The notes beneath the pieces were generated by a model. The model was not told where the DNA came from and ran no database searches. It saw only the letters and a list, made by a program, of their open reading frames with translations. A DNA stretch of 64,000 nucleotides from Thermoanaerobaculia bacterium (lineage in GTDB: Bacteria; Acidobacteriota; Thermoanaerobaculia; Multivoradales; JAIOJS01): the NCBI GenBank assembly GCA_030429235.1, contig JAUIDB010000019.1, positions 1-64,000 on the forward strand, given 5' to 3'. This document shows, piece by piece, positions 1 to 64,000 of this stretch. The position numbers and the translations under genes were made by a program. The stretch's first letter is position 1; the number at the start of each line of letters is the position of its first letter.

Positions 1-625
1 GTCGATAAGACCAGACGCTGGGGACTTTCTAGCAGTGGAGCAGATGAGATCTGAGTCTACCCGAGGAGCCGGTCGCCAAGCGACAAGTCTGTGACACTGG
101 GGTCGAACTGGAGGTCAGTATCACTTCTGGTCGGTAGGCCTTCCTCCGCCGAATTGTCGGGCCCTCATCGTGTGGAGCGCCAGCTGCCCAGCTGGCAAAG
201 TGGGCGGCGCAAGCTTTGCCGAAAGCCCCGAGTGGATACTGTCCTTGTTGCTCTTTCGATCTCGAGTCCCGGCCGGATCCAGCGTGGCTGAACGGAGTTC
301 TGGTGAGGTTGTAGACTCTCCGCCCGCTCCGGACCCTACGGATCCGGCAGGTCCTCGGGGCCGGTGCCGGGCTGGTTGCCCACCGTGAGGGAGGCCGCCG
401 CCTGTGCTCCGCGACGCTCTGTGGTCTCCCTCCCCGTGGAGCTGACTTGCCGCCGCTTGCGGAGGGCCCCCAGGGACCTGCCGGCTCTTCCGCTTCTCCC
501 GTGCTCGGTCTTTGGTTGCGACCCGTGACGCTTCTATGGCGCTCGATGTCTCGATCGGTCGAATTGCTCCCGACTCTAGTCTCGGACCTGGTAGGGAATC
601 GATCGGGCCCCGGAGGAGTCCTATA
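1..625. other. Leading region without a supported gene
   Basis: No reading frame here looks protein-like. The open frames are arginine- and proline-rich shadows caused by high GC. The stretch holds two overlapping inverted repeats at 179-196 and 194-220, listed separately. It ends with a good ribosome-binding site at 612-618 for the gene at 626. I see no tRNA or rRNA signature. It may be a long intergenic spacer or a decayed gene. Confidence 0.5.
179..220. repeat. Two overlapping, mutually exclusive hairpins
   Basis: Positions 179-186 (GCCAGCTG) and 189-196 (CAGCTGGC) form a perfect 8-bp inverted repeat around CC. Positions 194-200 (GGCAAAG) and 214-220 (CTTTGCC) form a second perfect 7-bp repeat with a 13-nt loop. 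The two share bases 194-196, so an RNA could fold only one at a time. No T-run follows on either strand. The function is unknown. Confidence 0.4.
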
Positions 626-1459
626 GTGGGACAAGTGACGATCGCAGACCAAGGAGGACGCGGGATCGGCAGCATCACTCAGTTCAGGTTGGGAGCCGCC
701 GGGCTGGTTCTCGTTCAGCTCCTGGCTTCGTTCTCCGGAATGGCGCCGGCGGCTGGGGAGAGAGGCGGCGAGGAGCGGCAGGAAGGGGACTTCTGGCCGG
801 GTTTCTGGCTCTTCGGCGACGACGGACGCCCCGCGCTTCACCTGTCGGGTGGCACCGAGGCCGAGGTGGTCGAGGCGATGATCGATCTCCTGGAGGTCGA
901 CGAACCCGGCCTTCGCCGTAGCGCTGCACGGATTCTCGGCAACCTTGGTGAGAACGCACACTCGGCCGTACCGGCCCTGCTCTTTGCCCGTTCGGACGAG
1001 GATGCGAAGGTGCGAGCGAGTGTGGAACAGGCGCTCGACAGCATCTGGTCGGCGTGGCGCTCCGAGAACCCGGATCAACTGGAAGCCTGGCGACACTCGG
1101 GGACGGATGGACTGGTCACCGTCCACGGTACCGTGGTTGGTTTCGGCGATCGAACCACGGCAGAAACGAAGATCGTGCCGATCGACATCGAAGCCGCCTA
1201 CTCCGTCGCGATCGAGGTCGATCGCTGGTTCGGAAGGCCCCGCGGGCGTGCTCTGGGGTCGCCTCGTGGGGGCGTACTCTCTCTCGGGATTCACAGTCCG
1301 GCTCGTTTTGCGGTGCGTTACTTCGGTTCGGTGGCGGTCGACCACCGGGAGATCGAGGGCCGGCCGGTGGTGGTGGAGCTACGGCCCAGGCCGGAGGGCC
1401 CTTGGGAACTGATCGATCTTCACGTGCTGAGCTTCTTCGAGATTCCTCCCACCGAATAG
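626..1459 (+). CDS. Secreted HEAT-repeat-like protein
   Basis: A protein of about 277 residues whose function I do not recognise. I chose the GTG at 626 because GGAGGAG lies 7 nt upstream at 612-618; the open frame itself extends further upstream. The N-terminus is a plausible Sec signal with a hydrophobic run near residues 20-38 ending around APAAG. Residues about 70-140 form paired helices of HEAT type (LLEVDEPGLRRSAARILGNL), which usually act as a protein-binding scaffold. The C-terminal 130 residues are beta-rich and unassigned. The next gene is convergent, so it is probably monocistronic. The export prediction is moderately secure. Confidence 0.65.
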   Translation: MGQVTIADQGGRGIGSITQFRLGAAGLVLVQLLASFSGMAPAAGERGGEERQEGDFWPGFWLFGDDGRPALHLSGGTEAEVVEAMIDLLEVDEPGLRRSAARILGNLGENAHSAVPALLFARSDEDAKVRASVEQALDSIWSAWRSENPDQLEAWRHSGTDGLVTVHGTVVGFGDRTTAETKIVPIDIEAAYSVAIEVDRWFGRPRGRALGSPRGGVLSLGIHSPARFAVRYFGSVAVDHREIEGRPVVVELRPRPEGPWELIDLHVLSFFEIPPTE

Positions 1460-1478
1460 GTGCGGCGGACTCGCGAGA

Positions 1479-1505
1479 CCCGCCCGACCCGTCAGGAGTG
1501 GCGGG
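1479..1505. terminator. Weak GC hairpin between convergent genes
   Basis: CCCGCC at 1479-1484 pairs with GGCGGG at 1500-1505 across a 15-nt loop. It lies between the stops of the convergent genes ending at 1459 and 1521. There is no T-run, so this is only a possible terminator. Confidence 0.25.
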
Positions 1506-1520
1506 CCAACAGGATCGAGG

Positions 1521-2480
1521 CTATGGCGCTTCGCGGGCGAGATCGGCTTCGGCCGCGGCGAAGCCGAAAGCCGGCCAGCCCGGTCCGTCGACGATCTGCT
1601 GCAGCCGGCGTCTGGCTTCCTCCGGCTGTCCGGTGTAAGCGAACCAGTTGGCGATCCCGTACTCCGTGGCGGCGCCCGTGGGACTGCCGGCGGCGCCATC
1701 GGAACGCAGCTGTTCTTCGGTCAGAAGACCCTGGTAGTACAGGCAGAGACGGTGGTAGGCGTGGTTCTCGATGATCTCCAGCTCTTCGGTGATCGCCTCG
1801 AGCGTGCGTTGCGCTGCCTCGTGACGCCCCCGCCGCCGTAGCGCCATGTACAGCCAGTGGCTGGTGGAGACCAACTGATCGTCGTTGCGGGCGGCGGCCA
1901 GATCGTGGCGGTAGACCTCGATCGCTTCCTCGAACCGTCCTGTCAGGTAGTAGGCGAGGCCCAGGTGGTAGCGGATGTTGCCGTGCAGGCTCGAGATCGG
2001 AATGTTCTGGGGGTTGGGAAGTCCGTCCTGTTCGATCTGGTCCTCGGTGCCTCGAATCAGAACCAGGGCTCGTTCGAAGTCTGCGATGGCCGCGTCGTAC
2101 TTCCGGAGCGTGATGAGCCGGTGTCCACGGTGCCTCAGCAGGCGCGGCTCGTCGGGAAAGAGCTCCAGGCCGTCGGAGTAGATGGCGATCGCTCCCCGGT
2201 AGTCGCCGGTATAGGCGGTGCGGCGGCCGTACCAGATGACCTTCTCCAAGTCGCGGGGATCGCTCATCCACGCTTCGCGGGCGACGTCGAGGTTCTCCAG
2301 GCTCGAGGGGGAGGGTTCCGGACTGACCAGCGGAACCCCGAGCAGCGAGATGGCCTGCGGTGCTCCTCCGTGGATCGAGTCGTCGTCGCTGGCCAGCGGG
2401 GCGGAGAGCCCAGCCAAAGTCGAGGGCAGGACGAGTAGGACGCAGAGCGTCCGCCAGGAGGGTCGAATCCGGCACACCAT
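1521..2480 (-). CDS. Exported TPR protein
   Basis: A 319-residue protein. Residues 1-30 are a Sec-type signal (hydrophobic core CVLLVLPSTLAGL). From about residue 85 there are tetratricopeptide repeats, with the typical spacing of small and aromatic residues (GDYRGAIAIYSDGLELFPDE; KYDAAIADFERAL; GRFEEAIEVYRHDL), and more degenerate helices to the end. TPRs make superhelical docking surfaces, so a periplasmic or surface protein-interaction role is likely, but no partner is indicated. It is divergent from the binding-protein gene at 2559, sharing a 78-bp intergenic region, and convergent with the HEAT-like gene. I recognise the fold but not the specific family. Confidence 0.75.
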   Translation of the reverse strand: MVCRIRPSWRTLCVLLVLPSTLAGLSAPLASDDDSIHGGAPQAISLLGVPLVSPEPSPSSLENLDVAREAWMSDPRDLEKVIWYGRRTAYTGDYRGAIAIYSDGLELFPDEPRLLRHRGHRLITLRKYDAAIADFERALVLIRGTEDQIEQDGLPNPQNIPISSLHGNIRYHLGLAYYLTGRFEEAIEVYRHDLAAARNDDQLVSTSHWLYMALRRRGRHEAAQRTLEAITEELEIIENHAYHRLCLYYQGLLTEEQLRSDGAAGSPTGAATEYGIANWFAYTGQPEEARRRLQQIVDGPGWPAFGFAAAEADLAREAP

Positions 2481-2558
2481 CGGTGGCTCATCCTACTGCA
2501 CAACCGCACTCAAGGCCGGCTTCCCACCCCGCCGTGAGAGTTCAGGTAGGATGAGTTC

Positions 2559-3314
2559 ATGCTCTTCGTCAGAGCGGCGGCCGTGTCCACCCTGCTGGCG
2601 ACCTTCGTCGTCGTATCTGGGGTTGCGGGTCAGACCCTGAACGTGAGCTCGGGATCCTGGCCGCCCTACTTCGTCGATGAACGAGGATTCACCCGCGATC
2701 TTCTGGTCGACTGCCTGGGCCGTCAAGGGTACGAGATCAACTTCGCTCCGATCGGCATCGAAGAGGCATACGCTGGTCTGCGGAGTGGCCTGCTGGACGG
2801 GCACGTCTTCTCCTACCGTGAGGATCGGGAGGTGTTCCTGGACTACGGCGAAGAACCGTTGTTCCACGACGCCTACCATCCGATCGTGGTGGCCGGATCG
2901 GCGATCGAGATCCGATCGATCGAGGAGTTCGAGCCCTGGCGCCTCGGCCATCTGAAGGGCCTGCGCTACAGCGAGGAGTATCTGGCCTACGTGCAGGAGA
3001 GACGGGCGGCGGGCCGACTCGTCGAGGTGGAGGAGAACCAAGAGCTCTTCGACCTGCTGTTCCGTGGCGAGATCGATGTCTTCGTCAACCTGACGTCGAC
3101 GACCACCTGGTTGTCGAGGCAACTGGGGTTTCGTGAGCGAATCGTCATCCTCCCCTTCGCCGTCAAGAGTAGCGACTACTTCTTTGCGGTCAGCAAGCGG
3201 ACACGCCGGATCAGCGATCCGGCGACCTTCTTGACGCGCCTCGATCGTTGCCTGATCGACAAGCGGGAAGACGGCAGCTACCAGGACCTGGTGGAGGAGT
3301 ATGGGCTCGACTAG
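2559..3314 (+). CDS. Periplasmic solute-binding protein, family 3-like
   Basis: A 251-residue protein with a signal peptide at residues 1-24 (cleavage near VAGQ). The mature part resembles family 3 extracellular solute-binding proteins: an early WPPYF segment, a DLLVDCLGRQGYEI helix, an EEAYAGLRSGLLDG element, and later RGEIDVFVNLTSTTTW. This family binds amino acids or similar small polar ligands and either feeds ABC importers or serves as a sensor domain. No permease or ATPase gene is adjacent, so it may act as an orphan receptor. The length is normal for the family. The ligand cannot be predicted. Confidence 0.75.
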   Translation: MLFVRAAAVSTLLATFVVVSGVAGQTLNVSSGSWPPYFVDERGFTRDLLVDCLGRQGYEINFAPIGIEEAYAGLRSGLLDGHVFSYREDREVFLDYGEEPLFHDAYHPIVVAGSAIEIRSIEEFEPWRLGHLKGLRYSEEYLAYVQERRAAGRLVEVEENQELFDLLFRGEIDVFVNLTSTTTWLSRQLGFRERIVILPFAVKSSDYFFAVSKRTRRISDPATFLTRLDRCLIDKREDGSYQDLVEEYGLD

Positions 3315-3320
3315 GTCGAC

Positions 3321-4583
3321 TCAGTTCCCGCCCGCGGACCCTTCCGTTGGTCTGGGCACCGGGATGGCTCGAGAGTAAAGGAAGGCGCCCAACAAGAGAG
3401 CGGCGCTGGTCCACAGCGGAGTGCGCGCGTAGTTGTCGACCAGGCCGCCAAGATCGAAGGAGAGCAGCCAGCCAGCGAGGAGCGGGCCGCAGATCCGACC
3501 GAGACTACCGGCCGATTGCATCAGCCCCATAGCGCGCCCCTGCCAGGTGGCGTCGGCCGACCGCGACGCCAGCGCGTTCAGCGTCGGAGTCATCAGACTG
3601 TTGCCGATGGCCACGACGGCGCTGGCCACCAAGAGATGGAGGAGGGAGCGCGAGAGTGGAAGCAGGAACAGACCTGCCGCGAGGGCTACGGCTCCCCCAC
3701 TGGCAAGAAGACGCTCGCCAAAGCGCGCGACCAGCCGTCCCATCAGCCCTCCCTGGATCGCGGCGCCGATGAGACCCACGAAGGCGAAGAGGTATCCGGT
3801 GTGCACCGCGTCGAAACCGAACCGGTGGCTGGCGAAGAGGGCGTAGAGGGTGGTCATCATGGCAAAGCCGACCGTACTGATGAAGTAGGTGCCCACGATC
3901 GCGCGGAAGGCTCGCCCCTGGACGCGGCGCCACAGATCGGTCAAGTGAGGACGACGGCGGTCTTGCGAGCGATGCTCGGGCTCCAGACTCTCGGGCAGGC
4001 GGAAGTACACGAGCAGGGCATTGACCGCGGCCAGAGCGGCGGCGAAGTAGAACGGAGCACTCAGCGAGATGAGGCTCATGGTGCCCCCGATTGCGGGACC
4101 AAGCACGAACCCCAGCCCGAAGGCGGCTCCCAGAAACCCCATAGCGCGAGCTCGCCCCTCCGGAGGGGTCACATCAGCGATATAGGCCTGGGCCGTCGAG
4201 ATGTTGCCGCCGCTCGCGCCGTCGATCAGTCGGGCCAGAAACAGCAGCGCGAGGCTGTTCGCGGCCCCCATGAGCCAGAACCCGGCCGAGGTTCCCAGGA
4301 TGCTGACGAAGAGCACGGGGCGACGGCCGAAGCGATCCGACAGGCGGCCGAGGATCGGCGAGAAGACGAAGGTCATGGCCGAGTAGGTGGCCATCAGTGC
4401 TCCGATGGCGAACGTCGAAGCGCCGAACCGTTCCGCATACAACGGCAGTACCGGAATGACGATGCCAAAGCCGATCAGGTCGATGAAGACCGTGAAGAGA
4501 ATGAGTCCGAGGGAGGAACCGTGGGGCGGCGCCGACGGGGTGGCGGTGGTCTCGGGTCTGCCGGGCTCGGCTGCTCTGGTCAC
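3321..4583 (-). CDS. MFS drug/H+ antiporter (TetA/DHA1-like)
   Basis: An integral inner-membrane transporter of about 420 residues with roughly 12 hydrophobic segments. The first helix carries FIDLIGFGIVIPVLP, as in TetA-like members of the drug:H+ antiporter-1 family. The loop between helices 2 and 3 has motif A, GRLSDRFGRRPVL, and a later loop has GRLVARFGERL, the weaker second copy. The substrate is not predictable; efflux of a small hydrophobic compound is the family expectation. I used the GTG at 4583; a GTG at 4619 in the same frame is the alternative, and neither has a clear Shine-Dalgarno. It is tail-to-tail with the gene ending at 3314 and divergent from the CBS gene. Confidence 0.85.
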   Translation of the reverse strand: MTRAAEPGRPETTATPSAPPHGSSLGLILFTVFIDLIGFGIVIPVLPLYAERFGASTFAIGALMATYSAMTFVFSPILGRLSDRFGRRPVLFVSILGTSAGFWLMGAANSLALLFLARLIDGASGGNISTAQAYIADVTPPEGRARAMGFLGAAFGLGFVLGPAIGGTMSLISLSAPFYFAAALAAVNALLVYFRLPESLEPEHRSQDRRRPHLTDLWRRVQGRAFRAIVGTYFISTVGFAMMTTLYALFASHRFGFDAVHTGYLFAFVGLIGAAIQGGLMGRLVARFGERLLASGGAVALAAGLFLLPLSRSLLHLLVASAVVAIGNSLMTPTLNALASRSADATWQGRAMGLMQSAGSLGRICGPLLAGWLLSFDLGGLVDNYARTPLWTSAALLLGAFLYSRAIPVPRPTEGSAGGN

Positions 4584-4733
4584 GGGGCGGGAGCATACCC
4601 GAGGAGCGGCCGGGGCCACCGGATCCGATCGATGTCGATCCGTTCCCTACCCCCTGGGGTGTCGCCAGAGAGACTCGTCTCCCGTAGCCTGAATCTGACC
4701 GCAGGACGGACCACCGAGAGAGGAGCGAACGCG

Positions 4734-5294
4734 ATGGACCCACGGAAACTCAGAGCGCGAGACGTGATGACCCCCGATCCGATCACGGTACGGAGCGACC
4801 TCTCGCTGCCAGAACTTGGCGCCTTCCTGGTCGAACAACAGATCTCGGGCGCCCCGGTGGTCGACGCCCACGGGCTCCTGGTGGGAGTGGTCTCCGTCAA
4901 CGACCTGGCCCGGGCCGCGGGCCTGCTGGCGGGGTTGACGACGCGAGAGCCCGGGGATGGGTTCTTCAGGCCTGGAGAGCTGCACCTGGTGGTTGGGTGG
5001 AACGTCCCCGTGGCGGAAGACTCGCTGGAAGCGCCCTTCGAGGGAGAGATGGGCGACCACACGGTGGCCGAGATCATGTCGTCTCTGATCTACTCGGTAG
5101 CCGAGGACACCTTGGTGTCGGAGATCGCCCGAGTGATGGTGACCCAACGACACCACCGGGTGCTGGTGACCCGGGACGATCAGCTTCTGGGCATCGTCAG
5201 TTCGCTCGACCTGGCCAGCTTGCTCCTGACCGAGCCCGACGGCGCAGAACTGCGCATGCCGCGTCGCGATTCGTCGTCGGCTTCGGTGGCCTGA
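4734..5294 (+). CDS. Tandem CBS-domain protein
   Basis: A 186-residue cytosolic protein made of two CBS motifs forming one Bateman module. CBS1 runs from about residue 8 (RARDVMTPDPITVRSDLSL) to 65 and ends GLLVGVVSVNDLARA. CBS2 is about 108-165 (TVAEIMSSLIYSVAEDTL ... QLLGIVSSLDLASLL). A 40-residue linker rich in Gly and Pro separates them. Bateman modules bind adenosine nucleotides and regulate partner proteins; no partner is adjacent. The ATG at 4734 is preceded by GAGAGAGGAG at 4716-4725. A much longer open frame upstream is a shadow of the opposite-strand MFS gene. Confidence 0.88.
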   Translation: MDPRKLRARDVMTPDPITVRSDLSLPELGAFLVEQQISGAPVVDAHGLLVGVVSVNDLARAAGLLAGLTTREPGDGFFRPGELHLVVGWNVPVAEDSLEAPFEGEMGDHTVAEIMSSLIYSVAEDTLVSEIARVMVTQRHHRVLVTRDDQLLGIVSSLDLASLLLTEPDGAELRMPRRDSSSASVA

Positions 5295-5345
5295 CCACCG
5301 CCACGAACCCGTGCCGACCGCAAGGATGCGCTCGACGGATGTCGG

Positions 5346-6326
5346 TCAGATGGCGTACTGGTTGCCGCCCCGCCCCTTGGCACGGTAGAGCGACCGATCG
5401 GCTCGCTGGAGCAGCTGGTCCGGAGTCGGATTGCCGATCGGCAAGGCGATTCCGACGCTGACCGAGGTGTGCAACGGTCCCGCCGTCGTGGAGATCGGTG
5501 CGTGCAGCGAGGACACCAGCCGATGGGCCATCTCTTCGGCTCGTGCCGTCTCCTGGACCTCGGCCATGATCAGCGCGAACTCGTCTCCACCAAAACGCGC
5601 CAGCACGTCCACTTCGCGGACACACTTCGAGAAGCGGTCGGCAACGCCCTTCAGCAGATCATCACCGGCGGGATGGCCGTGCGCATCGTTGACCTGCTTC
5701 AGGTTGTCGATGTCCAACATCATCAGCGCAAACGACTTCTGGTGTCGTCGCCATTCGGCGAGAACCAGTTCCAGGCGTTCGCGGAAGACCAGGCGATTCG
5801 ACAGGCTGGTCAGCGAGTCGGTGCGGGCGAGGCGCTCCAGTTCGCGGCTGAGCTGCTTCTGTTCCGAAATGTCGCGGAGGATCGTCAGGAGTTCCTGAAT
5901 CGACCCGTCGGGGCCGTAGACGATGGAACTCGTGCCGACGACCGAGATGATCTCTCCGGTCCTCGTCTTGTGGTCCGCTTCGAAGTCCTTGACGAAACCG
6001 AACTCGCCCAGTTGCCGCACGTACTCTTCCCGATCTTCGGGATGAGCCCACAACGTCGTCTTGAGGTCCAGGGCCTGCATCGTCTCCTTGGAGGGATAGT
6101 CGTACAGGTCGAGACCCGCCTGATTGATGTCGATCAGGTCGCCGGTGGGCGTACTGACGATGATGACGTCCTTGGAACGCTCGAAGATCCGGCGGTACCG
6201 TCGGAGGTTTTCGTTGCGTTCCTCGGTGGCCGCTTGCGCTGCCTCGAGCGCAGCGTCCCGTTCACGGGTCAGTCTTTCGACTTCGAGCTGCAGCTCGGCC
6301 GACGATGGCACACCGGATTGGGACAT
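5346..6326 (-). CDS. PAS-GGDEF diguanylate cyclase
   Basis: A 326-residue cytosolic protein predicted to make c-di-GMP from two GTP. Residues 8-42 form a charged coiled coil. A PAS domain spans about 43-150 (YRRIFERSKDVIIVSTPTG). The GGDEF domain spans about 165-326. The active-site GGDEF motif is intact at 246-250. A product-inhibition I-site RxxD (REVD, 237-240) lies five residues upstream, the canonical spacing. There is no transmembrane segment, so the input signal is probably cytoplasmic. No EAL or HD-GYP gene is in the window. It is convergent with the CBS gene. Confidence 0.93.
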   Translation of the reverse strand: MSQSGVPSSAELQLEVERLTRERDAALEAAQAATEERNENLRRYRRIFERSKDVIIVSTPTGDLIDINQAGLDLYDYPSKETMQALDLKTTLWAHPEDREEYVRQLGEFGFVKDFEADHKTRTGEIISVVGTSSIVYGPDGSIQELLTILRDISEQKQLSRELERLARTDSLTSLSNRLVFRERLELVLAEWRRHQKSFALMMLDIDNLKQVNDAHGHPAGDDLLKGVADRFSKCVREVDVLARFGGDEFALIMAEVQETARAEEMAHRLVSSLHAPISTTAGPLHTSVSVGIALPIGNPTPDQLLQRADRSLYRAKGRGGNQYAI

Positions 6327-6429
6327 TGTGGTCCAATCCTAGTGCACTCTGGTCCTCCCCGAGGTTTCGCTCTTCGGCGGTGGGGCGCCTGGACAGATCG
6401 GCTAGGGGGCCTGGACGCCAGAAGGCGAC

Positions 6430-9400
6430 TCACCAGGCGCTGGTATCACCGGTTTCGAACCCGTCGGCAAATAGGCCGACGAAGGGGGGTGGGTCGCCGG
6501 CGGTCGAGCGATCGAGGCTGGAGAGGTACTCGACCAGGGCCGACCTCTCTTGAGTCGTTAGGCTGAGGGCCGTGCGGTGGGGCTGAGCGGTCAGGAGGAG
6601 GTCGGCGGTGGCCACCGTCAGGTCGTCGACACCGACATCCTGCCAACTCCCGGCGGCGATGAGCGTGACCTGCACCGTGTTGCTGGCGCCCGGGTTGAGC
6701 GGAACGTCGAAGAACCGCATCCGCTGCCACTCGAACTGTCCCCGCTCTTGGCTAAACACTCGGTCCTCGACGTCGGCACCGTTTACGGTCAGCCGCAGGG
6801 TGCCGGGAGTCGCCGGCCAGAAGCGGAGTTCGAGTTGGCTCGGCCCGCCGGCTCCACCGTCGATACCGGAGAGGGTGACCGAACCGCCTACATCGAGTTG
6901 GACCAGGGTACCGTGGGCGCTACTGTCCTGGTTGTAGGTCGGAAAACCCGGCAGCTGCGCGTCCCCGGCGAGCGTTCCGTCCTCCATCTGGTAGATCTCT
7001 CCACCGGCGGCCGAGAAGACCTCTTCCAGGCTCGCCGCCGAGCCGTCGTGGAGATAGGGAGCCCCATCGAAGACGCCCAACAGGGTCGGCGTGTCGATTC
7101 CCGTCAGCGGACCCCCGAGTCGCTGCCCCGAACTCGTGCGGAGGGTGCCGACGTCGTGCAATGTCTCGAGGCCCAGGGTGCTGTCGGTGAAACCGGTCAG
7201 AGGATGGTGGCAGGTACCGCAAGCCGCAGCTTCGAAGGCGAGCCGCCCCTGGTTGGCGGTCGTGGTCAGGGCTCCGTCCGTGGTGCGGAAGGGGCTCCGG
7301 CCCAGAGTCGCCTCGCCGAGGGATTCCAGGTAGGCGGCGAGGTCGTCCAGGGGCTGGCTCCTGCCCGCGTTCGGCGTACCGAGGGGAGGATTTGCCGTCT
7401 CTCCGTCGGGGAGAAATCCTCGACCGCCGAACTCCGCCTGGATGTCGTTGACGAAATCCTGGATCTCGTCGAAGTTGGCGGTCCAGTGCACGTTGCCCTG
7501 CGCCATCCCAGCTCGCCCGTTCAGGGCGGTACTGTTGCGGAGCCCCTCGCCCCGTTGAGTGAAGTCCCAGACCCGACCGTCGTGGCCGCCATCGAAGTGG
7601 CAACTGGCACACGAAATGTAGCCCTCGAAGCTCATCTCGTTCTGTCCATCGGTGGCGTTGCCGGCGAAGTAGAAGTGCGTCTTGCCCGCGAGGACGTCAG
7701 GTGCGAGCCGTTCCCCGGTGGTGGTCGGGCTGACGGTCGGGGTCACGGCGCGCGCGCCGCTGGCCAAGAAGTCACCGAGGGGGATCCCGGTGACCGAGCG
7801 CCCCAGGAAGTTCTTGATCCACAGCGTGTTCGTCGCTTCATCGAGCAGCAGCGCCTGGGGAGCCCCGCCCCCACTCTCGAAACGCCAGATCGAGCTGCGA
7901 CCGCCGCCATCGCGAATCGCCAGGTCGTCGAAGACCGCGATCGTGTCGTTGCCCTGAAGGGCCACGAAGACGTAGTCGCCGTGCGGTGAGAAGACAAGGG
8001 AAGAGGGTGAGTCCGAGTTGTCGACGTCGACGCGAGCCCGACCGGTACCCGCCTGTCCGACTCCCGGTTCCGTGGGGTTTCCAGGGTCGCTGAGGTCGAC
8101 TCGCCCCAAGACCGCGCGCACGGTCGAGTCCGGAGTCATCGGCAGGTTGAATTCGGTGTCCAAGCGGAAGAACAGGCCGCGGTTGGTGTCGGTCTTGATC
8201 GCGGTGTACCAGAGCCAGTCTTCCTGCGGGCTGAGCACGAGGCTGGAGACGTAGTTGGGAACGCCCGGGCCATCCGCTCCCCCGGAGTCTAGACCTCCGA
8301 AGCCGCGGTCACGGAGCAGGTCGACGGTTCGGGTGTGTGTCATCGATCCGGTATCGACCTCCCAGACTTCGCCGAAATGCTCGCCCGAAAGGAACCGGGC
8401 GACATAGGCTCGGGTACCGTCAGCGGTGACCGCGATCGCTCCTGGGAAGGGTCCCAGATCGACCGCGCCGGTGAGACTCCGGCTCGAGGTATCGAAACGC
8501 AGGAGTTGGCCGTCCCCCGAGAACGTAGAGTTCCTCCCCCTCGTCGACACGAAGGCTGAGGAACCGTGCACGACGACGGCCTGGGGGGCGACGCCGTAGC
8601 CGAGTTGGATGTCGCTCGCCAGACTCCCGCCGGGCGAGAGGACGATCAGGCGATCGGCGTCTCGCGTGGCGACCCAGGCGTGCCCGGTGCCGTCGAGACT
8701 GATCGATACCGGGTCCACGGTGTCGTCGAAGCCGAGCAGGGTGCGCAGATCGATCTCCTGGAGTAGCGCTCCGGTATCGGCATCGAGGCGAGTCACCGAG
8801 TCGTTGTCCGGGTTGACGGTCCAGAGGATCCGGTCGTTGCTGTCGAGGGCGATCTGTGAAGAGTGGAGCGGTCGGGGGCCGGTGATCGGCTCGGCGACGG
8901 TAAGGGTGCGCACGGTCGACACCACGGAGGAGCCACCGCCTGACTGGAGGTCGCGGACTTGCACCTTGATCGGATAGTGCCCCGGCTGGGAGTACGTGTG
9001 GTTCGTACTGGCGGCAGCGTGCCAGTCTCTCGGCGGTGAGCCGTCGCCAAAGCTGAACTTGTACTCGAGGGGGTCGCTGTCAGGGTCGCTCGCGCTGGCC
9101 GAGATGGCGACCGATTCCCCCGGCGCCACCGTCACGGGGGTGGTGTTCACCGCGTCGATGATCGGCGAGGCGTTGCCCCCCGACACACTGCCTCCCGTCG
9201 AGAAGGTGAAGGAGTAGCCCTCGATGCCGTTGTTGGCGGCGTCACGAATGCCGTCGGCGACGATGACGACTTCGTAGGTGGTATCGGGCTGTAGGTACTG
9301 CTTCGGCGTCACCGTCAGGATGCCGTCGTGAGAGAACGAGGTCCAGGCATCGACCGGCGAGCCGCCGAGGGGGCGAAGGATGACCGTCTCGCCGTTGATG

Positions 9401-10641
9401 ATGGTGTAGGACTCCAGGGTCTCCGCAATCACGAAACTGACCGGTGCGCCGAGCGGATAGTCGGTCTGTCCTGGACGGGGGATGTGGTAGCCGACGTACG
9501 GTGAGCGCGTGTCGGGGGTGGCTTGGTGGCACCAGACGCCGACGCCGTCGCGGCCCGCGAAGCTGTACGACCCGCTGACCAGCAGGTTGCCGATCGGCAT
9601 CGTGTATTGACTGACGTCGAGGGCTCCGGCCACGCTCCCTGGGGGACGATTGTCTCCGACCTCGTCGAGCTCGAGCTCGAAGGAGAGGCTCTCCATGTTG
9701 ATCTTCTGGCGACGCGCGAACACGTACTCGTCCTGGATCTGGACGTAGGGCACGTTGGTCCCCGCGTCGAGGTCCGGATCTCCCGACAGGTCCATGGTGG
9801 TGACCAGTTGCAGATCGGTGGGGTCGCTGTAGTCGAGCACGTACATGATGCGGCGGTCTTCGCCACCGGTCAGGACCAGGTAGTTCTCCCAGACCATGCC
9901 GAGGTAGGCACCGACCGAGCCGGTGAACTTGTCCAGCAAGATCGGGTCGCCCGGTGGGTCGTCGAAGGTCGGACCGATGTCGTAGACGACGACACCCAGC
10001 ATCGAGGCGTCGGAGACGATGAACAGCAGGTTGCCGAGCAGGATCGAGTTGCCGGCGATTCCGTGTTCGGCCAGGGGCTCCCATTCGGCCAGGAACTCGT
10101 CGGCACGGTAGAGACGCGCCGAGGCTGGCGTGGGACCGTACTGGAGCCAGTTGAACGGAACGGCCCAGGGGTAGTAGAGCCGGTGCAGGCCACTGTCGGT
10201 CGGAGGCTGTTGGTCGAGGAGGAAACGGTCCGCCGCCGGCATCTGCTCCCTGGTGTTGACGCCGGGTGATACCCGACGGATCTCGTATTCTCCGCCTCCG
10301 GCCCAGTCTCCCGCCTTGCCGTGTCCATGTGTTCCCTGATCGGTGAGCACCGGGAGACCGGTGGTGTTGACGATGGCCAACGAGGCGGGGTTGCTGGGGT
10401 CGGTGAAGAGCCACTCGCGAGGCGATCCGCCTCCGACGTTGCTCGAGTAGATGCGTCCATTGTGGTAGATGATGTTGGCGACTCGGCCGAGGTCGACCTG
10501 CCGGTAGAGCAGTTGCCCGGGGGTGCAGGATAGATCGGTCGGAAAACCAGGCACGACCGGCGGGACGCCACCGGCCAGGGGCCAGCTCGAGGCAAGGCAC
10601 AGCGCGAGGAGCGCGAGGGTCAAGGTGAGGCGTCGGTGCAT
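6430..10641 (-). CDS. Large secreted di-haem/PKD/beta-propeller protein under riboswitch control
   Basis: A 1403-residue exported protein. I chose the ATG at 10641, preceded by GAGGAAAT, which begins a clear signal peptide (MHRRLTLTLALLALCLASS). In order it has an LVIVD-like propeller (about 40-360), an Ig-like domain (about 370-480), a PKD domain (about 485-580), a YVTN-type beta-propeller (about 590-950), then two c-type haem sites, CASCH near residue 1011 and CGTCH near 1142, in a region like di-haem cytochrome c peroxidase/MauG proteins. A carbohydrate-binding-like beta-sandwich (about 1235-1340) is inserted before the end. It finishes with LFADGFETGDTSAW, a recurrent C-terminal tag in this kind of bacterium. 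A surface or extracellular redox or adhesive role is likely, but no substrate is visible. Confidence 0.85.
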   Translation of the reverse strand: MHRRLTLTLALLALCLASSWPLAGGVPPVVPGFPTDLSCTPGQLLYRQVDLGRVANIIYHNGRIYSSNVGGGSPREWLFTDPSNPASLAIVNTTGLPVLTDQGTHGHGKAGDWAGGGEYEIRRVSPGVNTREQMPAADRFLLDQQPPTDSGLHRLYYPWAVPFNWLQYGPTPASARLYRADEFLAEWEPLAEHGIAGNSILLGNLLFIVSDASMLGVVVYDIGPTFDDPPGDPILLDKFTGSVGAYLGMVWENYLVLTGGEDRRIMYVLDYSDPTDLQLVTTMDLSGDPDLDAGTNVPYVQIQDEYVFARRQKINMESLSFELELDEVGDNRPPGSVAGALDVSQYTMPIGNLLVSGSYSFAGRDGVGVWCHQATPDTRSPYVGYHIPRPGQTDYPLGAPVSFVIAETLESYTIINGETVILRPLGGSPVDAWTSFSHDGILTVTPKQYLQPDTTYEVVIVADGIRDAANNGIEGYSFTFSTGGSVSGGNASPIIDAVNTTPVTVAPGESVAISASASDPDSDPLEYKFSFGDGSPPRDWHAAASTNHTYSQPGHYPIKVQVRDLQSGGGSSVVSTVRTLTVAEPITGPRPLHSSQIALDSNDRILWTVNPDNDSVTRLDADTGALLQEIDLRTLLGFDDTVDPVSISLDGTGHAWVATRDADRLIVLSPGGSLASDIQLGYGVAPQAVVVHGSSAFVSTRGRNSTFSGDGQLLRFDTSSRSLTGAVDLGPFPGAIAVTADGTRAYVARFLSGEHFGEVWEVDTGSMTHTRTVDLLRDRGFGGLDSGGADGPGVPNYVSSLVLSPQEDWLWYTAIKTDTNRGLFFRLDTEFNLPMTPDSTVRAVLGRVDLSDPGNPTEPGVGQAGTGRARVDVDNSDSPSSLVFSPHGDYVFVALQGNDTIAVFDDLAIRDGGGRSSIWRFESGGGAPQALLLDEATNTLWIKNFLGRSVTGIPLGDFLASGARAVTPTVSPTTTGERLAPDVLAGKTHFYFAGNATDGQNEMSFEGYISCASCHFDGGHDGRVWDFTQRGEGLRNSTALNGRAGMAQGNVHWTANFDEIQDFVNDIQAEFGGRGFLPDGETANPPLGTPNAGRSQPLDDLAAYLESLGEATLGRSPFRTTDGALTTTANQGRLAFEAAACGTCHHPLTGFTDSTLGLETLHDVGTLRTSSGQRLGGPLTGIDTPTLLGVFDGAPYLHDGSAASLEEVFSAAGGEIYQMEDGTLAGDAQLPGFPTYNQDSSAHGTLVQLDVGGSVTLSGIDGGAGGPSQLELRFWPATPGTLRLTVNGADVEDRVFSQERGQFEWQRMRFFDVPLNPGASNTVQVTLIAAGSWQDVGVDDLTVATADLLLTAQPHRTALSLTTQERSALVEYLSSLDRSTAGDPPPFVGLFADGFETGDTSAW

Positions 10642-10668
10642 GGGATTTCCTCGAAGGGTCGGTAGATC

Positions 10669-10685
10669 GCCACGGCGAACGTGGC
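10669..10685 (-). promoter_or_regulatory. Candidate expression-platform hairpin of the riboswitch
   Basis: GCCACG and CGTGGC form a 6-bp stem with a 5-nt loop, 28 nt upstream of the ATG at 10641. The base of this stem (10683-10685) is also part of the 3' strand of aptamer stem P1 (10683-10688). P1 and this hairpin therefore compete, as expected for a switching element. No T-run follows, so control could be translational or involve a factor. Confidence 0.55.
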
Positions 10686-10811
10686 TGCTCACCCCGGCTA
10701 CCAGAACGGGCCGCCGTTCGGTTGCGATGGGAAGGCTGACGGCCCGGCGAACTCCTGATCGAGGCCCGTGGCTTTGCGTCTCGCAGTCACCTGCGGTTTG
10801 CCCTGGCAGCC
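10683..10811 (-). ncRNA. Cyclic di-GMP-I (GEMM-I) riboswitch aptamer
   Basis: On the minus strand the leader carries the GEMM-I core in order. P1 is GGCTGC (10806-10811) pairing with GCAGCC (10683-10688). AGGGCAAACC lies at 10795-10804. P2 is CGCAG/CTGCG closed by the GNRA tetraloop GTGA at 10782-10795. ACGCAAAGCC lies at 10770-10779. P3 has ACGGGCC at its base pairing with GGCCCGT. The last conserved block, GGTAGCcGGGGT, is at 10691-10702, with one extra C against the consensus I recall. The ligand-contacting purine in AGGGC is G, as in c-di-GMP riboswitches, not the A of the cGAMP-responsive variant. P3 is longer than usual. It controls the gene at 10641 and follows a diguanylate cyclase gene. 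Confidence 0.85.
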
Positions 10812-10832
10812 AAGTTGCTGTTCTCTGCCGTT

Positions 10833-10838
10833 CTTATA
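10833..10838 (-). promoter_or_regulatory. Possible -10 element of the riboswitch transcript
   Basis: TATAAG on the minus strand lies about 20 nt upstream of aptamer stem P1, at a suitable distance to start the leader RNA. No convincing -35 was found at 17 nt, so the promoter call is tentative. Confidence 0.35.
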
Positions 10839-10915
10839 GCGGTGGTTTGGGGATCGATCTATGGACTGCTTCACAAACCCCTGAGCTACCCTCGGCGGGA
10901 GGGGCGTTCGCCGGG

Positions 10916-13867
10916 CTAGCCAACCACGCGATTGCGACCTTGCCGCTTGGCTCGGTACAGGGCCTGATCCGCCGCTTCCACCAGGGTGGCCTGGCCTTCG
11001 TGCGCACCGCCGTCGGGAACGATCGAAGCGAGACCGACCGAGACCGTCACCACGCTCCCTACTGGTGATTCGGGATGGGGTATGGCGCGGGCCTGGACCT
11101 CGACTCGGATTCTCTCGGCGAGGTGGCGGGCATCCTCGCGCGCCGTCTCCGGGAGCAAAACAGCAAACTCCTCTCCGCCGTACCGAGCGACCACGTCGGC
11201 CGACCGTTGGGAGACCGCCCGCAGCACTTCGGCCAGATCCCGCAGGCAGCTGTCGCCCGCTGGGTGTCCCTGGCTGTCGTTGTACGCCTTGAACTCGTCG
11301 ACGTCGACCATCAGCAGACTGAGGGGGTGACGATGACGTGTGGCCCGGCGCCATTCGGTAGCCAAGGCACTCTCGAGGCGCCTGCGGTTGGCAAGGCCGG
11401 TCAAGGGATCCCGGGTCGAGAGGTGAGCGAGTTGTTGGTTGCGGCGTTCGAGTTCGTCGTTCGCCAGTCGGAGCGCCTCCGTCCGTTCGGCCACCATCGC
11501 CGCGAGCTCGGCCTCGCGGCGCCGCAACTCGCGTAGGCGCAAGCGATAGAAGAGAGTGAAGGCGGTGACGAGCAGCAAGATCGCCAGGGTCTTGGCTTCC
11601 AGCCGTTGGTACCACCTGGCGGGAACCGAGACGGCCAGGATCGACGGCTTGCCCCAGGATCGTCCATCGCGCGTCGCGGCGAGTTCGAGTTCGTAGCCGC
11701 CCGGGGGCAGGTTGGTGAACGTGATCTGTCGCTCGGTTCCGACGATCTGCCAGGCCTCTTCGAAGCCGATCAGCCGGTAGCGAAGTTGGACTCGTTGGGC
11801 TGAGACGGCCGTAGGCGCGCCGGCGGTCACGACGACGCGACGCCCCTGGGGCGGCAACTCTAGCTGCGGTCCCAAAGGCAGGCGCCGCCCATCTACCGTA
11901 ACCTTGGTCACAAAGACCTCGGGAGGCGCGGGATCGAAGGCGGCGGCCTCGGGCTCCTCCACGATCGCCACACCGCGGGAGGTGGCAAACGCCAAACCGC
12001 CCGACGGGGTCAGGGTTCCAGCGTTGATGGAGCCGCCGACGCATTCGGGATCGATCAACCCTTCCGATGGTCCGTAGCGAGCGGCGTTCAAACGGCTGCT
12101 CCGGCCCTCGGCGACCGCCGTGAGCTCTTCCGTGGCGACACGACTCACCCCGTAGTTCGAACTGAGCCATAGGTGGCCGTTGGTGTCCGGCAGAATCGCC
12201 CAGACCGTGTTCGACGGGAGGCCGGACGTTTCGTCGATGGCAACGAACCGGTCGTGGAGGAACCGAACGAGACCGGCGTTCACAGTGCCCAGCCACAGGG
12301 CTCCCTCGGGATCTTCGTGGAGCGCCGTCACCAGGAGATCGGGGAGTCCGCTATCGAGCCCGTACAGGGTGGCTTCACCCTCAGCGTCGATCTGCACCAG
12401 CCCGTCTCGGCCGCCGATCCACACGCCCCCAGCGCTGCGGTTGACGAACGTGTAGACCCCACTCAGTCTCGGCCCGTGCCCCTCTCCCCAGGTCTGCCAA
12501 CCCTCGCCACAGCTTCGGTGCACACCGCTCTGGGTCATGCCGATCCAAAGGCAGCCTTCGGAGTCCTCGAAGAGCGCGGTGACCCTTGCCTGATCGGCGG
12601 GCGTAGGAACGGGACGCCATCGGTCGCGATCCCAACGCTGAACTCCGGTGCGAGAGCCGCCCCAGAGAGACCCGTCGCTTCGCACCAGCAGGCTGCGAAC
12701 CTGTTGATCGGCTTCGGTAGGGTCGGAGAGGCGCTCGAGTCCGAAACCATCGAAGCGAAACAGGCCGCCACCGTCGGTCGCCACGAACAGCTCGTCGGGG
12801 CCGGCGGTGACTCCGACCACGGTGTCCGGCGTCATTCCATGGCGTCGATCGTAGACCGAGAACAGGGAGTCATCGATGCGCACGAGGCCGGCGAAGGTCC
12901 CGGCCCAGAGGAACCCCTCGCGATCGAAGAGGAGAGACAACACGCGATCGTTGGAGAGTCCGTTGGCGACCGACAGCTGTTCGATGGTCTCGGCATGCCA
13001 GCGAAAGAGCCCGGCGCCGCCGGTGCCGATCCACAGTGCTCCCTGGTCGTCGAAGGCCAGGGCCATGATTCTCCCGGCGGCGTCGAGTTCGACCTCGGCC
13101 ACGAAAGTGCCGTCAACGAGCCGACCCACGCGCGAGCTGGACGTACCGAGCCAGACGACTCCATCGGGTGCCAGAGCGAGGGTCTCGGGTAGCTCGGTGG
13201 GCTCGAGGCCGAGCGAGAGCGTCTCGAACCCATGAGGGCCACCGACGGCCAGGCGGTTGCCAACGATGGCCCAGAGGCGCTCGCCGAGACCCGGGACACG
13301 GCTCACGAGCAGATCACCGGTCCATGGGTCGAGGACTCCGCTCTCCCGTCCGAAACAGGTCAGAGAGCTGTCAGCCCAGCGGCAGAGTCCCCCCCGCAAG
13401 CTGATCCAGAGACTGCCGTCGGCGGATGGGGCGAGGTCGACGACTTCGGGATTGGGCAGAGCAGACGCAGGGATGGCTTCGACGATGCGTCCCTCTTGCA
13501 AGCGGAAGACGCCGCCTCCCGCCGTACCGATCCAGAGTGAGCCGTCGGCGGCGATGGCCAGCGTCCCCACGTTGTCGCTGGTGAGACCGGGCAGCGTCCG
13601 CCGGTTCATCCACTCGAAGTGGCTGCCATCGAAACGCGAGAAACCTTCGGCGGAGCCAAACCAGAGGAAGCCCCTCGGGTCCTGGACGATCTCCGGGACG
13701 TAGTTGAGTGGCAGCCCATCCCGGGTAGTGAAGGTCTGTAGTGAGTAGGCCGCCAGAGGACGTAGCGAGGTCGGTGCTTCGGGCGGGACGACCGGTTTAG
13801 CGGGCCCAGCGGTGGCGAAGAGAAGTACCAAGCAGCCTGCGATACCGCTCCTCAAGACCCTGATCAC
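10916..13867 (-). CDS. Membrane diguanylate cyclase with periplasmic Reg_prop/Y_Y_Y sensor
   Basis: A 983-residue protein. A signal or anchor segment is at 1-22. Residues about 40-640 hold many two-component-regulator-propeller repeats (DPRGFLWFGSAEGFSRFDG; ADGSLWIGTAGGGVFRL), predicted to form a large periplasmic ligand-binding propeller pair. A Y_Y_Y-type beta-sandwich follows at about 670-755. One membrane helix is near 760-782 and a coiled coil runs to about 825. The GGDEF domain has an active GGEEF at 897-901 and an I-site RSAD at 888-891. The architecture matches hybrid sensors of glycan utilisation but with a cyclase output instead of a kinase. The GTG at 13867 is the likely start. The next transcription unit on this strand begins with a c-di-GMP riboswitch. 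Confidence 0.92.
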   Translation of the reverse strand: MIRVLRSGIAGCLVLLFATAGPAKPVVPPEAPTSLRPLAAYSLQTFTTRDGLPLNYVPEIVQDPRGFLWFGSAEGFSRFDGSHFEWMNRRTLPGLTSDNVGTLAIAADGSLWIGTAGGGVFRLQEGRIVEAIPASALPNPEVVDLAPSADGSLWISLRGGLCRWADSSLTCFGRESGVLDPWTGDLLVSRVPGLGERLWAIVGNRLAVGGPHGFETLSLGLEPTELPETLALAPDGVVWLGTSSSRVGRLVDGTFVAEVELDAAGRIMALAFDDQGALWIGTGGAGLFRWHAETIEQLSVANGLSNDRVLSLLFDREGFLWAGTFAGLVRIDDSLFSVYDRRHGMTPDTVVGVTAGPDELFVATDGGGLFRFDGFGLERLSDPTEADQQVRSLLVRSDGSLWGGSRTGVQRWDRDRWRPVPTPADQARVTALFEDSEGCLWIGMTQSGVHRSCGEGWQTWGEGHGPRLSGVYTFVNRSAGGVWIGGRDGLVQIDAEGEATLYGLDSGLPDLLVTALHEDPEGALWLGTVNAGLVRFLHDRFVAIDETSGLPSNTVWAILPDTNGHLWLSSNYGVSRVATEELTAVAEGRSSRLNAARYGPSEGLIDPECVGGSINAGTLTPSGGLAFATSRGVAIVEEPEAAAFDPAPPEVFVTKVTVDGRRLPLGPQLELPPQGRRVVVTAGAPTAVSAQRVQLRYRLIGFEEAWQIVGTERQITFTNLPPGGYELELAATRDGRSWGKPSILAVSVPARWYQRLEAKTLAILLLVTAFTLFYRLRLRELRRREAELAAMVAERTEALRLANDELERRNQQLAHLSTRDPLTGLANRRRLESALATEWRRATRHRHPLSLLMVDVDEFKAYNDSQGHPAGDSCLRDLAEVLRAVSQRSADVVARYGGEEFAVLLPETAREDARHLAERIRVEVQARAIPHPESPVGSVVTVSVGLASIVPDGGAHEGQATLVEAADQALYRAKRQGRNRVVG

Positions 13868-14029
13868 GGGCCGAGGCTAGCATGCGGAGGTCGGCGTTCG
13901 CGCTGTGGCTCGGCTGGGCTTTCTAGTCGACCGATATCTCGAGGAGTTCGACCGGCATCGATGGAGAGCCCGGGAGGAGAAACCAGTTGTCGGCTCAGAT
14001 GTTGGTTCCTCCCACGATGCAGGCGACGA

Positions 14030-14305
14030 TCATTTGCGGCCCAGAGCCGTTCCGGTGGCTGGGCTCAGCGAGAAGACCGGAGGCGGAGCGGTCAAGGGGC
14101 ACTGCACGTCGTTTTGGATCGTGACACTACCAGCAGGTGTCACGGTCCAGGCGGCCGCTGAGCCGCTATCCAGGTCGCAGTCGTGCGTCTGTAGTAGGTT
14201 GCTGGGATCGGAGCTGAATTCAGCGCCTAGCGTCGCGGGAGCGACGAGCAAGAGGAGCACGAGTGTCCAAGGGAGCCTGACGACACACTGTACCTTGGGA
14301 CGCAT
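14030..14305 (-). CDS. Small secreted protein of unknown function
   Basis: A 91-residue protein with a clear Sec signal (LPWTLVLLLLVAPATLGAEF, cleavage near residue 28). The mature domain of about 63 residues has two cysteines and is rich in Ser, Thr, Pro and Ala, without a recognisable fold. The ATG has a strong AGGAGGAGA site 5 nt upstream, which supports real translation. A short GGGT/ACCC hairpin lies in the leader. It is downstream of the VOC gene on the same strand, 135 bp apart. I do not recognise a family. Confidence 0.6.
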   Translation of the reverse strand: MRPKVQCVVRLPWTLVLLLLVAPATLGAEFSSDPSNLLQTHDCDLDSGSAAAWTVTPAGSVTIQNDVQCPLTAPPPVFSLSPATGTALGRK

Positions 14306-14440
14306 TGGGTCTCCTCCTGGCAGCGGGTTGGGTTTTCGTACCCTACCCCGACCTTCCGGCTCGTTCGAGAACCGACTCGAGCGCGAAGTGCCCGGGGCCC
14401 TGCGCGGGACGAGTTCTTCGGCCGCACACTTCTGGTGTCC

Positions 14441-14791
14441 CTACCGGTCCGACCAGACGGCCAACTCGTTGCCGCCGGGTTCGCTGAAGTGGAAGCGTCG
14501 CCCGCCGGGAAAGGAGAAGATCGGTTTGATGATCTCTCCCCCCGCCGCCTCGACCTGGCCCTGGGTCGATTCGAGGTCGCGGCTGTAGAACACGATGAGG
14601 GCTCCTCCGTCGGAGCACCGTGAGCTCTTGTCGCCTCGGTAGAACCCACCGTCGAGTCCCTCGTCCGAGAAGGCGGTGTAGTCGGGGCCGTAGTCCACGA
14701 AATCCCAGCCCAACAGGCGTTGGAAGAAGTCCTTGGTGGCAGACAGGTCGGAAGATTGGAACTCCACGTAGTTGATCTTGTGGTGCGTCAC
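14441..14791 (-). CDS. VOC (glyoxalase/bleomycin-resistance) family protein
   Basis: A 116-residue protein with the VOC fold. It opens INYVEFQSSDLSATKDFFQRLLGWDF, the usual first beta-alpha unit, and ends FHFSEPGGNELAVWSD, where the Glu of PGGNELAVW is the common metal-ligand position. The family includes glyoxalases, dioxygenases and antibiotic-binding proteins; the substrate cannot be told. Translation probably starts at the GTG at 14791, with AAGGAGAC about 8 nt upstream. Two perfect palindromes (14828-14871) lie in its promoter region and suggest a dedicated repressor. Confidence 0.88.
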   Translation of the reverse strand: MTHHKINYVEFQSSDLSATKDFFQRLLGWDFVDYGPDYTAFSDEGLDGGFYRGDKSSRCSDGGALIVFYSRDLESTQGQVEAAGGEIIKPIFSFPGGRRFHFSEPGGNELAVWSDR

Positions 14792-14827
14792 CTCTGGGTC
14801 TCCTTCTGTTCGTGGTCGGTGCGTCTG

Positions 14828-14844
14828 GCTGTCAGTCTGACAGC
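14828..14844. promoter_or_regulatory. Palindromic operator candidate 1 at the VOC promoter
   Basis: A perfect inverted repeat, GCTGTCAG-T-CTGACAGC, 37 bp upstream of the VOC start. It shares the CTGTCAG/CTGACAG half-sites with the next palindrome. The symmetry and position suggest binding of a dimeric repressor. The regulator is not identified. Confidence 0.6.
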
Positions 14845-14847
14845 TCG

Positions 14848-14871
14848 CTGCTGACAGCGTGCTGTCAGCAG
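14848..14871. promoter_or_regulatory. Palindromic operator candidate 2 at the VOC promoter
   Basis: A perfect 11-2-11 inverted repeat: CTGCTGACAGC, then GT, then its reverse complement. Its centre is about 23-24 bp from the centre of the first palindrome, so two dimers could bind. It sits between the divergent VOC gene and the gene at 14998 and could serve either. Confidence 0.6.
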
Positions 14872-14997
14872 TCTGGTTCCCGGTCTCGGGACGGAGTGAA
14901 CGAGAGGGACAAGGGCGCGAAGGAACACTGGGGCCTTCCGCTGCGTCCCACTCTGTAGAGGCGATTCGAACCAGCGACCCTGAAGGGAGGCAGCCCA

Positions 14998-16173
14998 GTG
15001 CGACGACGCGACTTCTTGACTTCGATGGCCCTGGCCGGAATGGGGACCCTGCTTCCCGGTCGGTTGCGGGCAGAGACTCAGGTGGCTTCTCGGCCCAGCT
15101 ACCGAGGGCCGAAGGTGCTCCTGGTGCGGTTCGGCGGCGGCGTCCGGCGTCGCGAGACGATCGAATCGGGAACGACTCATGCGCCCTACTTCCTTCACGA
15201 GCTGGTCCCTCGCGGCACCTTCTTCCCGCGCATGGAGATCTCTCAGCTGGAGGGGATCGAAACGAGCCACGGACAGGGGACTCTCTACCTCCTCACTGGT
15301 CGCTACGACCGCTACCAGGATGTCGACGGGCGGTTCCTGGGAGAGCGCTTCGAGGCTCAGGTTCCGACCCTCTTCGAGTACCTCCGCGAGGCGTTCGAGG
15401 TTCCCGAGCACCAGACGCTGATCGTCAACGGCGAGGACCGAACCGACGAGGAGTTCTACACCTTCAGCAACCACCACCTGTTTGGTGTCGAGTACCGGTC
15501 CAGCGTGTTGAGCCTGTATCGATACAAGACGTATCTGTTGCGACGGGCTCTCCGGCTGGGGGGACTCACCGAAATCGAGGCGGAACAGATCCGGCGCGAC
15601 CTCGGCAAACTCGAGGCTCTCGATCGCCGAGTGGAACGACGGTCCCAGCAGCAGAGTTCAGCGATCGAGGGATTCTGGGAAGGCTGGCGCGAGTTCTACG
15701 GCGAGAGCGGCCTGGTCAACCCGCGCGGTGATGCGCTCTTGACCGAGCTTGCGGTGCGGGCTCTACGCCAGCTGCGTCCGCAGTTGATGATGATCAACTA
15801 CAACGACCCCGACTATGTCCATTGGGGCAACCCGGCCCACTACACTCGAGGGATCGCGGTCATCGATCAGGGATTGCACCGCCTCGTGGAGGCGGTGGAA
15901 TCCGACGACTACTACCGTGGCGACACGGTCTTCGTGATCGTTCCCGACTGTGGAAGGGACGACAACCCGCTGATTCGCGTGCCCTTCCAGCACCATTTCA
16001 ACAGCCGGTCGTCGCACGACATCTTCGCCCTCGTCTTCGGCAAGGGCGTCCCCAAGGGTGTGGTCGTCGATCGCCCCGTCGACCAGATTTCGGTGGCATC
16101 GACCATCGCCCACTTGATGGGTTTCAGCCCGTCGTTCGCGGTGGACGAGCCGCTGGCCGAGGTGTGGGCCTGA
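14998..16173 (+). CDS. Tat-exported alkaline-phosphatase-superfamily protein
   Basis: A 391-residue protein. Residues 1-27 form a twin-arginine signal (MRRRDFLTSMALAGMGTLLP). The rest resembles the metal-dependent phosphatase/sulfatase/phosphomutase fold: a His- and Asp-rich set includes NDPDYVHWGN near 265, FVIVPDCGRDDN near 315, and SRSSHDIFALVFGKGV near 340, with a final segment like DUF1501/sulfatase-type exported proteins. Predicted periplasmic; substrate unknown. The start is GTG at 14998, with GGGAGG at 14985-14990. The stop overlaps the next start (TGATG), so the membrane protein is translationally coupled. I am fairly sure of the superfamily, less of the subfamily. Confidence 0.7.
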   Translation: MRRRDFLTSMALAGMGTLLPGRLRAETQVASRPSYRGPKVLLVRFGGGVRRRETIESGTTHAPYFLHELVPRGTFFPRMEISQLEGIETSHGQGTLYLLTGRYDRYQDVDGRFLGERFEAQVPTLFEYLREAFEVPEHQTLIVNGEDRTDEEFYTFSNHHLFGVEYRSSVLSLYRYKTYLLRRALRLGGLTEIEAEQIRRDLGKLEALDRRVERRSQQQSSAIEGFWEGWREFYGESGLVNPRGDALLTELAVRALRQLRPQLMMINYNDPDYVHWGNPAHYTRGIAVIDQGLHRLVEAVESDDYYRGDTVFVIVPDCGRDDNPLIRVPFQHHFNSRSSHDIFALVFGKGVPKGVVVDRPVDQISVASTIAHLMGFSPSFAVDEPLAEVWA

Positions 16174-17354
16174 TGGACGCGATTGCCCCTGGATTGGTCC
16201 CCGCCGCGGTCCGGCCTGGGTCGGGAGCTCGATCCTGGAGATCGCTGCGGTGGATCGGGTTCTGGTTCGTCGGAACGATCCTGTGTCAGTTCGCGCTCGG
16301 CGCGCTGCTGGCGGTCGGCTGGACTCGGGAACGGGTGAGGCGGTCGGTACTCGTCCGCTGGGGAGGAGCAGACAGGTCGAGCGCGGGCTCGTTCGAGGCC
16401 GCCGACCCGACAGCCGAGGCATCGACCAACCCGATCCTGGTCCCGTCGACCGACGTTGGCGGGCGCCCCGCGAGTCCGTTGCGGTTGGCGCGGCGCGTTC
16501 TCCACCTGATGGGCCAGGGCGCCTCCAGTTGGTCCGCCACCTGGTTGCTTCTGGCACCGGCGCAGATCCTCTGGGCCTTCTCCTGGTACGCCGGCTGGCA
16601 CGTCTCCTTTGCCAAGGTCTACGAGCAGTCGGACATCGGTTTGCTGACGGCGGGTGCGGGCACCTTCCTGTTCCTCCTGACGGCGCCCCTGGTCGTGCTG
16701 GCTCAGGCCCGACACGCCGTCACCGACAGTTGGCGTACGGCAGTCGAACTGCCGGTCCTGTGGCGACTCCTCGCCGAGCGTCCCTGGTCCTCGACCGTTC
16801 TCGCACTCGGGTACGGGCTGGCGACGGTACCGTTGACGGTCCTCATCGTGGCGCCGCTGTTCTTCGGCCAGAACCTCGAGGGCTCGGTCGCCGAGCTCCG
16901 GCAGATCGCGGCGCGATACTGGTTCTGGGTTACCGCCCTCGGTTGGCCGCTCTACTTCGGTCTGCACCTCGCCGCGGGCCGACTCTACGGATGCGCGCTG
17001 CGCTCGGCTGCTCTGGCGGGGCGCTTGCCGCGGTCTCTGTTGCATCCGACCGAACGCCGTCTGCTGGATCGACGGTCGCCGTGTCGGGCACCCTCCGCGC
17101 TGCTCCGCCGGGTTGCACTGCTTCCCAGCGTCGGCCTGGTCTGCGTGCTCTGGTTCGGAGTCGTGGTCCAGAACTACGCGACGGCCTTTCTCAACGATCG
17201 GGGCCCCCGGCAGTGGCTGAACCTTCCGCTGCTCGAGCTACCCTGGTGGCGAGCGATACCCGATGGCCTGACCGTGAGTGCGGCTTCGGAGTCGGATCGC
17301 AGCCCCGAGGTGCGGCGGCGAGAGATCGAAGGGCCAGGTAGTCGTGAACCTTGA
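16173..17354 (+). CDS. Polytopic membrane protein of unknown function
   Basis: A 393-residue protein whose ATG at 16173 overlaps the previous stop by one base. I count about six hydrophobic segments: near residues 25-48, 125-145, 158-180, 203-228, 245-268 and 310-335. The segment between the first and second helices is polar. The C-terminus is charged. I do not recognise a family; no catalytic motif stands out. Tight coupling to a Tat-exported phosphatase-like protein suggests a membrane partner for that enzyme. Loci of this kind are uncharacterised to my knowledge. Confidence 0.7.
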   Translation: MDAIAPGLVPAAVRPGSGARSWRSLRWIGFWFVGTILCQFALGALLAVGWTRERVRRSVLVRWGGADRSSAGSFEAADPTAEASTNPILVPSTDVGGRPASPLRLARRVLHLMGQGASSWSATWLLLAPAQILWAFSWYAGWHVSFAKVYEQSDIGLLTAGAGTFLFLLTAPLVVLAQARHAVTDSWRTAVELPVLWRLLAERPWSSTVLALGYGLATVPLTVLIVAPLFFGQNLEGSVAELRQIAARYWFWVTALGWPLYFGLHLAAGRLYGCALRSAALAGRLPRSLLHPTERRLLDRRSPCRAPSALLRRVALLPSVGLVCVLWFGVVVQNYATAFLNDRGPRQWLNLPLLELPWWRAIPDGLTVSAASESDRSPEVRRREIEGPGSREP

Positions 17355-17419
17355 ACGCTTCGCCCGGATACCCGTAGTACGCGGCGGCCTGCTGCCGGGA
17401 GGGTTACGATGTCGGCACC

Positions 17420-18196
17420 ATGAAGGGGCCGCCGATTCAGCTGATCCATTGCTCGTACCACAAGTGCTTGACGGTCTACTTCCGGCGCGTCATGGACACT
17501 CTCTTCAATCGCTGTGCTCCCTGGAGTTCGGGGTATCGGCACTACAACAGCCATCTGGAAGACTTTCTCGCCGGGTTCCGAGCCGATCGCCTGTCGTCGA
17601 TCAACAATCGAGCGCTGGAACTCGACGGACTGGCGCCCTTTCGACTCTCACGGTTTCTCCGCGACCCGCGGGACCTCATCGTTTCGGGGTACTTCTATCA
17701 CCGTCGCGGCGCCGAAGCCTGGACGCGCGACCCCTCGCCGTCGGACGAAGGGTGGTACTTCGCGAACGCCGTCGTTCCCGAGGGACTGCGACGAGCCGGC
17801 GGCTCGCTCTCCGAGTACCTACAGTCGGTGCCCGAGGAGGAGGGGCTGCTGGCGGAGATGGAACTGAGGCATCCCCATTTCGAGTCGATGGCCGCCTGGC
17901 CGCGAGACCATCCCGACATCCTGGTACTTCGCTACGAGGAGATCGCCAGGGACCAGGCGGCCGCTCTGAAGAAGATCCTCGAGCACTACGGCCTACCCTG
18001 GCCGGTGCGTGCGCTGGGTGGAGTCTTGGCGCGTCGACATTCACTGTCGGCACGTCGGCGTCGCTCGGGCGTCGATCCGCACGTGCGGGACGCCTCCTCG
18101 GGTCAGTGGCGGCGCTACTTCACGCCGGTCGTGCGGCGCGAGTTCGACGCCCGATGGGGTGCCCTGATCCGCGATTTGGGGTATCCGATCGACTAG
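17420..18196 (+). CDS. Sulfotransferase-like protein
   Basis: A 258-residue protein with the two PAPS-contact motifs of cytosolic/Golgi-type sulfotransferases. The 5'-phosphosulfate loop is CSYHKCLTVYF near residue 11. The 3'-phosphate motif is FLRDPRDLIVSGYFYH near residue 80, with the Arg and Ser positions kept. LVLRYEEI near residue 175 is also typical of the family. It would transfer sulfate from PAPS to a glycan, lipid or small molecule. No PAPS-synthesis genes are in the window. It follows the membrane-protein gene by 65 bp on the same strand and may belong to that operon. Confidence 0.82.
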   Translation: MKGPPIQLIHCSYHKCLTVYFRRVMDTLFNRCAPWSSGYRHYNSHLEDFLAGFRADRLSSINNRALELDGLAPFRLSRFLRDPRDLIVSGYFYHRRGAEAWTRDPSPSDEGWYFANAVVPEGLRRAGGSLSEYLQSVPEEEGLLAEMELRHPHFESMAAWPRDHPDILVLRYEEIARDQAAALKKILEHYGLPWPVRALGGVLARRHSLSARRRRSGVDPHVRDASSGQWRRYFTPVVRREFDARWGALIRDLGYPID

Positions 18197-18265
18197 TCGC
18201 GGTCGGTCGAGACCGTACCGCTGGGCGGGTTCGACCCTAGCTCAGAGTCCCGGCGACGGGATGGC

Positions 18266-18284
18266 CGGTGTCCGTCGGACACCG
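18266..18284. terminator. GC-rich hairpin between convergent genes
   Basis: CGGTGTCC (18266-18273) pairs perfectly with GGACACCG (18277-18284) around a 3-nt loop. It lies between the convergent stops at 18196 and 18313 and could work in both directions. No T-run follows. Confidence 0.5.
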
Positions 18285-18312
18285 ACCACCCGAAGGTGTA
18301 CGTCGTCGGGCC

Positions 18313-20457
18313 TCAGAAGCTGAACGAGACCTGGCCCGTGACCTTGCGGCTGATGAGATCACCGAAGACGTGTTGTTGCACCGTCTCGTCGGTAATGTTC
18401 TGCCCGTTGACCGAGACCGTCACCTTGTCGCCAGCGAGTCGTACGCCGGCGCCCACGTTGAACTGGGTGAACGAGTCGGTTGGTCCGTAGAATCGCGAAT
18501 CGAGCACATCGGTCCAGAACGCTTCGTCCTGGTAGTTCAGGCTGGCGTTGAGGAAGAAGACGCCCGAGTCGTAGGACAGACCTAGATTGCCGCGGTGGTT
18601 GGGCGGGATGTTGGTCTCGCTGATATCGATGCCCTCTACCTCCGGATCCTCCTGGTAGGAGTAGTTGAGGAAGAGGTTTAGGTTGGGACTGGGCTGAAGC
18701 TGGATCCCCACCTCGAGCCCTTCGTCGGTGACCTCACCCACGTTGCGGTAGCTGAACGCAGACGGCAGTGAACCGGCGGGCGGATAGAGCGGAAGAACGA
18801 CCCCCGGGGCGGCCATCAGGCCCAGCGGCCAACCGGGAGGCGGGTTGCTGTCACCGTAGAAGTCGCGCGGGAAGAAGTCCGACTGGTCCTTGGTCTCGTT
18901 GTGGTACGCGGAGATCGTGAACGAGCCCTTGTCGAAGGTCGCCGCGTAGCTCACTTCGAACGCATCGAGCTGTTCTTCCGTCATGTTTCGGTTGCCCACC
19001 GCATCCGACGTGAAGACGTAGGGGAAGGGGCTACACTGCGTGAGGACAAACGCGCAGGGTATCCCCGGCGGGATGAGCCCGGCCGCGACCAGTCCAGCCT
19101 GGAACGGTGCCGGGTCGATGAACGCCTGGTTGACGATGACGATGTCGAGGTCGGTGTTGACCACCGAAGGAGAGCGGAAGGCTCGGTTGTAGGTCAAGCG
19201 GATCGTATGGTCCGAAGAGGGGGAGAAGATCAGTGCCGTCCGTGGCGAAACGACCGAGCCGATCGGGTCGAGGTCGTCCCAGCGGGCTCCCACTACCCAG
19301 CGGAAAAGGTCGTTGAAGAAGATCTCGTCCTGAACGAAGAGTCCCACCTCGTCACGATCTTCGGCGTTGGGAGCGATCGACAGGTCGAAGGTGCTGCGGC
19401 GAACGTTGCCGCCGTACGTCAGCACGTGTTTGCCCCCGAATGCCGCCGTCGAGCTGAAGTCGAGGTTGTAGGTGTCGGAGGCGAAGTCGAGAGGGATCGG
19501 TCGTCCGTCGGGACCGACCGTCAGCAGGTTGCTGGCATCGCCGTTGAGCACGTTGGCGTAGAAGTTGGCCTGCAGAACACCCTTGGACAGCCCGACCTTG
19601 AAGTACCCCAGATCGGCCTTCTCGATATCGAAGGGACCGATGCCCGAGTGGATGATCCCATCGGTCTCCGCGTAGCCGCCAGAGACGGTCCAGGTGGTGC
19701 TCGGATTGCTGTCGAAGTCGACGCGCGCGTCGAGCTTGGGCTGAGCCGTTCCTTTGTTGGCGAAGTCCGGGTATGGCGTGCTGGTCCCGGGGATCAGGCC
19801 GGTCGGTCGATCGTACGGGTCCTGTTCGTAGTAACCGGCCGAGAGTTTGTAGCCAACCTTGTCGGTGGCGCCGGCGTGGGTCAACGAGCCGAAGAGGGTA
19901 CTGAGCTCACCGCCACCCAGACGCACCCAGTTGCCGGCGATATCGCGCGGCTTCTTGGTGATCACGTTGATCACGCCGCTCACCGCGTTGGCGCCCCACA
20001 CGGCACTGCCCGGACCGCGGACGACCTCGACCTGTTCGATCTCGGCCGGGTTCACCGGCATGAAGTCCCACATCACGAAGCCGAAGAAGTCGAGGTAGAG
20101 GGTTCGCCCATCCACCAACACCAACTGATTCGTCGCCAGACTCGAGGTCGCCTGCCGTCCCGAAATTTGGATGTCGCGGGCACTCATTTGCGAGACGTTG
20201 AGGCCGGGTACGTTCCGCAGCAGGTCGCCGTAGTCGTCACCCGCCAGTTTCTCGATCTGCTCCGAGGTGAGCACCGAGACCGTAGCGGGTGCCTCGTGGA
20301 GAGGCTGGGCGGAACGCGAGGCGGTGACGACGACGGTCTCGCCGAACTCCTCGCGCTCCTGGGCCTCGGATTCCTCAGAGTCCTGAGCCCAGGCCGATCC
20401 GAAACACACCAATACACAGGTCGCCAGCCAAACGACGCGAACCAGTCCCTCTTTCAT
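18313..20457 (-). CDS. TonB-dependent outer-membrane receptor
   Basis: A 714-residue receptor. The ATG at 20457 is preferred because AAGGAGG lies 5 nt upstream; a start five codons earlier would place that site inside the coding sequence. The signal peptide is 1-24 (ending SAWAQ). The plug domain is about 45-165, with ETVVVTAS as the likely TonB-box region, VPGLNVSQMSARDIQISGRQ, VLVDGRTLY and the usual IEQVEVVRGPGSAVWGANAVSGVINVITK. A 22-strand barrel follows and ends in aromatic VSFSF, as outer-membrane insertion requires. It would import a siderophore, cobalamin, carbohydrate or other large ligand. No adjacent uptake genes identify it. Confidence 0.95.
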   Translation of the reverse strand: MKEGLVRVVWLATCVLVCFGSAWAQDSEESEAQEREEFGETVVVTASRSAQPLHEAPATVSVLTSEQIEKLAGDDYGDLLRNVPGLNVSQMSARDIQISGRQATSSLATNQLVLVDGRTLYLDFFGFVMWDFMPVNPAEIEQVEVVRGPGSAVWGANAVSGVINVITKKPRDIAGNWVRLGGGELSTLFGSLTHAGATDKVGYKLSAGYYEQDPYDRPTGLIPGTSTPYPDFANKGTAQPKLDARVDFDSNPSTTWTVSGGYAETDGIIHSGIGPFDIEKADLGYFKVGLSKGVLQANFYANVLNGDASNLLTVGPDGRPIPLDFASDTYNLDFSSTAAFGGKHVLTYGGNVRRSTFDLSIAPNAEDRDEVGLFVQDEIFFNDLFRWVVGARWDDLDPIGSVVSPRTALIFSPSSDHTIRLTYNRAFRSPSVVNTDLDIVIVNQAFIDPAPFQAGLVAAGLIPPGIPCAFVLTQCSPFPYVFTSDAVGNRNMTEEQLDAFEVSYAATFDKGSFTISAYHNETKDQSDFFPRDFYGDSNPPPGWPLGLMAAPGVVLPLYPPAGSLPSAFSYRNVGEVTDEGLEVGIQLQPSPNLNLFLNYSYQEDPEVEGIDISETNIPPNHRGNLGLSYDSGVFFLNASLNYQDEAFWTDVLDSRFYGPTDSFTQFNVGAGVRLAGDKVTVSVNGQNITDETVQQHVFGDLISRKVTGQVSFSF

Positions 20458-20522
20458 GGGGCCTCCTTGCACAAGACAGTGGATGTTGTGGCCCCATCAT
20501 AACCGAGCCCGGGTGGTCTTTC

Positions 20523-22244
20523 CTAAGGCCGATCCCTCGACTCGGTGGGCAGGCGGAACGCTGCCATCTCTTCACCGTTGCGCACGAGGAGGAGGTCGTC
20601 GACCAGTACCGGGTGATTCCAGGTCTTGCCCTGGAGGGCCGGTTGGTGGGCCAGCTCGACAAAACCGTCCGGATCCGCTCGCACCAGGGCGAGATCGCCC
20701 CGATCCGAGATCACGAGCAGTAGATCCTGCTCGGCGAGCAGGAGCAGCTGGCCATTGCCGTAGCGCCCGCCCTTCCACCTCCTCTCGCCGCTCGCGGCGT
20801 CGAGGCAGGCCAGGATCCGCCCATCGAATCCGTAGAGGTGGCCCTGATGTTCCACGAAGTCGTTGAAGTACGGCTTGAGGCCGCGAGAAGTCCATCGCTC
20901 TTCGACCGTCCACTCCCCACCCTGCTGGCGCAGCTCGATGCGGCGGACCCCGCTGTCTCCATCCACCGAGAGCAGCAAATCGTGGCTCCCGATCTGGGCT
21001 GGTTGCACGATGGGGAAGCCGCTCCAGTCGTGCTGCCAGAGCAATCCTCCCGTCGTGGCGTCGACGGCGATCGCTCCCTCGCCACGGAGCTGAACCACCT
21101 GAGGCACGTCACCGAGCTGTACGAGGTGCGGCGAGCTGTAGCTCTCGGCTCCGGCGGGCCCTTGCCAACGCCGCTCCCCCGTTGCGAGGTCGTAGGCGAT
21201 CAGGGAGCCGGACGCGGCCACGACCACCAGGTCACCGAAGACCAGCGGAGAGCCGGATACCCCCCAGGTCGGTAGCGAGGCCTCGGTGTCGGTGGCCGCG
21301 TTCCGAGTCCAGCGCAAGCTGCCGTCCCCGGCATCGAGGGCGTTGAGAATGCCGGTGGCCCCGAGACTGACCACTGTCTCCCCGGCGAGGGTAGGGGTCC
21401 CTCGGGGCCCGGCGCCGGCATTCGACTCGAAGAAGCGCACTTCGTCCCGGTGGATCCAGACTGGGCGACCGCTGTCGATCTCGTAGGCGGCAACGACCTC
21501 GTGTTCGCCACGCTGCTCCTGGGTGTACAGGAGGCCTCCGCGAACGGCGAAGGAGGACCATCCCGGGCCCACGGCGCGGCGCCACAGCTCGTGCGGAGGG
21601 TCGGTATCCCAGTCGGTGATGAGGTTCGTACCGTGGACCAGTCCGTCGCGGCGGGGACCCCGGAACCCAGGCCAGTCGGCGGGTCCGTCCAGGTGACCAG
21701 CGGGTTGTGCGTCGGATCGATTCTCGCCGCGGTCCGATAGGAGTCGGGCTTCGGCGGTCTCGCTCCACCTCCAGGCGAACTCGGCCACGTGGTCCCCGGT
21801 GATCCCCTCGGTCCGAACCGCGGTCCATCCGCCGCAGACCACCAGCACCGTGACAACCAGGGCCCGTCGCCTTCGTGGTCGAGTCCATCCTCTGACCACT
21901 AGCGCCCAGAGGATGAACCCCAACCAGAAGAAGGGGAGGGCGTAGCCGAAGAACCAGAGCGGCCCCATCGACTCGTCCTTCAGTAGCCAGGTGAGGAGAA
22001 GCCCTGCCGCCGCGACGCCGAGGGCCTCCGCTCGTTCGGACCATCGGATCCGGCTGAAGAACAGCCACCAGAGCAGCAAGACCGCGCTCGCTCCGAAAGT
22101 AGTGAGCATGCCCTTCAGGAATCCGTCGAAGCCGGGGACCATGAGCTTCAGGCCGAATCGGCCAGCCAGGAGTAGGCAGACCAACAGGACGCCGGGCCAG
22201 AGCCGAACGGACCAGGAAGGGGAGGAATCGTGAGTCGCGGGCAT
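20523..22244 (-). CDS. Membrane-anchored PQQ-type beta-propeller protein
   Basis: A 573-residue protein. Residues 1-155 hold about five hydrophobic segments. The remaining 400 residues are PQQ-enzyme-like repeats (DWPGFRGPRRDGL; LNALDAGDGSLRWTR; IAYDLATGERRWQG; ACLDAASGERRWKG). Such propellers occur in quinoprotein dehydrogenases and in structural proteins like BamB. I do not see the catalytic Asp or disulfide features of a true dehydrogenase, so enzymatic activity is doubtful. The opening pattern with FRGPRRDG is common in outer-membrane or periplasmic PQQ-like proteins of Acidobacteria and Planctomycetes. It lies 65 bp upstream of the TonB receptor on the same strand, so co-transcription is possible. 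Confidence 0.82.
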   Translation of the reverse strand: MPATHDSSPSWSVRLWPGVLLVCLLLAGRFGLKLMVPGFDGFLKGMLTTFGASAVLLLWWLFFSRIRWSERAEALGVAAAGLLLTWLLKDESMGPLWFFGYALPFFWLGFILWALVVRGWTRPRRRRALVVTVLVVCGGWTAVRTEGITGDHVAEFAWRWSETAEARLLSDRGENRSDAQPAGHLDGPADWPGFRGPRRDGLVHGTNLITDWDTDPPHELWRRAVGPGWSSFAVRGGLLYTQEQRGEHEVVAAYEIDSGRPVWIHRDEVRFFESNAGAGPRGTPTLAGETVVSLGATGILNALDAGDGSLRWTRNAATDTEASLPTWGVSGSPLVFGDLVVVAASGSLIAYDLATGERRWQGPAGAESYSSPHLVQLGDVPQVVQLRGEGAIAVDATTGGLLWQHDWSGFPIVQPAQIGSHDLLLSVDGDSGVRRIELRQQGGEWTVEERWTSRGLKPYFNDFVEHQGHLYGFDGRILACLDAASGERRWKGGRYGNGQLLLLAEQDLLLVISDRGDLALVRADPDGFVELAHQPALQGKTWNHPVLVDDLLLVRNGEEMAAFRLPTESRDRP

Positions 22245-22350
22245 CAGTTTCTCCGGGTCGAGTGGGGGGACGCCATGACTACGGCCGAGGTGAGTACCTT
22301 GTTCCGAAGCACCGAGGTGGGGGCGGTACCCACTGGCCGGCCGAAGGGGG

Positions 22351-22376
22351 ACGGGGTGACCCTCGGACCACCCCGT
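22351..22376 (-). terminator. Hairpin after the BtrH-like gene
   Basis: ACGGGGTG (22351-22358) pairs perfectly with CACCCCGT (22369-22376) around a 10-nt loop. It lies 7 nt beyond the stop of the minus-strand gene ending at 22384, a good place for a terminator, although no T-run is present. Confidence 0.5.
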
Positions 22377-22383
22377 GCCTCGG

Positions 22384-23736
22384 TCAGTGGTCCTCGCTGA
22401 AGGCCCTGAGTTCGGCCAGTGCCTCGACTTCGTCTCGATGGATCGCCAGCACGTGCTCTCGGAGTCTGAGCCGCAGCTCTTCGCGAGCGCCCTGGTCGAG
22501 GGGGAAGTCGCGCAACTGCCGGTCTCGATGTTCCCGCAACTCCTCCCAGACGGCAGCGATCTCGGCCGGCGGGGCTCCGTCGTGGAGCAGCTCTGCCTTA
22601 CGGCCGAGCAGGGTTCGAGCGCGCTTCAGGCCCGCGACCGTGTCGGGCAGCGCGGTGTGGGCGAGCTCGGTCCACCGCTGGCCCAGTTGTCGGTACCGCT
22701 CCGACAGCCGGCGGAGCGTCGGCTGGTCGAGCCGTCCCGCCGCATCGGAGAGGAAGTCCGCCATCAGCGGTCGACAGAGCCCTCCGCCCGTGCCGTAGTG
22801 CTCGATGGAGTCGTAGATCCAGGTCAGGCCGCGCCAGAGGTTGGAGTCGCTGGCAAAGACCCGGGACCAGCTCGTCTTCCGGTTCTTGGCTCGAGGGGTG
22901 GTGGACAAGCGGTCCGCCCAGGTCTCGAGGGCCGCGAGCTGGAAACTCTCGGCCATGTGGCGCATCTTGGGTTGGTCGAGCAACTCGTGGCATCGACGGA
23001 TGCCCGATCGGACGAGGTCGACCAACTCCGCCGGCTCGAGGTTTCGTCCCTCCTGTTCGGGCAGCCACAGCAGGCGGTGTTTCTGCTTCCCGATGCGAGC
23101 CCGGGCCCGGGCCAGTTCGGCCAGCGAGACCGCCATCGGTCGATCGGCGCTGTCGCCGATCCAGGCGATTCCACGGTCGTCGTCGATCGAGTAGATCGTG
23201 ACCACGTGGTAGCTGCCTCCTCCCATGGTATCCGGCGTCGCGCGATGTGGCAGCCCCTCGGCGTCGACCCAGGCCATCACGGGTCCTCCCCGCTCCAGGG
23301 CCTGGCGCAGCTGCCGTTTGGCCTTCGATGCCCCCGACGTCTCGACGACTTCGGTGACAAGACCCAAACGAGTCGTCAGGCCCTGGGCGTAGTCGAGATC
23401 GTCGTGCCACGACGCTCGACCGGCGAGGAAGAAGGTACCGATGTCCTCCTTCTCGTAGTAGAACTGGAAGACGCCGAGGCCGATGCCTCCCGCGAGCCCG
23501 AACAGCATCGACTCCGAGAGCGGTTGCCCGTCGGAGTCGCGGAGTCCGGCGTGCGTCAGGAGAACGCGGAGAACCGTGGTGGCGGGCACGCTGCCCGCCA
23601 GGTGACTCGGCGCCGGGATCGTGGTCACGAGCGGCTGCCGCTTGGCGAGGATCTGCCGGCGAGCCGTCGTGTAGCTCTCGCCGGTTCGCTGCATGCGGTG
23701 GCGCACCAGCTGCTTGAACTTCTTTCGGACCGTCAT
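22384..23736 (-). CDS. BtrH N-terminal / DUF4872-like protein
   Basis: A 450-residue cytosolic protein. It starts with a basic helix (KFKQLVRHRMQRTGESYTTARRQIL) of a kind seen at the start of several proteins. Residues about 45-190 resemble the BtrH N-terminal papain-like fold (LRVLLTHAGL, LFGLAGGIGLGVFQF, MAWVDAEGLP, YHVVTIYSIDDDRGIAWIGDS). The rest is helical, like DUF4872. BtrH transfers an acyl group from a carrier protein during butirosin synthesis. The Cys position of that active site looks like Gly or Ser here (LAGG), so catalysis is uncertain. No carrier protein or aminoglycoside genes are near. It appears to be a stand-alone gene. Confidence 0.7.
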   Translation of the reverse strand: MTVRKKFKQLVRHRMQRTGESYTTARRQILAKRQPLVTTIPAPSHLAGSVPATTVLRVLLTHAGLRDSDGQPLSESMLFGLAGGIGLGVFQFYYEKEDIGTFFLAGRASWHDDLDYAQGLTTRLGLVTEVVETSGASKAKRQLRQALERGGPVMAWVDAEGLPHRATPDTMGGGSYHVVTIYSIDDDRGIAWIGDSADRPMAVSLAELARARARIGKQKHRLLWLPEQEGRNLEPAELVDLVRSGIRRCHELLDQPKMRHMAESFQLAALETWADRLSTTPRAKNRKTSWSRVFASDSNLWRGLTWIYDSIEHYGTGGGLCRPLMADFLSDAAGRLDQPTLRRLSERYRQLGQRWTELAHTALPDTVAGLKRARTLLGRKAELLHDGAPPAEIAAVWEELREHRDRQLRDFPLDQGAREELRLRLREHVLAIHRDEVEALAELRAFSEDH

Positions 23737-23987
23737 GATGACTTGCCTTTCTGCCGTTCCGATCGAAACCCCATGCGCCTCGACCCCGGCGAAAGTCGTC
23801 AGAATGAAGGTCGGAAGATGGTGTCTGGGCCGTAAGAGCCGCAGGCGACCGCTCGAACTCGAGAACAGTTGGGTTCCCTTTGCCCCCGCGTCAGCCAGGC
23901 GGCATGAGTACCTGGTCAGGGGGTGAGGCGTGAGTCCCGCCGGCTAGAGACTATCAAACCAGAGGGGGACCCGAGAAGCTCTTCGCT

Positions 23988-25064
23988 CTAGCGATGGACG
24001 ACCAGTCGTCCGACACGACCGTCCGATCCCACCAGGAAACCGGAGGCGCTGGATTCGTCGAAGTCGAACGCGTAGTAGGGTGGCCCGTCGAGAACCGACC
24101 AGGTACGGCCGGCATCGTGAGATAGGGCGAGCCCACTCTGCCCCACGGCGAGTACCGTGCGATCGTCCAGGAAGCGGACACAGGCTTTCTGCGAGATCGG
24201 GTCGCTCCGCTCGGCCATCGTCCAGGATCTTCCCCCGTCCTTCGTCCAGGCGATGTTGCCGTCGTCGGCCTCCGGCTCCAGGTAGTCGCCTCCCACGATC
24301 ACTCCGATCTCGGGGTTGCGAAAGGTGAGCGAGAAGATGCCGGCCGACGACCTGCCCGCGGGCAGGGGCGTCGCGCTGACCCGCCAGTTCTCGCCATCGT
24401 CAGACGATCGGAAGACGCGAGCGGCTCCTCCGCCGGTGCCGACCCACAGATGCTCATCGCGGCCGACGATCCCGGTGCCGCTGGCGGCAAAGCCGGCCTC
24501 TCCCGCCGCCAGCGGAGGGAGGGAACCGGTGCCGAAGCGTTGCCAGGTCTCGCCCCCATCGTCGGTCCGCAGCAGCAAGAGCTGTCCGTCCGTCGAGTCG
24601 CTGGTGAGAAAACCCGACCGTGGGTTGCGAAAGGTTATGCCGTTGAAGAACGCGCCCTCGATGTCGTTCTGCAGCACCAGCCGCCAGCTCGATCCGTGAT
24701 CGGTGGTCTTGTAGATCCGAGAGGCACTGTCGGGCCCCACGCTCATCACGAGCACGGTTCCCGATTCCAGGATGGCGAGGTCGCGGAAATCGAGCTGCTC
24801 GGTGTCGGGGGGTGCTACCGACTGCCAGGTGGCACCGCCGTCGGTGGACCGCAGGACGGTGCCAGCCGAACCCGAGATCCAGACGGTGGTGGAACCTTCC
24901 AGGGCCACGCCGCGCAGCGAGACGTCGCCGACACTGGTCAGCGGCTCGAGGTGGACGGTTCGGTGCTCGGCAGGTTCGGAGGGGGTAGCGAGCTGAGCGC
25001 TGGCGGCGGAAGCGAGGAGGAAGAGGGCCAGGACGGCGCTGAGTCGGATGGGTCGGGTGAGCAA
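23988..25064 (-). CDS. YCF48/BNR-like exported beta-propeller
   Basis: A protein of about 358 residues. I favour the TTG at 25064 because GGAG lies 6 nt upstream and the signal peptide (RPIRLSAVLALFLLASAASA) then begins at once; the frame stays open to an ATG-type start at 25163. The mature part consists of Asp-box or YCF48-type repeats: TVLRSTDGGATWQS, RIYKTTDHGSSWRL, LLRTDDGGETWQR, VFRSSDDGENWRV, IAWTKDGGRSWTM, LALSHDAGRTWSV. Such propellers occur in sialidases and in photosystem assembly factor Ycf48; the sialidase catalytic Arg triad is not evident. A periplasmic or secreted binding or scaffold role is likely. Confidence 0.8.
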   Translation of the reverse strand: MLTRPIRLSAVLALFLLASAASAQLATPSEPAEHRTVHLEPLTSVGDVSLRGVALEGSTTVWISGSAGTVLRSTDGGATWQSVAPPDTEQLDFRDLAILESGTVLVMSVGPDSASRIYKTTDHGSSWRLVLQNDIEGAFFNGITFRNPRSGFLTSDSTDGQLLLLRTDDGGETWQRFGTGSLPPLAAGEAGFAASGTGIVGRDEHLWVGTGGGAARVFRSSDDGENWRVSATPLPAGRSSAGIFSLTFRNPEIGVIVGGDYLEPEADDGNIAWTKDGGRSWTMAERSDPISQKACVRFLDDRTVLAVGQSGLALSHDAGRTWSVLDGPPYYAFDFDESSASGFLVGSDGRVGRLVVHR

Positions 25065-25255
25065 CAGGGTCTCCGGAATGAAGTCGATCGCTTTCGGAGG
25101 TCTTGGTCCGCCTGGAACTTCAGCAGACTCTCTGAGAGGGTCGATTCTACTCCCCGGGTGCAACCGGCCAGGTCATTGGACAGGGCGATCCTCGATCGTC
25201 GTTCGTCCCGTGCGACGCGAGGAGAGCGAGGCTCGCGTTCCGAGCCAGCCTGGGT

Positions 25256-26803
25256 TCATCCTCTGCGACGCCCCGATTCAGCTACCAGCTTCTGGCCGAT
25301 TCGGAGGACGGCCTCCACCAGGGCATCGAGATCCCTGGTCCGGGTACGGTGGTTCGTGATCGCCACTCTCAAGCAGAACTGACCCTCGCGGCGTGTGCTC
25401 GACGGGATCGCGATCCCCTGCTCTTGGATACGAACCAGGATCTCCCGATTGAGCTGATCGAGGGCCTGGCCCGCGTGGCCTCCGGGCATGTACCGAAAGC
25501 AGACGACGTTGAGGGGAGCCGGCCCGAGTCGTTGGAGGTCGGGATGGCGATCGATACGGGCCACCAGGTGCTGCGCCTGGTCGACGTTCTGTTCGATCAC
25601 CTGCCCGATGCGCTCCGTGCCGTGGACCTGGAGAGAGAACCAGACCTTGAGGGCCCGGAAGCCTCGACTGAGTTGCAGGCCGAGCTCGGGGAAGGGTAGG
25701 GGAGCGGGTTGGATGCCTCGTCCCGGCGAGTCGAGGTAACTCGCTCTCGTGGAGAAGGTAGCCCGGTGCTGTACGGCGTCGTGGACCAGGACGACCCCCA
25801 CTTCGTACTGCAGGAAGCCCCACTTGTGGAGATCGAAGGCCACGGAGTCGGCTCGTTCCAGACCGGCGAGGCGGGGGCGGAGGCGGGGCGAGAGGGCGGC
25901 GAGCGCCCCGAAAGCGCCGTCGACGTGAAGCCACAGGTCTTCCTCCTGGCAGAGATCCGCCAGGAGGTCGAGGTCGTCGATCACGCCTCCGTCGACCGTA
26001 CCCGCGTTGGCTACGACACAGAAGGGTCGAAGACCTAGCTCACGGTCCTCGTGGATGGCGGAGCGCAGGGCGCGGGGATCCAAACGACCCTCGCGGTCGA
26101 CCGTCAAACGCCGAAACGCGTCGCGTCCGAGACCCAGGAGATCGCAGGACTTCTCGACCCAGCTGTGGGTTTCGCTCGACCCGTAGGCACAGAGTCGGGG
26201 GCCACTGGCGAGGCCGGTTTCTCGGAGGCCAGTTGGCCCCTTGGCTCCCCGGGCCACCGCGAGGCCGGTCAGGTTGGCGGCAGTGCCCCCGGAGACCAGA
26301 AGACCACTCGCGGCGGCCGGGTAGCCGAGGATTTCCTTGAGCCAGTCGATCACCTGCTCCTCGACGAGCGTGGCACTCTGGTCGTAGCCGCCGAGATGGG
26401 GGTTCATCGAGGAGGCGAGGAGATCCGCCAGCATCCCTTCCGCGGTTCCAGTACCCATCACCCATCCCCAGAAGCGGGGGTGTCCGTTGCCGGTGGGGTA
26501 CGGCGCGATGTGGTCGCGGAAGGTCGCGTAGACCTCATCGAGGCCCCGGGGCTTCTCTGGAAGCGCCGTCGAGAGCTTCTGTTTGACGCCCTCTGGGACC
26601 GGTCGCCACGGCGGTCGACGACCGATGGTGCGCATTCGATCGATCGCATCGTTCAGGGCGCGGTGGGCGGTGGCGGCAAAGGGCTCCCACCGAGGTGGGT
26701 CGAGAGTCAGCTCCGGCCTGTGCGGTGGCACAGGGTCAGGCTGGTCGGCGGCGCGTCGAGCGGTCTCAGATTTCTGGTAGGCAGCAGGCGGTTTGGCAGG
26801 CAT
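25256..26803 (-). CDS. Group II PLP-dependent amino-acid decarboxylase
   Basis: A 515-residue enzyme of the aromatic-L-amino-acid/glutamate decarboxylase family. It has HPRFWGWVMGTGTAEGMLAD in the substrate-binding half, GLLVSGGTAANLTGLAVAR for phosphate binding, ANAGTVDGGVIDDL, LHVDGAFGA (the Asp that pairs with the PLP pyridine nitrogen) and DSVAFDLHKWGF with the Schiff-base Lys at about residue 327. It would release CO2 from an amino acid such as Tyr, Trp, DOPA or Glu; the substrate is not certain. The first 40 residues are a polar extension. It is divergent from the AraC regulator across 125 bp, which suggests that the regulator controls it. Confidence 0.92.
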   Translation of the reverse strand: MPAKPPAAYQKSETARRAADQPDPVPPHRPELTLDPPRWEPFAATAHRALNDAIDRMRTIGRRPPWRPVPEGVKQKLSTALPEKPRGLDEVYATFRDHIAPYPTGNGHPRFWGWVMGTGTAEGMLADLLASSMNPHLGGYDQSATLVEEQVIDWLKEILGYPAAASGLLVSGGTAANLTGLAVARGAKGPTGLRETGLASGPRLCAYGSSETHSWVEKSCDLLGLGRDAFRRLTVDREGRLDPRALRSAIHEDRELGLRPFCVVANAGTVDGGVIDDLDLLADLCQEEDLWLHVDGAFGALAALSPRLRPRLAGLERADSVAFDLHKWGFLQYEVGVVLVHDAVQHRATFSTRASYLDSPGRGIQPAPLPFPELGLQLSRGFRALKVWFSLQVHGTERIGQVIEQNVDQAQHLVARIDRHPDLQRLGPAPLNVVCFRYMPGGHAGQALDQLNREILVRIQEQGIAIPSSTRREGQFCLRVAITNHRTRTRDLDALVEAVLRIGQKLVAESGRRRG

Positions 26804-26928
26804 CGGCGGTCTCCTCGTGGGTGGGAGACCAGACTAGGAGTCGATCGTCGGCACCGTCTTGCACGCACCGAGCCGTTTTGAACGTTTGGAACTAGGGCTA
26901 CCTGGGGCCTTCGGGTAGCGTGGGTGCG

Positions 26929-27753
26929 ATGTCGTGGTCAAGCTACGCTCCGGTGCCGGTCTTGCGGCGCGAGTTGCTGCGGGAATCCCGAACCGAAGGA
27001 CTGCGCCTGACCGAATCGTGGCACCGTGCAGAATCGACGATTCCCAGTCACGCGCATGAGCGCGCCACGGTGACGATTCTGCTCGACGGATCCTTCGAGG
27101 AGGACTACCCACGGACTCGGTCGATCCATTGCGTGGCTCCAGCCGTACACTTCCGGCCGCCGGGCGCGCGCCATCGAGACCGCCTGGGTCGCGTCGGAGC
27201 CCACAATCTCGTGCTGGAGTTCGACGAGACCTACCTCGACCGGCTCCGCGGCCTACCTTGCGTCTTTGATGGGATCCGTCAGCTCAAGGACCGCGAGTCG
27301 ATTGGGGTGGCGCGACGAATCCACCGCGAACTGTCGGTCGGAGATGACCTCTCGACGCTGACGTTGCAGGGACTCGGCCTCGAGCTCCTGGGGGTGGCCA
27401 GTCGGAGTCTCTCCGTGATCGAGCGACTCCCTCCACCCTGGTTGGAGCGGGTGCGGGAACTGCTGCACGACCGTTGCCTCGATTCGTCGTTGCGCATCGC
27501 CGACCTCGCGGCGGAGGCGGGGGTCCATCCTGTCTACCTGGCCAGGGTTTTCCGTCGGTACTTCGGTTCCAGTCCCGGGGAATACGCTCGGAGTCTTCGC
27601 GTGCAGAGAGCCATCGCCGATCTGTTGGCCACCGACGCGTCGCTGGTCGAGATCGCGCAGTCTCACGGATTTTCCGACCAGAGCCACTTCTCTCGGGCCG
27701 TCAAACGGCACCTTGGTGTGAGCCCGGGCGCCTGGCGCCGTCGCCAGCGCTAG
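26929..27753 (+). CDS. AraC-family transcriptional regulator
   Basis: A 274-residue regulator from the ATG at 26929 (GTG at 26920 is possible). The N-terminal half is a cupin-like ligand domain (HAHERATVTILLDGSFEEDY, HFRPPGARHRDRLG). The C-terminal 100 residues are the double helix-turn-helix: RIADLAAEAGVHPVYLARVF and SLVEIAQSHGFSDQSHFSRA, followed by the family ending KRHLGVSPGAWRR. The divergent decarboxylase gene is the obvious target. The ligand is unknown. Confidence 0.92.
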   Translation: MSWSSYAPVPVLRRELLRESRTEGLRLTESWHRAESTIPSHAHERATVTILLDGSFEEDYPRTRSIHCVAPAVHFRPPGARHRDRLGRVGAHNLVLEFDETYLDRLRGLPCVFDGIRQLKDRESIGVARRIHRELSVGDDLSTLTLQGLGLELLGVASRSLSVIERLPPPWLERVRELLHDRCLDSSLRIADLAAEAGVHPVYLARVFRRYFGSSPGEYARSLRVQRAIADLLATDASLVEIAQSHGFSDQSHFSRAVKRHLGVSPGAWRRRQR

Positions 27754-27840
27754 TAGGCGGTCAGTCTCGGTCCGATTACGGGCCAGAGCAGGTCCTAGCT
27801 GCGACCGCCCTAGAAGGACTGCGAGACGTGCGTTCGATGA

Positions 27841-29157
27841 TCAGCCCGGTTCGGGAGCCTCGATGTCGTAGACGTAGAGGGTGTCCTGTTCACGCAGGTA
27901 GAGACGTCCGTTCGAGATCACTGGATGGGACCAACTGGGGCGCGTGACGTTGGGGATCTCGAAGCTGCCCTGTTCCCGGTATCCCTCGGGGCTGGCCTCG
28001 ACCAGGATCATGGTGCCGTTCTGGTAGCGCATGTAGAGCCGGCCGTCGGCGTAGGTCACGGCGGCCGAGCTGTCTCCGTCGTTCCGTTCGGGACCCCAGA
28101 GAACCTTGCCCGAGTCGACGGCGACCGCGATCGGAAAGCCCTTGTTGTGTCCGGTCCCGGTGTAGACCACGTCCTGGTGCAGGATCAGGCCTCCGTGGTG
28201 GTTCTGCAGGGTCGAAGCCTCTAGGAAGTAGAGCTCCCGGGCCTCGAGACCCTCGGCCCCCTCGACGATCTCGAGCAGCGCCGACCCGGTACCGTAGCCG
28301 GAGGAGGCGAACACCCGGTCTTCGAAGACCAGCGGCGTGGCGATGTTGGCGACGTCGTTGGCGACCCGGTTGTAGCTCCACAGCATCTCGCCGGTCTCGG
28401 CCTTCACGCCGACGACTCCGCGGCCGACGAACTGGACGTACTGTCGGATTCCCCGGGCGGTGGAGACCACCGGCGAAGAGTAGCCCGCTCCGTCCGCACC
28501 CAGGGGGCCGATCTGACCCCCCTGGGTGCGCCAGATCTCTTCGCCGTTCGTCCGATCGAGGGCCACCATGAGGGCTCCGACGTGGCCGGGGGTCACGATG
28601 ACTCGGTCACCATCGACCAGCGGAGACTCAGAGAACCGCCAGTCCGTGGTGCCCATTGCCTTCATTAGGTCGCCGTCGAACTCCTCGGCCAGATGGCGTC
28701 GCCAGACCTCCTTGCCCGTCGCGGTCTCTAGACAAGCGATCACGCCTTCGGTCGACAGTACGTAGAGGTGGTCGCCGACGACAGTGGGTGTCGATCGGGG
28801 TCCACCGTACTGGTCCGCGTGAGCGGCGCCGAGCGGCTGTTGCCAGAGGACCTTGCCGTCGGCGGCGCTCAAGGCGAGCACTCGCTGCTCGTCTCCGAAG
28901 TCACCGAGCGTGTAGACCCTGTCCCCGACGACCGCCACACTCGAGAATCCAGCTCCCAGGCCGGAAGCCTGGAGAAGGAGCTTGGGTCCCCCTTCGGGCC
29001 AGGATTGCAGCAGCCCCGTCTCCAGAGACTTTCCGTTGCGATCCACCCCTCTCCATTGGGTCCAGTCCGCCGCCCATCCTCCGCTCGCGGTGAGCGAGAA
29101 GAACAGCAAAGCGCCTAGGCTGCAGTGGATCCAGCGTGTCGACAGAGATTTCCGCAT
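27841..29157 (-). CDS. Exported PQQ-type beta-propeller protein
   Basis: A 438-residue protein with a Sec signal (residues 1-29, ending GGWAAD) and a propeller of PQQ-like repeats: VLALSAADGKVLWQQ, IACLETATGKEVWRR, MVALDRTNGEEIWRT, VVGVKAETGEMLWSY, AVAVDSGKVLWGP. The start DWTQWRGVDRNG matches the common outer-membrane-protein-assembly-factor or quinoprotein-like group. It lacks membrane helices, unlike the propeller protein at 20523. No c-type haem motif is present. Function unknown; a periplasmic dehydrogenase or scaffold are alternatives. It is divergent from the TetR gene, 181 bp apart. Confidence 0.83.
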   Translation of the reverse strand: MRKSLSTRWIHCSLGALLFFSLTASGGWAADWTQWRGVDRNGKSLETGLLQSWPEGGPKLLLQASGLGAGFSSVAVVGDRVYTLGDFGDEQRVLALSAADGKVLWQQPLGAAHADQYGGPRSTPTVVGDHLYVLSTEGVIACLETATGKEVWRRHLAEEFDGDLMKAMGTTDWRFSESPLVDGDRVIVTPGHVGALMVALDRTNGEEIWRTQGGQIGPLGADGAGYSSPVVSTARGIRQYVQFVGRGVVGVKAETGEMLWSYNRVANDVANIATPLVFEDRVFASSGYGTGSALLEIVEGAEGLEARELYFLEASTLQNHHGGLILHQDVVYTGTGHNKGFPIAVAVDSGKVLWGPERNDGDSSAAVTYADGRLYMRYQNGTMILVEASPEGYREQGSFEIPNVTRPSWSHPVISNGRLYLREQDTLYVYDIEAPEPG

Positions 29158-29302
29158 GGTGGGGGTTCCTTTCAGAAAGAGGTTCGGGCGCCAGGGGATT
29201 CACGCCAGGTACGTCCGTGGAGCGTCCAGGGTTGCGCCTCTGAGCGCCACCGTAGCTCTCCGAACCGCGGTGAGCACCTCACCGACAAGGCCTCGGGTTA
29301 TC

Positions 29303-29318
29303 TTGACCGGTTGGTCCA
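29303..29318. promoter_or_regulatory. TetR-type operator upstream of the regulator gene
   Basis: TTGACC-GGTT-GGTCCA is a near-perfect 6-4-6 inverted repeat. It differs by one base per 12-bp of half-sites from the operator at 29980-29995. Its left arm, TTGACC, resembles a -35 element about 35 bp before the GTG at 29339. Bound repressor would therefore block its own promoter. Confidence 0.7.
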
Positions 29319-29338
29319 GGTTGGTGTAGGGTGTCGAT

Positions 29339-29935
29339 GTGACGCCGCGTGGCCCCAGCAAACAGTTCGATCGTGACGAGGTACTCGGTCGCGCGATGGA
29401 GTTGTTCTGGCGACAGGGCTACGAAGCTACCAGTTTGGCGGAACTGCTCGACACCATGGGGATCGGCCGCCAAAGCCTCTACGACACTTTTGGCGACAAA
29501 CGCTCTCTCTACCTCGAGGCCCTGCGACGCTACTTCGAGGAGCGAGCCAGCATGGCCCGATCAACCCTCGCCGAGAGCGGATCGCCGCTGGGCAATCTGA
29601 GTCGCCTGTTTCAGATGATGATGGAGCGCAGCGCCGAGGCAGGATTCTGTGGCTGCTTCGTGGGCAACACGCTGGCCGAGTTCGGAGACCGTGATCCCGA
29701 GGTCTCGGAGATCCTGACCAGCTTTCTCGACCGGATTCGCGCTGCGTTCCAGGAGACGCTGGAGCGGGCCCGGGAGCTGGGGGAACTCCCTCCGGCGGCG
29801 GCTCCCGCGCAGTTGGCCGAAGTACTGCTCGTCACCACCCAGGGCCTGGCCCTACTGAGCAAAATCCAGCCCCACCGCGAATTGGTTCGGAGCGTCGCCC
29901 ACAATTCGCTATCGCTCATCCGCGCCGGCCGTTAG
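29339..29935 (+). CDS. TetR/AcrR-family repressor
   Basis: A 198-residue regulator. The N-terminal HTH is typical: DEVLGRAMELFWRQGYEATS, LAELLDTMGIGRQSLYDTFG and DKRSLYLEALRRYF. The C-terminal ligand domain carries FQMMMERSAEAGFCGCFVGNTLAEF, with the Cys and Phe pattern common in TetR proteins related to RutR/YxaF-like regulators. The start is GTG at 29339. The same palindrome lies before this gene and before the RND operon, so it probably represses both and is released by an exported compound or precursor. Confidence 0.93.
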   Translation: MTPRGPSKQFDRDEVLGRAMELFWRQGYEATSLAELLDTMGIGRQSLYDTFGDKRSLYLEALRRYFEERASMARSTLAESGSPLGNLSRLFQMMMERSAEAGFCGCFVGNTLAEFGDRDPEVSEILTSFLDRIRAAFQETLERARELGELPPAAAPAQLAEVLLVTTQGLALLSKIQPHRELVRSVAHNSLSLIRAGR

Positions 29936-29979
29936 CTCATCGGGTGCGAGAACCTTCTTCCTCATCGTGCGTAGGAATC

Positions 29980-29995
29980 TGGACCAAATGGTCCA
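29980..29995. promoter_or_regulatory. TetR-type operator upstream of the RND operon
   Basis: TGGACC-AAAT-GGTCCA is a perfect 6-4-6 inverted repeat, 51 bp upstream of the ATG at 30047. It matches the element at 29303-29318 in 11 of 12 half-site bases. This strongly suggests that the adjacent TetR protein controls the exporter operon. Confidence 0.8.
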
Positions 29996-30046
29996 TTATT
30001 GCCTGGCCCCTGTCCTTGACGGACCTCAGCTACTAGGAGCGTCGCC

Positions 30047-32452
30047 ATGTCACCTCGAGACCCCACCCATCAACGGATCGATCGTTTCGGCGTCTGGCTG
30101 GTCGATGCGGTCACCAAATATCGAGCGTGGGTGATCCTCCTCGTTCTCGCGGTTGCCCTGAGTGCGGCTTCGGGGGTCCGGTTTCTGGAGTTCTCCAACA
30201 ACTATCGGGTCTTCTTCAGTCCCAAGAACCCGGACCTTCTGGCGTTCGAGGACTTTCAAGCGACCTACAGCAAGAACGACAACATCCTCTTCGTCCTCAA
30301 GCCGGACGGAGGACAGGTGTTCGAGCCCAGGATCCTGCAGGCGGTGGTCTCGCTCACCGAGGAAGCCTGGTCGATTCCCTACGCGAGCCGCGTCGACTCG
30401 ATCACCAACTTCCAGCACACCTGGTCACAAGACGACGATCTGACCGTCGAGGATCTGGTTCGGGACCCGCTCGGTCTCGATGCGAAGGCCTTGGCGGAGA
30501 AGCAGCAGATCGCGCTTTCGGAGCCACTGCTGCGGGATCGTCTGATCTCCCCGGATGCCGACACCACCGGAATCAACGTCACCCTGCAGTATCCGGAGGA
30601 GAGCCTGGGGGAGGTGCCAGAGGCTGCCGCCGCCGCCCGCGCTCTGGCTCGCCAGATCGAGACGGAGTACCCCGATGTGACGGTGGCGGTGACCGGCGTG
30701 TCGATGTTGAACAACGCCTTCGCGGAATCGGGGCAGCAGGATGCCGGCACCCTGATGCCGGCCATGGTGTTGATCCTCGTGCTCTTCACCATCGTTGCCT
30801 TGCGTAGCCTGGCGGCCACGCTAGCGACCCTCTCGGTGATCTTCCTGGCCGCGGCGACGGCGCTGGGGCTGGCGGGTTGGATCGGGATCCAGCTCACGCC
30901 GATCGCCATGACGGGGCCGGTCATCATCATGACTCTGGCCATTGCCGACAGTGTCCACATCCTGGTCACGATGCTGGGACTGATGGCTCAGGGTGTACCT
31001 AAGCCGCACGCGATGCGGGAGAGCATGCGGATCAACCTGCTGGCGGTTGGCGTCACGACCGTCACGACCATCATCGGTTTCCTCACCCTCAACTTCTCGG
31101 ACGCGCCACCGTTCCACGACCTCGGCAACATCACGGCGATGGGGATCGCGGCGGCCTTTCTCTACTCGGTGACCTTTTTGCCCGCCTTGGTCAGCCTACT
31201 CCCCGTCCGAGTCCGCCCGGCTGGCGAAGGCTCCCGAGGGCTGCAGGCCGGCCTCGAGCGACTGGCCGAGTTCGTGGTGCGTCGACACCGCCGCATCCTG
31301 CTGATCGGCGGGGTGGTGTCGGTCGCGCTGATGCTCTCGGTGCCGCTGATTCAGCTCGACGATCAGTGGGTGGAGTACTTCGATCACCGGGTGGAGTTCC
31401 GCAACGACACGGACTTCGCCATCGAACACCTCAATGGTCTTTATCTCGTCGAGCTTTCGGTACCCGCCGGAGAGAGCGAGGGGATCAGCGAGCCCCGCTA
31501 CCTGCGGGACCTCGATCGTCTGACGAGCTGGTTTCGAGAGCAGCCTGAGGTCAGTCATGTGGTGAGCTATACCGACATCATCAAACGGCTCAACAAGAAC
31601 CTACACGGTGACGATCCCGAGTACTACCGCCTGCCGGAAGAACGGGATCTGGCGGCGCAGTATCTATTGCTCTACGAGCTTTCGCTGCCCTTCGGGCTCG
31701 ATCTCAACGATCGCATCAACGTCGACAAGTCCGCCACTCGGGTCAGCTTGACCCTCGAGAACATCTCCACCGTCGAGACGCGGGAGTTCCTCGACCGGAT
31801 CCGCAGCTGGATCGGGGACAACCTGCCGGCGACGATGCAGAGTCGTCCGACCGGAGCAAGCGTGATGTTCTCCTACATCTCGGAACGCAACATCGAGAGC
31901 ATGCTGCGGGGCAACGTCCTGGCGATCCTCCTCATCGCAGGCATCATGATGTTGTCCTTGCGGAGTTTCGGCCTGGGGGCGTTGAGCGTTCTGCCGAACG
32001 CGGCTCCGATTCTGATCACACTCGGAATCTGGTCGCTCCTGGTCGGGAAGGTCGGGATGGCGGCCGCCACCGTGTCGGCCTCGTCGCTGGGCATCATCGT
32101 CGACGACTCGGTGCACTTCCTGGCCAAGTATCTGCGGGCCCGTCGCGAGCGGAAACTCGACCGCCCCGATGCCGTACGCTACGCCTTCCGGACGGTAGGA
32201 GTGGCGCTGGTGGTCACGACAGTGATTCTGACGGCCGGATTCCTGGTCCTCGCCCTGTCGACCTTCCGCATCAACTTCGAACTGGGTCTTCTGACCGCCA
32301 TGGCGATCGTCATCGCACTGCTCGCCGACTTCTTCATCTTGCCAGCCTTGCTCCTGTGGCGACACGAGAAGGATCAAGGGCTTGCCAACTCACCCGACCA
32401 CACTGCATCCAAGGACACCACCAATGCGCAAGACCTCGTTCGTGCTTCGTAG
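30047..32452 (+). CDS. RND-superfamily (MMPL-like) exporter
   Basis: An 801-residue inner-membrane transporter with the duplicated RND plan: helix 1 at about 27-45, a large periplasmic loop, a five-helix block at about 235-390, then a second helix near 420, a second loop and another five-helix block at about 625-785. GPVIIMTLAIADSVHILV and SASSLGIIVDDSVHFLAKY are the paired helix-4 segments with conserved Asp and His. It resembles the hopanoid/lipid-type and MMPL branches, so a lipid or hydrophobic cargo is more likely than a drug. First gene of a three-gene operon; the next gene overlaps it by 29 bp. The ATG follows a weak AGGAG site. Confidence 0.9.
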   Translation: MSPRDPTHQRIDRFGVWLVDAVTKYRAWVILLVLAVALSAASGVRFLEFSNNYRVFFSPKNPDLLAFEDFQATYSKNDNILFVLKPDGGQVFEPRILQAVVSLTEEAWSIPYASRVDSITNFQHTWSQDDDLTVEDLVRDPLGLDAKALAEKQQIALSEPLLRDRLISPDADTTGINVTLQYPEESLGEVPEAAAAARALARQIETEYPDVTVAVTGVSMLNNAFAESGQQDAGTLMPAMVLILVLFTIVALRSLAATLATLSVIFLAAATALGLAGWIGIQLTPIAMTGPVIIMTLAIADSVHILVTMLGLMAQGVPKPHAMRESMRINLLAVGVTTVTTIIGFLTLNFSDAPPFHDLGNITAMGIAAAFLYSVTFLPALVSLLPVRVRPAGEGSRGLQAGLERLAEFVVRRHRRILLIGGVVSVALMLSVPLIQLDDQWVEYFDHRVEFRNDTDFAIEHLNGLYLVELSVPAGESEGISEPRYLRDLDRLTSWFREQPEVSHVVSYTDIIKRLNKNLHGDDPEYYRLPEERDLAAQYLLLYELSLPFGLDLNDRINVDKSATRVSLTLENISTVETREFLDRIRSWIGDNLPATMQSRPTGASVMFSYISERNIESMLRGNVLAILLIAGIMMLSLRSFGLGALSVLPNAAPILITLGIWSLLVGKVGMAAATVSASSLGIIVDDSVHFLAKYLRARRERKLDRPDAVRYAFRTVGVALVVTTVILTAGFLVLALSTFRINFELGLLTAMAIVIALLADFFILPALLLWRHEKDQGLANSPDHTASKDTTNAQDLVRAS

Positions 32453-33233
32453 CCTCTGCCTCAGTCTGATTCTCCTCCTGACTGGCCTCGAGTCGGTCGC
32501 CGCCGAAACTCCCGAGGAGAAGGGCTATGCCATCGCCGCTCGCTCGGACCGAAGCGATCGAGGCTTCACCAGTAGCTCGGTCGGGATGACCATGGTGCTG
32601 CGCAACAAGGCGGGCAAAGAGGCGCGGCGCACTCTGAGTCTTCGCACGCTCGAGAACCCCGACGAAAGCGTCGGCGACAAGAGCCTCATCGTGTTCGACG
32701 ATCCCGCGGACATCGAAGGAACCGCGCTGCTGTCGCACGCGAGGATCCTCGAGGCCGACGACCAGTGGCTCTACCTGCCGGCCCTGAAGCGGGTCAAGCG
32801 GATCTCCTCGGTCAACAAGTCGGGTCCGTTCGTCGGCAGTGAGTTTGCTTTCGAGGACTTCACGGCCCTGGAACTCGAGAAGTTCACCTACCGCTGGGTC
32901 CGTGAGGAGGCCTGTGGCGAGTTCGTGTGCGACGTGGTCGAGAGGACTCCCCGCTACGAGCACTCGGGCTACACGAGACAACTATCGTGGGTCGATCAGT
33001 CCGTCTTTCAGGTCCGCCAGGTGGAGTTTTATGACCGCAAGGGATCGTTGCTGAAGACCCTCACGCTCGACGAGTATCGGCAGTACGACGGTGGGTACTG
33101 GCGAGCTCATCGCCTGGCCATGGTCAACCACGTATCGGGGAAGAGCACCGATCTTCTGTACGACACATTCGAGTTCGGCACGGACCTCTCGGAGAGCGAC
33201 TTCGTGAAGAGCGCCCTCGAACGTGCTCGTTGA
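32424..33233 (+). CDS. Outer-membrane lipoprotein-sorting (LolA-like) protein
   Basis: A 269-residue periplasmic protein; the ATG at 32424 begins the signal peptide (RSLCLSLILLLTGLESVAAE) and lies inside the end of the RND gene. The body resembles the LolA/LolB half-barrel group annotated as outer membrane lipoprotein-sorting proteins (GKEARRTLSLRTLENPD, DQWLYLPALKRVKRISS, YTRQLSWVDQSVFQVRQVEF). In the RND context it would carry a lipid-like cargo across the periplasm rather than lipoproteins. Cys residues near 163 and 169 may form a disulfide. The stop overlaps the region just before the next start at 33236. Confidence 0.88.
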   Translation: MRKTSFVLRSLCLSLILLLTGLESVAAETPEEKGYAIAARSDRSDRGFTSSSVGMTMVLRNKAGKEARRTLSLRTLENPDESVGDKSLIVFDDPADIEGTALLSHARILEADDQWLYLPALKRVKRISSVNKSGPFVGSEFAFEDFTALELEKFTYRWVREEACGEFVCDVVERTPRYEHSGYTRQLSWVDQSVFQVRQVEFYDRKGSLLKTLTLDEYRQYDGGYWRAHRLAMVNHVSGKSTDLLYDTFEFGTDLSESDFVKSALERAR

Positions 33234-33235
33234 CC

Positions 33236-34444
33236 ATGCGCTTTCGTAGGGCTCTCGTCCTCGTAGGGCTGGGGCTGCTCGTCTCCTGCCCCCTCCTGGC
33301 CGACGGCTGGAGCCTGTCGGGTTCGCTGGCGGCGGAGGTCCGCTGGTTCGCCAACTCCCCGGTGCTCGACGGTCAGCTGGAGACGGTGCAGGGTTCTGGT
33401 CTCTTCGCCCCGGAGCTTCGCTGGCGGAGCGAGGATCGACGCCACCAGATCACGCTGTCACCGTTCGTACGCTGGGACGCAGAGGACGACGAGCGCACCC
33501 ACTTCGATCTGAGGGAGGGGTACTACCGCTACGTCGGGGACGAGTGGGAACTGCTCTTCGGGGTCGACCGCGTCTTCTGGGGGGTCACCGAGTCCCGTCA
33601 TCTGGTGGATATCGTCAACCAGACCGACCTCGTGGAGGACCTGGACGATGAAGACAAGCTGGGTCAGCCGATGGTCAAGGTGGGCTGGGACCGCGGCTTC
33701 GGCCGGATCGAACTGCTCGCTCTTCTGGGATTTCGGGAGCGTACGTTCCCGGGGCCGGCCGGTCGACTGCGACCTCCGCTCGTCGTCGATCGTGACCGAA
33801 CTGTGTACGAGTCCGCGGCGGGCGAGGAGCGCCTCGACCTCGCGCTGCGCTGGAGCCACTACCTGGGGGATTGGGATCTTGGGGCTCATGCGTTTCATGG
33901 AACATCGCGGGAGCCTCGGCTGGTCCCGGCCGCGTCGCGAGCCGACCCCGGAGTCGAGCTGGTTCCGTACTACGACGTGATCAACCAGGTCGGCGTCGAC
34001 CTGCAGTTCACGCGGGGCGCCTGGCTGTGGAAAGCCGAAGCCCTGGTGCGCGAGGGGTATGACGACACCTTCGGAGCCGTCGTCGCCGGGTTCGAGCGGA
34101 CGCTCTATCAGATCGGCGGCTCCAGCGCGGATCTCGGCTTGCTCCTCGAGCTCCACTACGACGGAAGAGAGGAGACCGAGCCGCCGACGATCTACGACCG
34201 CGATCTCTTCTTTGGCGGTCGGCTCGCACTGAACGACTCTCAGGACACCTCGATCCTCGCCGGCGCTCTGGTGGATCGCGGCGACGGCAGCACCGTTCTG
34301 CTCCTCGAGGCAACACGGCGACTCGGGCAGCAGTTCACCCTCGAGTTCGAGGGTAGGTCGTTCCTCGACGTCGCTCCCGCTGGCGACCTCGCGGCGTTGG
34401 AGGACGATGACCTCCTGGTCCTGAGGTTGAGCTGGAACTTCTGA
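33236..34444 (+). CDS. Outer-membrane beta-barrel of the RND operon
   Basis: A 402-residue exported barrel. The signal peptide is about 1-23 (ALVLVGLGLLVSCPLLAD). Alternating hydrophobic and polar strands run throughout and the chain ends LLVLRLSWNF, the aromatic C-terminus expected for an outer-membrane barrel. The charged segments GYYRYVGDEWELLFGVDRVFWG and WSHYLGDWDLGAHAF recall DUF1302-type or porin-like proteins that often follow RND and LolA-like genes. Only 2 bp separate it from the previous stop. It is the likely outer-membrane exit of a three-component export system. Confidence 0.82.
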   Translation: MRFRRALVLVGLGLLVSCPLLADGWSLSGSLAAEVRWFANSPVLDGQLETVQGSGLFAPELRWRSEDRRHQITLSPFVRWDAEDDERTHFDLREGYYRYVGDEWELLFGVDRVFWGVTESRHLVDIVNQTDLVEDLDDEDKLGQPMVKVGWDRGFGRIELLALLGFRERTFPGPAGRLRPPLVVDRDRTVYESAAGEERLDLALRWSHYLGDWDLGAHAFHGTSREPRLVPAASRADPGVELVPYYDVINQVGVDLQFTRGAWLWKAEALVREGYDDTFGAVVAGFERTLYQIGGSSADLGLLLELHYDGREETEPPTIYDRDLFFGGRLALNDSQDTSILAGALVDRGDGSTVLLLEATRRLGQQFTLEFEGRSFLDVAPAGDLAALEDDDLLVLRLSWNF

Positions 34445-34498
34445 GCAGGGTGCAGGGCGTCGAGTCCCGGACGAATCCTGACGGCACCGACCGGTACA

Positions 34499-35269
34499 TC
34501 AGAATCGATAGGTGGTTGACAAGTACGCTGTGTGGAACCAAGCAAAGCTGTGGACCGTATCGGTATCGGCTCCTCCCTCGAGCGTGCGGTAGCCGGCCGC
34601 CAGCGTCCAGCGATCGTTGAGGTCCACCCCGATCGCGAGCCCAAGATCGACGGCTCGACCTGGTCCTCCGGCCAGGGCGTCGAGATCCATGGCCAGTTGC
34701 CAGCGTTCGGCCCAGCGCCAGGTACCAGCGACGTGTAGGAGCGGTACAAACCCGACGTTGCTGTCCGCGGCTTGCTTGACAGATTGCCGCAGCTGGACCT
34801 TGGCGTCGCGGACCTTGGCCGTTCCGCCCACCCACCAAGTCCATCGGTCCGATTCGAAGGCTCGGAAGCGGTACGTCAGCCGCCACGAGTTGAATCGATA
34901 GGTGGCTTCGGTCGGCAGCTCTGGTAAGAAGGTCTCACCCACGAAGTCGACCGGCAGGGTCAGGGTTCCCGTTTCCGTGTAGGAGAGGGGGGCGAGGAGG
35001 ACTCGTAGCTCCTGTTTGGATCGTACTCTCCAGTTGATCTCGAGTCGCGGACTCAACCAGGGTCCGGCCTCCGCAATGTCGGTCAGCGAAAAACGATCCC
35101 CGCTGTCGTCATTCGGGATCTGGACGTCGTTACGACTCTGCCACGTCGGCCCGACTTCTAGCCGCACGCTCAGCTGAGTTGGACTCTGGGCGACGAGGCC
35201 GGAGGCGAGGAGGAGCAACCCGCAATACGACAGGGCCGCGCGTTGATGCAGACTGGAAGGTCGGTTCAT
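34499..35269 (-). CDS. Outer-membrane beta-barrel-like protein
   Basis: A 256-residue protein starting at the ATG at 35269, with GAGG about 9 nt upstream. The signal peptide is 1-27 (SYCGLLLLASGLVAQ). The body is a series of amphipathic strands (WLSPRLEINWRVRSKQELRVLLAPL, WRLTYRFRAFESDRWTWWVGG, WQLAMDLDALAGG) and ends AYLSTTYRF, a good barrel C-terminus. The length suits a small 8- to 12-strand barrel. Function unknown. It is convergent with the RND operon. A strong sigma70-like promoter lies upstream at 35352-35381. Confidence 0.8.
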   Translation of the reverse strand: MNRPSSLHQRAALSYCGLLLLASGLVAQSPTQLSVRLEVGPTWQSRNDVQIPNDDSGDRFSLTDIAEAGPWLSPRLEINWRVRSKQELRVLLAPLSYTETGTLTLPVDFVGETFLPELPTEATYRFNSWRLTYRFRAFESDRWTWWVGGTAKVRDAKVQLRQSVKQAADSNVGFVPLLHVAGTWRWAERWQLAMDLDALAGGPGRAVDLGLAIGVDLNDRWTLAAGYRTLEGGADTDTVHSFAWFHTAYLSTTYRF

Positions 35270-35351
35270 CGGGAGTCGCCTCACTTGCCTAGCGGAACGA
35301 TGCGTTCGGGGGGGATTGGTGCCTCGGGTAGAGATCAGGCCCCGTCCGGAA

Positions 35352-35381
35352 AGTGTAGTCATACTGTCCATTCTTTGTCAA
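35352..35381 (-). promoter_or_regulatory. Sigma70-like promoter of the barrel gene
   Basis: On the minus strand, TTGACA (35376-35381) and TACACT (35352-35357) are 18 bp apart, about 85 bp upstream of the ATG at 35269. The surroundings are unusually AT-rich for this window. The spacer carries GGACAGTATGA, which resembles a block in the divergent promoter at 35484. Confidence 0.65.
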
Positions 35382-35483
35382 TAAATAGGTCGATCTCGGG
35401 CGGTGCCTCTGGTGGGTGGCCGGCGGCCAGTTCCTGGCTTCATGCCAATGTTCTCGGGGCAACGGAGCGGAGTTCAATTAATC

Positions 35484-35512
35484 TTGACAAAAGCTAGACA
35501 GTCTGAGATGAT
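35484..35512 (+). promoter_or_regulatory. Possible promoter of the DUF6435-CIA30 pair
   Basis: TTGACA at 35484-35489 is followed after 17 bp by GATGAT, a weak -10. The spacer contains TAGACAGTCTGA. The -35 is perfect, the -10 poor, so the call is tentative. The rest of the 35270-35613 gap holds no gene that I can support. Confidence 0.4.
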
Positions 35513-35613
35513 TTCCAAGTCAACGGCGGATCGTCCCGCCTCCTTCCATCCTCTCGGCGGTGTTCTCGGGCCTACGACGGCCGTGGGCACAACCCGGCCC
35601 TCGAGGTGCCAGA

Positions 35614-35796
35614 ATGCTGAACTTCTTCAAGCGCGATCCCGTCAAAAAACTCGAGAGACTCGTCGCAGCCAAGTTGTCGCAAGCGCGAGACGCTCAGCGC
35701 TCGGGCAACATGCCACGGTATGCCGTGCTGACCGCTGAGGTCGACGACCTGGGTCGGCGGTTGGATGCGCTCCGCGCCGCCAGATCCGACAGATGA
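35614..35796 (+). CDS. Small DUF6435-like protein
   Basis: A 60-residue protein starting MLNFFKRDPVKKLERL. It is a charged, mainly helical peptide with the pattern KKLERLVAAKLSQARDAQRSGNMPRYAVLTAEVDDLGRR, matching what I recall of the DUF6435 family, whose function is unknown. The open frame extends upstream to 35560, but the internal ATG at 35614 gives the family N-terminus. Its stop overlaps the start of the CIA30 gene (ATGA). Confidence 0.7.
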   Translation: MLNFFKRDPVKKLERLVAAKLSQARDAQRSGNMPRYAVLTAEVDDLGRRLDALRAARSDR

Positions 35797-36404
35797 GGGG
35801 CGAAGACCTAGACCTGAGGTCGGCTTGGACGAGCGTCGCCATCGTCCTGCTCATCGCATCGACGAGCCCTGAACTCGGAGCGAACGAGAGGAGTGTAGAA
35901 ATGGAGAGACAGCCAGCCACGCACGAGGTCTTCGAGTTCGAGCGGGCAGACGATGCATGGAGAAACATCGATGACGTCGTGATGGGGGGGCGTTCGTCGA
36001 GCTGGATGGAGGTCGACCGGGGCAAGGCGCGGTTTCGTGGTCGGCTATCGCTCGAGAACAACGGTGGATTTGCTTCGGTCCGGTCAGATCTCCTGACCGA
36101 GAGTCTGGCGGGCGCGGAGGGTCTTGCACTCAGGTTGCGCGGTGATGGTCGAACCTATCAACTCCGCTTGCGGACTGACGGTGCCTTCGACGGTCCCAGC
36201 TACCAGATGGAGATCGAGCCACCGAAGGGTGTTTGGACGGTTCTCGAGATTCCATTTGCCGCTTTCCGACCCACCCTTCGCGGCCGAGAACTCACCGGGG
36301 TTCCCCCCGTGGCTTCGGCGGAGATCAGAACGATCGGAATTCTGATCGCTGATAAGCAGGAGGGTGCGTTTGAGCTCGAGGTCGACTGGATCAGGGCATT
36401 CTAG
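35793..36404 (+). CDS. CIA30-family protein
   Basis: A 203-residue protein. Residues 10-30 are a possible signal or anchor. The rest is a CIA30 (complex I intermediate-associated protein 30) galactose-binding-like beta-sandwich: WRNIDDVVMGGRSSSWMEVD, FRGRLSLENNGGFASVRS, LRLRGDGRTYQLRLRTD, WTVLEIPFAAFRPTLRGRE, RTIGILIADKQEGAFELEVDWI. Bacterial members are widespread and not shown to act in complex I assembly; NAD(P)-linked or binding roles have been proposed. The start overlaps the stop of the DUF6435-like gene, so the two are coupled. Confidence 0.88.
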   Translation: MRGEDLDLRSAWTSVAIVLLIASTSPELGANERSVEMERQPATHEVFEFERADDAWRNIDDVVMGGRSSSWMEVDRGKARFRGRLSLENNGGFASVRSDLLTESLAGAEGLALRLRGDGRTYQLRLRTDGAFDGPSYQMEIEPPKGVWTVLEIPFAAFRPTLRGRELTGVPPVASAEIRTIGILIADKQEGAFELEVDWIRAF

Positions 36405-36578
36405 GACTTCCTTGATTCCTACTCCGCACTCCCTACGATCTCTGGTCCTCTTCGATGACTGAATCGTGGCCCATCCTCCCTCGGGCCTGCGCCCTGACTC
36501 TTGTCTCCTCCGAGTGCGCCAGGGGACTCGAGGGCTCGCAACGACCGACCCGGTCGGACACCTATCAAAGGAAACAGC

Positions 36579-37001
36579 ATGACCAGAAAACAACTCGCAG
36601 AGAAGCTCAACGACGACCTGAAGAGCGAATATCAGGCGATCATCATGTACATCACCTACGCCGCGGCCGCGACGGGTCCTCATCGGCCCATGCTGAAGCA
36701 GTTCTTCGAGCAGGAGATCCCCGAGGAGTTGGCTCATGCCCAGTTCCTGGCTGAGAAGGTGGCGAGTCTCGGCGGGGTACCGGCTACGGAACCGAAACCG
36801 GTGCCCGCGGCCGAAGGGCCACGGGAAATGCTGGCCAACGTACTCGAAGCCGAACGCGCGGCGATCTCGGCGTACAAGCAGCGTTCCCGCGACGCAGCTG
36901 AGCTCGGTGACGTAGGGCTCTCGGCCCGACTCGAGACCCTCGTAGAGGACGAGACCCACCACTTCGAGGAGACGGAGAAGATCTTGCGGGGTTGGCAGTA
37001 G
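36579..37001 (+). CDS. Ferritin-like (bacterioferritin/Dps-type) protein
   Basis: A 140-residue four-helix protein. The ATG at 36579 follows AAAGGAAAC. Likely di-iron ligands are visible: Glu in LKSEYQAIIMYITYA, Glu and His in IPEELAHAQFLAEKV, Glu in LEAERAAISAYKQR, and Glu and His in VEDETHHFEETEKIL. This is the pattern of ferritin-like oxidases and bacterioferritin relatives. Roles could be iron storage, peroxide reduction or redox chemistry. It seems monocistronic. Length is near the family norm. Confidence 0.85.
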   Translation: MTRKQLAEKLNDDLKSEYQAIIMYITYAAAATGPHRPMLKQFFEQEIPEELAHAQFLAEKVASLGGVPATEPKPVPAAEGPREMLANVLEAERAAISAYKQRSRDAAELGDVGLSARLETLVEDETHHFEETEKILRGWQ

Positions 37002-37178
37002 ATAGAGCAGTACTCGGGCTCGGGAGAACTCCGCTAGGAACTGGGTCGGCGCACCGCGGTGACGAGCTCGTCGGCGGGTCGTCGTCCACGCCGAGAGTCG
37101 AAACGACATCGACTCCGCTGGGACAGGGGAGCGGCATCCAGTGAACGCGAAGTCTGGCCAACGGTTACCGCCTAGGCT

Positions 37179-37215
37179 GCTTGGTACAATGCCAAGCGCC
37201 TGCGCGAGCCGCCCA
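37179..37215 (+). promoter_or_regulatory. Inverted repeat over a -10-like element before the FHA regulator
   Basis: GCTTGG (37179-37184) and CCAAGC (37192-37197) flank TACAATG, so a perfect 6-7-6 inverted repeat encloses a good -10 hexamer, TACAAT, 24 bp upstream of the ATG at 37215. This suggests an operator over the promoter. No clear -35 was seen. Confidence 0.4.
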
Positions 37216-39116
37216 TGTCAGACAGCATTCCAACCGCGTCCGAAGACTGCGCCGATTCGGGTCTCTACCTTTGTGGTGGTAACGAGAGCCGAGCGATCCG
37301 TTTCGCCCTGAATTCGGGGGTTGTGAGGGTGGGGAGTTCCCCGGAGAGTGACCTCTGTCTGGCGGACGGACTGGTGTCGCGACACCACGCCCTGTTGACC
37401 GTCTCCGCGGACGGGGTCGTGGTCGAGGATCGCGGTAGCACCAACGGATCGTTCATCAACGGTCACCGGATTCGTCGTGGAATCCTGGAGATGGGTTCTT
37501 CCCTGCGGCTGGGTTCCTTTCGACTGGGCGTGGAGCGGCAGGACCCAGACGATGTCCGCGTGGCAATCTCCTTGGCACCGAAGACCGCGGAGCCGCTGCT
37601 GGTGGCGGAGGAGGCGTCGACAATCGTGGCGCCCTCGGAGCCGGGCCGCATCCTCCCGGCCGAAGCCCTCGCACTGCTCGAGGATCTGGTACTTCGACTG
37701 GCAGGGCAGGAAGACCCGAAACCCGCCACCCTCTTGCCGGCGCTGCGTGCGGGTTTGGCGCTCGAAGGGGTCGCTCTGGTGGGGTGGGAGGGTGAGCAAC
37801 CGGTGGCGCGATCGGCCGACGGCATCGTCGGTAGGGTGCCGGCCTCGGAACTCCTCTTTGGCCTCGACTCGCTGGACTTGGAGGCCGAGGTCCCCGCCGA
37901 CGGCCTGGAGATGTCCCGCGGTCGGGTCCGCGCCACGGTCTTTGATTTCTCGCCTCCCATCGTCGTGGCCGCGGTCAGCGGACCGGCGATCGAACCGAGG
38001 GCGCTCGTCCTCTGGTTCGGAGAAGCGAGTCCAGCCTGGGGTGCTCAACCGGGGCTGGTTCGATGTCTCGGGAGTCTCGTGCTGGCGGCCGATCGGACCC
38101 CGCGCTCCCGGTCGGTTCGCCGCGGGTCCGATCTGTCGCTCCGATTCCCCGCTGGTTTCGTACCGGGATCCTCCCCCCGCATCGAGGCGGTCTACGACCA
38201 GCTTCGACCGCTGGCGAGATCGAGACTTCCCGTCGTGTTAACGGGAGAGTCTGGAGTCGGAAAGGAAGGAGTTGCCCGCACGCTGCACCGCTCCTCGGAC
38301 CGGGCCGACGGGCCGTGGGTCGTCGTGGACTGCGCCGCGATGACTGAGCGACAGTTTGCCGCCGATCTCTTCGGGGTGGCGCCGGGCGTGGCGGGGGCCG
38401 AACCCCGGGAGGGTCTCTTCCAGCAGGCCGACCGAGGCACACTCTTTCTCGATCAGTTCGTTGCGTTGCCCCTGGAGTGCCAGAGTCGGCTGTTGCGACC
38501 GCTCCAGGAGGGCCGAGTCACTTCGCTCGGAGGTCGCCCCGAGCCGGTCGATGTTCGGATCCTGTCGGCGACTAATCAGGATCTCGAACGAGCTCTGTCG
38601 GAGGGCCGCCTGCGGGAGGATCTGTACTATCGTCTGGCGGGGACAGTGGTTTGCGTCCCCCCTTTGCGGCGACGCCAGGAAGACCTCCCGGGGCTGATCG
38701 AGCACTTCCTGGGTCGATTCTCCAGCGAGCGGGGAATCGCGATTGCGGGCGTGACGGTCGGGGCCTTACGCCTACTGTCGAACTACCACTGGCCCGGCAA
38801 CGTCCGACAGTTGGAACACGAGATGAGGCGCCTCGCCTTCGCGGTGACGGAGGGCGGTCTGGTCGACTCGGCGTCGCTGTCGGACGCGGTCCAGTGGTTC
38901 GGGTCCTCGCCGATGACGTCGGAAGGGGGCGACGTCGAACTGGCGCCTCGCGTCGATGCCCTGGAGCGTCGTTTGATCCGCGAGGCCCTGCGGCGAACCG
39001 GCGGGTTGAGGGGCCAGGCGGCGGGTTTGCTCGGGCTGTCCCGCAACGGATTGGCCAAGAAGATGCGGCGCCTGGGGATCGACCGAGAACGAAAGGGTGC
39101 CGATGGACCTCAGTAG
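37215..39116 (+). CDS. FHA plus sigma54-type AAA+ regulator with degenerate GAFTGA
   Basis: A 633-residue regulator. FHA domain about 30-108 (VVRVGSSPESDLCLADGLVSRHHALLTV, DRGSTNGSFING), which binds phosphothreonine. A GAF-like region follows. The AAA+ domain has Walker A GESGVGKE at 344-351 and Walker B LFLDQF near 412, where the usual Glu is Gln. The loop that contacts sigma54, normally GAFTGA, reads GVAGAE. The C-terminus is a Fis-type HTH (GQAAGLLGLSRNGLAKKMRRLG). Loss of GAFTGA and of the Walker B Glu argues against classic sigma54 activation. The kinase gene that overlaps it by about 14-20 bp is the likely partner. Confidence 0.88.
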   Translation: MSDSIPTASEDCADSGLYLCGGNESRAIRFALNSGVVRVGSSPESDLCLADGLVSRHHALLTVSADGVVVEDRGSTNGSFINGHRIRRGILEMGSSLRLGSFRLGVERQDPDDVRVAISLAPKTAEPLLVAEEASTIVAPSEPGRILPAEALALLEDLVLRLAGQEDPKPATLLPALRAGLALEGVALVGWEGEQPVARSADGIVGRVPASELLFGLDSLDLEAEVPADGLEMSRGRVRATVFDFSPPIVVAAVSGPAIEPRALVLWFGEASPAWGAQPGLVRCLGSLVLAADRTPRSRSVRRGSDLSLRFPAGFVPGSSPRIEAVYDQLRPLARSRLPVVLTGESGVGKEGVARTLHRSSDRADGPWVVVDCAAMTERQFAADLFGVAPGVAGAEPREGLFQQADRGTLFLDQFVALPLECQSRLLRPLQEGRVTSLGGRPEPVDVRILSATNQDLERALSEGRLREDLYYRLAGTVVCVPPLRRRQEDLPGLIEHFLGRFSSERGIAIAGVTVGALRLLSNYHWPGNVRQLEHEMRRLAFAVTEGGLVDSASLSDAVQWFGSSPMTSEGGDVELAPRVDALERRLIREALRRTGGLRGQAAGLLGLSRNGLAKKMRRLGIDRERKGADGPQ

Positions 39117-41754
39117 TGCACCGAGTGCCACGCGCCTCGGTTCGTCCGCGGGCGAGGGGGCGCAGCAACGAGGTGTTCTACCTCCGATCTTCCTCGACGG
39201 GGAGGTGGTGTCGGGTCGCTTCCAGGTCCGTCGCTTCCTGGGGCAGGGAGGGATGGGCCAGGTCTTCGAAGCCTTCGACCGCGAACTCGGAACTGAGGTT
39301 GCCATCAAGGTAGTACGTCCCGATCGGATCGATCAGGGGGACCTCGAGAGGCGGTTTCGGGCCGAAGTAGAGATCGCTCGCCGAGTCACTCATCCCAACG
39401 TCTGTCGCGTCTTCGATCTGTTCCTGGTCGAACCGACCAGCTCCCCCTGGGGTGACGGCGGCGAGCCCCTGTTGCTTCTGACGATGGAGTTGGTCGATGG
39501 CGAGACCCTGGCGTCGCTGATTCAGCGACAGGGTTCGTTGCCGCTCGAGATGGCCAGGCCGCTGATCCGCCAGATCGCGGCGGCTCTCGATGCGGCCCAT
39601 CGTTCGGGAGTAGCACACCGCGACCTCAAGCCTTCCAACATCGTCCTCCGCCGCCGGGAGGGGAAACTGGAGGCGGTCCTCACCGATTTCGGCCTCGCCC
39701 GATCGACGGGTTCCAGCGGCGCAGTACTCGGCTTCGAGGGCACGCTGGCCTACGCCGCGCCCGAGGTCCGGCGAGGGGTCGAGGGTGACACCAGAGCCGA
39801 CATCTTCTCCCTGGGGGCTGTCGTCCAGGACATGCTCACGGGGCGGCTAGCGCGGGCGAGCGACGATCCGACTGCCGTCGCTGCCGGCCTGCCGCCGATG
39901 GTTCGAGAGGTCCTCCGCAAGTGCAAGGAAACCAGTCCTAGCTTGCGGTATGCCACGGCCGGCGAAGTGGTGAGCGCCCTCTTCCCAAGTCGTCCGCGAC
40001 CCTCCTCGAGGGTGGGGCTTTTGCTCGGAGTCCTGCTCCTGGTCAGCGGACTCTGGCTCTCGGTGCCGAAGGTCGGAGGGCCTTCTGTCGAGGCCGACGA
40101 GGCGTCCGAGACCAGCGAGCGTTGGCGAGCAGCGAAGCTGCGGTACGAGGAGGTCACACGCGGCCGGCAAGGGGAGTTCGGCTATCGGCTGCGGCAGGTC
40201 GAAGCGCTAGCCGCCGCCGGGGACGCCAGTGCGGCACTCTCCCTGGTTCGGCGGATGCGTGAAGCTGCGCCCCCCACTTCTCGGCAGATCGCAGAGTTGG
40301 CCCTCACCGAGGCGCGGGTCGCCGAGAGGGCGGGAGACTACGAGCGCCAGTATCGCGCGGCCGCGGAATCGGTCGCTTACGGCGACGCCGCGTTGGATCC
40401 GCTCGGGGTCGCTCGGGCACGGGTCCTCGAAGGGTCCGCCCTCTACCGCCTCGGCCAGACGGAGCGGGCCACCGAGATCACTCGCCAGGCGTTGGAGGAA
40501 CTCGCCGCCGGTGGCGATCTGTGGAGTCGGGCGCAGGCGTCGCTGAGTTTCGATCTCTGGTTTCTGGCGGAGCATGAGCTGCTGTCGGTCGAAGAAGCCC
40601 TCGAGGTCTTCCGTGGCGTCGGAGACCGGGAGAGCGAAGCGCGACTGCTGGCCGCCGCGACCCGCAGCCAGATCAACTCCCACCCCACACCGATCGCGAT
40701 GATGCCCTCGGTAGATCGAGCGCTGGAGATTGCTCGCGAGATCTCCAGCTTTCGGGCCGAGGCCGAAGCCCTCAACACCCGAGCCATTCTTCGCTGGTCG
40801 GGGGGAGACGAGTCCGGGGGGATCTCGGGCTTCCAAGAGGCTCTCCACGCCGCCGAAGCCAGCGGAGACCAGCGGCTGATCGCCAGCTACTCGATGCATC
40901 TGGGTCTGATTCTTCAGCACTACGGAACCTCCACCGAAGTCCTGGCCCTGCTCGAGAAGGCGGTCGTCCTCTTCCGCGACCTGGGTAGCCGCAGGGACCT
41001 GGCGAAAGCGCTGGGCAACGTGGCGCGCTTCCACCGGAACCGTAGGAACTTCGAGCTGGCGGAAGACCTGGCGGAGGAGGCGCTCCGCGAGGCGCGGAGC
41101 TTCGGAGATCGATGGCTGGTGCATCAGACTCTCGAACTGCAGACGACGGTCTTCCTGGCCGGGGGCAGATTCGAGGCGGCGAAAGCGGCGAGTCGGGAAG
41201 CCTTGCAACTGGCGGCAACTGATTCCGAGAGGGACTGGGACCGTTTGCGCCTGGCTCGCATCCAGGCTGCGGAGGGACGCTACCTGGATGCCTATCCTGC
41301 GGTCGCTGCGATCGTCGAGCGTCATCCGCTCGCTGAGGGTCGAGGGGCGTTGGCGATCTCCTCTCGGCTCGACCTGGCGGTGATCCTGGAACAACTCGAT
41401 CGTCCGGCCGAAGCGGCCCGGACCCTCGAGGAGGTCCTCCCTCCCATTCTCAGCACGGGCTCCAACGGAAAGCGGCGTCGCGGTTCGCACCAGGCCGGCC
41501 GTCTCCATCGGGCTCTCGCGGGTTCGACGGACTTCCCATCGATTTTCGCCGGCACCCGGGAGTCGGCCTGGAGAGAGGGTCGATACGACGACTTCGCACT
41601 CACCACCCTAGAGCAGGCGGTGTTTCTCCGCCAACTGGGTCGCGGGGTCGAGGCGTGTGCCGTCGTGGACGACGCGCAGCACAGGGCCGCTGGGCTCGTC
41701 CATCCCAGGCTGGTCCGCCGTTTGGCCGAGAGCCAGGCAGTCTGCCCGGCCTAG
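39103..41754 (+). CDS. Ser/Thr protein kinase with TPR-type sensor
   Basis: An 883-residue membrane kinase. From the ATG at 39103 (a GTG at 39097 is also possible), the kinase domain is about 38-300: GQGGMGQVFEA (P-loop), VAIKVV (ATP Lys), AHRDLKPSNIVL (catalytic loop), TDFGLAR and YAAPEVR. One membrane helix lies near 303-321 (VGLLLGVLLLVSGLWLSV). The remaining 560 residues are helical TPR-like repeats, probably periplasmic (EATAERAGDYERQYRAA; ELAEDLAEEALREARSFG). All catalytic residues are present. It is the natural source of the phosphothreonine read by the upstream FHA regulator. Confidence 0.92.
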   Translation: MDLSSAPSATRLGSSAGEGAQQRGVLPPIFLDGEVVSGRFQVRRFLGQGGMGQVFEAFDRELGTEVAIKVVRPDRIDQGDLERRFRAEVEIARRVTHPNVCRVFDLFLVEPTSSPWGDGGEPLLLLTMELVDGETLASLIQRQGSLPLEMARPLIRQIAAALDAAHRSGVAHRDLKPSNIVLRRREGKLEAVLTDFGLARSTGSSGAVLGFEGTLAYAAPEVRRGVEGDTRADIFSLGAVVQDMLTGRLARASDDPTAVAAGLPPMVREVLRKCKETSPSLRYATAGEVVSALFPSRPRPSSRVGLLLGVLLLVSGLWLSVPKVGGPSVEADEASETSERWRAAKLRYEEVTRGRQGEFGYRLRQVEALAAAGDASAALSLVRRMREAAPPTSRQIAELALTEARVAERAGDYERQYRAAAESVAYGDAALDPLGVARARVLEGSALYRLGQTERATEITRQALEELAAGGDLWSRAQASLSFDLWFLAEHELLSVEEALEVFRGVGDRESEARLLAAATRSQINSHPTPIAMMPSVDRALEIAREISSFRAEAEALNTRAILRWSGGDESGGISGFQEALHAAEASGDQRLIASYSMHLGLILQHYGTSTEVLALLEKAVVLFRDLGSRRDLAKALGNVARFHRNRRNFELAEDLAEEALREARSFGDRWLVHQTLELQTTVFLAGGRFEAAKAASREALQLAATDSERDWDRLRLARIQAAEGRYLDAYPAVAAIVERHPLAEGRGALAISSRLDLAVILEQLDRPAEAARTLEEVLPPILSTGSNGKRRRGSHQAGRLHRALAGSTDFPSIFAGTRESAWREGRYDDFALTTLEQAVFLRQLGRGVEACAVVDDAQHRAAGLVHPRLVRRLAESQAVCPA

Positions 41755-41878
41755 ACAGCGCCTTCGACGCGCGCACCAGGTTCCATCCCACCGGAGCCGA
41801 GGACCATCGAGTGGTCACGCCGCCCACTTGGTGGGCGGCCGCCACGGACGCCGGTCTCGTCGTTAGGTTGGTTCCGTC

Positions 41879-42595
41879 ATGGGGCACCAACTCTTCGGAA
41901 CCCGGTTCGCGACCAGGGTGGACTATTTCGCCTTTCCGCGGACCGGATCGCACTACCTCTCCTACCTGCTGACCGGTCTCTTCGATCTGGTCTTCTTCGA
42001 GATCGAGGGACAGGATAGCGCCGAGGTCGCCTCACGGAGCGACGAGCTGGAGCCTTGGGTGCTGTACGCGCTGAAGCTGCGCGAAGACGGCGTGCCGTTT
42101 CAACCCCTGTACCTCGATCACACTCCGCTCGGGGTCCATCAGGCTCCCGACCGAACCGGGTCGAGAACCATGATCCTCATTCGCGATCCCCGGTCCACGC
42201 TCTACAGTTGGCTTCGCCTGCAGGGCGATCGGCTCGGTTCGCCGGTAGTCGACCCCGGGCGCTGGTTGGACGAGCAGTGGGCGCGCTATCAGCACTTCTA
42301 TCGCAGGGCCTTGGGGGTGCGTGCGGCCAGTCCGGGTCAGACCCTGGTCCTGCGCTACGAACAGTTGGTCGGCTCCGTCGAACCTCTCGACCAGATCTGC
42401 AGCTTCCTGGAGCTTCGCCCCAAGCTGAGAGCCTCCTTCGTCCATCGTCTGCTCGACTTCGAGAACGTGGTCCGTTCGGACATCGAGCGGACGTTCTACC
42501 GATGCGGTCCCAGGGATTCCTGGCGGGAAGCTCCGGAGTTCCTCGACTGGCTGGGGACGCTGGCCGGGAGCCCGTTCGCCGAGTTTGGATACTGA
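41879..42595 (+). CDS. Sulfotransferase-like protein
   Basis: A 238-residue protein. FAFPRTGSHYLSYLLTG near residue 18 is the 5'-phosphosulfate loop and MILIRDPRSTLYSW near residue 100 is the 3'-phosphate motif. LVLRYEQLVGS supports the family. It is the first gene of a same-strand group with methyltransferase-like, MBOAT, sulfatase-superfamily and SGNH genes, so it may sulfate the same surface glycan or lipid that those genes modify. It is only distantly similar to the sulfotransferase at 17420. Intact by length and motifs. Confidence 0.8.
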   Translation: MGHQLFGTRFATRVDYFAFPRTGSHYLSYLLTGLFDLVFFEIEGQDSAEVASRSDELEPWVLYALKLREDGVPFQPLYLDHTPLGVHQAPDRTGSRTMILIRDPRSTLYSWLRLQGDRLGSPVVDPGRWLDEQWARYQHFYRRALGVRAASPGQTLVLRYEQLVGSVEPLDQICSFLELRPKLRASFVHRLLDFENVVRSDIERTFYRCGPRDSWREAPEFLDWLGTLAGSPFAEFGY

Positions 42596-42630
42596 GGTCG
42601 GGGGATGCTCGGAAGGCGCGGGGTAGCAGC

Positions 42631-43317
42631 ATGATCGAGCGGATTCTGGCGGCCGCTCGAACCTGCGGCTACGACTTCCGTCGGACCGCCAATCCGGCGG
42701 ATCCACTCCGGCACCTGTTCGCCGACTGGGTCGACTACTACCGAATGAAGTACGCGATCGCCTCGGTCCTGCAGCCCCGGTCGATTCTCGAGATAGGAGT
42801 CCGCTACGGCTACTCGGCGCGGGCATTCCTCGAGGCCAGTCCATCGGCGCACTACTGCGGAATCGACAACGGATCCGAGGACTACGGGGGAGCTGGGCTC
42901 GCCGCCGCAGGGTGGGCTGAGGCCATCACCCAGGCCTTCGATACGCAGTTCCTGAAAGCGGACTCCCAGGCCTTGGTTCGGTTCCCAGGTGAGGAGTACG
43001 ACCTGGTGCATGTCGACGGGCAGCAAGACGAGGTGGGCATTCGGCAAGATCTCGAGAAGGCCATGTCACAATCGCGCTTCATTCTCGTCGATGGATTCAC
43101 CTGGATGGCAGAGAACTACCGAAGCGGAAACCAGTTCCTCCTCGAACACCGTCAGGACCTCGCCTACTATTTGGTGATCCCCGGCTACGCCGGAGAGCTG
43201 TTGATTCGGGTCTCCGACGCGTTTCGTCGACGAGCCCGCGATGGCCGAGAGAAGGGTCTCGAGGTCCTGCGACCCATCACCACGGCTGGCTATGACCGAG
43301 AGCGTGCGCCAAGGTAG
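42631..43317 (+). CDS. Class I SAM-dependent methyltransferase-like protein
   Basis: A 228-residue protein. ILEIGVRYGYSARAFLEA is motif I of the SAM-binding Rossmann fold, with the acidic residue after the second strand in YCGIDNGSEDYG. YDLVHVDGQQDEVGIRQDLEKA is typical of class I enzymes related to cephalosporin hydroxylase/methyltransferase-24 groups. The acceptor is unknown; the operon suggests a surface sugar or lipid. It follows the sulfotransferase gene by 35 bp. A short C-terminal extension is basic. Confidence 0.8.
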   Translation: MIERILAAARTCGYDFRRTANPADPLRHLFADWVDYYRMKYAIASVLQPRSILEIGVRYGYSARAFLEASPSAHYCGIDNGSEDYGGAGLAAAGWAEAITQAFDTQFLKADSQALVRFPGEEYDLVHVDGQQDEVGIRQDLEKAMSQSRFILVDGFTWMAENYRSGNQFLLEHRQDLAYYLVIPGYAGELLIRVSDAFRRRARDGREKGLEVLRPITTAGYDRERAPR

Positions 43318-43395
43318 CCAACGGAGCGGCTCGTTGGCTTGGTCGGGACGATCGAGCGATTGGGTCGGGGGCGGTACGCCGGACTGAACCCGACC

Positions 43396-44796
43396 ATGGT
43401 GTTTCATTCCTACCAGTTCGTACTGTTCATGGCCTCGGTGTGGGCCTTCTACTGGTGCGTGCCACAGCGAGCGAGACGGTACGTCCTCCTGGTCGCGAGC
43501 TACCTCTTCTACGGGGCTTGGAGCGGTCGCTACGCGCTCTTGATCCTCGCCTCGACGACGATCGACTACGGTGCCGCCCTGGGAATCCGCCAGGCCCTGA
43601 ACCAACGGCGCCGACGCCTGCTCCTCGCGACCAGTCTGCTCGCCAACCTCGGTATCCTGGGGACCTTCAAGTACTACGGCTTCTTCGCTTCGAGCCTCGA
43701 GACTCTACTCCCCATCTCGCTCCCTTTCCTCGATCTGCTGTTGCCGGTAGGGATCTCCTTCTACACCTTCCAGAGCATGAGCTACACGGTCGACGTCTAC
43801 CGTGGGCGCCTCGAGCCGACTCGGAGCTTCGTCGACTTCGCCCTCTATGTCTCCTTCTTTCCCCAACTCGTCGCGGGGCCGATCGTCCGAGCCGGTACCT
43901 TTCTCCCCCAGCTTGATGCCGAGAGGAGGCTCACCCAGAATCGGGTTCGGTTCGGACTGAAACTCTTCGTGATCGGACTCTTCAAGAAGTTGGTGATCGC
44001 CGACAATCTGGCTCTCTGGGTCGACCGGGTCCACCTGGAGCCCCTGGCTTATCCGACGCTCGATCTCTGGGCTACGGCCTACGCATTTGCCTTTCAGATC
44101 TACTTCGATTTCTCAGCCTACTCTGAGATGGCGATCGGGCTGGCGGCTTTGCTCGGGTTCACTTTGCCGGTGAACTTCCGGCAACCCTACTGCGCCCGCA
44201 ACATCGCCGACTTCTGGCACCGATGGCACATCACCCTCTCGACCTGGCTCCGCGACTATCTCTACATTCCACTGGGTGGTTCGAGAGTTGGTCGCCTGGC
44301 GACCGCGAGGAATCTGATGATCACGATGGTCCTGGGAGGACTCTGGCACGGGGCGGCCTGGACCATGCTGGCGTGGGGAGCACTCCACGGCGCGTATCTG
44401 GTGCTCCACCGCTGGGTGCGGTGGACGACGGAACGCTGGCCGTCCTGGGGTCGGGCAGTCGGGCATCCCTGGGCGACCCCGATCTTGGTTCTCCTGACCT
44501 TCCACTGCTGGACCCTCAGTATGGTTCTCTTCCGATCCGCGAGCATCGACGTGGCCTGGGTGTTGTGGCGGAGGATGTTTGGCCTCGCCGGCGGCGGGGC
44601 AGCGCAGGGAGGTGGTGTCCTGCTGGCCTGCGGAGTTCTCTACGCCGCGCACGTTGTGCAGGAGCGACTCGATCTGGTGGAAGCGTTCGATCGATGGCCG
44701 CTGGTGGCGCGGACCGCCTTCTTGGTGGTGGCTGCCTGGGGGATGGTGCTCTTCGCCGCGGCAGAATCGAAGCCGTTCCTCTACTTTCAGTTCTAG
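43396..44796 (+). CDS. MBOAT O-acyltransferase (AlgI/DltB-like)
   Basis: A 466-residue polytopic membrane enzyme; the ATG at 43396 starts MVFHSYQFVLF, the family N-terminus. LPVGISFYTFQSMSYTVDVYRG, FPQLVAGPIVRA, IYFDFSAYSEMAIG and FWHRWHITLSTWLRDYLYIPLGG are diagnostic of AlgI. The catalytic His lies in LGGLWHGAAWTMLAWGALHG. The enzyme moves an acyl group, usually acetyl, across the membrane to an extracellular polysaccharide; an SGNH partner often completes the transfer. A suitable partner is encoded two genes downstream. Confidence 0.95.
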   Translation: MVFHSYQFVLFMASVWAFYWCVPQRARRYVLLVASYLFYGAWSGRYALLILASTTIDYGAALGIRQALNQRRRRLLLATSLLANLGILGTFKYYGFFASSLETLLPISLPFLDLLLPVGISFYTFQSMSYTVDVYRGRLEPTRSFVDFALYVSFFPQLVAGPIVRAGTFLPQLDAERRLTQNRVRFGLKLFVIGLFKKLVIADNLALWVDRVHLEPLAYPTLDLWATAYAFAFQIYFDFSAYSEMAIGLAALLGFTLPVNFRQPYCARNIADFWHRWHITLSTWLRDYLYIPLGGSRVGRLATARNLMITMVLGGLWHGAAWTMLAWGALHGAYLVLHRWVRWTTERWPSWGRAVGHPWATPILVLLTFHCWTLSMVLFRSASIDVAWVLWRRMFGLAGGGAAQGGGVLLACGVLYAAHVVQERLDLVEAFDRWPLVARTAFLVVAAWGMVLFAAAESKPFLYFQF

Positions 44797-44805
44797 GGAC
44801 CGACG

Positions 44806-47397
44806 ATGGGCAACCAGTCTCTCAGACCGACATTTCCCCCCTCCAGGTCAGCTAGGAGAGCCTTCTGGGGCCTGTTGGTGTTCCTGCTGGGCGTCGGAGG
44901 CTGTTCGAGTTCCGACGACACCAGGAACGAGGAGGCTTCTGCCCAGCGACGGCTTCGTCTGCTCGGGGCCCGGCCCGCGGCGAGACTCGCACCGGAGGAA
45001 CTCTTCGCTCGGACGATCGTGCAGGAGTACTCGGTGGGAGCCCTCGGCATCGAAGATAGGCCGATGCAGGAGGCGCCGACGAACGCGCCCTCGCCTACGG
45101 TTCTTCTCCACCGCGCTCTCGGCCGTCGAGCCGCGACGATCGACGAGGTGGAAGTTTCTCTTGGATCCGAGTTCAGCGGCGGGTTGGAGCTGGGTTGGGT
45201 GGTCGAGGGCCAGCCACCCACTCCTGGTTCTCGGCTTCGCGCCGAGGTCAGTGACTTCGATACGAGCGTGACCTTCAGAGTCGCGGCGCAGGAGGATTGG
45301 ACTGGCTCCATCGGGGAGGTCTGGATCACCACGGGAACGTCGCCGCCGCCCGTGGTCGAGCGAGTTCGGTTTTTGACTTGGGATCTAGAGAGCGGGGGCT
45401 CCCCAGCCGATCGGCTCTGGCAGGTCTCGATCGGCGAGACCTCTCGTCGCGCCTTGGTTCTGGCTCCCGGTCAGAAGGTGCAGTTCGAGGTGGAAGTCGA
45501 GGTGGGTTCACGGCTGGAGCTGGCTCACGCGGCATCGCTGGGGAACCCAGGGCTTTCGGTAGGGATCGGATCGTCAGAGCTTCGCTCGGTGCGGCCGGGT
45601 CGGCGATGGCGAGAACTCGAGGTCGATCTGTCGGCTCATGCGGGGAAGCAACAGCTCTGGTTCTCGACCCACGAGACTCGGGGTCTCACGGTAGTCGGCA
45701 ATCCTCGTTTGACCGGGAGAAGAGGGGCTGGGGGGCCAGAAGATGGTCGGCCCAACGTGCTCTGGATCGTGATCGATACGCTGAGGGCGGATCGCTTTTC
45801 CCCAGCTGTGATGCCCCGGCTCTGGGAGTGGTTTCGAACCCGGGGTACGCGCTTCGAGTCGGCCTACGCGGCCGCGCCCTGGACGCTCCCTTCCTTCGTC
45901 ACCATGCTGACCGGCATGGACGCGCTGACGCATGGTTCGAACTACGGAGCGGTACTCGACCCGCGGCTCGACACTACTCCTCGGACCTTTCGAGAACATG
46001 GATACGCGACGCTGGCCGCTACCGGTGGAGGCTACGTGAGCCCGGCGTTCGGTCTCGATCTCGGCTTCGACCGGTTCTGGAGCTGGTCGGGTCGGCTCGG
46101 AGACGCCTCCGAACTCGACCGCGGAATCGAGGTCCTCACGGATTGGCTGCTAGAGAATGCAGACGACCCCTTCTTCGCGCTATTCCATACCTACGAGGTC
46201 CACGCTCCTTTCCATCGCCGGGAACCCTGGTTCTCACAGCGCATCGAGACGGTTGGGGGAGCCCCTGGAGCCGAGGCCCCGATCGTCTACCTCGACCAGA
46301 CCGAACGACGTCGGCAGTTGCAGGACATCAAGCGGTACGGTGTTGCGACACGGGGTGGCTATCGGCTGCCGGATCGGTGGGAACTGCTCACCCTCGAAGC
46401 GCTCTACGACAGCGGAGCTTCCTACGTCGACGCTCGGATCGCTCAGTGGCTCGAGCGCCTGGAGGCCGTCGGTGCCCTGGAAGACACTGTCGTCGTCCTC
46501 TCCTCCGACCACGGCGAGGCTCTCGGGGAGCGCGGACTCGCGGTCCACTCTCACCTCTACGACTTCAACCTCGCGGTACCGCTGGCGATCAGTTGGCCGC
46601 AACTGGTAGAAGCTCCCGTGAGCGTGGACCAGGCGATCTCCCTCGCCGACCTTCCCGCTACTCTGGTGGAGATCGCCCTGGGGAGGGATTGGAGACAGGG
46701 TCGGGGGCGCTCGTTGGTGCCGATGCTCCGAGGAGAGGCGCGGACGCCCGACGATCTCTGGTCGTACGCCGGATCGACCAACCTGGGGGTCGGCTTGCTC
46801 CATCGCAATCGGCTGGCGCTCATCCTCAGCGATTCGGCCGTCGGTGCGGCGCGAGGAAGCCTCGAAGGATTCGACCTGGGTCCTCGGTCCCGAGAATCGA
46901 AGGTTCTGTCTTCGGACCAGATCCCGGCCGAGCTCCTGGCGAGAGTGCAAGCCAAGCTGGGGTCCAGCGCAGGGCGTCATCTCCGGCTGGACAACCGAAG
47001 TGAACTCGACCTCCAGCTCTCCTTGGAGCCAGCCAGCATCCAGTACGTCAAAGTGGTCGACCTGCCGGCCGGCGTCGTCACGCGGCATACCGAAGACTCC
47101 TTGCGGTTGGATATCCCACCCGCGACCGCGCTCTGGCTGCGTCTGGACGGTCCCTTGGCCTTGCGATCGCCGGGCCTCACGCTGTCCACATCGGAGTACC
47201 ACTGTCGGGTCGAGCCGTCGGGAGCACCGACCGACCAGTGGTTCTTCGACCCCGGGACCGGCCACTGCTCGACGCCGTCCGCGATGGGTCCCGTCGAGTT
47301 GACCCTGGCCCTGAAGGGGCCTGGAAGTTCGTTTCGGATTCCGGAGCTCGACCGCGAGCAGCGCGCTCGATTGCGCGGGCTAGGCTATCTGCGATGA
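44806..47397 (+). CDS. Sulfatase-superfamily lipoprotein with Thr at the nucleophile position
   Basis: An 863-residue protein. Residues 18-33 (FWGLLVFLLGVGGCSS) look like a lipoprotein signal with Cys near 33. Residues about 40-305 form a long beta-rich N-terminal region not typical of sulfatases. The hydrolase domain starts at NVLWIVIDTLRADRF (metal Asp) and continues to SSDHGEALGERG. The nucleophile motif reads WTLPSFVTMLTG, so Thr replaces the Cys/Ser that is turned into formylglycine in true sulfatases. A phosphatase, phosphotransferase or altered hydrolase role is therefore more likely. The stop overlaps the next start (ATGA). Confidence 0.82.
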   Translation: MGNQSLRPTFPPSRSARRAFWGLLVFLLGVGGCSSSDDTRNEEASAQRRLRLLGARPAARLAPEELFARTIVQEYSVGALGIEDRPMQEAPTNAPSPTVLLHRALGRRAATIDEVEVSLGSEFSGGLELGWVVEGQPPTPGSRLRAEVSDFDTSVTFRVAAQEDWTGSIGEVWITTGTSPPPVVERVRFLTWDLESGGSPADRLWQVSIGETSRRALVLAPGQKVQFEVEVEVGSRLELAHAASLGNPGLSVGIGSSELRSVRPGRRWRELEVDLSAHAGKQQLWFSTHETRGLTVVGNPRLTGRRGAGGPEDGRPNVLWIVIDTLRADRFSPAVMPRLWEWFRTRGTRFESAYAAAPWTLPSFVTMLTGMDALTHGSNYGAVLDPRLDTTPRTFREHGYATLAATGGGYVSPAFGLDLGFDRFWSWSGRLGDASELDRGIEVLTDWLLENADDPFFALFHTYEVHAPFHRREPWFSQRIETVGGAPGAEAPIVYLDQTERRRQLQDIKRYGVATRGGYRLPDRWELLTLEALYDSGASYVDARIAQWLERLEAVGALEDTVVVLSSDHGEALGERGLAVHSHLYDFNLAVPLAISWPQLVEAPVSVDQAISLADLPATLVEIALGRDWRQGRGRSLVPMLRGEARTPDDLWSYAGSTNLGVGLLHRNRLALILSDSAVGAARGSLEGFDLGPRSRESKVLSSDQIPAELLARVQAKLGSSAGRHLRLDNRSELDLQLSLEPASIQYVKVVDLPAGVVTRHTEDSLRLDIPPATALWLRLDGPLALRSPGLTLSTSEYHCRVEPSGAPTDQWFFDPGTGHCSTPSAMGPVELTLALKGPGSSFRIPELDREQRARLRGLGYLR

Positions 47398-48635
47398 CGA
47401 CACCGCGTACGGATCGGATCCCGAGGGTGCCGGGAGCGACGGGTCGAGAGGGGCGGAGCTTGGGCCTGTTGGACGTCTTTCTGGCCCTGCTCGTGGTGGG
47501 AGCCGTCGATCTCCTGCTCTTCCATGCCGGAGGGTACTTCGATCAGCTGAAGCCCGAGTCCTACTCCGGTCGGCTGCTCGAGTCGTCGGATCGGTTGGAC
47601 GAAGTCAGGGCGGGGGCGGGGGCGGGTGAACGGCTGGTGCTCGTGGTCGGAGACTCGACGGCCAAGGCCGCCATCGACGCCGCGAGTCTGACTCTGGGCG
47701 TGGACTCGGAAGGGTACGACGTCACGGCGTTCAACTATTCGCAGCCGGGCTCCACCTCCCGCAGTTGGCAGCAGCTCGTCCGGGACGAGCGATTCGACGC
47801 TTCGTCGACGGCTCTGGTCGTGGTGGGGGTCCTACCGACCGCCCTGCGGATCTTCGAAGAACCGAAGCCGGACCTGGAGATTCTGAAGACCGAGTTGGGG
47901 TGGGTCGAGAGTTGGGTCCTATCTGGTTCCTACCCCACGCTCGAGGAACGGCTCTTCGTACGCTTCGGCAGCTTCCTGAGAGTCCTTTGGTTTCGGGAGG
48001 ACCTCCGCGACTACCTCGAGCATCCAGCCCAGCGGCGGCGCGAGCTTCGGGCCCGAGGCGGGGCAGGGAGGCCGTCCGAGACTCGGCGATCCGTCGAGTC
48101 GACGGAACGCTCGATGACGGCGGTGCGGCTGGATCGCGAGGGGCGGTTGTCGCTCTCCGACCTTCCGCCCCACCTGCGTGAGCGCCCTGATCTGCATCCT
48201 GACCTGGAGCGGTGGCTCAGAAACCGCCGCCGGCCGGCGGACGAGAGGATCGAGTTCGATCCTCGGAAGCTGCGCATGCTCGAGCGTCTGGTCGAGACCA
48301 TGGACGAGCGGGGAGTTCCGGTTCTGATCGCCATCCTCCCGAAAATGAAGGCGGTCTTTCGCCACCGAGAGATCGATACGCTGCGCGAGACCGTGGTCCA
48401 ACTCCGACGGGAGGGTCGCCGGGTCGAATGGTTCGAAGACTCGAAGATCCTGGACCTCCTGGAGGACCCCCGCTACTTCGTGGACCACCTCCACCTGAAT
48501 CCGTCGGGGGCTGCGATCTACACCGAGGCGCTGGCGAAGGTCGTGGCGGCGCAAGTGGGATCGAGGGCGAGCCCCGCTCCGATCGACGGAGCGAGTCGAA
48601 CGGAGATCGAGGCCGGACCGGGGGCGACGGACTAG
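47394..48635 (+). CDS. Membrane-anchored SGNH-hydrolase-like protein (AlgJ/AlgX type)
   Basis: A 413-residue protein; the ATG at 47394 overlaps the preceding stop. A hydrophobic anchor lies at about 24-45 (LGLLDVFLALLVVGAVDLLLF). LVVGDSTAKAAIDAASL near residue 80 carries the GDS nucleophile motif and FVDHLHLNPSGAAIYT near 365 the catalytic Asp-His block. This is the pattern of SGNH proteins paired with MBOAT enzymes in alginate and cellulose O-acetylation. Function on an extracellular polysaccharide is inferred from the operon. Confidence 0.85.
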   Translation: MTTPRTDRIPRVPGATGREGRSLGLLDVFLALLVVGAVDLLLFHAGGYFDQLKPESYSGRLLESSDRLDEVRAGAGAGERLVLVVGDSTAKAAIDAASLTLGVDSEGYDVTAFNYSQPGSTSRSWQQLVRDERFDASSTALVVVGVLPTALRIFEEPKPDLEILKTELGWVESWVLSGSYPTLEERLFVRFGSFLRVLWFREDLRDYLEHPAQRRRELRARGGAGRPSETRRSVESTERSMTAVRLDREGRLSLSDLPPHLRERPDLHPDLERWLRNRRRPADERIEFDPRKLRMLERLVETMDERGVPVLIAILPKMKAVFRHREIDTLRETVVQLRREGRRVEWFEDSKILDLLEDPRYFVDHLHLNPSGAAIYTEALAKVVAAQVGSRASPAPIDGASRTEIEAGPGATD

Positions 48636-48646
48636 GACGCCTCGGA

Positions 48647-49861
48647 CTAGGGCGCGTCGGGAGCCGGCACGGCATCGAGGTACCCAGAGCGGGTACGGAT
48701 CTCGAGGTCGTTCCGCCGTACCTCGACCCGCACGCGGTGCCAGCTCCCGTCGTTGCGATTCTCCGTCGGGTAGAACCCGAGGACGTACTGGTCTCGCATC
48801 TCGTCGAGGATCTCGCGGAAACCACCGCGGCTTTCGGCCAGGGAAGGGACCTCTACGATGCGACCGCCGGACTCTCGAACGACCTGTTCGAGGAGCCTCC
48901 TTTCGTGCTCGAGGTCGTTGCCATCCCGCCAAGACGACGAGAGTTCGGGGCCTCGGCGCTCGGGGCGAATCCAGTAGATCAGGGCGCCGCTGCGTCGGGC
49001 CAACGGAAGGACGTCGTCCATGCCGAGAATCGAAACGGTATCGATCCCGTCGGACAGGAGGATGATGGTCCGCCGCCCTTGGAGCCCGGCCAGCTGCTGC
49101 AAAGCCAGGAAGAGGTGGTCATTGATCGCGGTGGCACCCCGGGCGACGGCCCGGTCCAGGCCCAGGCGCAGGACGTCGACGAAGCTGGTCATTGGTGACA
49201 CCGATTGCACGCGGTCGGAGAACAGGGTCAACCGGGCGCGGTCCTGATCCTCGAGTCCGTCGAGGAACTCGTCGGCTCCGGCGATCGCTGCCCGCAGCCG
49301 GTCGCCCTGCATGCTGCCACTGGTGTCGATCAGCAGCCAGGCCGTCAGGGGGGCGTCGCCTCGGTAGAAGTTGGCGATCGCCTGCTCTACGCCATCGTCT
49401 TCGACCACGAAGTCTTCGCGTAGAAGGTCCTCGACCCGGCGGCCACCCTGGGTGGCGGTGACGTAGAGCTCGATGACCTCGAGATCGACGACCTCATCGA
49501 CGCGGAACGATCCGGTACGGACGCGAGCGGTATCCTGGCGTCCGTCGGCGGCTCGGGCCACGGCTTCGAAGACGTGTTCTCGGCCCGAGGCACCGACTTC
49601 GACGTGCATCTGCCAGGGCGGCGTTCGGAGCACTCCCAGCGACTGGCCGTCGAGAAAGACCTCGACGCTTTCGGCATCTCCCCAGACTCGAAGTTCGAGC
49701 TGGACCGTACCCAAAGCGACGGTCCCCGGCTCCGGTGAGACGATGGCCACCTCTGGCGCTCGCTGCGCCTGGGTCGGCGGCGCCCCGATCAGGGCCCACA
49801 CCATCGCGACGACCAGCCACGAGCGCTCAGTCCACCGAGACCGACGTCGGTGGGGTTTCAT
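48647..49861 (-). CDS. VWFA-related (Acidobacteria-type) secreted protein
   Basis: A 404-residue exported protein. The ATG at 49861 overlaps the upstream stop (ATGA) and is preceded by GAGAGGAAG; the frame stays open beyond it. The signal peptide is about 1-32 (ending PTQAQ). An Ig-like region precedes the VWA domain, which has an intact MIDAS motif (LLIDTSGSMQGDRL, with later Thr and Asp: RRTIILLSDGID). The ending RDQYVLGFYPTENRNDGSWHRVRVEVRRNDLEIRTRSGY is characteristic of the VWFA-related family first described in Acidobacteria. Its role is unknown; it may bind another secreted partner through Mg2+. Third gene of a minus-strand operon. Confidence 0.88.
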   Translation of the reverse strand: MKPHRRRSRWTERSWLVVAMVWALIGAPPTQAQRAPEVAIVSPEPGTVALGTVQLELRVWGDAESVEVFLDGQSLGVLRTPPWQMHVEVGASGREHVFEAVARAADGRQDTARVRTGSFRVDEVVDLEVIELYVTATQGGRRVEDLLREDFVVEDDGVEQAIANFYRGDAPLTAWLLIDTSGSMQGDRLRAAIAGADEFLDGLEDQDRARLTLFSDRVQSVSPMTSFVDVLRLGLDRAVARGATAINDHLFLALQQLAGLQGRRTIILLSDGIDTVSILGMDDVLPLARRSGALIYWIRPERRGPELSSSWRDGNDLEHERRLLEQVVRESGGRIVEVPSLAESRGGFREILDEMRDQYVLGFYPTENRNDGSWHRVRVEVRRNDLEIRTRSGYLDAVPAPDAP

Positions 49862-51897
49862 GGTCCCGTCTTCCTCTCGAGTGCAGCGATGAGCTCCAGG
49901 CGCTGCCGCTCGAGGGTCTGCTGGGCGAGGTCGGAGAGGGGCGAGCGAGCGACGTCTGGCCACTCTTCGTAGCGCGAGCGGGGTGCCGTTGTTTCGTGGG
50001 CGTTCTCGGCGAGCGAAGCGACCAGTTCCCGGGCCGCTTCGTAGTGCCCCTCCTGCTCGAGGAAGAACGACACCAGGATCAGGAGTTCCGGTTGGTCGGG
50101 CCATCGGTCGAGTGCTTCCTGAGCCTTCCGTTGGGCGGACCCCGCATTCGATCGGCGGAGGAGCCGGACCTCCTCCTGCGCGGCCAGTTGGCGAACCCAC
50201 GGTGGGCCGGGCGCTTCCGCGATCTGGCCGAAGGTCTTCAGCGCCTCGCCGGCGTTGCCGGTGCGGGCGAGGTTGACCGCGTAGCGCAGGCGTACCTCGG
50301 CCAGGGTATCGGTTCCTTCCTCCGTGTTCTCCGTGGCCAAGGCTTGCAACCGCGCCACCGCCGCTGCGTGCCGGCCGGTCTTCTCCTCCAGTGCCGCCAG
50401 CAGGAGTTGTGATTCACTCTGTGTCGGCGACAGGTCCACGGCTCGTGTCAAGAGGTCGTGGGCGTCGTGGATGTAGCCACGCCGCAGGGCCCAGGCCCCG
50501 ATCGAACCCAGCACTTCGGCGACCTCTAGCTGGTCGGCCTCACCCTGAGCCAAGAGCTGGAGAACTCTGCGCAAGGCATGGCGTACGAGGCCCGGGTTCC
50601 CCTCGCGATGGTGACCAAGGGCGGCTTCGGCGTGGAGCTGGGCGATCGCCAGGGTCGTCGCCGATCCGTCCTGGGTCAGGGAGTGCAGGGCCCGGCTCTC
50701 GACGCGCTCCAACAGGACCAGGCTTCCGAGGTCATCGAAGGCTCTCCTCTGAAACGAGACCAGCTCGCGGCCATCGGTAGCGTCTCGGTTCTGGGCCCCC
50801 GCCAGCAAAGCCAGGCGGTAGCCACGGCGCAGGGAGCCGCCGGGATCAGTCGGTACTTCCGGGGCGTGTGGTTCGGGGACGGCTGCCTGGGCACCGGAGG
50901 GGCCGCTCTCGAACTGTGCGGTGGACGACGCCTCCCCGACCCACACCTCGATCGCCGGGAAGGGGGCGCTGGGCTCGATCGTTGCAGCTGCCAGCGGTCG
51001 AACCACCACGTCGTACACGCCGCTCGGAAGGGGGCTCGGATCGAAGGTCGCGCGCTGCACCACGCAGCCGGGAAGCGCAGAGGTACTCGTCGCGTCGTCG
51101 GTTGGGTCCATGGCGGCGCGGGTCAGGGGCACCGAGACCGCTTCGCCACCGAAGCGAGGTTGGAAGTAGAGGGTTCCGAGGGCTGTCTCGGCGGCGTCCG
51201 GTAGGAACAGGTAGACCTCGGACGGCCCTCGGATCATCGGGCGAGCCTGAGGGATCCACTGTTCCGGCCATCCCCCCAGCGGCGGTACCGACTGCCGTTG
51301 GGGAGCGGGCTGCAGGTTGAGGGCCCAGTCCGTCGGCGCGCGGGGGAAGAGAGCTGGCCAGGGCGCCGGATGGTGCTGTGCTCTCAGCCGTTGCGACCGG
51401 ACTCCGAACGGCCCCTCGGGCCAGAGGGCCAAGACACGGACCTCGCTCGCCTCCGAGTTCGAGATCTCCATCTGCAAGGCCACGACCAACCCACCGCCGC
51501 GGAGCGCAGCCTCGTGGCGCGCGGGGTCGATCCACAGTCGACGCGTCTCGCGATCGACGACGGCTCCCGAGGCGTCGATCATGTAGGCCATGATGTCCAG
51601 TTCGCCTCCGTTCGTTCCGGCCAGGTCCAGGAGCTGATCGCCCGCCACCTCGAGCCAGACGGTGACCGCGTTCGGCCTCTGGCCACAACCAGCAGTCGGC
51701 AGGGCCAGTAGGTTCATGGGCAGCTCGCCGCCCTCCTGGCCCGACATGAGAAGAGCGGCGGATCGAGCGTGGACGACGGCCGTGCCGAAGGTGGGAACCT
51801 CGATGGCTGCCGCTACCGTCGCCGAGAGGCCGAGCCACCAGGCCGCGAGCCAACGGGTCGTCCACGGTCTGGCGCGAGCCGTGGAGCGCCTCCTCAT
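49858..51897 (-). CDS. Exported TPR protein of the VWA operon
   Basis: A 679-residue protein. I chose the ATG at 51897, 5 bp below the preceding stop. A signal or anchor lies at about 15-33 (WLAAWWLGLSATVAAAIE). The N-terminal half is beta-rich with no known fold. The C-terminal 250 residues are TPR-like (VAEVLGSIGAWALRRGYIHDAHDLLTRAVDLSPTQ; NAGEALKTFGQIAEA). It is sandwiched between two VWA genes, with ATGA overlap on the downstream side, so all three products are probably made together. I do not recognise a specific family. Confidence 0.7.
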   Translation of the reverse strand: MRRRSTARARPWTTRWLAAWWLGLSATVAAAIEVPTFGTAVVHARSAALLMSGQEGGELPMNLLALPTAGCGQRPNAVTVWLEVAGDQLLDLAGTNGGELDIMAYMIDASGAVVDRETRRLWIDPARHEAALRGGGLVVALQMEISNSEASEVRVLALWPEGPFGVRSQRLRAQHHPAPWPALFPRAPTDWALNLQPAPQRQSVPPLGGWPEQWIPQARPMIRGPSEVYLFLPDAAETALGTLYFQPRFGGEAVSVPLTRAAMDPTDDATSTSALPGCVVQRATFDPSPLPSGVYDVVVRPLAAATIEPSAPFPAIEVWVGEASSTAQFESGPSGAQAAVPEPHAPEVPTDPGGSLRRGYRLALLAGAQNRDATDGRELVSFQRRAFDDLGSLVLLERVESRALHSLTQDGSATTLAIAQLHAEAALGHHREGNPGLVRHALRRVLQLLAQGEADQLEVAEVLGSIGAWALRRGYIHDAHDLLTRAVDLSPTQSESQLLLAALEEKTGRHAAAVARLQALATENTEEGTDTLAEVRLRYAVNLARTGNAGEALKTFGQIAEAPGPPWVRQLAAQEEVRLLRRSNAGSAQRKAQEALDRWPDQPELLILVSFFLEQEGHYEAARELVASLAENAHETTAPRSRYEEWPDVARSPLSDLAQQTLERQRLELIAALERKTGP

Positions 51898-51901
51898 CGG
51901 C

Positions 51902-53650
51902 CTACGGAGCGGACGGGAGCTCGACCACGGTGGTAGAGAACTGGGAGGCAAAGTGATCGCGGACGCCGACGCCGACCGAGTCGGCGCCCCGCGGCAGCAG
52001 GATCTCGACGGTGAGCGCCACTGGTCCGGCCAACGCGGTCAGCAGCTCGTCGGTCGACAGTCGGATCGGTACGACGGCCTTGACCGGCGCGCTGGTCAGA
52101 CCGTCCCAGTCGGCGGCGAGGGCAAAGAGGGTGAGGCGGCCGAGGTGGTGCTCGCCCGAAGGCACCAGCGCCAGGTTGGGCATCGGTACCCGCACTCTGA
52201 TGCTGGCTTTGGTACCGAAGTCTCCGTGCTCGACGCCGAGGACCTCGAGGTCGATGCCGAGCACGTTGTGTTCGGCGCCGAGGACGAGGGCAGCTCGGAT
52301 GCGGTCGATCGCCTCCTGATCGAGCGACGGGAAGGCGACGGCGGCGGGGTGCCGGATCTCGACCCCGGGACGCTCCGGTCGCAGCCGGACCTCGATCTCG
52401 TACGCTGGCTTTCCTGTGGCGCGCGAAGGGGAGAAGGTCAGGCGGTAGAAGTTGGCGAGTTCGCGCGTCAAAGGCTCCCAGACTCTCGAATCGCTTCCGT
52501 GGGCAGCGAGGACGCGGCCTCCGGTCGAGTTGGCGAAGTCAGCGAGCATCAGACTGTTCGCTCCCGCGACGGCGGAGGATCCGCGCCCAGAACCGAGTCC
52601 GCCTCTGCGGGAAGTCACTCCGGTCCTCGAACGCCCTCCATCGACCGGAACGAGGACGACCTGAGCCAGGTTGGCGTGCTGGATGATGCCGGCGAAGAGC
52701 TCGCGATCGTCGCCCGGGCTGGGAACCCGCGGCGCGGTCTTGAACAGCATGGTCTCCGAGTCGGCATCCAGTCCGCCCTCTCCTTCGGGCAGCCGGGCGA
52801 ACGAGGAGTTCTCCCCGTAGCTTTGCTCCCAGGCGCCGAGAAGCTCCTGCCCCATACCGATCGGAATCCGACCGCCGGCGTAGACCAGGACTCGTCGGCC
52901 GGGCAGTCCCGCCATCTGTCGGATGAGCTGGTCGAGGTTGGCGGCGACTCGCTGCATGCGCAGTTGCCCTTCAGCCGCAAAGGCCTCGACCCGGGCCAGC
53001 GTCGCTTTGGCTCGATGCTCGGCCTGCGAGCCGTAGTTGCGTTGCGGACCCAGTTCGTCCAGGAGGTCTCGATAGTCGGTCACAAAGGACCGGCCAGATC
53101 CCGGTCGGTCGACGAGATCGTCGAGCGTATCGATGATGTTCCGGGGTGGACCGGACTCGAAGGGTTCGAGCAACTCGGCCCTGGGGTCGGCGGTGACCAA
53201 CATCACCCGGTCCCGGCTCTTCAGTGTGGTCAGAAACTCCCGCAGCAGGTCGACGGTATGGCTCAAATCGCCCGGGGCCAGGAAGGTGCGGTCGATGAGC
53301 ACCGTGACGAACAGCCGCTCGTCGGCTTGCAGAGGGGTCCGACGCCCGGGGTTCGAACCCTCGATCCGGAGAGCGCTCTCGCTCTCGAAGGCCACGAACT
53401 GGCTGATCGGAGTGGGTTGGCCGTCCACCAGGAGCTCGAAGTCTCCCTGCGTCAAACCGAGCACTGGATAGCCGGCGGATCCGCTCACGACCACATCGAT
53501 GCGGACGTCGCGAACCTCGAGCTCGTCGATGAAGCTCTCTTCGGGGGCCTGCGCGCCGACCGAACCCGTCACCAGGACCAGCCAGAGGCTCGACAGGACC
53601 CGGAGGAACGGACGGCGGAACTCGCTCATCGGCAGCACGGTGGCCACCAT
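51902..53650 (-). CDS. VWFA-related domain protein
   Basis: A 582-residue protein if the ATG at 53650 is used, or 575 from the ATG at 53629; the ribosome-binding evidence does not decide. The signal peptide ends near VGAQ. The Acidobacteria-type pattern VRDVRIDVVVSGSAGYPVLGLTQGDFELLVDGQPTPISQF is followed by LFVTVLIDRTFLAPGDL, the VWA core, where the MIDAS Ser residues look degenerate (Asp-Arg-Thr in place of DxSxS). Thus metal-dependent binding may be lost. The C-terminal 150 residues are beta-rich. Second gene of the minus-strand operon. Confidence 0.8.
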   Translation of the reverse strand: MVATVLPMSEFRRPFLRVLSSLWLVLVTGSVGAQAPEESFIDELEVRDVRIDVVVSGSAGYPVLGLTQGDFELLVDGQPTPISQFVAFESESALRIEGSNPGRRTPLQADERLFVTVLIDRTFLAPGDLSHTVDLLREFLTTLKSRDRVMLVTADPRAELLEPFESGPPRNIIDTLDDLVDRPGSGRSFVTDYRDLLDELGPQRNYGSQAEHRAKATLARVEAFAAEGQLRMQRVAANLDQLIRQMAGLPGRRVLVYAGGRIPIGMGQELLGAWEQSYGENSSFARLPEGEGGLDADSETMLFKTAPRVPSPGDDRELFAGIIQHANLAQVVLVPVDGGRSRTGVTSRRGGLGSGRGSSAVAGANSLMLADFANSTGGRVLAAHGSDSRVWEPLTRELANFYRLTFSPSRATGKPAYEIEVRLRPERPGVEIRHPAAVAFPSLDQEAIDRIRAALVLGAEHNVLGIDLEVLGVEHGDFGTKASIRVRVPMPNLALVPSGEHHLGRLTLFALAADWDGLTSAPVKAVVPIRLSTDELLTALAGPVALTVEILLPRGADSVGVGVRDHFASQFSTTVVELPSAP

Positions 53651-53750
53651 CCTACGACAGCTGCGCGCTGGCCGCGACTCAGACTTTGGAAAACCGCGAC
53701 CTGACTGGCCGTCGAGGTCTAGCGAGCCTACGCAGGGCGCCGGTCTGGGC

Positions 53751-54401
53751 TCATCGGTCGGACAGAGGTTTCCAGATCTCCGGGTCGGGGGGCGTGCCGG
53801 TGGCCAACTCCAGTAGCTCGAGTACCTCGGCGCCCGAGCCTTCGTCGCCGATGACCTGGCGCAGCCGGGCGTCGAAGTGCGGGAACATGGCGGCCATGTC
53901 GACCTTCCAGCCGCCGGACTCGAGCACGAGGGGGAACGCAGGGGGTAGGGCCTGGTCGCCGATACGCATCTCGAGTTCCGCCTGATTTCCATGGATCGAG
54001 ACCTCCATGGAGATCGCATCTCCGAGGTCCCGCACCGTTTCGAGCGCTCGCTTGGAGTTCCAACCCTCGTCGTAGCTTCGAATCAGCAATTGGCGCCCCG
54101 ATAGCGCACGGATCTCGCTTCCGTCGAGCCGGTGGCGCAGATGGAGGACGCTGAAGAGTTCGTACGGACCGAGGGTTTCGAGTTCTTCGCGGTCCGCCTC
54201 CAGCGCCAGCCCGCGGAAGCGGTCGTAAGTTGCCACCGTACCTTCGCTCAGCAGAGCGGCGACGGCCGGGCCGTCCTGGGCCAGGGCTGCGGCCATGTAC
54301 TGGTTCATCGCTTGGCGGACCTCGTCCTGGGGGTCTTGGGCGGCCGCCATGGCTCCGAGGAAGACCAGCCAGCCCACAGCCAAGGGGAGTACTCGTTTCA
54401 T
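53751..54401 (-). CDS. Small secreted protein, possibly SnoaL/NTF2-like
   Basis: A 216-residue exported protein with a signal at 1-22 (LPLAVGWLVFLGAMAAAQ). The early segment VRQAMNQYMAAALAQDGPAVAALLSEGTVATYDRFRGLAL resembles the start of NTF2-like folds, and ESGGWKVDMAAMFPHFDARLRQVI the usual last strand and helix. No catalytic residues can be assigned. It lies 101 bp upstream of the VWA gene on the same strand and is probably the first gene of that operon. Confidence 0.7.
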   Translation of the reverse strand: MKRVLPLAVGWLVFLGAMAAAQDPQDEVRQAMNQYMAAALAQDGPAVAALLSEGTVATYDRFRGLALEADREELETLGPYELFSVLHLRHRLDGSEIRALSGRQLLIRSYDEGWNSKRALETVRDLGDAISMEVSIHGNQAELEMRIGDQALPPAFPLVLESGGWKVDMAAMFPHFDARLRQVIGDEGSGAEVLELLELATGTPPDPEIWKPLSDR

Positions 54402-54535
54402 GGCGGCGCAATGGTAGCAGGGTCAGACGACCGTACTCCGAGGGAGGGGAAACTCCTGCAGTCGGCGGAGTGGCCGCTGGTGAGTGCTAAGCTGCGGCCT
54501 CGCTCAACGTTTCGTCGTCCCGACTCGAGGTCCCG

Positions 54536-56221
54536 ATGGAAGGCCCTGGCTCTCGCTCCCTGTTCACCGCGGCACTACTTCCCGTGCTGGGAATCGCCTG
54601 TCAGTCGGCTCCGCCACCCGAGCCTGCCACCCTGGTGGTGACGGGGGTGCGGGTTTGGACCGGCGATGCGGCGGTGCCCTGGGCCCAGGCGGTGGCCTGT
54701 CGCGGCGATACCATCGTCGCGGTGGATTCGGCGGAGGCGATCGAGCCCTACATCGGTCCGGCGACCCAGGTGGTGCGGCATCCCGGTGGCTTTCTAGTGC
54801 CGGGTTTCATCGATTCCCACATCCACTTCCTGACCGGAGGAAGCTCCCTCGCTTCGGTGCAACTGCGCGATGCAGCGACGCCCGAGGAGTTTACCCATCG
54901 GATCGGAGAGTTTGCCGCGACCCTGGAGCCGGGCGAGTGGATTCTCGACGGCAATTGGGATCACACCCTCTGGGGAGGGGAGCTGCCGCAGAGGGATTGG
55001 ATCGACTCGGTGACGCCGGACCATCCGGTGTTCGTTATGCGCCTCGATGGCCATATGGGCCTGGCCAACTCGCGGGCCCTGGAACTCGCGGGGCTCGACG
55101 AGGATTCAGCCGACATCGAGGGGGGCGCAATTGTGCGGTACGCCTCCGGGGAGCCCACGGGGCTGCTCAAGGACAACGCCATGTCGCCGGTGCTCGCCCA
55201 GGTTCCGCCGCCCAGCACCGCGCAGCTCGACCGCTACCTGGAGGCGGCGATGGACTATGTGGCCAGTCTCGGAGTGACCACTGTGCACGACGTGTTCGCC
55301 GACGGGTCGGATAGCTGGCAGAGCCTAGCGACGTACCGTCGAGCCGAGGCTCGAGGCGCCCTGCGGACTCGCATCTACTCGGTGCCGCCGCTGGCCGAGT
55401 GGGAGCGGGTCGAGCGCGAGGTGGCCGCGTTTGGGCGTGGCAGCGACTGGCTCCGGATCGGGGCGGTCAAAGGGTTCATGGATGGCTCGCTGGGCTCTCA
55501 CACCGCGGCGTTCCTCGAGCCCTTTAGCGACACCCCAGGAGAGAGTGGCTTCCTCACCAACTCGCGCCAGGAGATGGCGGAGTGGATCGCAGGAGCCGAC
55601 GCGGCGGACCTGCATCTGGTCGTCCACGCCATCGGGGATCGAGCCATCCGCCAACTGCTCGACATCTACTCCGAGGTGACGGCTGATCGCGACCCTCGGG
55701 GCCGACGCTTTCGGATGGAGCACGCGCAACACATCGACCCCGAGGACCTTCCACGGTTCGCGGAACTCGGCGTCATCGCCAGCATGCAGCCCTACCACGC
55801 CATCGACGATGGTCGTTGGGCGGAGACCGTGATCGGACCTGAGCGAGCCAAGACGACCTACGCCTTCCGCAGTCTTCTCGATCGAGGTGCTCTGGTGGCC
55901 ATGGGGAGCGACTGGCCGGTAGCCCCGGCTTCGCCGATCGAGGGGATCTACGCTGCGGTGACGCGTCGAACCCTCGATGGCGCCAACCCCGAGGGCTGGG
56001 TTCCGGAGCAGCGGATCAGGGTCGAAGAGGCCTTGCGCGGCTACACCTTTGCTGGAGCCTTCGCCTCGTTCGAAGAGGATCGGAAAGGGACCCTCACCGT
56101 CGGCCGCCTGGCGGACATGGTCCTCCTCGACCGCGACCTCACCGCGGTGTCGCCCGAGAGCCTACGGCAGGCGCAGGTACTGAAGACGATCGTGGGGGGC
56201 GAGGTAGTTTTCGGTCGCTGA
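54536..56221 (+). CDS. Amidohydrolase (YtcJ-like) lipoprotein
   Basis: A 561-residue exported enzyme. LFTAALLPVLGIACQS is a lipobox with Cys at about 22. The metal-dependent amidohydrolase barrel is complete: VPGFIDSHIHF (first His pair), GAVKGFMDGSLGSH (Lys for carboxylation), HLVVHAIGDRA, MEHAQHIDP and GSDWPVAPASP (catalytic Asp). The YtcJ branch hydrolyses amides or related bonds of unknown substrates. The C-terminus matches the beta-sandwich closing element (GRLADMVLLDRDL). The upstream gene is divergent, so it has its own promoter. Confidence 0.92.
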   Translation: MEGPGSRSLFTAALLPVLGIACQSAPPPEPATLVVTGVRVWTGDAAVPWAQAVACRGDTIVAVDSAEAIEPYIGPATQVVRHPGGFLVPGFIDSHIHFLTGGSSLASVQLRDAATPEEFTHRIGEFAATLEPGEWILDGNWDHTLWGGELPQRDWIDSVTPDHPVFVMRLDGHMGLANSRALELAGLDEDSADIEGGAIVRYASGEPTGLLKDNAMSPVLAQVPPPSTAQLDRYLEAAMDYVASLGVTTVHDVFADGSDSWQSLATYRRAEARGALRTRIYSVPPLAEWERVEREVAAFGRGSDWLRIGAVKGFMDGSLGSHTAAFLEPFSDTPGESGFLTNSRQEMAEWIAGADAADLHLVVHAIGDRAIRQLLDIYSEVTADRDPRGRRFRMEHAQHIDPEDLPRFAELGVIASMQPYHAIDDGRWAETVIGPERAKTTYAFRSLLDRGALVAMGSDWPVAPASPIEGIYAAVTRRTLDGANPEGWVPEQRIRVEEALRGYTFAGAFASFEEDRKGTLTVGRLADMVLLDRDLTAVSPESLRQAQVLKTIVGGEVVFGR

Positions 56222-56357
56222 GCTGAACTCAGTCGATCTGGCCGAGTGGTCAGCGATGGCAACTGTGGGTCAGTCCGCGAGAGATCGCGGGTCGGTGAAT
56301 CGGCGTGCTAGGATGCCGATGCCTTGAAGTGACATCTGAATGCCAGGGGGGCGAATT

Positions 56358-56954
56358 GTGCGTTGGACTTCGGTAGGTACTGTTGTAGTCGCCATGGGGA
56401 TACTCGGGCTGGGGCCCATCTGGGCTCAGTGTCCTGGGCCCCCGTCGAATGAGGTGGCGAATTGCGGTTTCGAGACGGGCAATCCTCCCGCCAGTTGGGT
56501 CGAGGGGCCTTTCGGAACGTTCTCGCAGAACACGTCGATCTTCAGAAACGGTGCGGCCGCCGGTCAAATCGTTTCCGAGTCCTTTGCCCCCTCCTTCTGG
56601 GGAGGATCGATTACCAGCTCGTGTGCTCCGATCACTGCCGACGCCAACTACGGCTTCGGAGCTCATCTTCGACTGACCTCGAGTGCTCCTGGTACGGCCT
56701 GTACGGTCAACCTCCGACTCTTTGGCAGCGCAGCTTGTGGTACGGCGACGGCTCTGACGACCGGTTTCGTCCCGGTGGACGAGTCCGGTTTTCTCCGGCT
56801 CGATGCGAGTGGTGATACCAGCGGATCGACGCACGCTGAGTTGGAGATCAGCTGCAACAACACCAGCGACAACCTGTTCACCGCGATCATCGACGATGCC
56901 TTCGCCGGCCCCTCGCTCGTGCCGGTCGAGCTCCAGAGCTTCGGCGTCGAGTAG
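56358..56954 (+). CDS. Secreted beta-sandwich protein (CBM-like)
   Basis: A 198-residue exported protein. I prefer the GTG at 56358, preceded by AGGGGGGC, over the ATG at 56340. The signal peptide is about 1-23 (ending IWAQC). The mature part starts NEVANCGFETGNPPASWVEG, an opening typical of CenC-type carbohydrate-binding beta-sandwiches, and contains several cysteines that may form disulfides. It ends VPVELQSFGVE. No enzymatic motif. A surface-binding or structural role is possible. Confidence 0.7.
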   Translation: MRWTSVGTVVVAMGILGLGPIWAQCPGPPSNEVANCGFETGNPPASWVEGPFGTFSQNTSIFRNGAAAGQIVSESFAPSFWGGSITSSCAPITADANYGFGAHLRLTSSAPGTACTVNLRLFGSAACGTATALTTGFVPVDESGFLRLDASGDTSGSTHAELEISCNNTSDNLFTAIIDDAFAGPSLVPVELQSFGVE

Positions 56955-57046
56955 ACAGGCGGCTGGTCAGCCCCGCCGAGTCCTTCGGCCTGACTACCGC
57001 AGGCCGACTCGGGGAACAGCACATGTAGAATCGCGGGTCTGACGCG

Positions 57047-60000
57047 ATGAGATTCGATACCGCCATTCCGATCGGCAAGGGAGGAACCGGCGAGGTTCTC
57101 AAGGCCTGGGATCCGTCACTCGAACGGTACGTCGCGCTCAAGATCCTCTCTCGTACCGATCCCGACGCGGTGGCCCGTATGCTGCGGGAGGCTCGGTCGC
57201 AGGCGCGTGTCGACCACCCGAACGTGTGTCGGGTCTACGAGGTGGGAGAGACCGACGGTCGGCCGTTCATCGCCATGCAGTTCATCGACGGCGAGGTGCT
57301 CGACCAGGCGTCGCAGGGGCTGTCGGCGGAGTCGAAGGCGCTCCTGGTTCGAGACATCTGCCTCGGCGTGCAGGCGGCTCACGGAGCCGGCCTGATCCAT
57401 CGCGATCTCAAGCCGGCGAATATCCTCGTCGAGCGACTCGAAGACGGGGCGCTGCACCCCTGGGTGCTGGACTTCGGCATCGCACGGGAACACGATGCCC
57501 CCGGAATTACGGCTACCGGCGAAGCGATCGGAACCCCCGGCTTCATGTCGCCCGAGCAGGTCCGCGGCGACCTCGAGGCGCTCGATCGTCGGAGCGACGT
57601 GTACAGCCTGGGCGCGGTGCTGTACCAATTGTTGGCGGGGCGGCCACCGTACCGAGGCGACAGCAGTGTGGCGGTGCTGGTGCAAACGCTGCAGTCGGAC
57701 CCCGAGCCCCTGTCCCGGGTCGCTCCCGATGCTCCGGCCGATCTCGTGACCATCGTCGGCAAGTGTCTCGAGCGCAATCCAGGGCGCCGCTACCCCTCGG
57801 CGAAGGCCCTGGCCGACGACCTCGATCGGTACCTGGCGGGAGAGCCGATTCTGGCTCGGCCGGTGCGGCTGCGGCGTCGACTCGGCCGCTGGGTAGTTCG
57901 TCACCGAGCGGTCGCGCTGACCGCTAGCATCGCTCTGGTCGCGATCGCGGGTTTGAGCGTATGGACCGCTCGGGAGAGTTGGCAGGCCGAGCGCCGACAG
58001 GACCTGGCCCGAAGAATCGGGAGTGAACTGGAGCAGATCGACGCCGCGATCCTCGCGACGCACCTGAGCCCCACCCACGATCGGCGCCCTGTCCTCGCCC
58101 AGGTGGAGGGTCGGGCGGAGGCACTCATCGCTCGGCTGGAGAAGGAGTCCTTGTCACCGGGACTGGCCGCCTACGTGCGAGGGCGGGTGGCGGCCTCGTT
58201 GGGCGACTTCGAGCGGGCGCGAGCCAGTCTCGAGGCGGCTACCCAGGCTCCGAATCCTCCGGCAGAACTGCCGATGGCGCTCGGGTGGGTGCTGGCGGAG
58301 CTCTACGAGGAGGCGGTACCGAAGGCGCGTCGGACCCGTGACCCGGAACAGCGCGAGCTCGAGATGGCTCGCCTGGCGACCGAACTCCGCGACCCGGCGC
58401 TCGGCTACCTGAAGGTCGATCGTGAGAGTTCACTGCGGCCGCCTGAACTGGTCGAGGCCCGGATTGCTCTCCTCGAAGAGCGGTGGGAAGACGCGCTGGC
58501 CAAAGCCGGCAGTGCTCTGTCTGCCCTTCCCTGGTTGTACGAAGCCGATCTGGTCGTGGCCCGGGTGCATCTTTTTGCCGCCGCCGACCAGCAAGCCATC
58601 GGTGAGCACCAGGCTGCTCTCGCCGCTCTCGATCGCGCGGCGCCCTCGCTCGAACACGCGATCAGCACGGGTCGTAGCGACCCCCGGACGCACATGGCCC
58701 ACTGTTCGTACCGGTCTCGACTCCTCGACCTCCATCGAGCCACCGGTGGCGAGATCGAGGCGGCGCACCGGGGGGTGATCGAGGCCTGTGGTCGGGCCCT
58801 GCTCGCCGATCCGGAGACCGCCACGGCCTGGTATCAGCAAGCCAGGGCCCACTGGATCCTGGCCGAGCGTCAGCGTCAGCGTGGGGAAGATCCACACCCG
58901 GTGCTCGATGAGCTGAGAACGGCGGCTCAGCAGGCGGCTGACCTCGACCGTGAAGACCACCTGGCTCCCAACCTGTTGGGGATCGGTTGGCTGCAAAGAG
59001 CCACCTTCGAAGAGGAGCATGGTAGAGATCCCCGGGAGGCGGCCGAGCAGGCGCTCGAGGCCTTTGCCCGCTCGCTCCAGGCCAATCCGCGATACCGCCA
59101 TCCCTACAACAACCGAGGGAACGTTCTGCTTCGGCTCTCCGAGTGGGAATCGCAGAACGGCCTCGACCCCACGGAGAGTCTCCAGCGAACGGTGGAGGCC
59201 TATTCCGAAGCGATCCAGGTCGACCCCGAGTATGTTCTCCCGCTCTCCAACATCTCCCTGCCGCTGCGAGAACTGGGGATTCTGGAGAAGGAGCGCGGTG
59301 CTGACCCCCATCGCTACTGGGACCAGGCGGCGTCCTATCTCGCCGCCGCGCGAGAACGCAATCCGAGATATTGGAACGCCCTCAATCACAGTCTGCTGCT
59401 GACGATCGAACAGTTGTCCTGGTGGCTTCGCCGCGACCGCGAGCGGTCCCAGGACCTGCTGGAGCAGGCCCTCGAGGAGGCGCAGGCGGCACTCGAAGTC
59501 AACTCGGAGATCGCCCCGATCTGGTACAACCAGGCCACGGCCTTGCGACTGTCGGCTTTGGCGGCGTGGCTGGAGTCGAGGGATCCGACGGCGGCGTGGC
59601 AGGCTGCGGATCAGGCACTGGAAAGAGCTTTCGAGCTGGACCCCACCGGCGGTGCCAACCTGGTCGCTGCCGAACTCGCCTTCGACCGGGCTCGCTGGCA
59701 GCGATCGCGAGGAGCCTCGGGCCAACCGGCTCTGGCCGAGGCTCGGAGGTACTTCTCAGCCTGCTTCGAGGCCGAGGGCAACCTGTTGCGCTGCCGGTTC
59801 GGCATGGCCGCGGTCGATCTCCTGGCGGATGCCGCCGATCTGGAGACCCAACGCGCCGTGGAAAGGGTCGAGGATGAACTCCGTGGTCAAGACTCGTCGG
59901 TGGCCGCGCTGCTGTCGGCCTGGCGCCAGGCACGGCTCGCGGCGCTGGCGGTAGGGCCTCTTCAGCAACGCAGGGCTCGGGACTGTCTCGACGCCGGGCG

Positions 60001-60175
60001 TCGGTCGCTCGAGGCTCGTCCGTCGTCTGTAGCTCGGGTGCTGGCTGCCTATTGCGAGGGTCTCCTGGCCTCGGACCCTCCGGATCGACGGGATGCCCAG
60101 CGGCAGCTCGAGCGAGCCCTGGCCGACGCTCCCCTCTTGTCGTTCGATCCGTTGTTCGTCTCGGTCGGCCGTTAG
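57047..60175 (+). CDS. Ser/Thr protein kinase with long TPR-type extension
   Basis: A 1042-residue membrane kinase. The kinase domain is about 1-265: GKGGTGEVLKA (P-loop), VALKIL (ATP Lys), LIHRDLKPANIL with HRD at 118-120, LDFGIAREHD, GTPGFMSPEQVRG and DVYSLGAVLYQLL. All catalytic residues are kept. A membrane helix spans about 286-305 (AVALTASIALVAIAGLSVW). The 730-residue remainder is alpha-helical with TPR-like repeats (ADQQAIGEHQAALAALDRA, NPRYRHPYNNRGNVLLRLSEWE). The ATG at 57047 begins directly at the P-loop, so there is no N-terminal extension. The FHA-AAA+ gene at 60269 follows by 93 bp. Confidence 0.92.
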   Translation: MRFDTAIPIGKGGTGEVLKAWDPSLERYVALKILSRTDPDAVARMLREARSQARVDHPNVCRVYEVGETDGRPFIAMQFIDGEVLDQASQGLSAESKALLVRDICLGVQAAHGAGLIHRDLKPANILVERLEDGALHPWVLDFGIAREHDAPGITATGEAIGTPGFMSPEQVRGDLEALDRRSDVYSLGAVLYQLLAGRPPYRGDSSVAVLVQTLQSDPEPLSRVAPDAPADLVTIVGKCLERNPGRRYPSAKALADDLDRYLAGEPILARPVRLRRRLGRWVVRHRAVALTASIALVAIAGLSVWTARESWQAERRQDLARRIGSELEQIDAAILATHLSPTHDRRPVLAQVEGRAEALIARLEKESLSPGLAAYVRGRVAASLGDFERARASLEAATQAPNPPAELPMALGWVLAELYEEAVPKARRTRDPEQRELEMARLATELRDPALGYLKVDRESSLRPPELVEARIALLEERWEDALAKAGSALSALPWLYEADLVVARVHLFAAADQQAIGEHQAALAALDRAAPSLEHAISTGRSDPRTHMAHCSYRSRLLDLHRATGGEIEAAHRGVIEACGRALLADPETATAWYQQARAHWILAERQRQRGEDPHPVLDELRTAAQQAADLDREDHLAPNLLGIGWLQRATFEEEHGRDPREAAEQALEAFARSLQANPRYRHPYNNRGNVLLRLSEWESQNGLDPTESLQRTVEAYSEAIQVDPEYVLPLSNISLPLRELGILEKERGADPHRYWDQAASYLAAARERNPRYWNALNHSLLLTIEQLSWWLRRDRERSQDLLEQALEEAQAALEVNSEIAPIWYNQATALRLSALAAWLESRDPTAAWQAADQALERAFELDPTGGANLVAAELAFDRARWQRSRGASGQPALAEARRYFSACFEAEGNLLRCRFGMAAVDLLADAADLETQRAVERVEDELRGQDSSVAALLSAWRQARLAALAVGPLQQRRARDCLDAGRRSLEARPSSVARVLAAYCEGLLASDPPDRRDAQRQLERALADAPLLSFDPLFVSVGR

Positions 60176-60268
60176 CCGACCGGGGTACGTCCCGCGGGCC
60201 AGCCACCGCCCGTCGAACGACCCCTCAGGGTGCCGCGAGCGGACCTCGGTGCTAGAGTCCTCGCCACG

Positions 60269-61984
60269 ATGACCCTGGTCCTGGTAGCCCACGAGGAAGA
60301 CCGCACCCTCCGCTTTCCGCTCACGGGTGGAGAGTACCGGGTGGGTTCGAGTTCGACCAGCGACATTCGCCTGGGGCATCCGACGATCTCGCGGCAGCAT
60401 GCCCTGATCACCGTCAAGACGTCCCCGTCAGCGACCGATCTCGTGGTCGAGCTCGAAGATGTGGGTTCGCGCAACGGGACGCGGGTCGCGGGAAAGAAGC
60501 TGGAGCGTGCAGTCTCTCTGCAGCCCGGTACGGAGATCCTGTTCGGCTCGATCCGTGCCACTCTGGAATCGGTGGCCGACCGTGATCTGGAGCCGGGTAT
60601 CACCCTGGACCCGCGGCCGCTGGCAGCGCCGCTGGAACCCGACGAACCGCGAAGGACGACCGCCTCGGTCGGGTCGGTTCGGGCGTTCGCACTCCAGAAA
60701 CTCCCGGATCTGCTACGGCGACTCGAAGAAGGGGTCGACGAAGCCACCATGGCGCAGGCCGTGGGGGAGTCTCTGGCTTCGACTCTGCCCTGCTTGCGAC
60801 TCGAGATCGTGCGGCACGGTGGAGAGACCAGCGGCTCGGGCCTTCTCTTTCTGGCCGAGTACGGTCAGGTCGCCGAGGGCAGCCCGGTCGCCAGTACCCG
60901 ACAGGGCGATGTCGAGACTCGGGTCAGCTTTCCTCACTCCTCGCAGGCGAGTGGTTATCTCCCTCTGATCGACTCGGCGACACGGCTGATTGGATTGGCC
61001 CGTCCGATTGCGGTGCGCCGGCCCCCTCCCGATTCGCTGCCGCCTCGACTCCCCGATCCGCCGACCGTAGACCCGGTGGTCCGCAGGATCTACGACGATG
61101 CAGCCCGAGTGGCTCAGGGTGACGTCGGAGTGTTGATCTGCGGCGAGTCGGGCACCGGCAAAGAGATCTTGGCTCGCTATCTCCACGCGGCGTCGCCACG
61201 GCGCGACCGTCCCTGTGTTGCCCTCAACTGCGCTGCCCTGGCCAGCGACCTCCTCGAGTCGGAGCTCTTCGGAATCGAACGAGGGGTGGCCACCGGCGTG
61301 GATTCCCGACCTGGGCGGTTCGAACAAGCAGACCAGGGAACCCTCTTTCTCGACGAGATCGGGGACATGGCTCCCGAGACGCAAGCCAAGATCCTGCGGG
61401 TGCTGCAGGAGGGAGAGGTCTACCGGATCGGAGGGCGAGAGCCGCGGCCAGCCCGGGTCCGAGTGGTCGCCGCGACCAACCGCGACCTCGATGCTCTCCT
61501 CGCACAGGGCCGATTCCGTTCGGATCTTTACCACCGGATCGCGGACTGGCGGGTGGAACTCCCTCCGTTGCGGCAGCGGCGAGGTGATATCCCCAACCTG
61601 GCGGCCTACTTCCTGGAACGCAGTGCAGCACGTCGAGGGGTGCGGGTGGCTGGTATCTCGAAGGCGACGGTCGATGCCCTTCTGGCCCACGACTGGCCAG
61701 GCAACGTGCGGGAGTTGGAGCGAGAGATGGCGCGGGCAGTCCTCTTTCTACAGGAAGGGGAGCTGTTGCGTACCGACCACCTGGCCCTGGAGGCCTCGGG
61801 AGCGGGAGATGGCCCGACCGGCGACACCCTCAAGGAGATTCTGCGCAGTGCGGAGCGCCGCGCCTTGCAGCAGGCGCTCGAACTCACGAACGGCAACATG
61901 AGCGCAGCTGCCAAGAGACTCGACATCGGCCGCTCGACTTTGTACCGGAGACTCAAGGACCTCGGCCTCCTGGAGTCGACCTGA
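60269..61984 (+). CDS. FHA plus sigma54-type AAA+ regulator with degenerate GAFTGA
   Basis: A 571-residue regulator. FHA domain about 20-95 (YRVGSSSTSDIRLGHPTISRQHALI, DVGSRNGTRVAG). The AAA+ domain has Walker A GESGTGKE at 292-299 and an intact Walker B, LFLDEIGD, with the Asp near 362. The sigma54-contact loop reads GVATGV rather than GAFTGA. The sensor and Arg-finger segments (RVRVVAATNRDLDALLAQG, RSDLYHRIADWRVELPPLRQR) are normal. The C-terminus is Fis-type (NMSAAAKRLDIGRSTLYRRLKDLG). ATPase activity is likely, but sigma54 activation is doubtful. Paralogue of the protein at 37215. Confidence 0.9.
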   Translation: MTLVLVAHEEDRTLRFPLTGGEYRVGSSSTSDIRLGHPTISRQHALITVKTSPSATDLVVELEDVGSRNGTRVAGKKLERAVSLQPGTEILFGSIRATLESVADRDLEPGITLDPRPLAAPLEPDEPRRTTASVGSVRAFALQKLPDLLRRLEEGVDEATMAQAVGESLASTLPCLRLEIVRHGGETSGSGLLFLAEYGQVAEGSPVASTRQGDVETRVSFPHSSQASGYLPLIDSATRLIGLARPIAVRRPPPDSLPPRLPDPPTVDPVVRRIYDDAARVAQGDVGVLICGESGTGKEILARYLHAASPRRDRPCVALNCAALASDLLESELFGIERGVATGVDSRPGRFEQADQGTLFLDEIGDMAPETQAKILRVLQEGEVYRIGGREPRPARVRVVAATNRDLDALLAQGRFRSDLYHRIADWRVELPPLRQRRGDIPNLAAYFLERSAARRGVRVAGISKATVDALLAHDWPGNVRELEREMARAVLFLQEGELLRTDHLALEASGAGDGPTGDTLKEILRSAERRALQQALELTNGNMSAAAKRLDIGRSTLYRRLKDLGLLEST

Positions 61985-62061
61985 CCATTGGACGGAGTCG
62001 GCGGCGGATCGTACGCGGAGGGAACCGCAACCCTGTTGACCGCGAGGAGCAGAGAGCAAGG

Positions 62062-62445
62062 GTGATTCTGATCTACGGCATCCGGGAGGAGCTCGTGCCC
62101 CGGCGAGCTGCGCTGTCCGACGCGATCCACCGCAGCCTCGCAGCCGAACTCGGGCTGCCTGAGGACAAGCGGGCCCACCGCTTCGTCCCGATGGACGCCG
62201 AAGACTTCTACTTCCCCGGCGGTCGGACCCGGGCGTATACCGTGATCGAGATCCATCTGATCGAGGGCAGGTCGCGCACGGCCATTCGCCGGCTCATCAA
62301 GAGGCTCTTTCGCGAGGTCGAGAGCGAGGTAGGAATCTCTCCGATCGACCTGGAAATCACGGTGCACCAGCAACCGGCCTACTGTTGGGGGTTCCGAGGT
62401 ATGACCGGGGACGAGGCCGATCTCGATTACGAGATCGAGATCTAG
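62062..62445 (+). CDS. Tautomerase-like small protein
   Basis: A 127-residue protein resembling the tautomerase-2 (4-oxalocrotonate tautomerase-like) group: REELVPRRAALSDAIHRSLAAELGLPEDKRAHRFVPMDAEDFYFP and YTVIEIHLIEGRSRTAIRRLIKRLF. The catalytic Pro-1 of true tautomerases is not at the N-terminus (the chain begins M-I-L-I-Y), so activity is uncertain. The start is GTG at 62062. A hairpin after its stop may end the transcript. Confidence 0.75.
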   Translation: MILIYGIREELVPRRAALSDAIHRSLAAELGLPEDKRAHRFVPMDAEDFYFPGGRTRAYTVIEIHLIEGRSRTAIRRLIKRLFREVESEVGISPIDLEITVHQQPAYCWGFRGMTGDEADLDYEIEI

Positions 62446-62477
62446 GGCCTCCGTTCCGCCAACCTCTGGCGCAGGCC
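62446..62477. terminator. Two-part hairpin after the tautomerase-like gene
   Basis: GGCCT (62446-62450) pairs with AGGCC (62473-62477), and inside it CGCCA (62457-62461) pairs with TGGCG (62467-62471). It starts right after the stop codon and lies between convergent reading frames. No T-run. Confidence 0.4.
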
Positions 62478-62541
62478 GGACTCACGATGACGCCCGAGGT
62501 GTCGCGTCCCTTCCCGCGTGCCGACAGAGTAGGACTTCGGC

Positions 62542-62844
62542 CTACGCCACCGCGGGGCGAGCGGTGCCCATCTGGCGCTCGACCAGGCCGCGGTAGACCG
62601 CGTGCTGGTCCAGCAGTTGACCGTGGGTTCCGACCCCGGTGACGCGACCGCCTTCGATCACCGCGATCTGGTCCGCCGATCGAACCGTCGACAGTTGATG
62701 GGCGATGACGATGGTGGTGCGACCCTGCATCAACTCGCTCAGTGCTTGCTGCACAGCTTCTTCCGAGGCGGCATCGAGGTTGGCGGTCGCCTCGTCGAGC
62801 ATGAGGATCTGGGGGTCGGCCAAGAACGCCCGCGCGATCGCTAG
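62542..62844 (-). pseudogene. 3' remnant of an ABC transporter ATPase
   Basis: About 100 residues match the end of an exporter-type ABC protein (MsbA-like): LAIARAFLADPQ, ILMLDEATANLDAASEEAV (Walker B and D-loop), TIVIAHQLSTVRSADQIAVI (H-loop) and GTHGQLLDQHAVYRGLVERQ. The similarity begins in the middle of the signature region: the expected SGGQRQ is replaced by GVED. The membrane domain, Walker A and signature are absent, and there is no proper start. It is a non-functional fragment truncated near 62845. Confidence 0.8.
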
Positions 62845-63000
62845 ATCCTCGACACCGTCGAGCTGCTGCGTGAAGAGCTCGCCAAGCCTGACCGGACGAG
62901 AATCGTGTTGCAGGGTCTGGTGGCCAATCTTCGGGACTTCAAGGAGTTGTTGCCGCAGCGACGCGACCTGGTGGACGAGTTCAGACTGAAGCTCATCTGA
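62845..63000 (+). pseudogene. 3' remnant of an unknown gene abutting the ABC fragment
   Basis: A 51-codon frame, closed by a TAG just upstream and lacking a start codon, reads LDTVELLREELAKPDRTRI, then LVANLRDFKELLPQRRDLVD, and ends in TGA at 63000. The helical, charge-balanced composition looks like a real C-terminus, unlike the Arg/Pro-rich shadows nearby. Its 5' side stops where the opposite-strand ABC fragment begins. I read it as the tail of a deleted gene; identity unknown. Confidence 0.45.
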
Positions 63001-63093
63001 CGCCCGGGCTGCGCGGGCTTCGGAGCACGGCTCCCAGAAGCCCGTTGCGACGTCCCCGGTGACGACGGGAACACTAGTTGAGGTGATCGTGGC

Positions 63094-63750
63094 TCAGCGG
63101 AGGCACCCGAGTTCCTGGCACCGTTGCAGGACCCGGACCTGCTCGTCGCTCAGCTCTGCCTCCTCGAACTCGACCCCGAATCGATCGATGAAGGCCCACC
63201 TCCCTCCCGCAATCCTCGGGTGGTCACGGTCTGGTCCGACGATCTCACAGCCCTGGCAGACGAGGGCACGGCCTTCCCGGTAAGGCCATCCAAAGTCGTA
63301 TCGGATGCCCGTCACGGGTCGGAAGTCTCGGTCGAAGTAGACCACACCACCATCCTGCCAGCCTCGGGTGAGCCCCTCTGACCAGGGATCGGGTCCGAAG
63401 TCGACGATGACCACCTGCAGCGATCGGCCCTCCGGTGTGAGGTAGTACCAACCGCTCCCTTCGATCAACAGGTCGCCGAAGCCGTCCGAGAGGACCATTC
63501 GTCGCAGATGGCTCGGGGCGACACGGAGTTGACCGTTCTCGTCGATGCGAGCGCACTCCTCGTAGTGATCCCATTCGAAGTCGGCCTGGTTCGGGGACAG
63601 GTCCGGGGCATCTCTGCGTGCCGTGTACGCGCACTGTAGGTCGTAGGCGGAGTCCTCGCTCCTGGCTTCGATTCCCTGGACCTCGTCTCGCTGCGAACCC
63701 GGGAGAAGCGCCGCGCTGGCGAGAAAAAGCAGAGCGACAATCGACCTCAT
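63094..63750 (-). CDS. Secreted WG-repeat-like protein
   Basis: A 218-residue exported protein with a signal at 1-19 (VALLFLASAALLPGSQ). The central part, VVYFDRDFRPVTGIRYDFGWPYREGRALVCQGCEIV, resembles a WG (KWG) beta-repeat and is followed by a segment with RWAFIDRFGVEF that repeats the pattern. Five cysteines may form disulfides. Family role is unknown. The gene is intact and follows the end of an amidohydrolase gene on the same strand by 79 bp. Confidence 0.7.
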   Translation of the reverse strand: MRSIVALLFLASAALLPGSQRDEVQGIEARSEDSAYDLQCAYTARRDAPDLSPNQADFEWDHYEECARIDENGQLRVAPSHLRRMVLSDGFGDLLIEGSGWYYLTPEGRSLQVVIVDFGPDPWSEGLTRGWQDGGVVYFDRDFRPVTGIRYDFGWPYREGRALVCQGCEIVGPDRDHPRIAGGRWAFIDRFGVEFEEAELSDEQVRVLQRCQELGCLR

Positions 63751-63829
63751 GTCGTGATCTTCTCACGTTGATGCGAGTTCGCGTCGAAGGTCGTCGCGGT
63801 TCGGGTGCGACTCGAAGGCGGGTCTTGAG

Positions 63830-64000
63830 CTATCGAGCGGCCGCGAGGTCTACCGGCTGGAGTACCGTGCCGCTCACGATCACCCGCTCGATCTCTCCCC
63901 AGGCCAGGGCGGACTGCAGCGGATCAGAGCGCAAGAGAAGGAGATTCGCTTTCCGGCCCACCGCGACCTCGCCGTACTCGTGGGCGACTCCAAAGAGCTT
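63830..64000 (-). CDS. Amidohydrolase, C-terminal part (runs off the window)
   Basis: The last 56 codons of a gene that begins beyond the window. They read GVAHEYGEVAVGRKANLLLL, then SDPLQSALAWGEIERVIVSG and TVLQPVDLAAAR before TAG. GEVAVGRKANLLLL followed by an IxxVIVSG strand is the closing beta-sandwich of metal-dependent amidohydrolases such as imidazolonepropionase and dihydroorotase-like enzymes. Substrate cannot be judged from this part. Confidence 0.7.
   Translation of the reverse strand, partial: KLFGVAHEYGEVAVGRKANLLLLRSDPLQSALAWGEIERVIVSGTVLQPVDLAAAR

Follow-up and report, generated by a model that had tools for sequence, protein, structure and literature searches.

Does an RNA in the leader of a very large di-haem protein gene switch that gene, which cyclic dinucleotide does it read, and do the cyclases encoded beside it supply the ligand? 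These questions arise at a locus in the genome of a Thermoanaerobaculia bacterium (genome G000; 4.85 Mb, 92 contigs), of which we analyzed a stretch of 64 kb (the window). A sequence-only reading of this DNA had proposed a one-locus circuit of a sensor cyclase, a complete GEMM-I core and a secreted di-haem protein. We scanned both strands of the window against 4227 Rfam families and obtained one match in total, a c-di-GMP-I (GEMM-I) riboswitch aptamer at positions 10735 to 10812 of the minus strand (RF01051; 41.3 bits, gathering score 35; E = 1.1e-4), which confirmed the proposed family assignment. The aptamer lies 3' of a gene for a Reg_prop-Y_Y_Y-GGDEF cyclase and 5' of the di-haem protein (effector) gene, which starts 93 nt further on. 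The genome contains no other c-di-GMP-I aptamer.

With the Vc2 RNA of Vibrio cholerae the window aptamer shares its above-gathering RF01051 score, the P1-P2-P3 three-way junction and a GNRA-capped P2 (here GUGA). The equivalents of G20 (position 10802, minus strand; G at model position 11) and A47 (position 10775, minus strand; the first A of GACGCAAAGC, after GACGC) are retained, as are the C44 and G83 partners. Unlike Vc2, it has U92 followed by CAG instead of CGA, and its P3, which the Rfam alignment shows shortened, has no evident tetraloop receptor. The 3' end reads GCCGUCAGC, in which U10739 (minus strand; model position 83) occupies the ligand contact C92. In published structures, C92 sits in J3/1 directly 5' of C93, which forms the top pair of P1 with G14 (PMC3764141). 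We assigned U10739 to position 92 because it lies directly 5' of C10738, which pairs with G10807 as the G14-C93 anchor. With a U at position 92, the core deviates from the complete standard form that had been described. C92 is highly conserved, yet it falls outside the Rfam membership rule, and we file the window aptamer as a U92 variant of RF01051. The earlier description was right about the GNRA-capped P2, but it had also counted GGTAGCCGGGGT (GGTAGC-GGGGT; positions 10690 to 10702, minus strand) as core. This stretch begins about 33 nt beyond the aptamer end. In an alignment of the G000 leader with that of an orthologue in genome G006, conservation runs from GCUG in P1 through GCCGUCAGC and stops there. 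As an alternative 3' half, GGTAGC-GGGGT could pair, but it is missing from the G006 leader and was rejected.

We extracted 96 aptamers of the order to compare positions 92 and 20. U92 occurred in six (G000, G006, G007:C23, G004:C25, G003:C826 and G001:C338), all of which kept G20; the remaining 90 had C92, and a few of these carried A20 or C20. A model built from the six U92 aptamers (R1) scored them at 84 to 96 bits, values that are high by construction; across 149 genomes of the class, no other sequence exceeded 56 bits. Across the six sequences, 96.4% of pair cells were standard. Two-sided changes affected three pairs, compared with none in slid controls; the sample of six is small, and this shuffle comparison does not amount to a probability. 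Compensatory changes accompany conservation of the aptamer in G006 and four other loci, and the covariation that the sequence-only reading had asked for in homologous leaders is present. The U92 aptamers of G003 and G004 precede a protein that lacks haem motifs and ends in a DGFESGN tail, and that of G007:C23 precedes a 760-aa protein with one CxxCH; no clear gene was found behind the aptamer of G001:C338. A collection-wide scan for the U92 pattern gave 32 places, and most of those outside the order (in Paenibacillus, Cohnella, Cellulomonas and Rubrivivax) were C92 aptamers with a later GTCA and were discarded. About eight further apparent U92 GEMM-I aptamers came from records of Clostridia, Negativicutes, Acholeplasmatales, KSB1 and Comamonadaceae (loci L137, L140, L141, L146, L148, L155, L157 and L163), so the U92 change also occurs elsewhere.

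The effector gene (positions 6430 to 10641, minus strand) encodes a protein of 1403 residues that appears to be exported, its signal peptide having been read from the sequence rather than called by a predictor. The two CxxCH sites claimed for it are CASCH (residues 1011 to 1015; positions 7597 to 7611, minus strand) and CGTCH (residues 1141 to 1145; positions 7207 to 7221, minus strand), and Cys, Cys and His are invariant at both sites in 20 aligned homologues. An N-terminal propeller is followed by Big_5 (residues 377 to 482), PKD (490 to 572), a YVTN-type propeller (about 590 to 960), a di-haem CCP/MauG-like domain (about 990 to 1210), a sandwich domain and a DGFETGDTSAW tail. Two CxxCH sites, a CCP_MauG match over the Pfam cut-off (27.7 versus 25.6 bits) and an APYxHDGSAxxL motif are shared with the di-haem cytochrome c peroxidase/MauG/MbnH superfamily, of which the effector is a predicted member. 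It differs from these enzymes in its fusion to two propellers, Big_5, PKD and the C-terminal sandwich, and its peroxidase or MauG (TTQ-synthase) activity, like its redox role, is putative. Profile matches in the PDB were to an archaeal surface-layer propeller, hydrazine synthase beta and gamma and di-haem peroxidases, and for the second propeller Foldseek ranked hydrazine synthase beta (5c2v_B) highest. The AlphaFold2 models reached moderate to low confidence, with values under 50 for much of the haem domain, and no convincing structural match was found for the N-terminal model. Hydrazine synthase beta and gamma also combine propeller and di-haem domains, but the effector scored 39.8 and 39.3 bits against NCBIfam cut-offs of 625 and 1250, which suggests remote relatives only. 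The DGFE(S/T)GD...W tail is encoded at positions 6433 to 6465 and in 80 other places in G000 (81 in total; reversed-pattern control, 0), and it had no NCBIfam model match in the proteins scanned. It is likely an export or surface-sorting tail; as a mark of a riboswitch regulon it was ruled out by its 81 occurrences.

About 20 effector homologues were found, all within this order (16 of the 149 genomes of the class at E 1e-200), and only those in G000 and G006 carry the aptamer; a dedicated aptamer model found none at the others. In the G006 orthologue (75% identical), aptamer and effector are conserved together in an otherwise diverged leader. Because they are conserved as a pair, riboswitch and effector are an evolved unit, and control of the effector by the riboswitch, as first proposed, is well supported. 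No aptamer precedes a 72% identical orthologue in G007, and the region upstream of that gene (L062, about 10040 to 10470) contains many direct repeats of GTCTCGGAAACTACGTGGCACCTTC. G000 itself encodes a second effector paralogue (G000:C49:11691-15308; 47% identical), which ends at the contig end and has no riboswitch match. The absence of the aptamer in G007, together with U92, the short P3 without an evident tetraloop receptor and the low family score (41.3 bits, compared with 67 for the best of the order), would fit a decaying RNA that binds ligand weakly or not at all. We consider decay very unlikely, as G000 and G006 have both kept the core bases and helices, with compensatory changes, and aptamers with this U92 signature precede two further kinds of exported protein in other genomes.

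How might the aptamer act on the gene? Upstream of the AUG at 10641, by 7 nt, lies a predicted Shine-Dalgarno (SD) region, UCGAGG (positions 10649 to 10654, minus strand). In the ligand-free folding ensemble it pairs with CCUCGA, the 5' strand of P3 and predicted anti-SD (positions 10759 to 10764, minus strand), with a probability of about 0.78, a value attained by 1 of 61 other gene starts swapped into the leader. Forcing the aptamer raised the probability of an unpaired SD from 0.07 to 0.28. This release was clear in G000 only. In the G007 leader the SD region partly pairs with the same P3 strand and is not released when the aptamer is forced. The SD of the G003 leader has the 3' strand of P1 as its partner, and in the G006 leader no pairing of SD with aptamer was found in the ensemble. 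A second predicted element of the expression platform is the anti-P3 segment GGCCCGU (positions 10706 to 10712, minus strand), a 7-nt complement of ACGGGCC in P3. Such a segment follows the aptamer by about 25 to 35 nt in four of the six U92 leaders (G000, G006, G007 and G001), and in the window leader it has changed in step with P3. A terminator scan found no terminator-like site in the window leader or between cyclase and aptamer, a sigma-70 promoter scan of the leader found none, and the minimum free energy of the whole leader was no better than that of shuffled sequences (z = 0.31). Translational control is favored because of the SD:P3 pairing, the anti-P3 segment and the lack of a terminator-like site; as a prediction from folding, the riboswitch would be ON with ligand. 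Overall, we lean toward a GEMM-I riboswitch with a U92 pocket that turns on translation of the exported two-propeller di-haem protein in response to a cyclic dinucleotide. Without ligand, CCUCGA in P3 would pair with the effector SD and shut the gene. A cyclic dinucleotide, most likely c-di-GMP from the general cell pool, would bind the aptamer, close P3 and free the ribosome site, and the effector would be made at high messenger level.

The source of the ligand was the central point of the earlier proposal. The sensor cyclase upstream (983 aa; positions 10916 to 13867, minus strand) matched Reg_prop (7e-44), Y_Y_Y (8e-11) and GGDEF (3e-49) in Pfam and has, by eye, one membrane span. It contains the motifs DVDEFKAYNDSQGHPAGD and RSADVVARYGGEEF, and the GGEEF and I-site attributed to it are intact: an RxxD I-site (RSAD) lies five residues before GGEEF, and FKxxND/GHxxGD is canonical. 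BT4663-type hybrid two-component sensors have a periplasmic Reg_prop propeller plus Y_Y_Y as their sensor part. The sensor cyclase shares this architecture but has a GGDEF domain as output in place of a kinase. We found a second cyclase gene, absent from the earlier description, directly downstream of the effector (326 aa; positions 5346 to 6326, minus strand; GGDEF 3e-46, PAS_9 1e-7), with canonical GHPAGD and an REVD I-site. Both proteins have GG(D/E)EF, an I-site and the GHxxGD and ND residues of a c-di-GMP-type substrate site, and judged by these residues they are real diguanylate cyclases.

In the proposed circuit, the adjacent propeller-cyclase would sense an extracellular ligand in the periplasm and its c-di-GMP would be read locally by the riboswitch, perhaps with the PAS-GGDEF protein as a second input. 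The arrangement itself speaks for it: the effector has a cyclase on either side, these three genes share their strand with the one GEMM-I aptamer of the genome, and the lack of a terminator-like site between cyclase and aptamer makes co-transcription possible. Two immediate GGDEF neighbors would arise by chance at about 4e-5, a post hoc figure from simple counting with 27 GGDEF domains and an assumed gene number of about 4,000. Comparison with relatives argues otherwise. Among the 96 aptamers of the order, only the window's own has a GGDEF gene within 5 kb (some flanks end at contig ends), and the gene order did not recur among them. The G006 orthologue keeps the aptamer with no GGDEF gene beside it, its upstream gene being divergent and not a cyclase and no cyclase lying downstream. 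Distant relatives of the sensor cyclase occur in two genomes only (41% and 38% identical), on contigs without the effector. There is also no need for a local nucleotide source, because G000 encodes 27 GGDEF and 6 EAL domains. The claim that the adjacent cyclase feeds the riboswitch thus found no backing in the comparison, and the combination of cyclase and riboswitch is a property of the window genome. A self-contained circuit is weakly supported, and we regard it as unlikely; a lineage-specific local circuit is possible, because two-sided flanking by cyclases is improbable by chance. Under the pool-fed riboswitch that we prefer, the two canonical cyclases may add to the pool, but they are not a conserved part of the system. 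In G004:C276 (L075:5045-6592), the only such case, a divergent GGDEF gene adjoins an effector homologue without the aptamer.

As a first guess from the sequence, c-di-GMP is the most likely ligand. Smith et al. are said to have found in 2010 that common natural variants still bind it. U92, however, removes the Watson-Crick contact to one guanine of the ligand. Because C92 is U, several cyclic dinucleotides are possible. The Vc2 double mutant G20A/C92U is reported to bind c-di-AMP and to have lost its affinity for c-di-GMP (4900 nM compared with 0.011 nM; PMC9049102). Another possible ligand is 3',3'-cGAMP, its A paired with U92 and its G read by G20. The U92/G20 RNAs would then form a separate GEMM-I specificity class for a mixed guanine-adenine cyclic dinucleotide, mirroring the solution in Geobacter and driving exported haem and surface proteins, with an order-wide Hypr-like GGDEF as the source rather than the neighboring cyclases. 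Serine replacing aspartate marks Hypr cyclases, which make cGAMP (PMC6456294). G000 has two GGDEF genes with GHxxGS instead of GHxxGD (C38:89213-89253 and C58:52792-52832), and 69 of the 72 genomes of the order have at least one GGDEF gene, usually one per genome, whose substrate-selectivity position has a codon class other than aspartate, mostly serine (serine in all ten loci read, L209-L218). The presence of U92 in all six members of the well separated R1 group also fits, as does the cGAMP-responsive GEMM-Ib before Geobacter cytochrome genes (PMC6456294). On the other hand, the natural cGAMP aptamers that are known carry a G20-to-A change rather than a C92-to-U change, and the window aptamer has G20 where GEMM-Ib has A; a Vc2 RNA with C92U alone was crystallized (3MUR; listed in PMC10671752). 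The Hypr-like gene occurs in genomes with and without U92 aptamers, so its presence alone does not point to the window riboswitch. We therefore rate a cGAMP-specific class as rather improbable and keep c-di-GMP as the first guess.

Riboswitch control of exported cytochromes is already known from Geobacter, where GEMM-Ib RNAs serve this role (PMC6456294). The Geobacter system of GEMM-Ib and the Hypr cyclase GacA resembles the window in having a GEMM-family RNA before exported c-type cytochrome genes, and the window genome is like Geobacter in its GHxxGS-type GGDEF genes. The window RNA differs in keeping G20, not A20, and the protein encoded behind it is a propeller protein with two haem sites instead of a multihaem cytochrome. 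The new parts are the variant pocket and this effector family; what was unexpected is that a lineage retaining Hypr-like cyclases also has the altered ligand pocket. The locus would place riboswitch-controlled exported haem proteins beyond Geobacter, in a deep Acidobacteriota lineage, and it draws attention to very large di-haem propeller proteins, a family whose role is unassigned. It also provides a natural lineage with a changed GEMM-I ligand-contact base, so ligand specificity is directly testable with one RNA and three nucleotides. Elsewhere in the order, GEMM-I RNAs mostly lie upstream of proteins with signal-peptide-like starts; haem proteins among their other targets are a di-haem protein (G023:C13) and the one-haem protein of G007:C23. 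Genomes of family f4 (G018-G033) carry up to 18 GEMM-I riboswitches each, and a few of these aptamers have A20, the cGAMP-type base.
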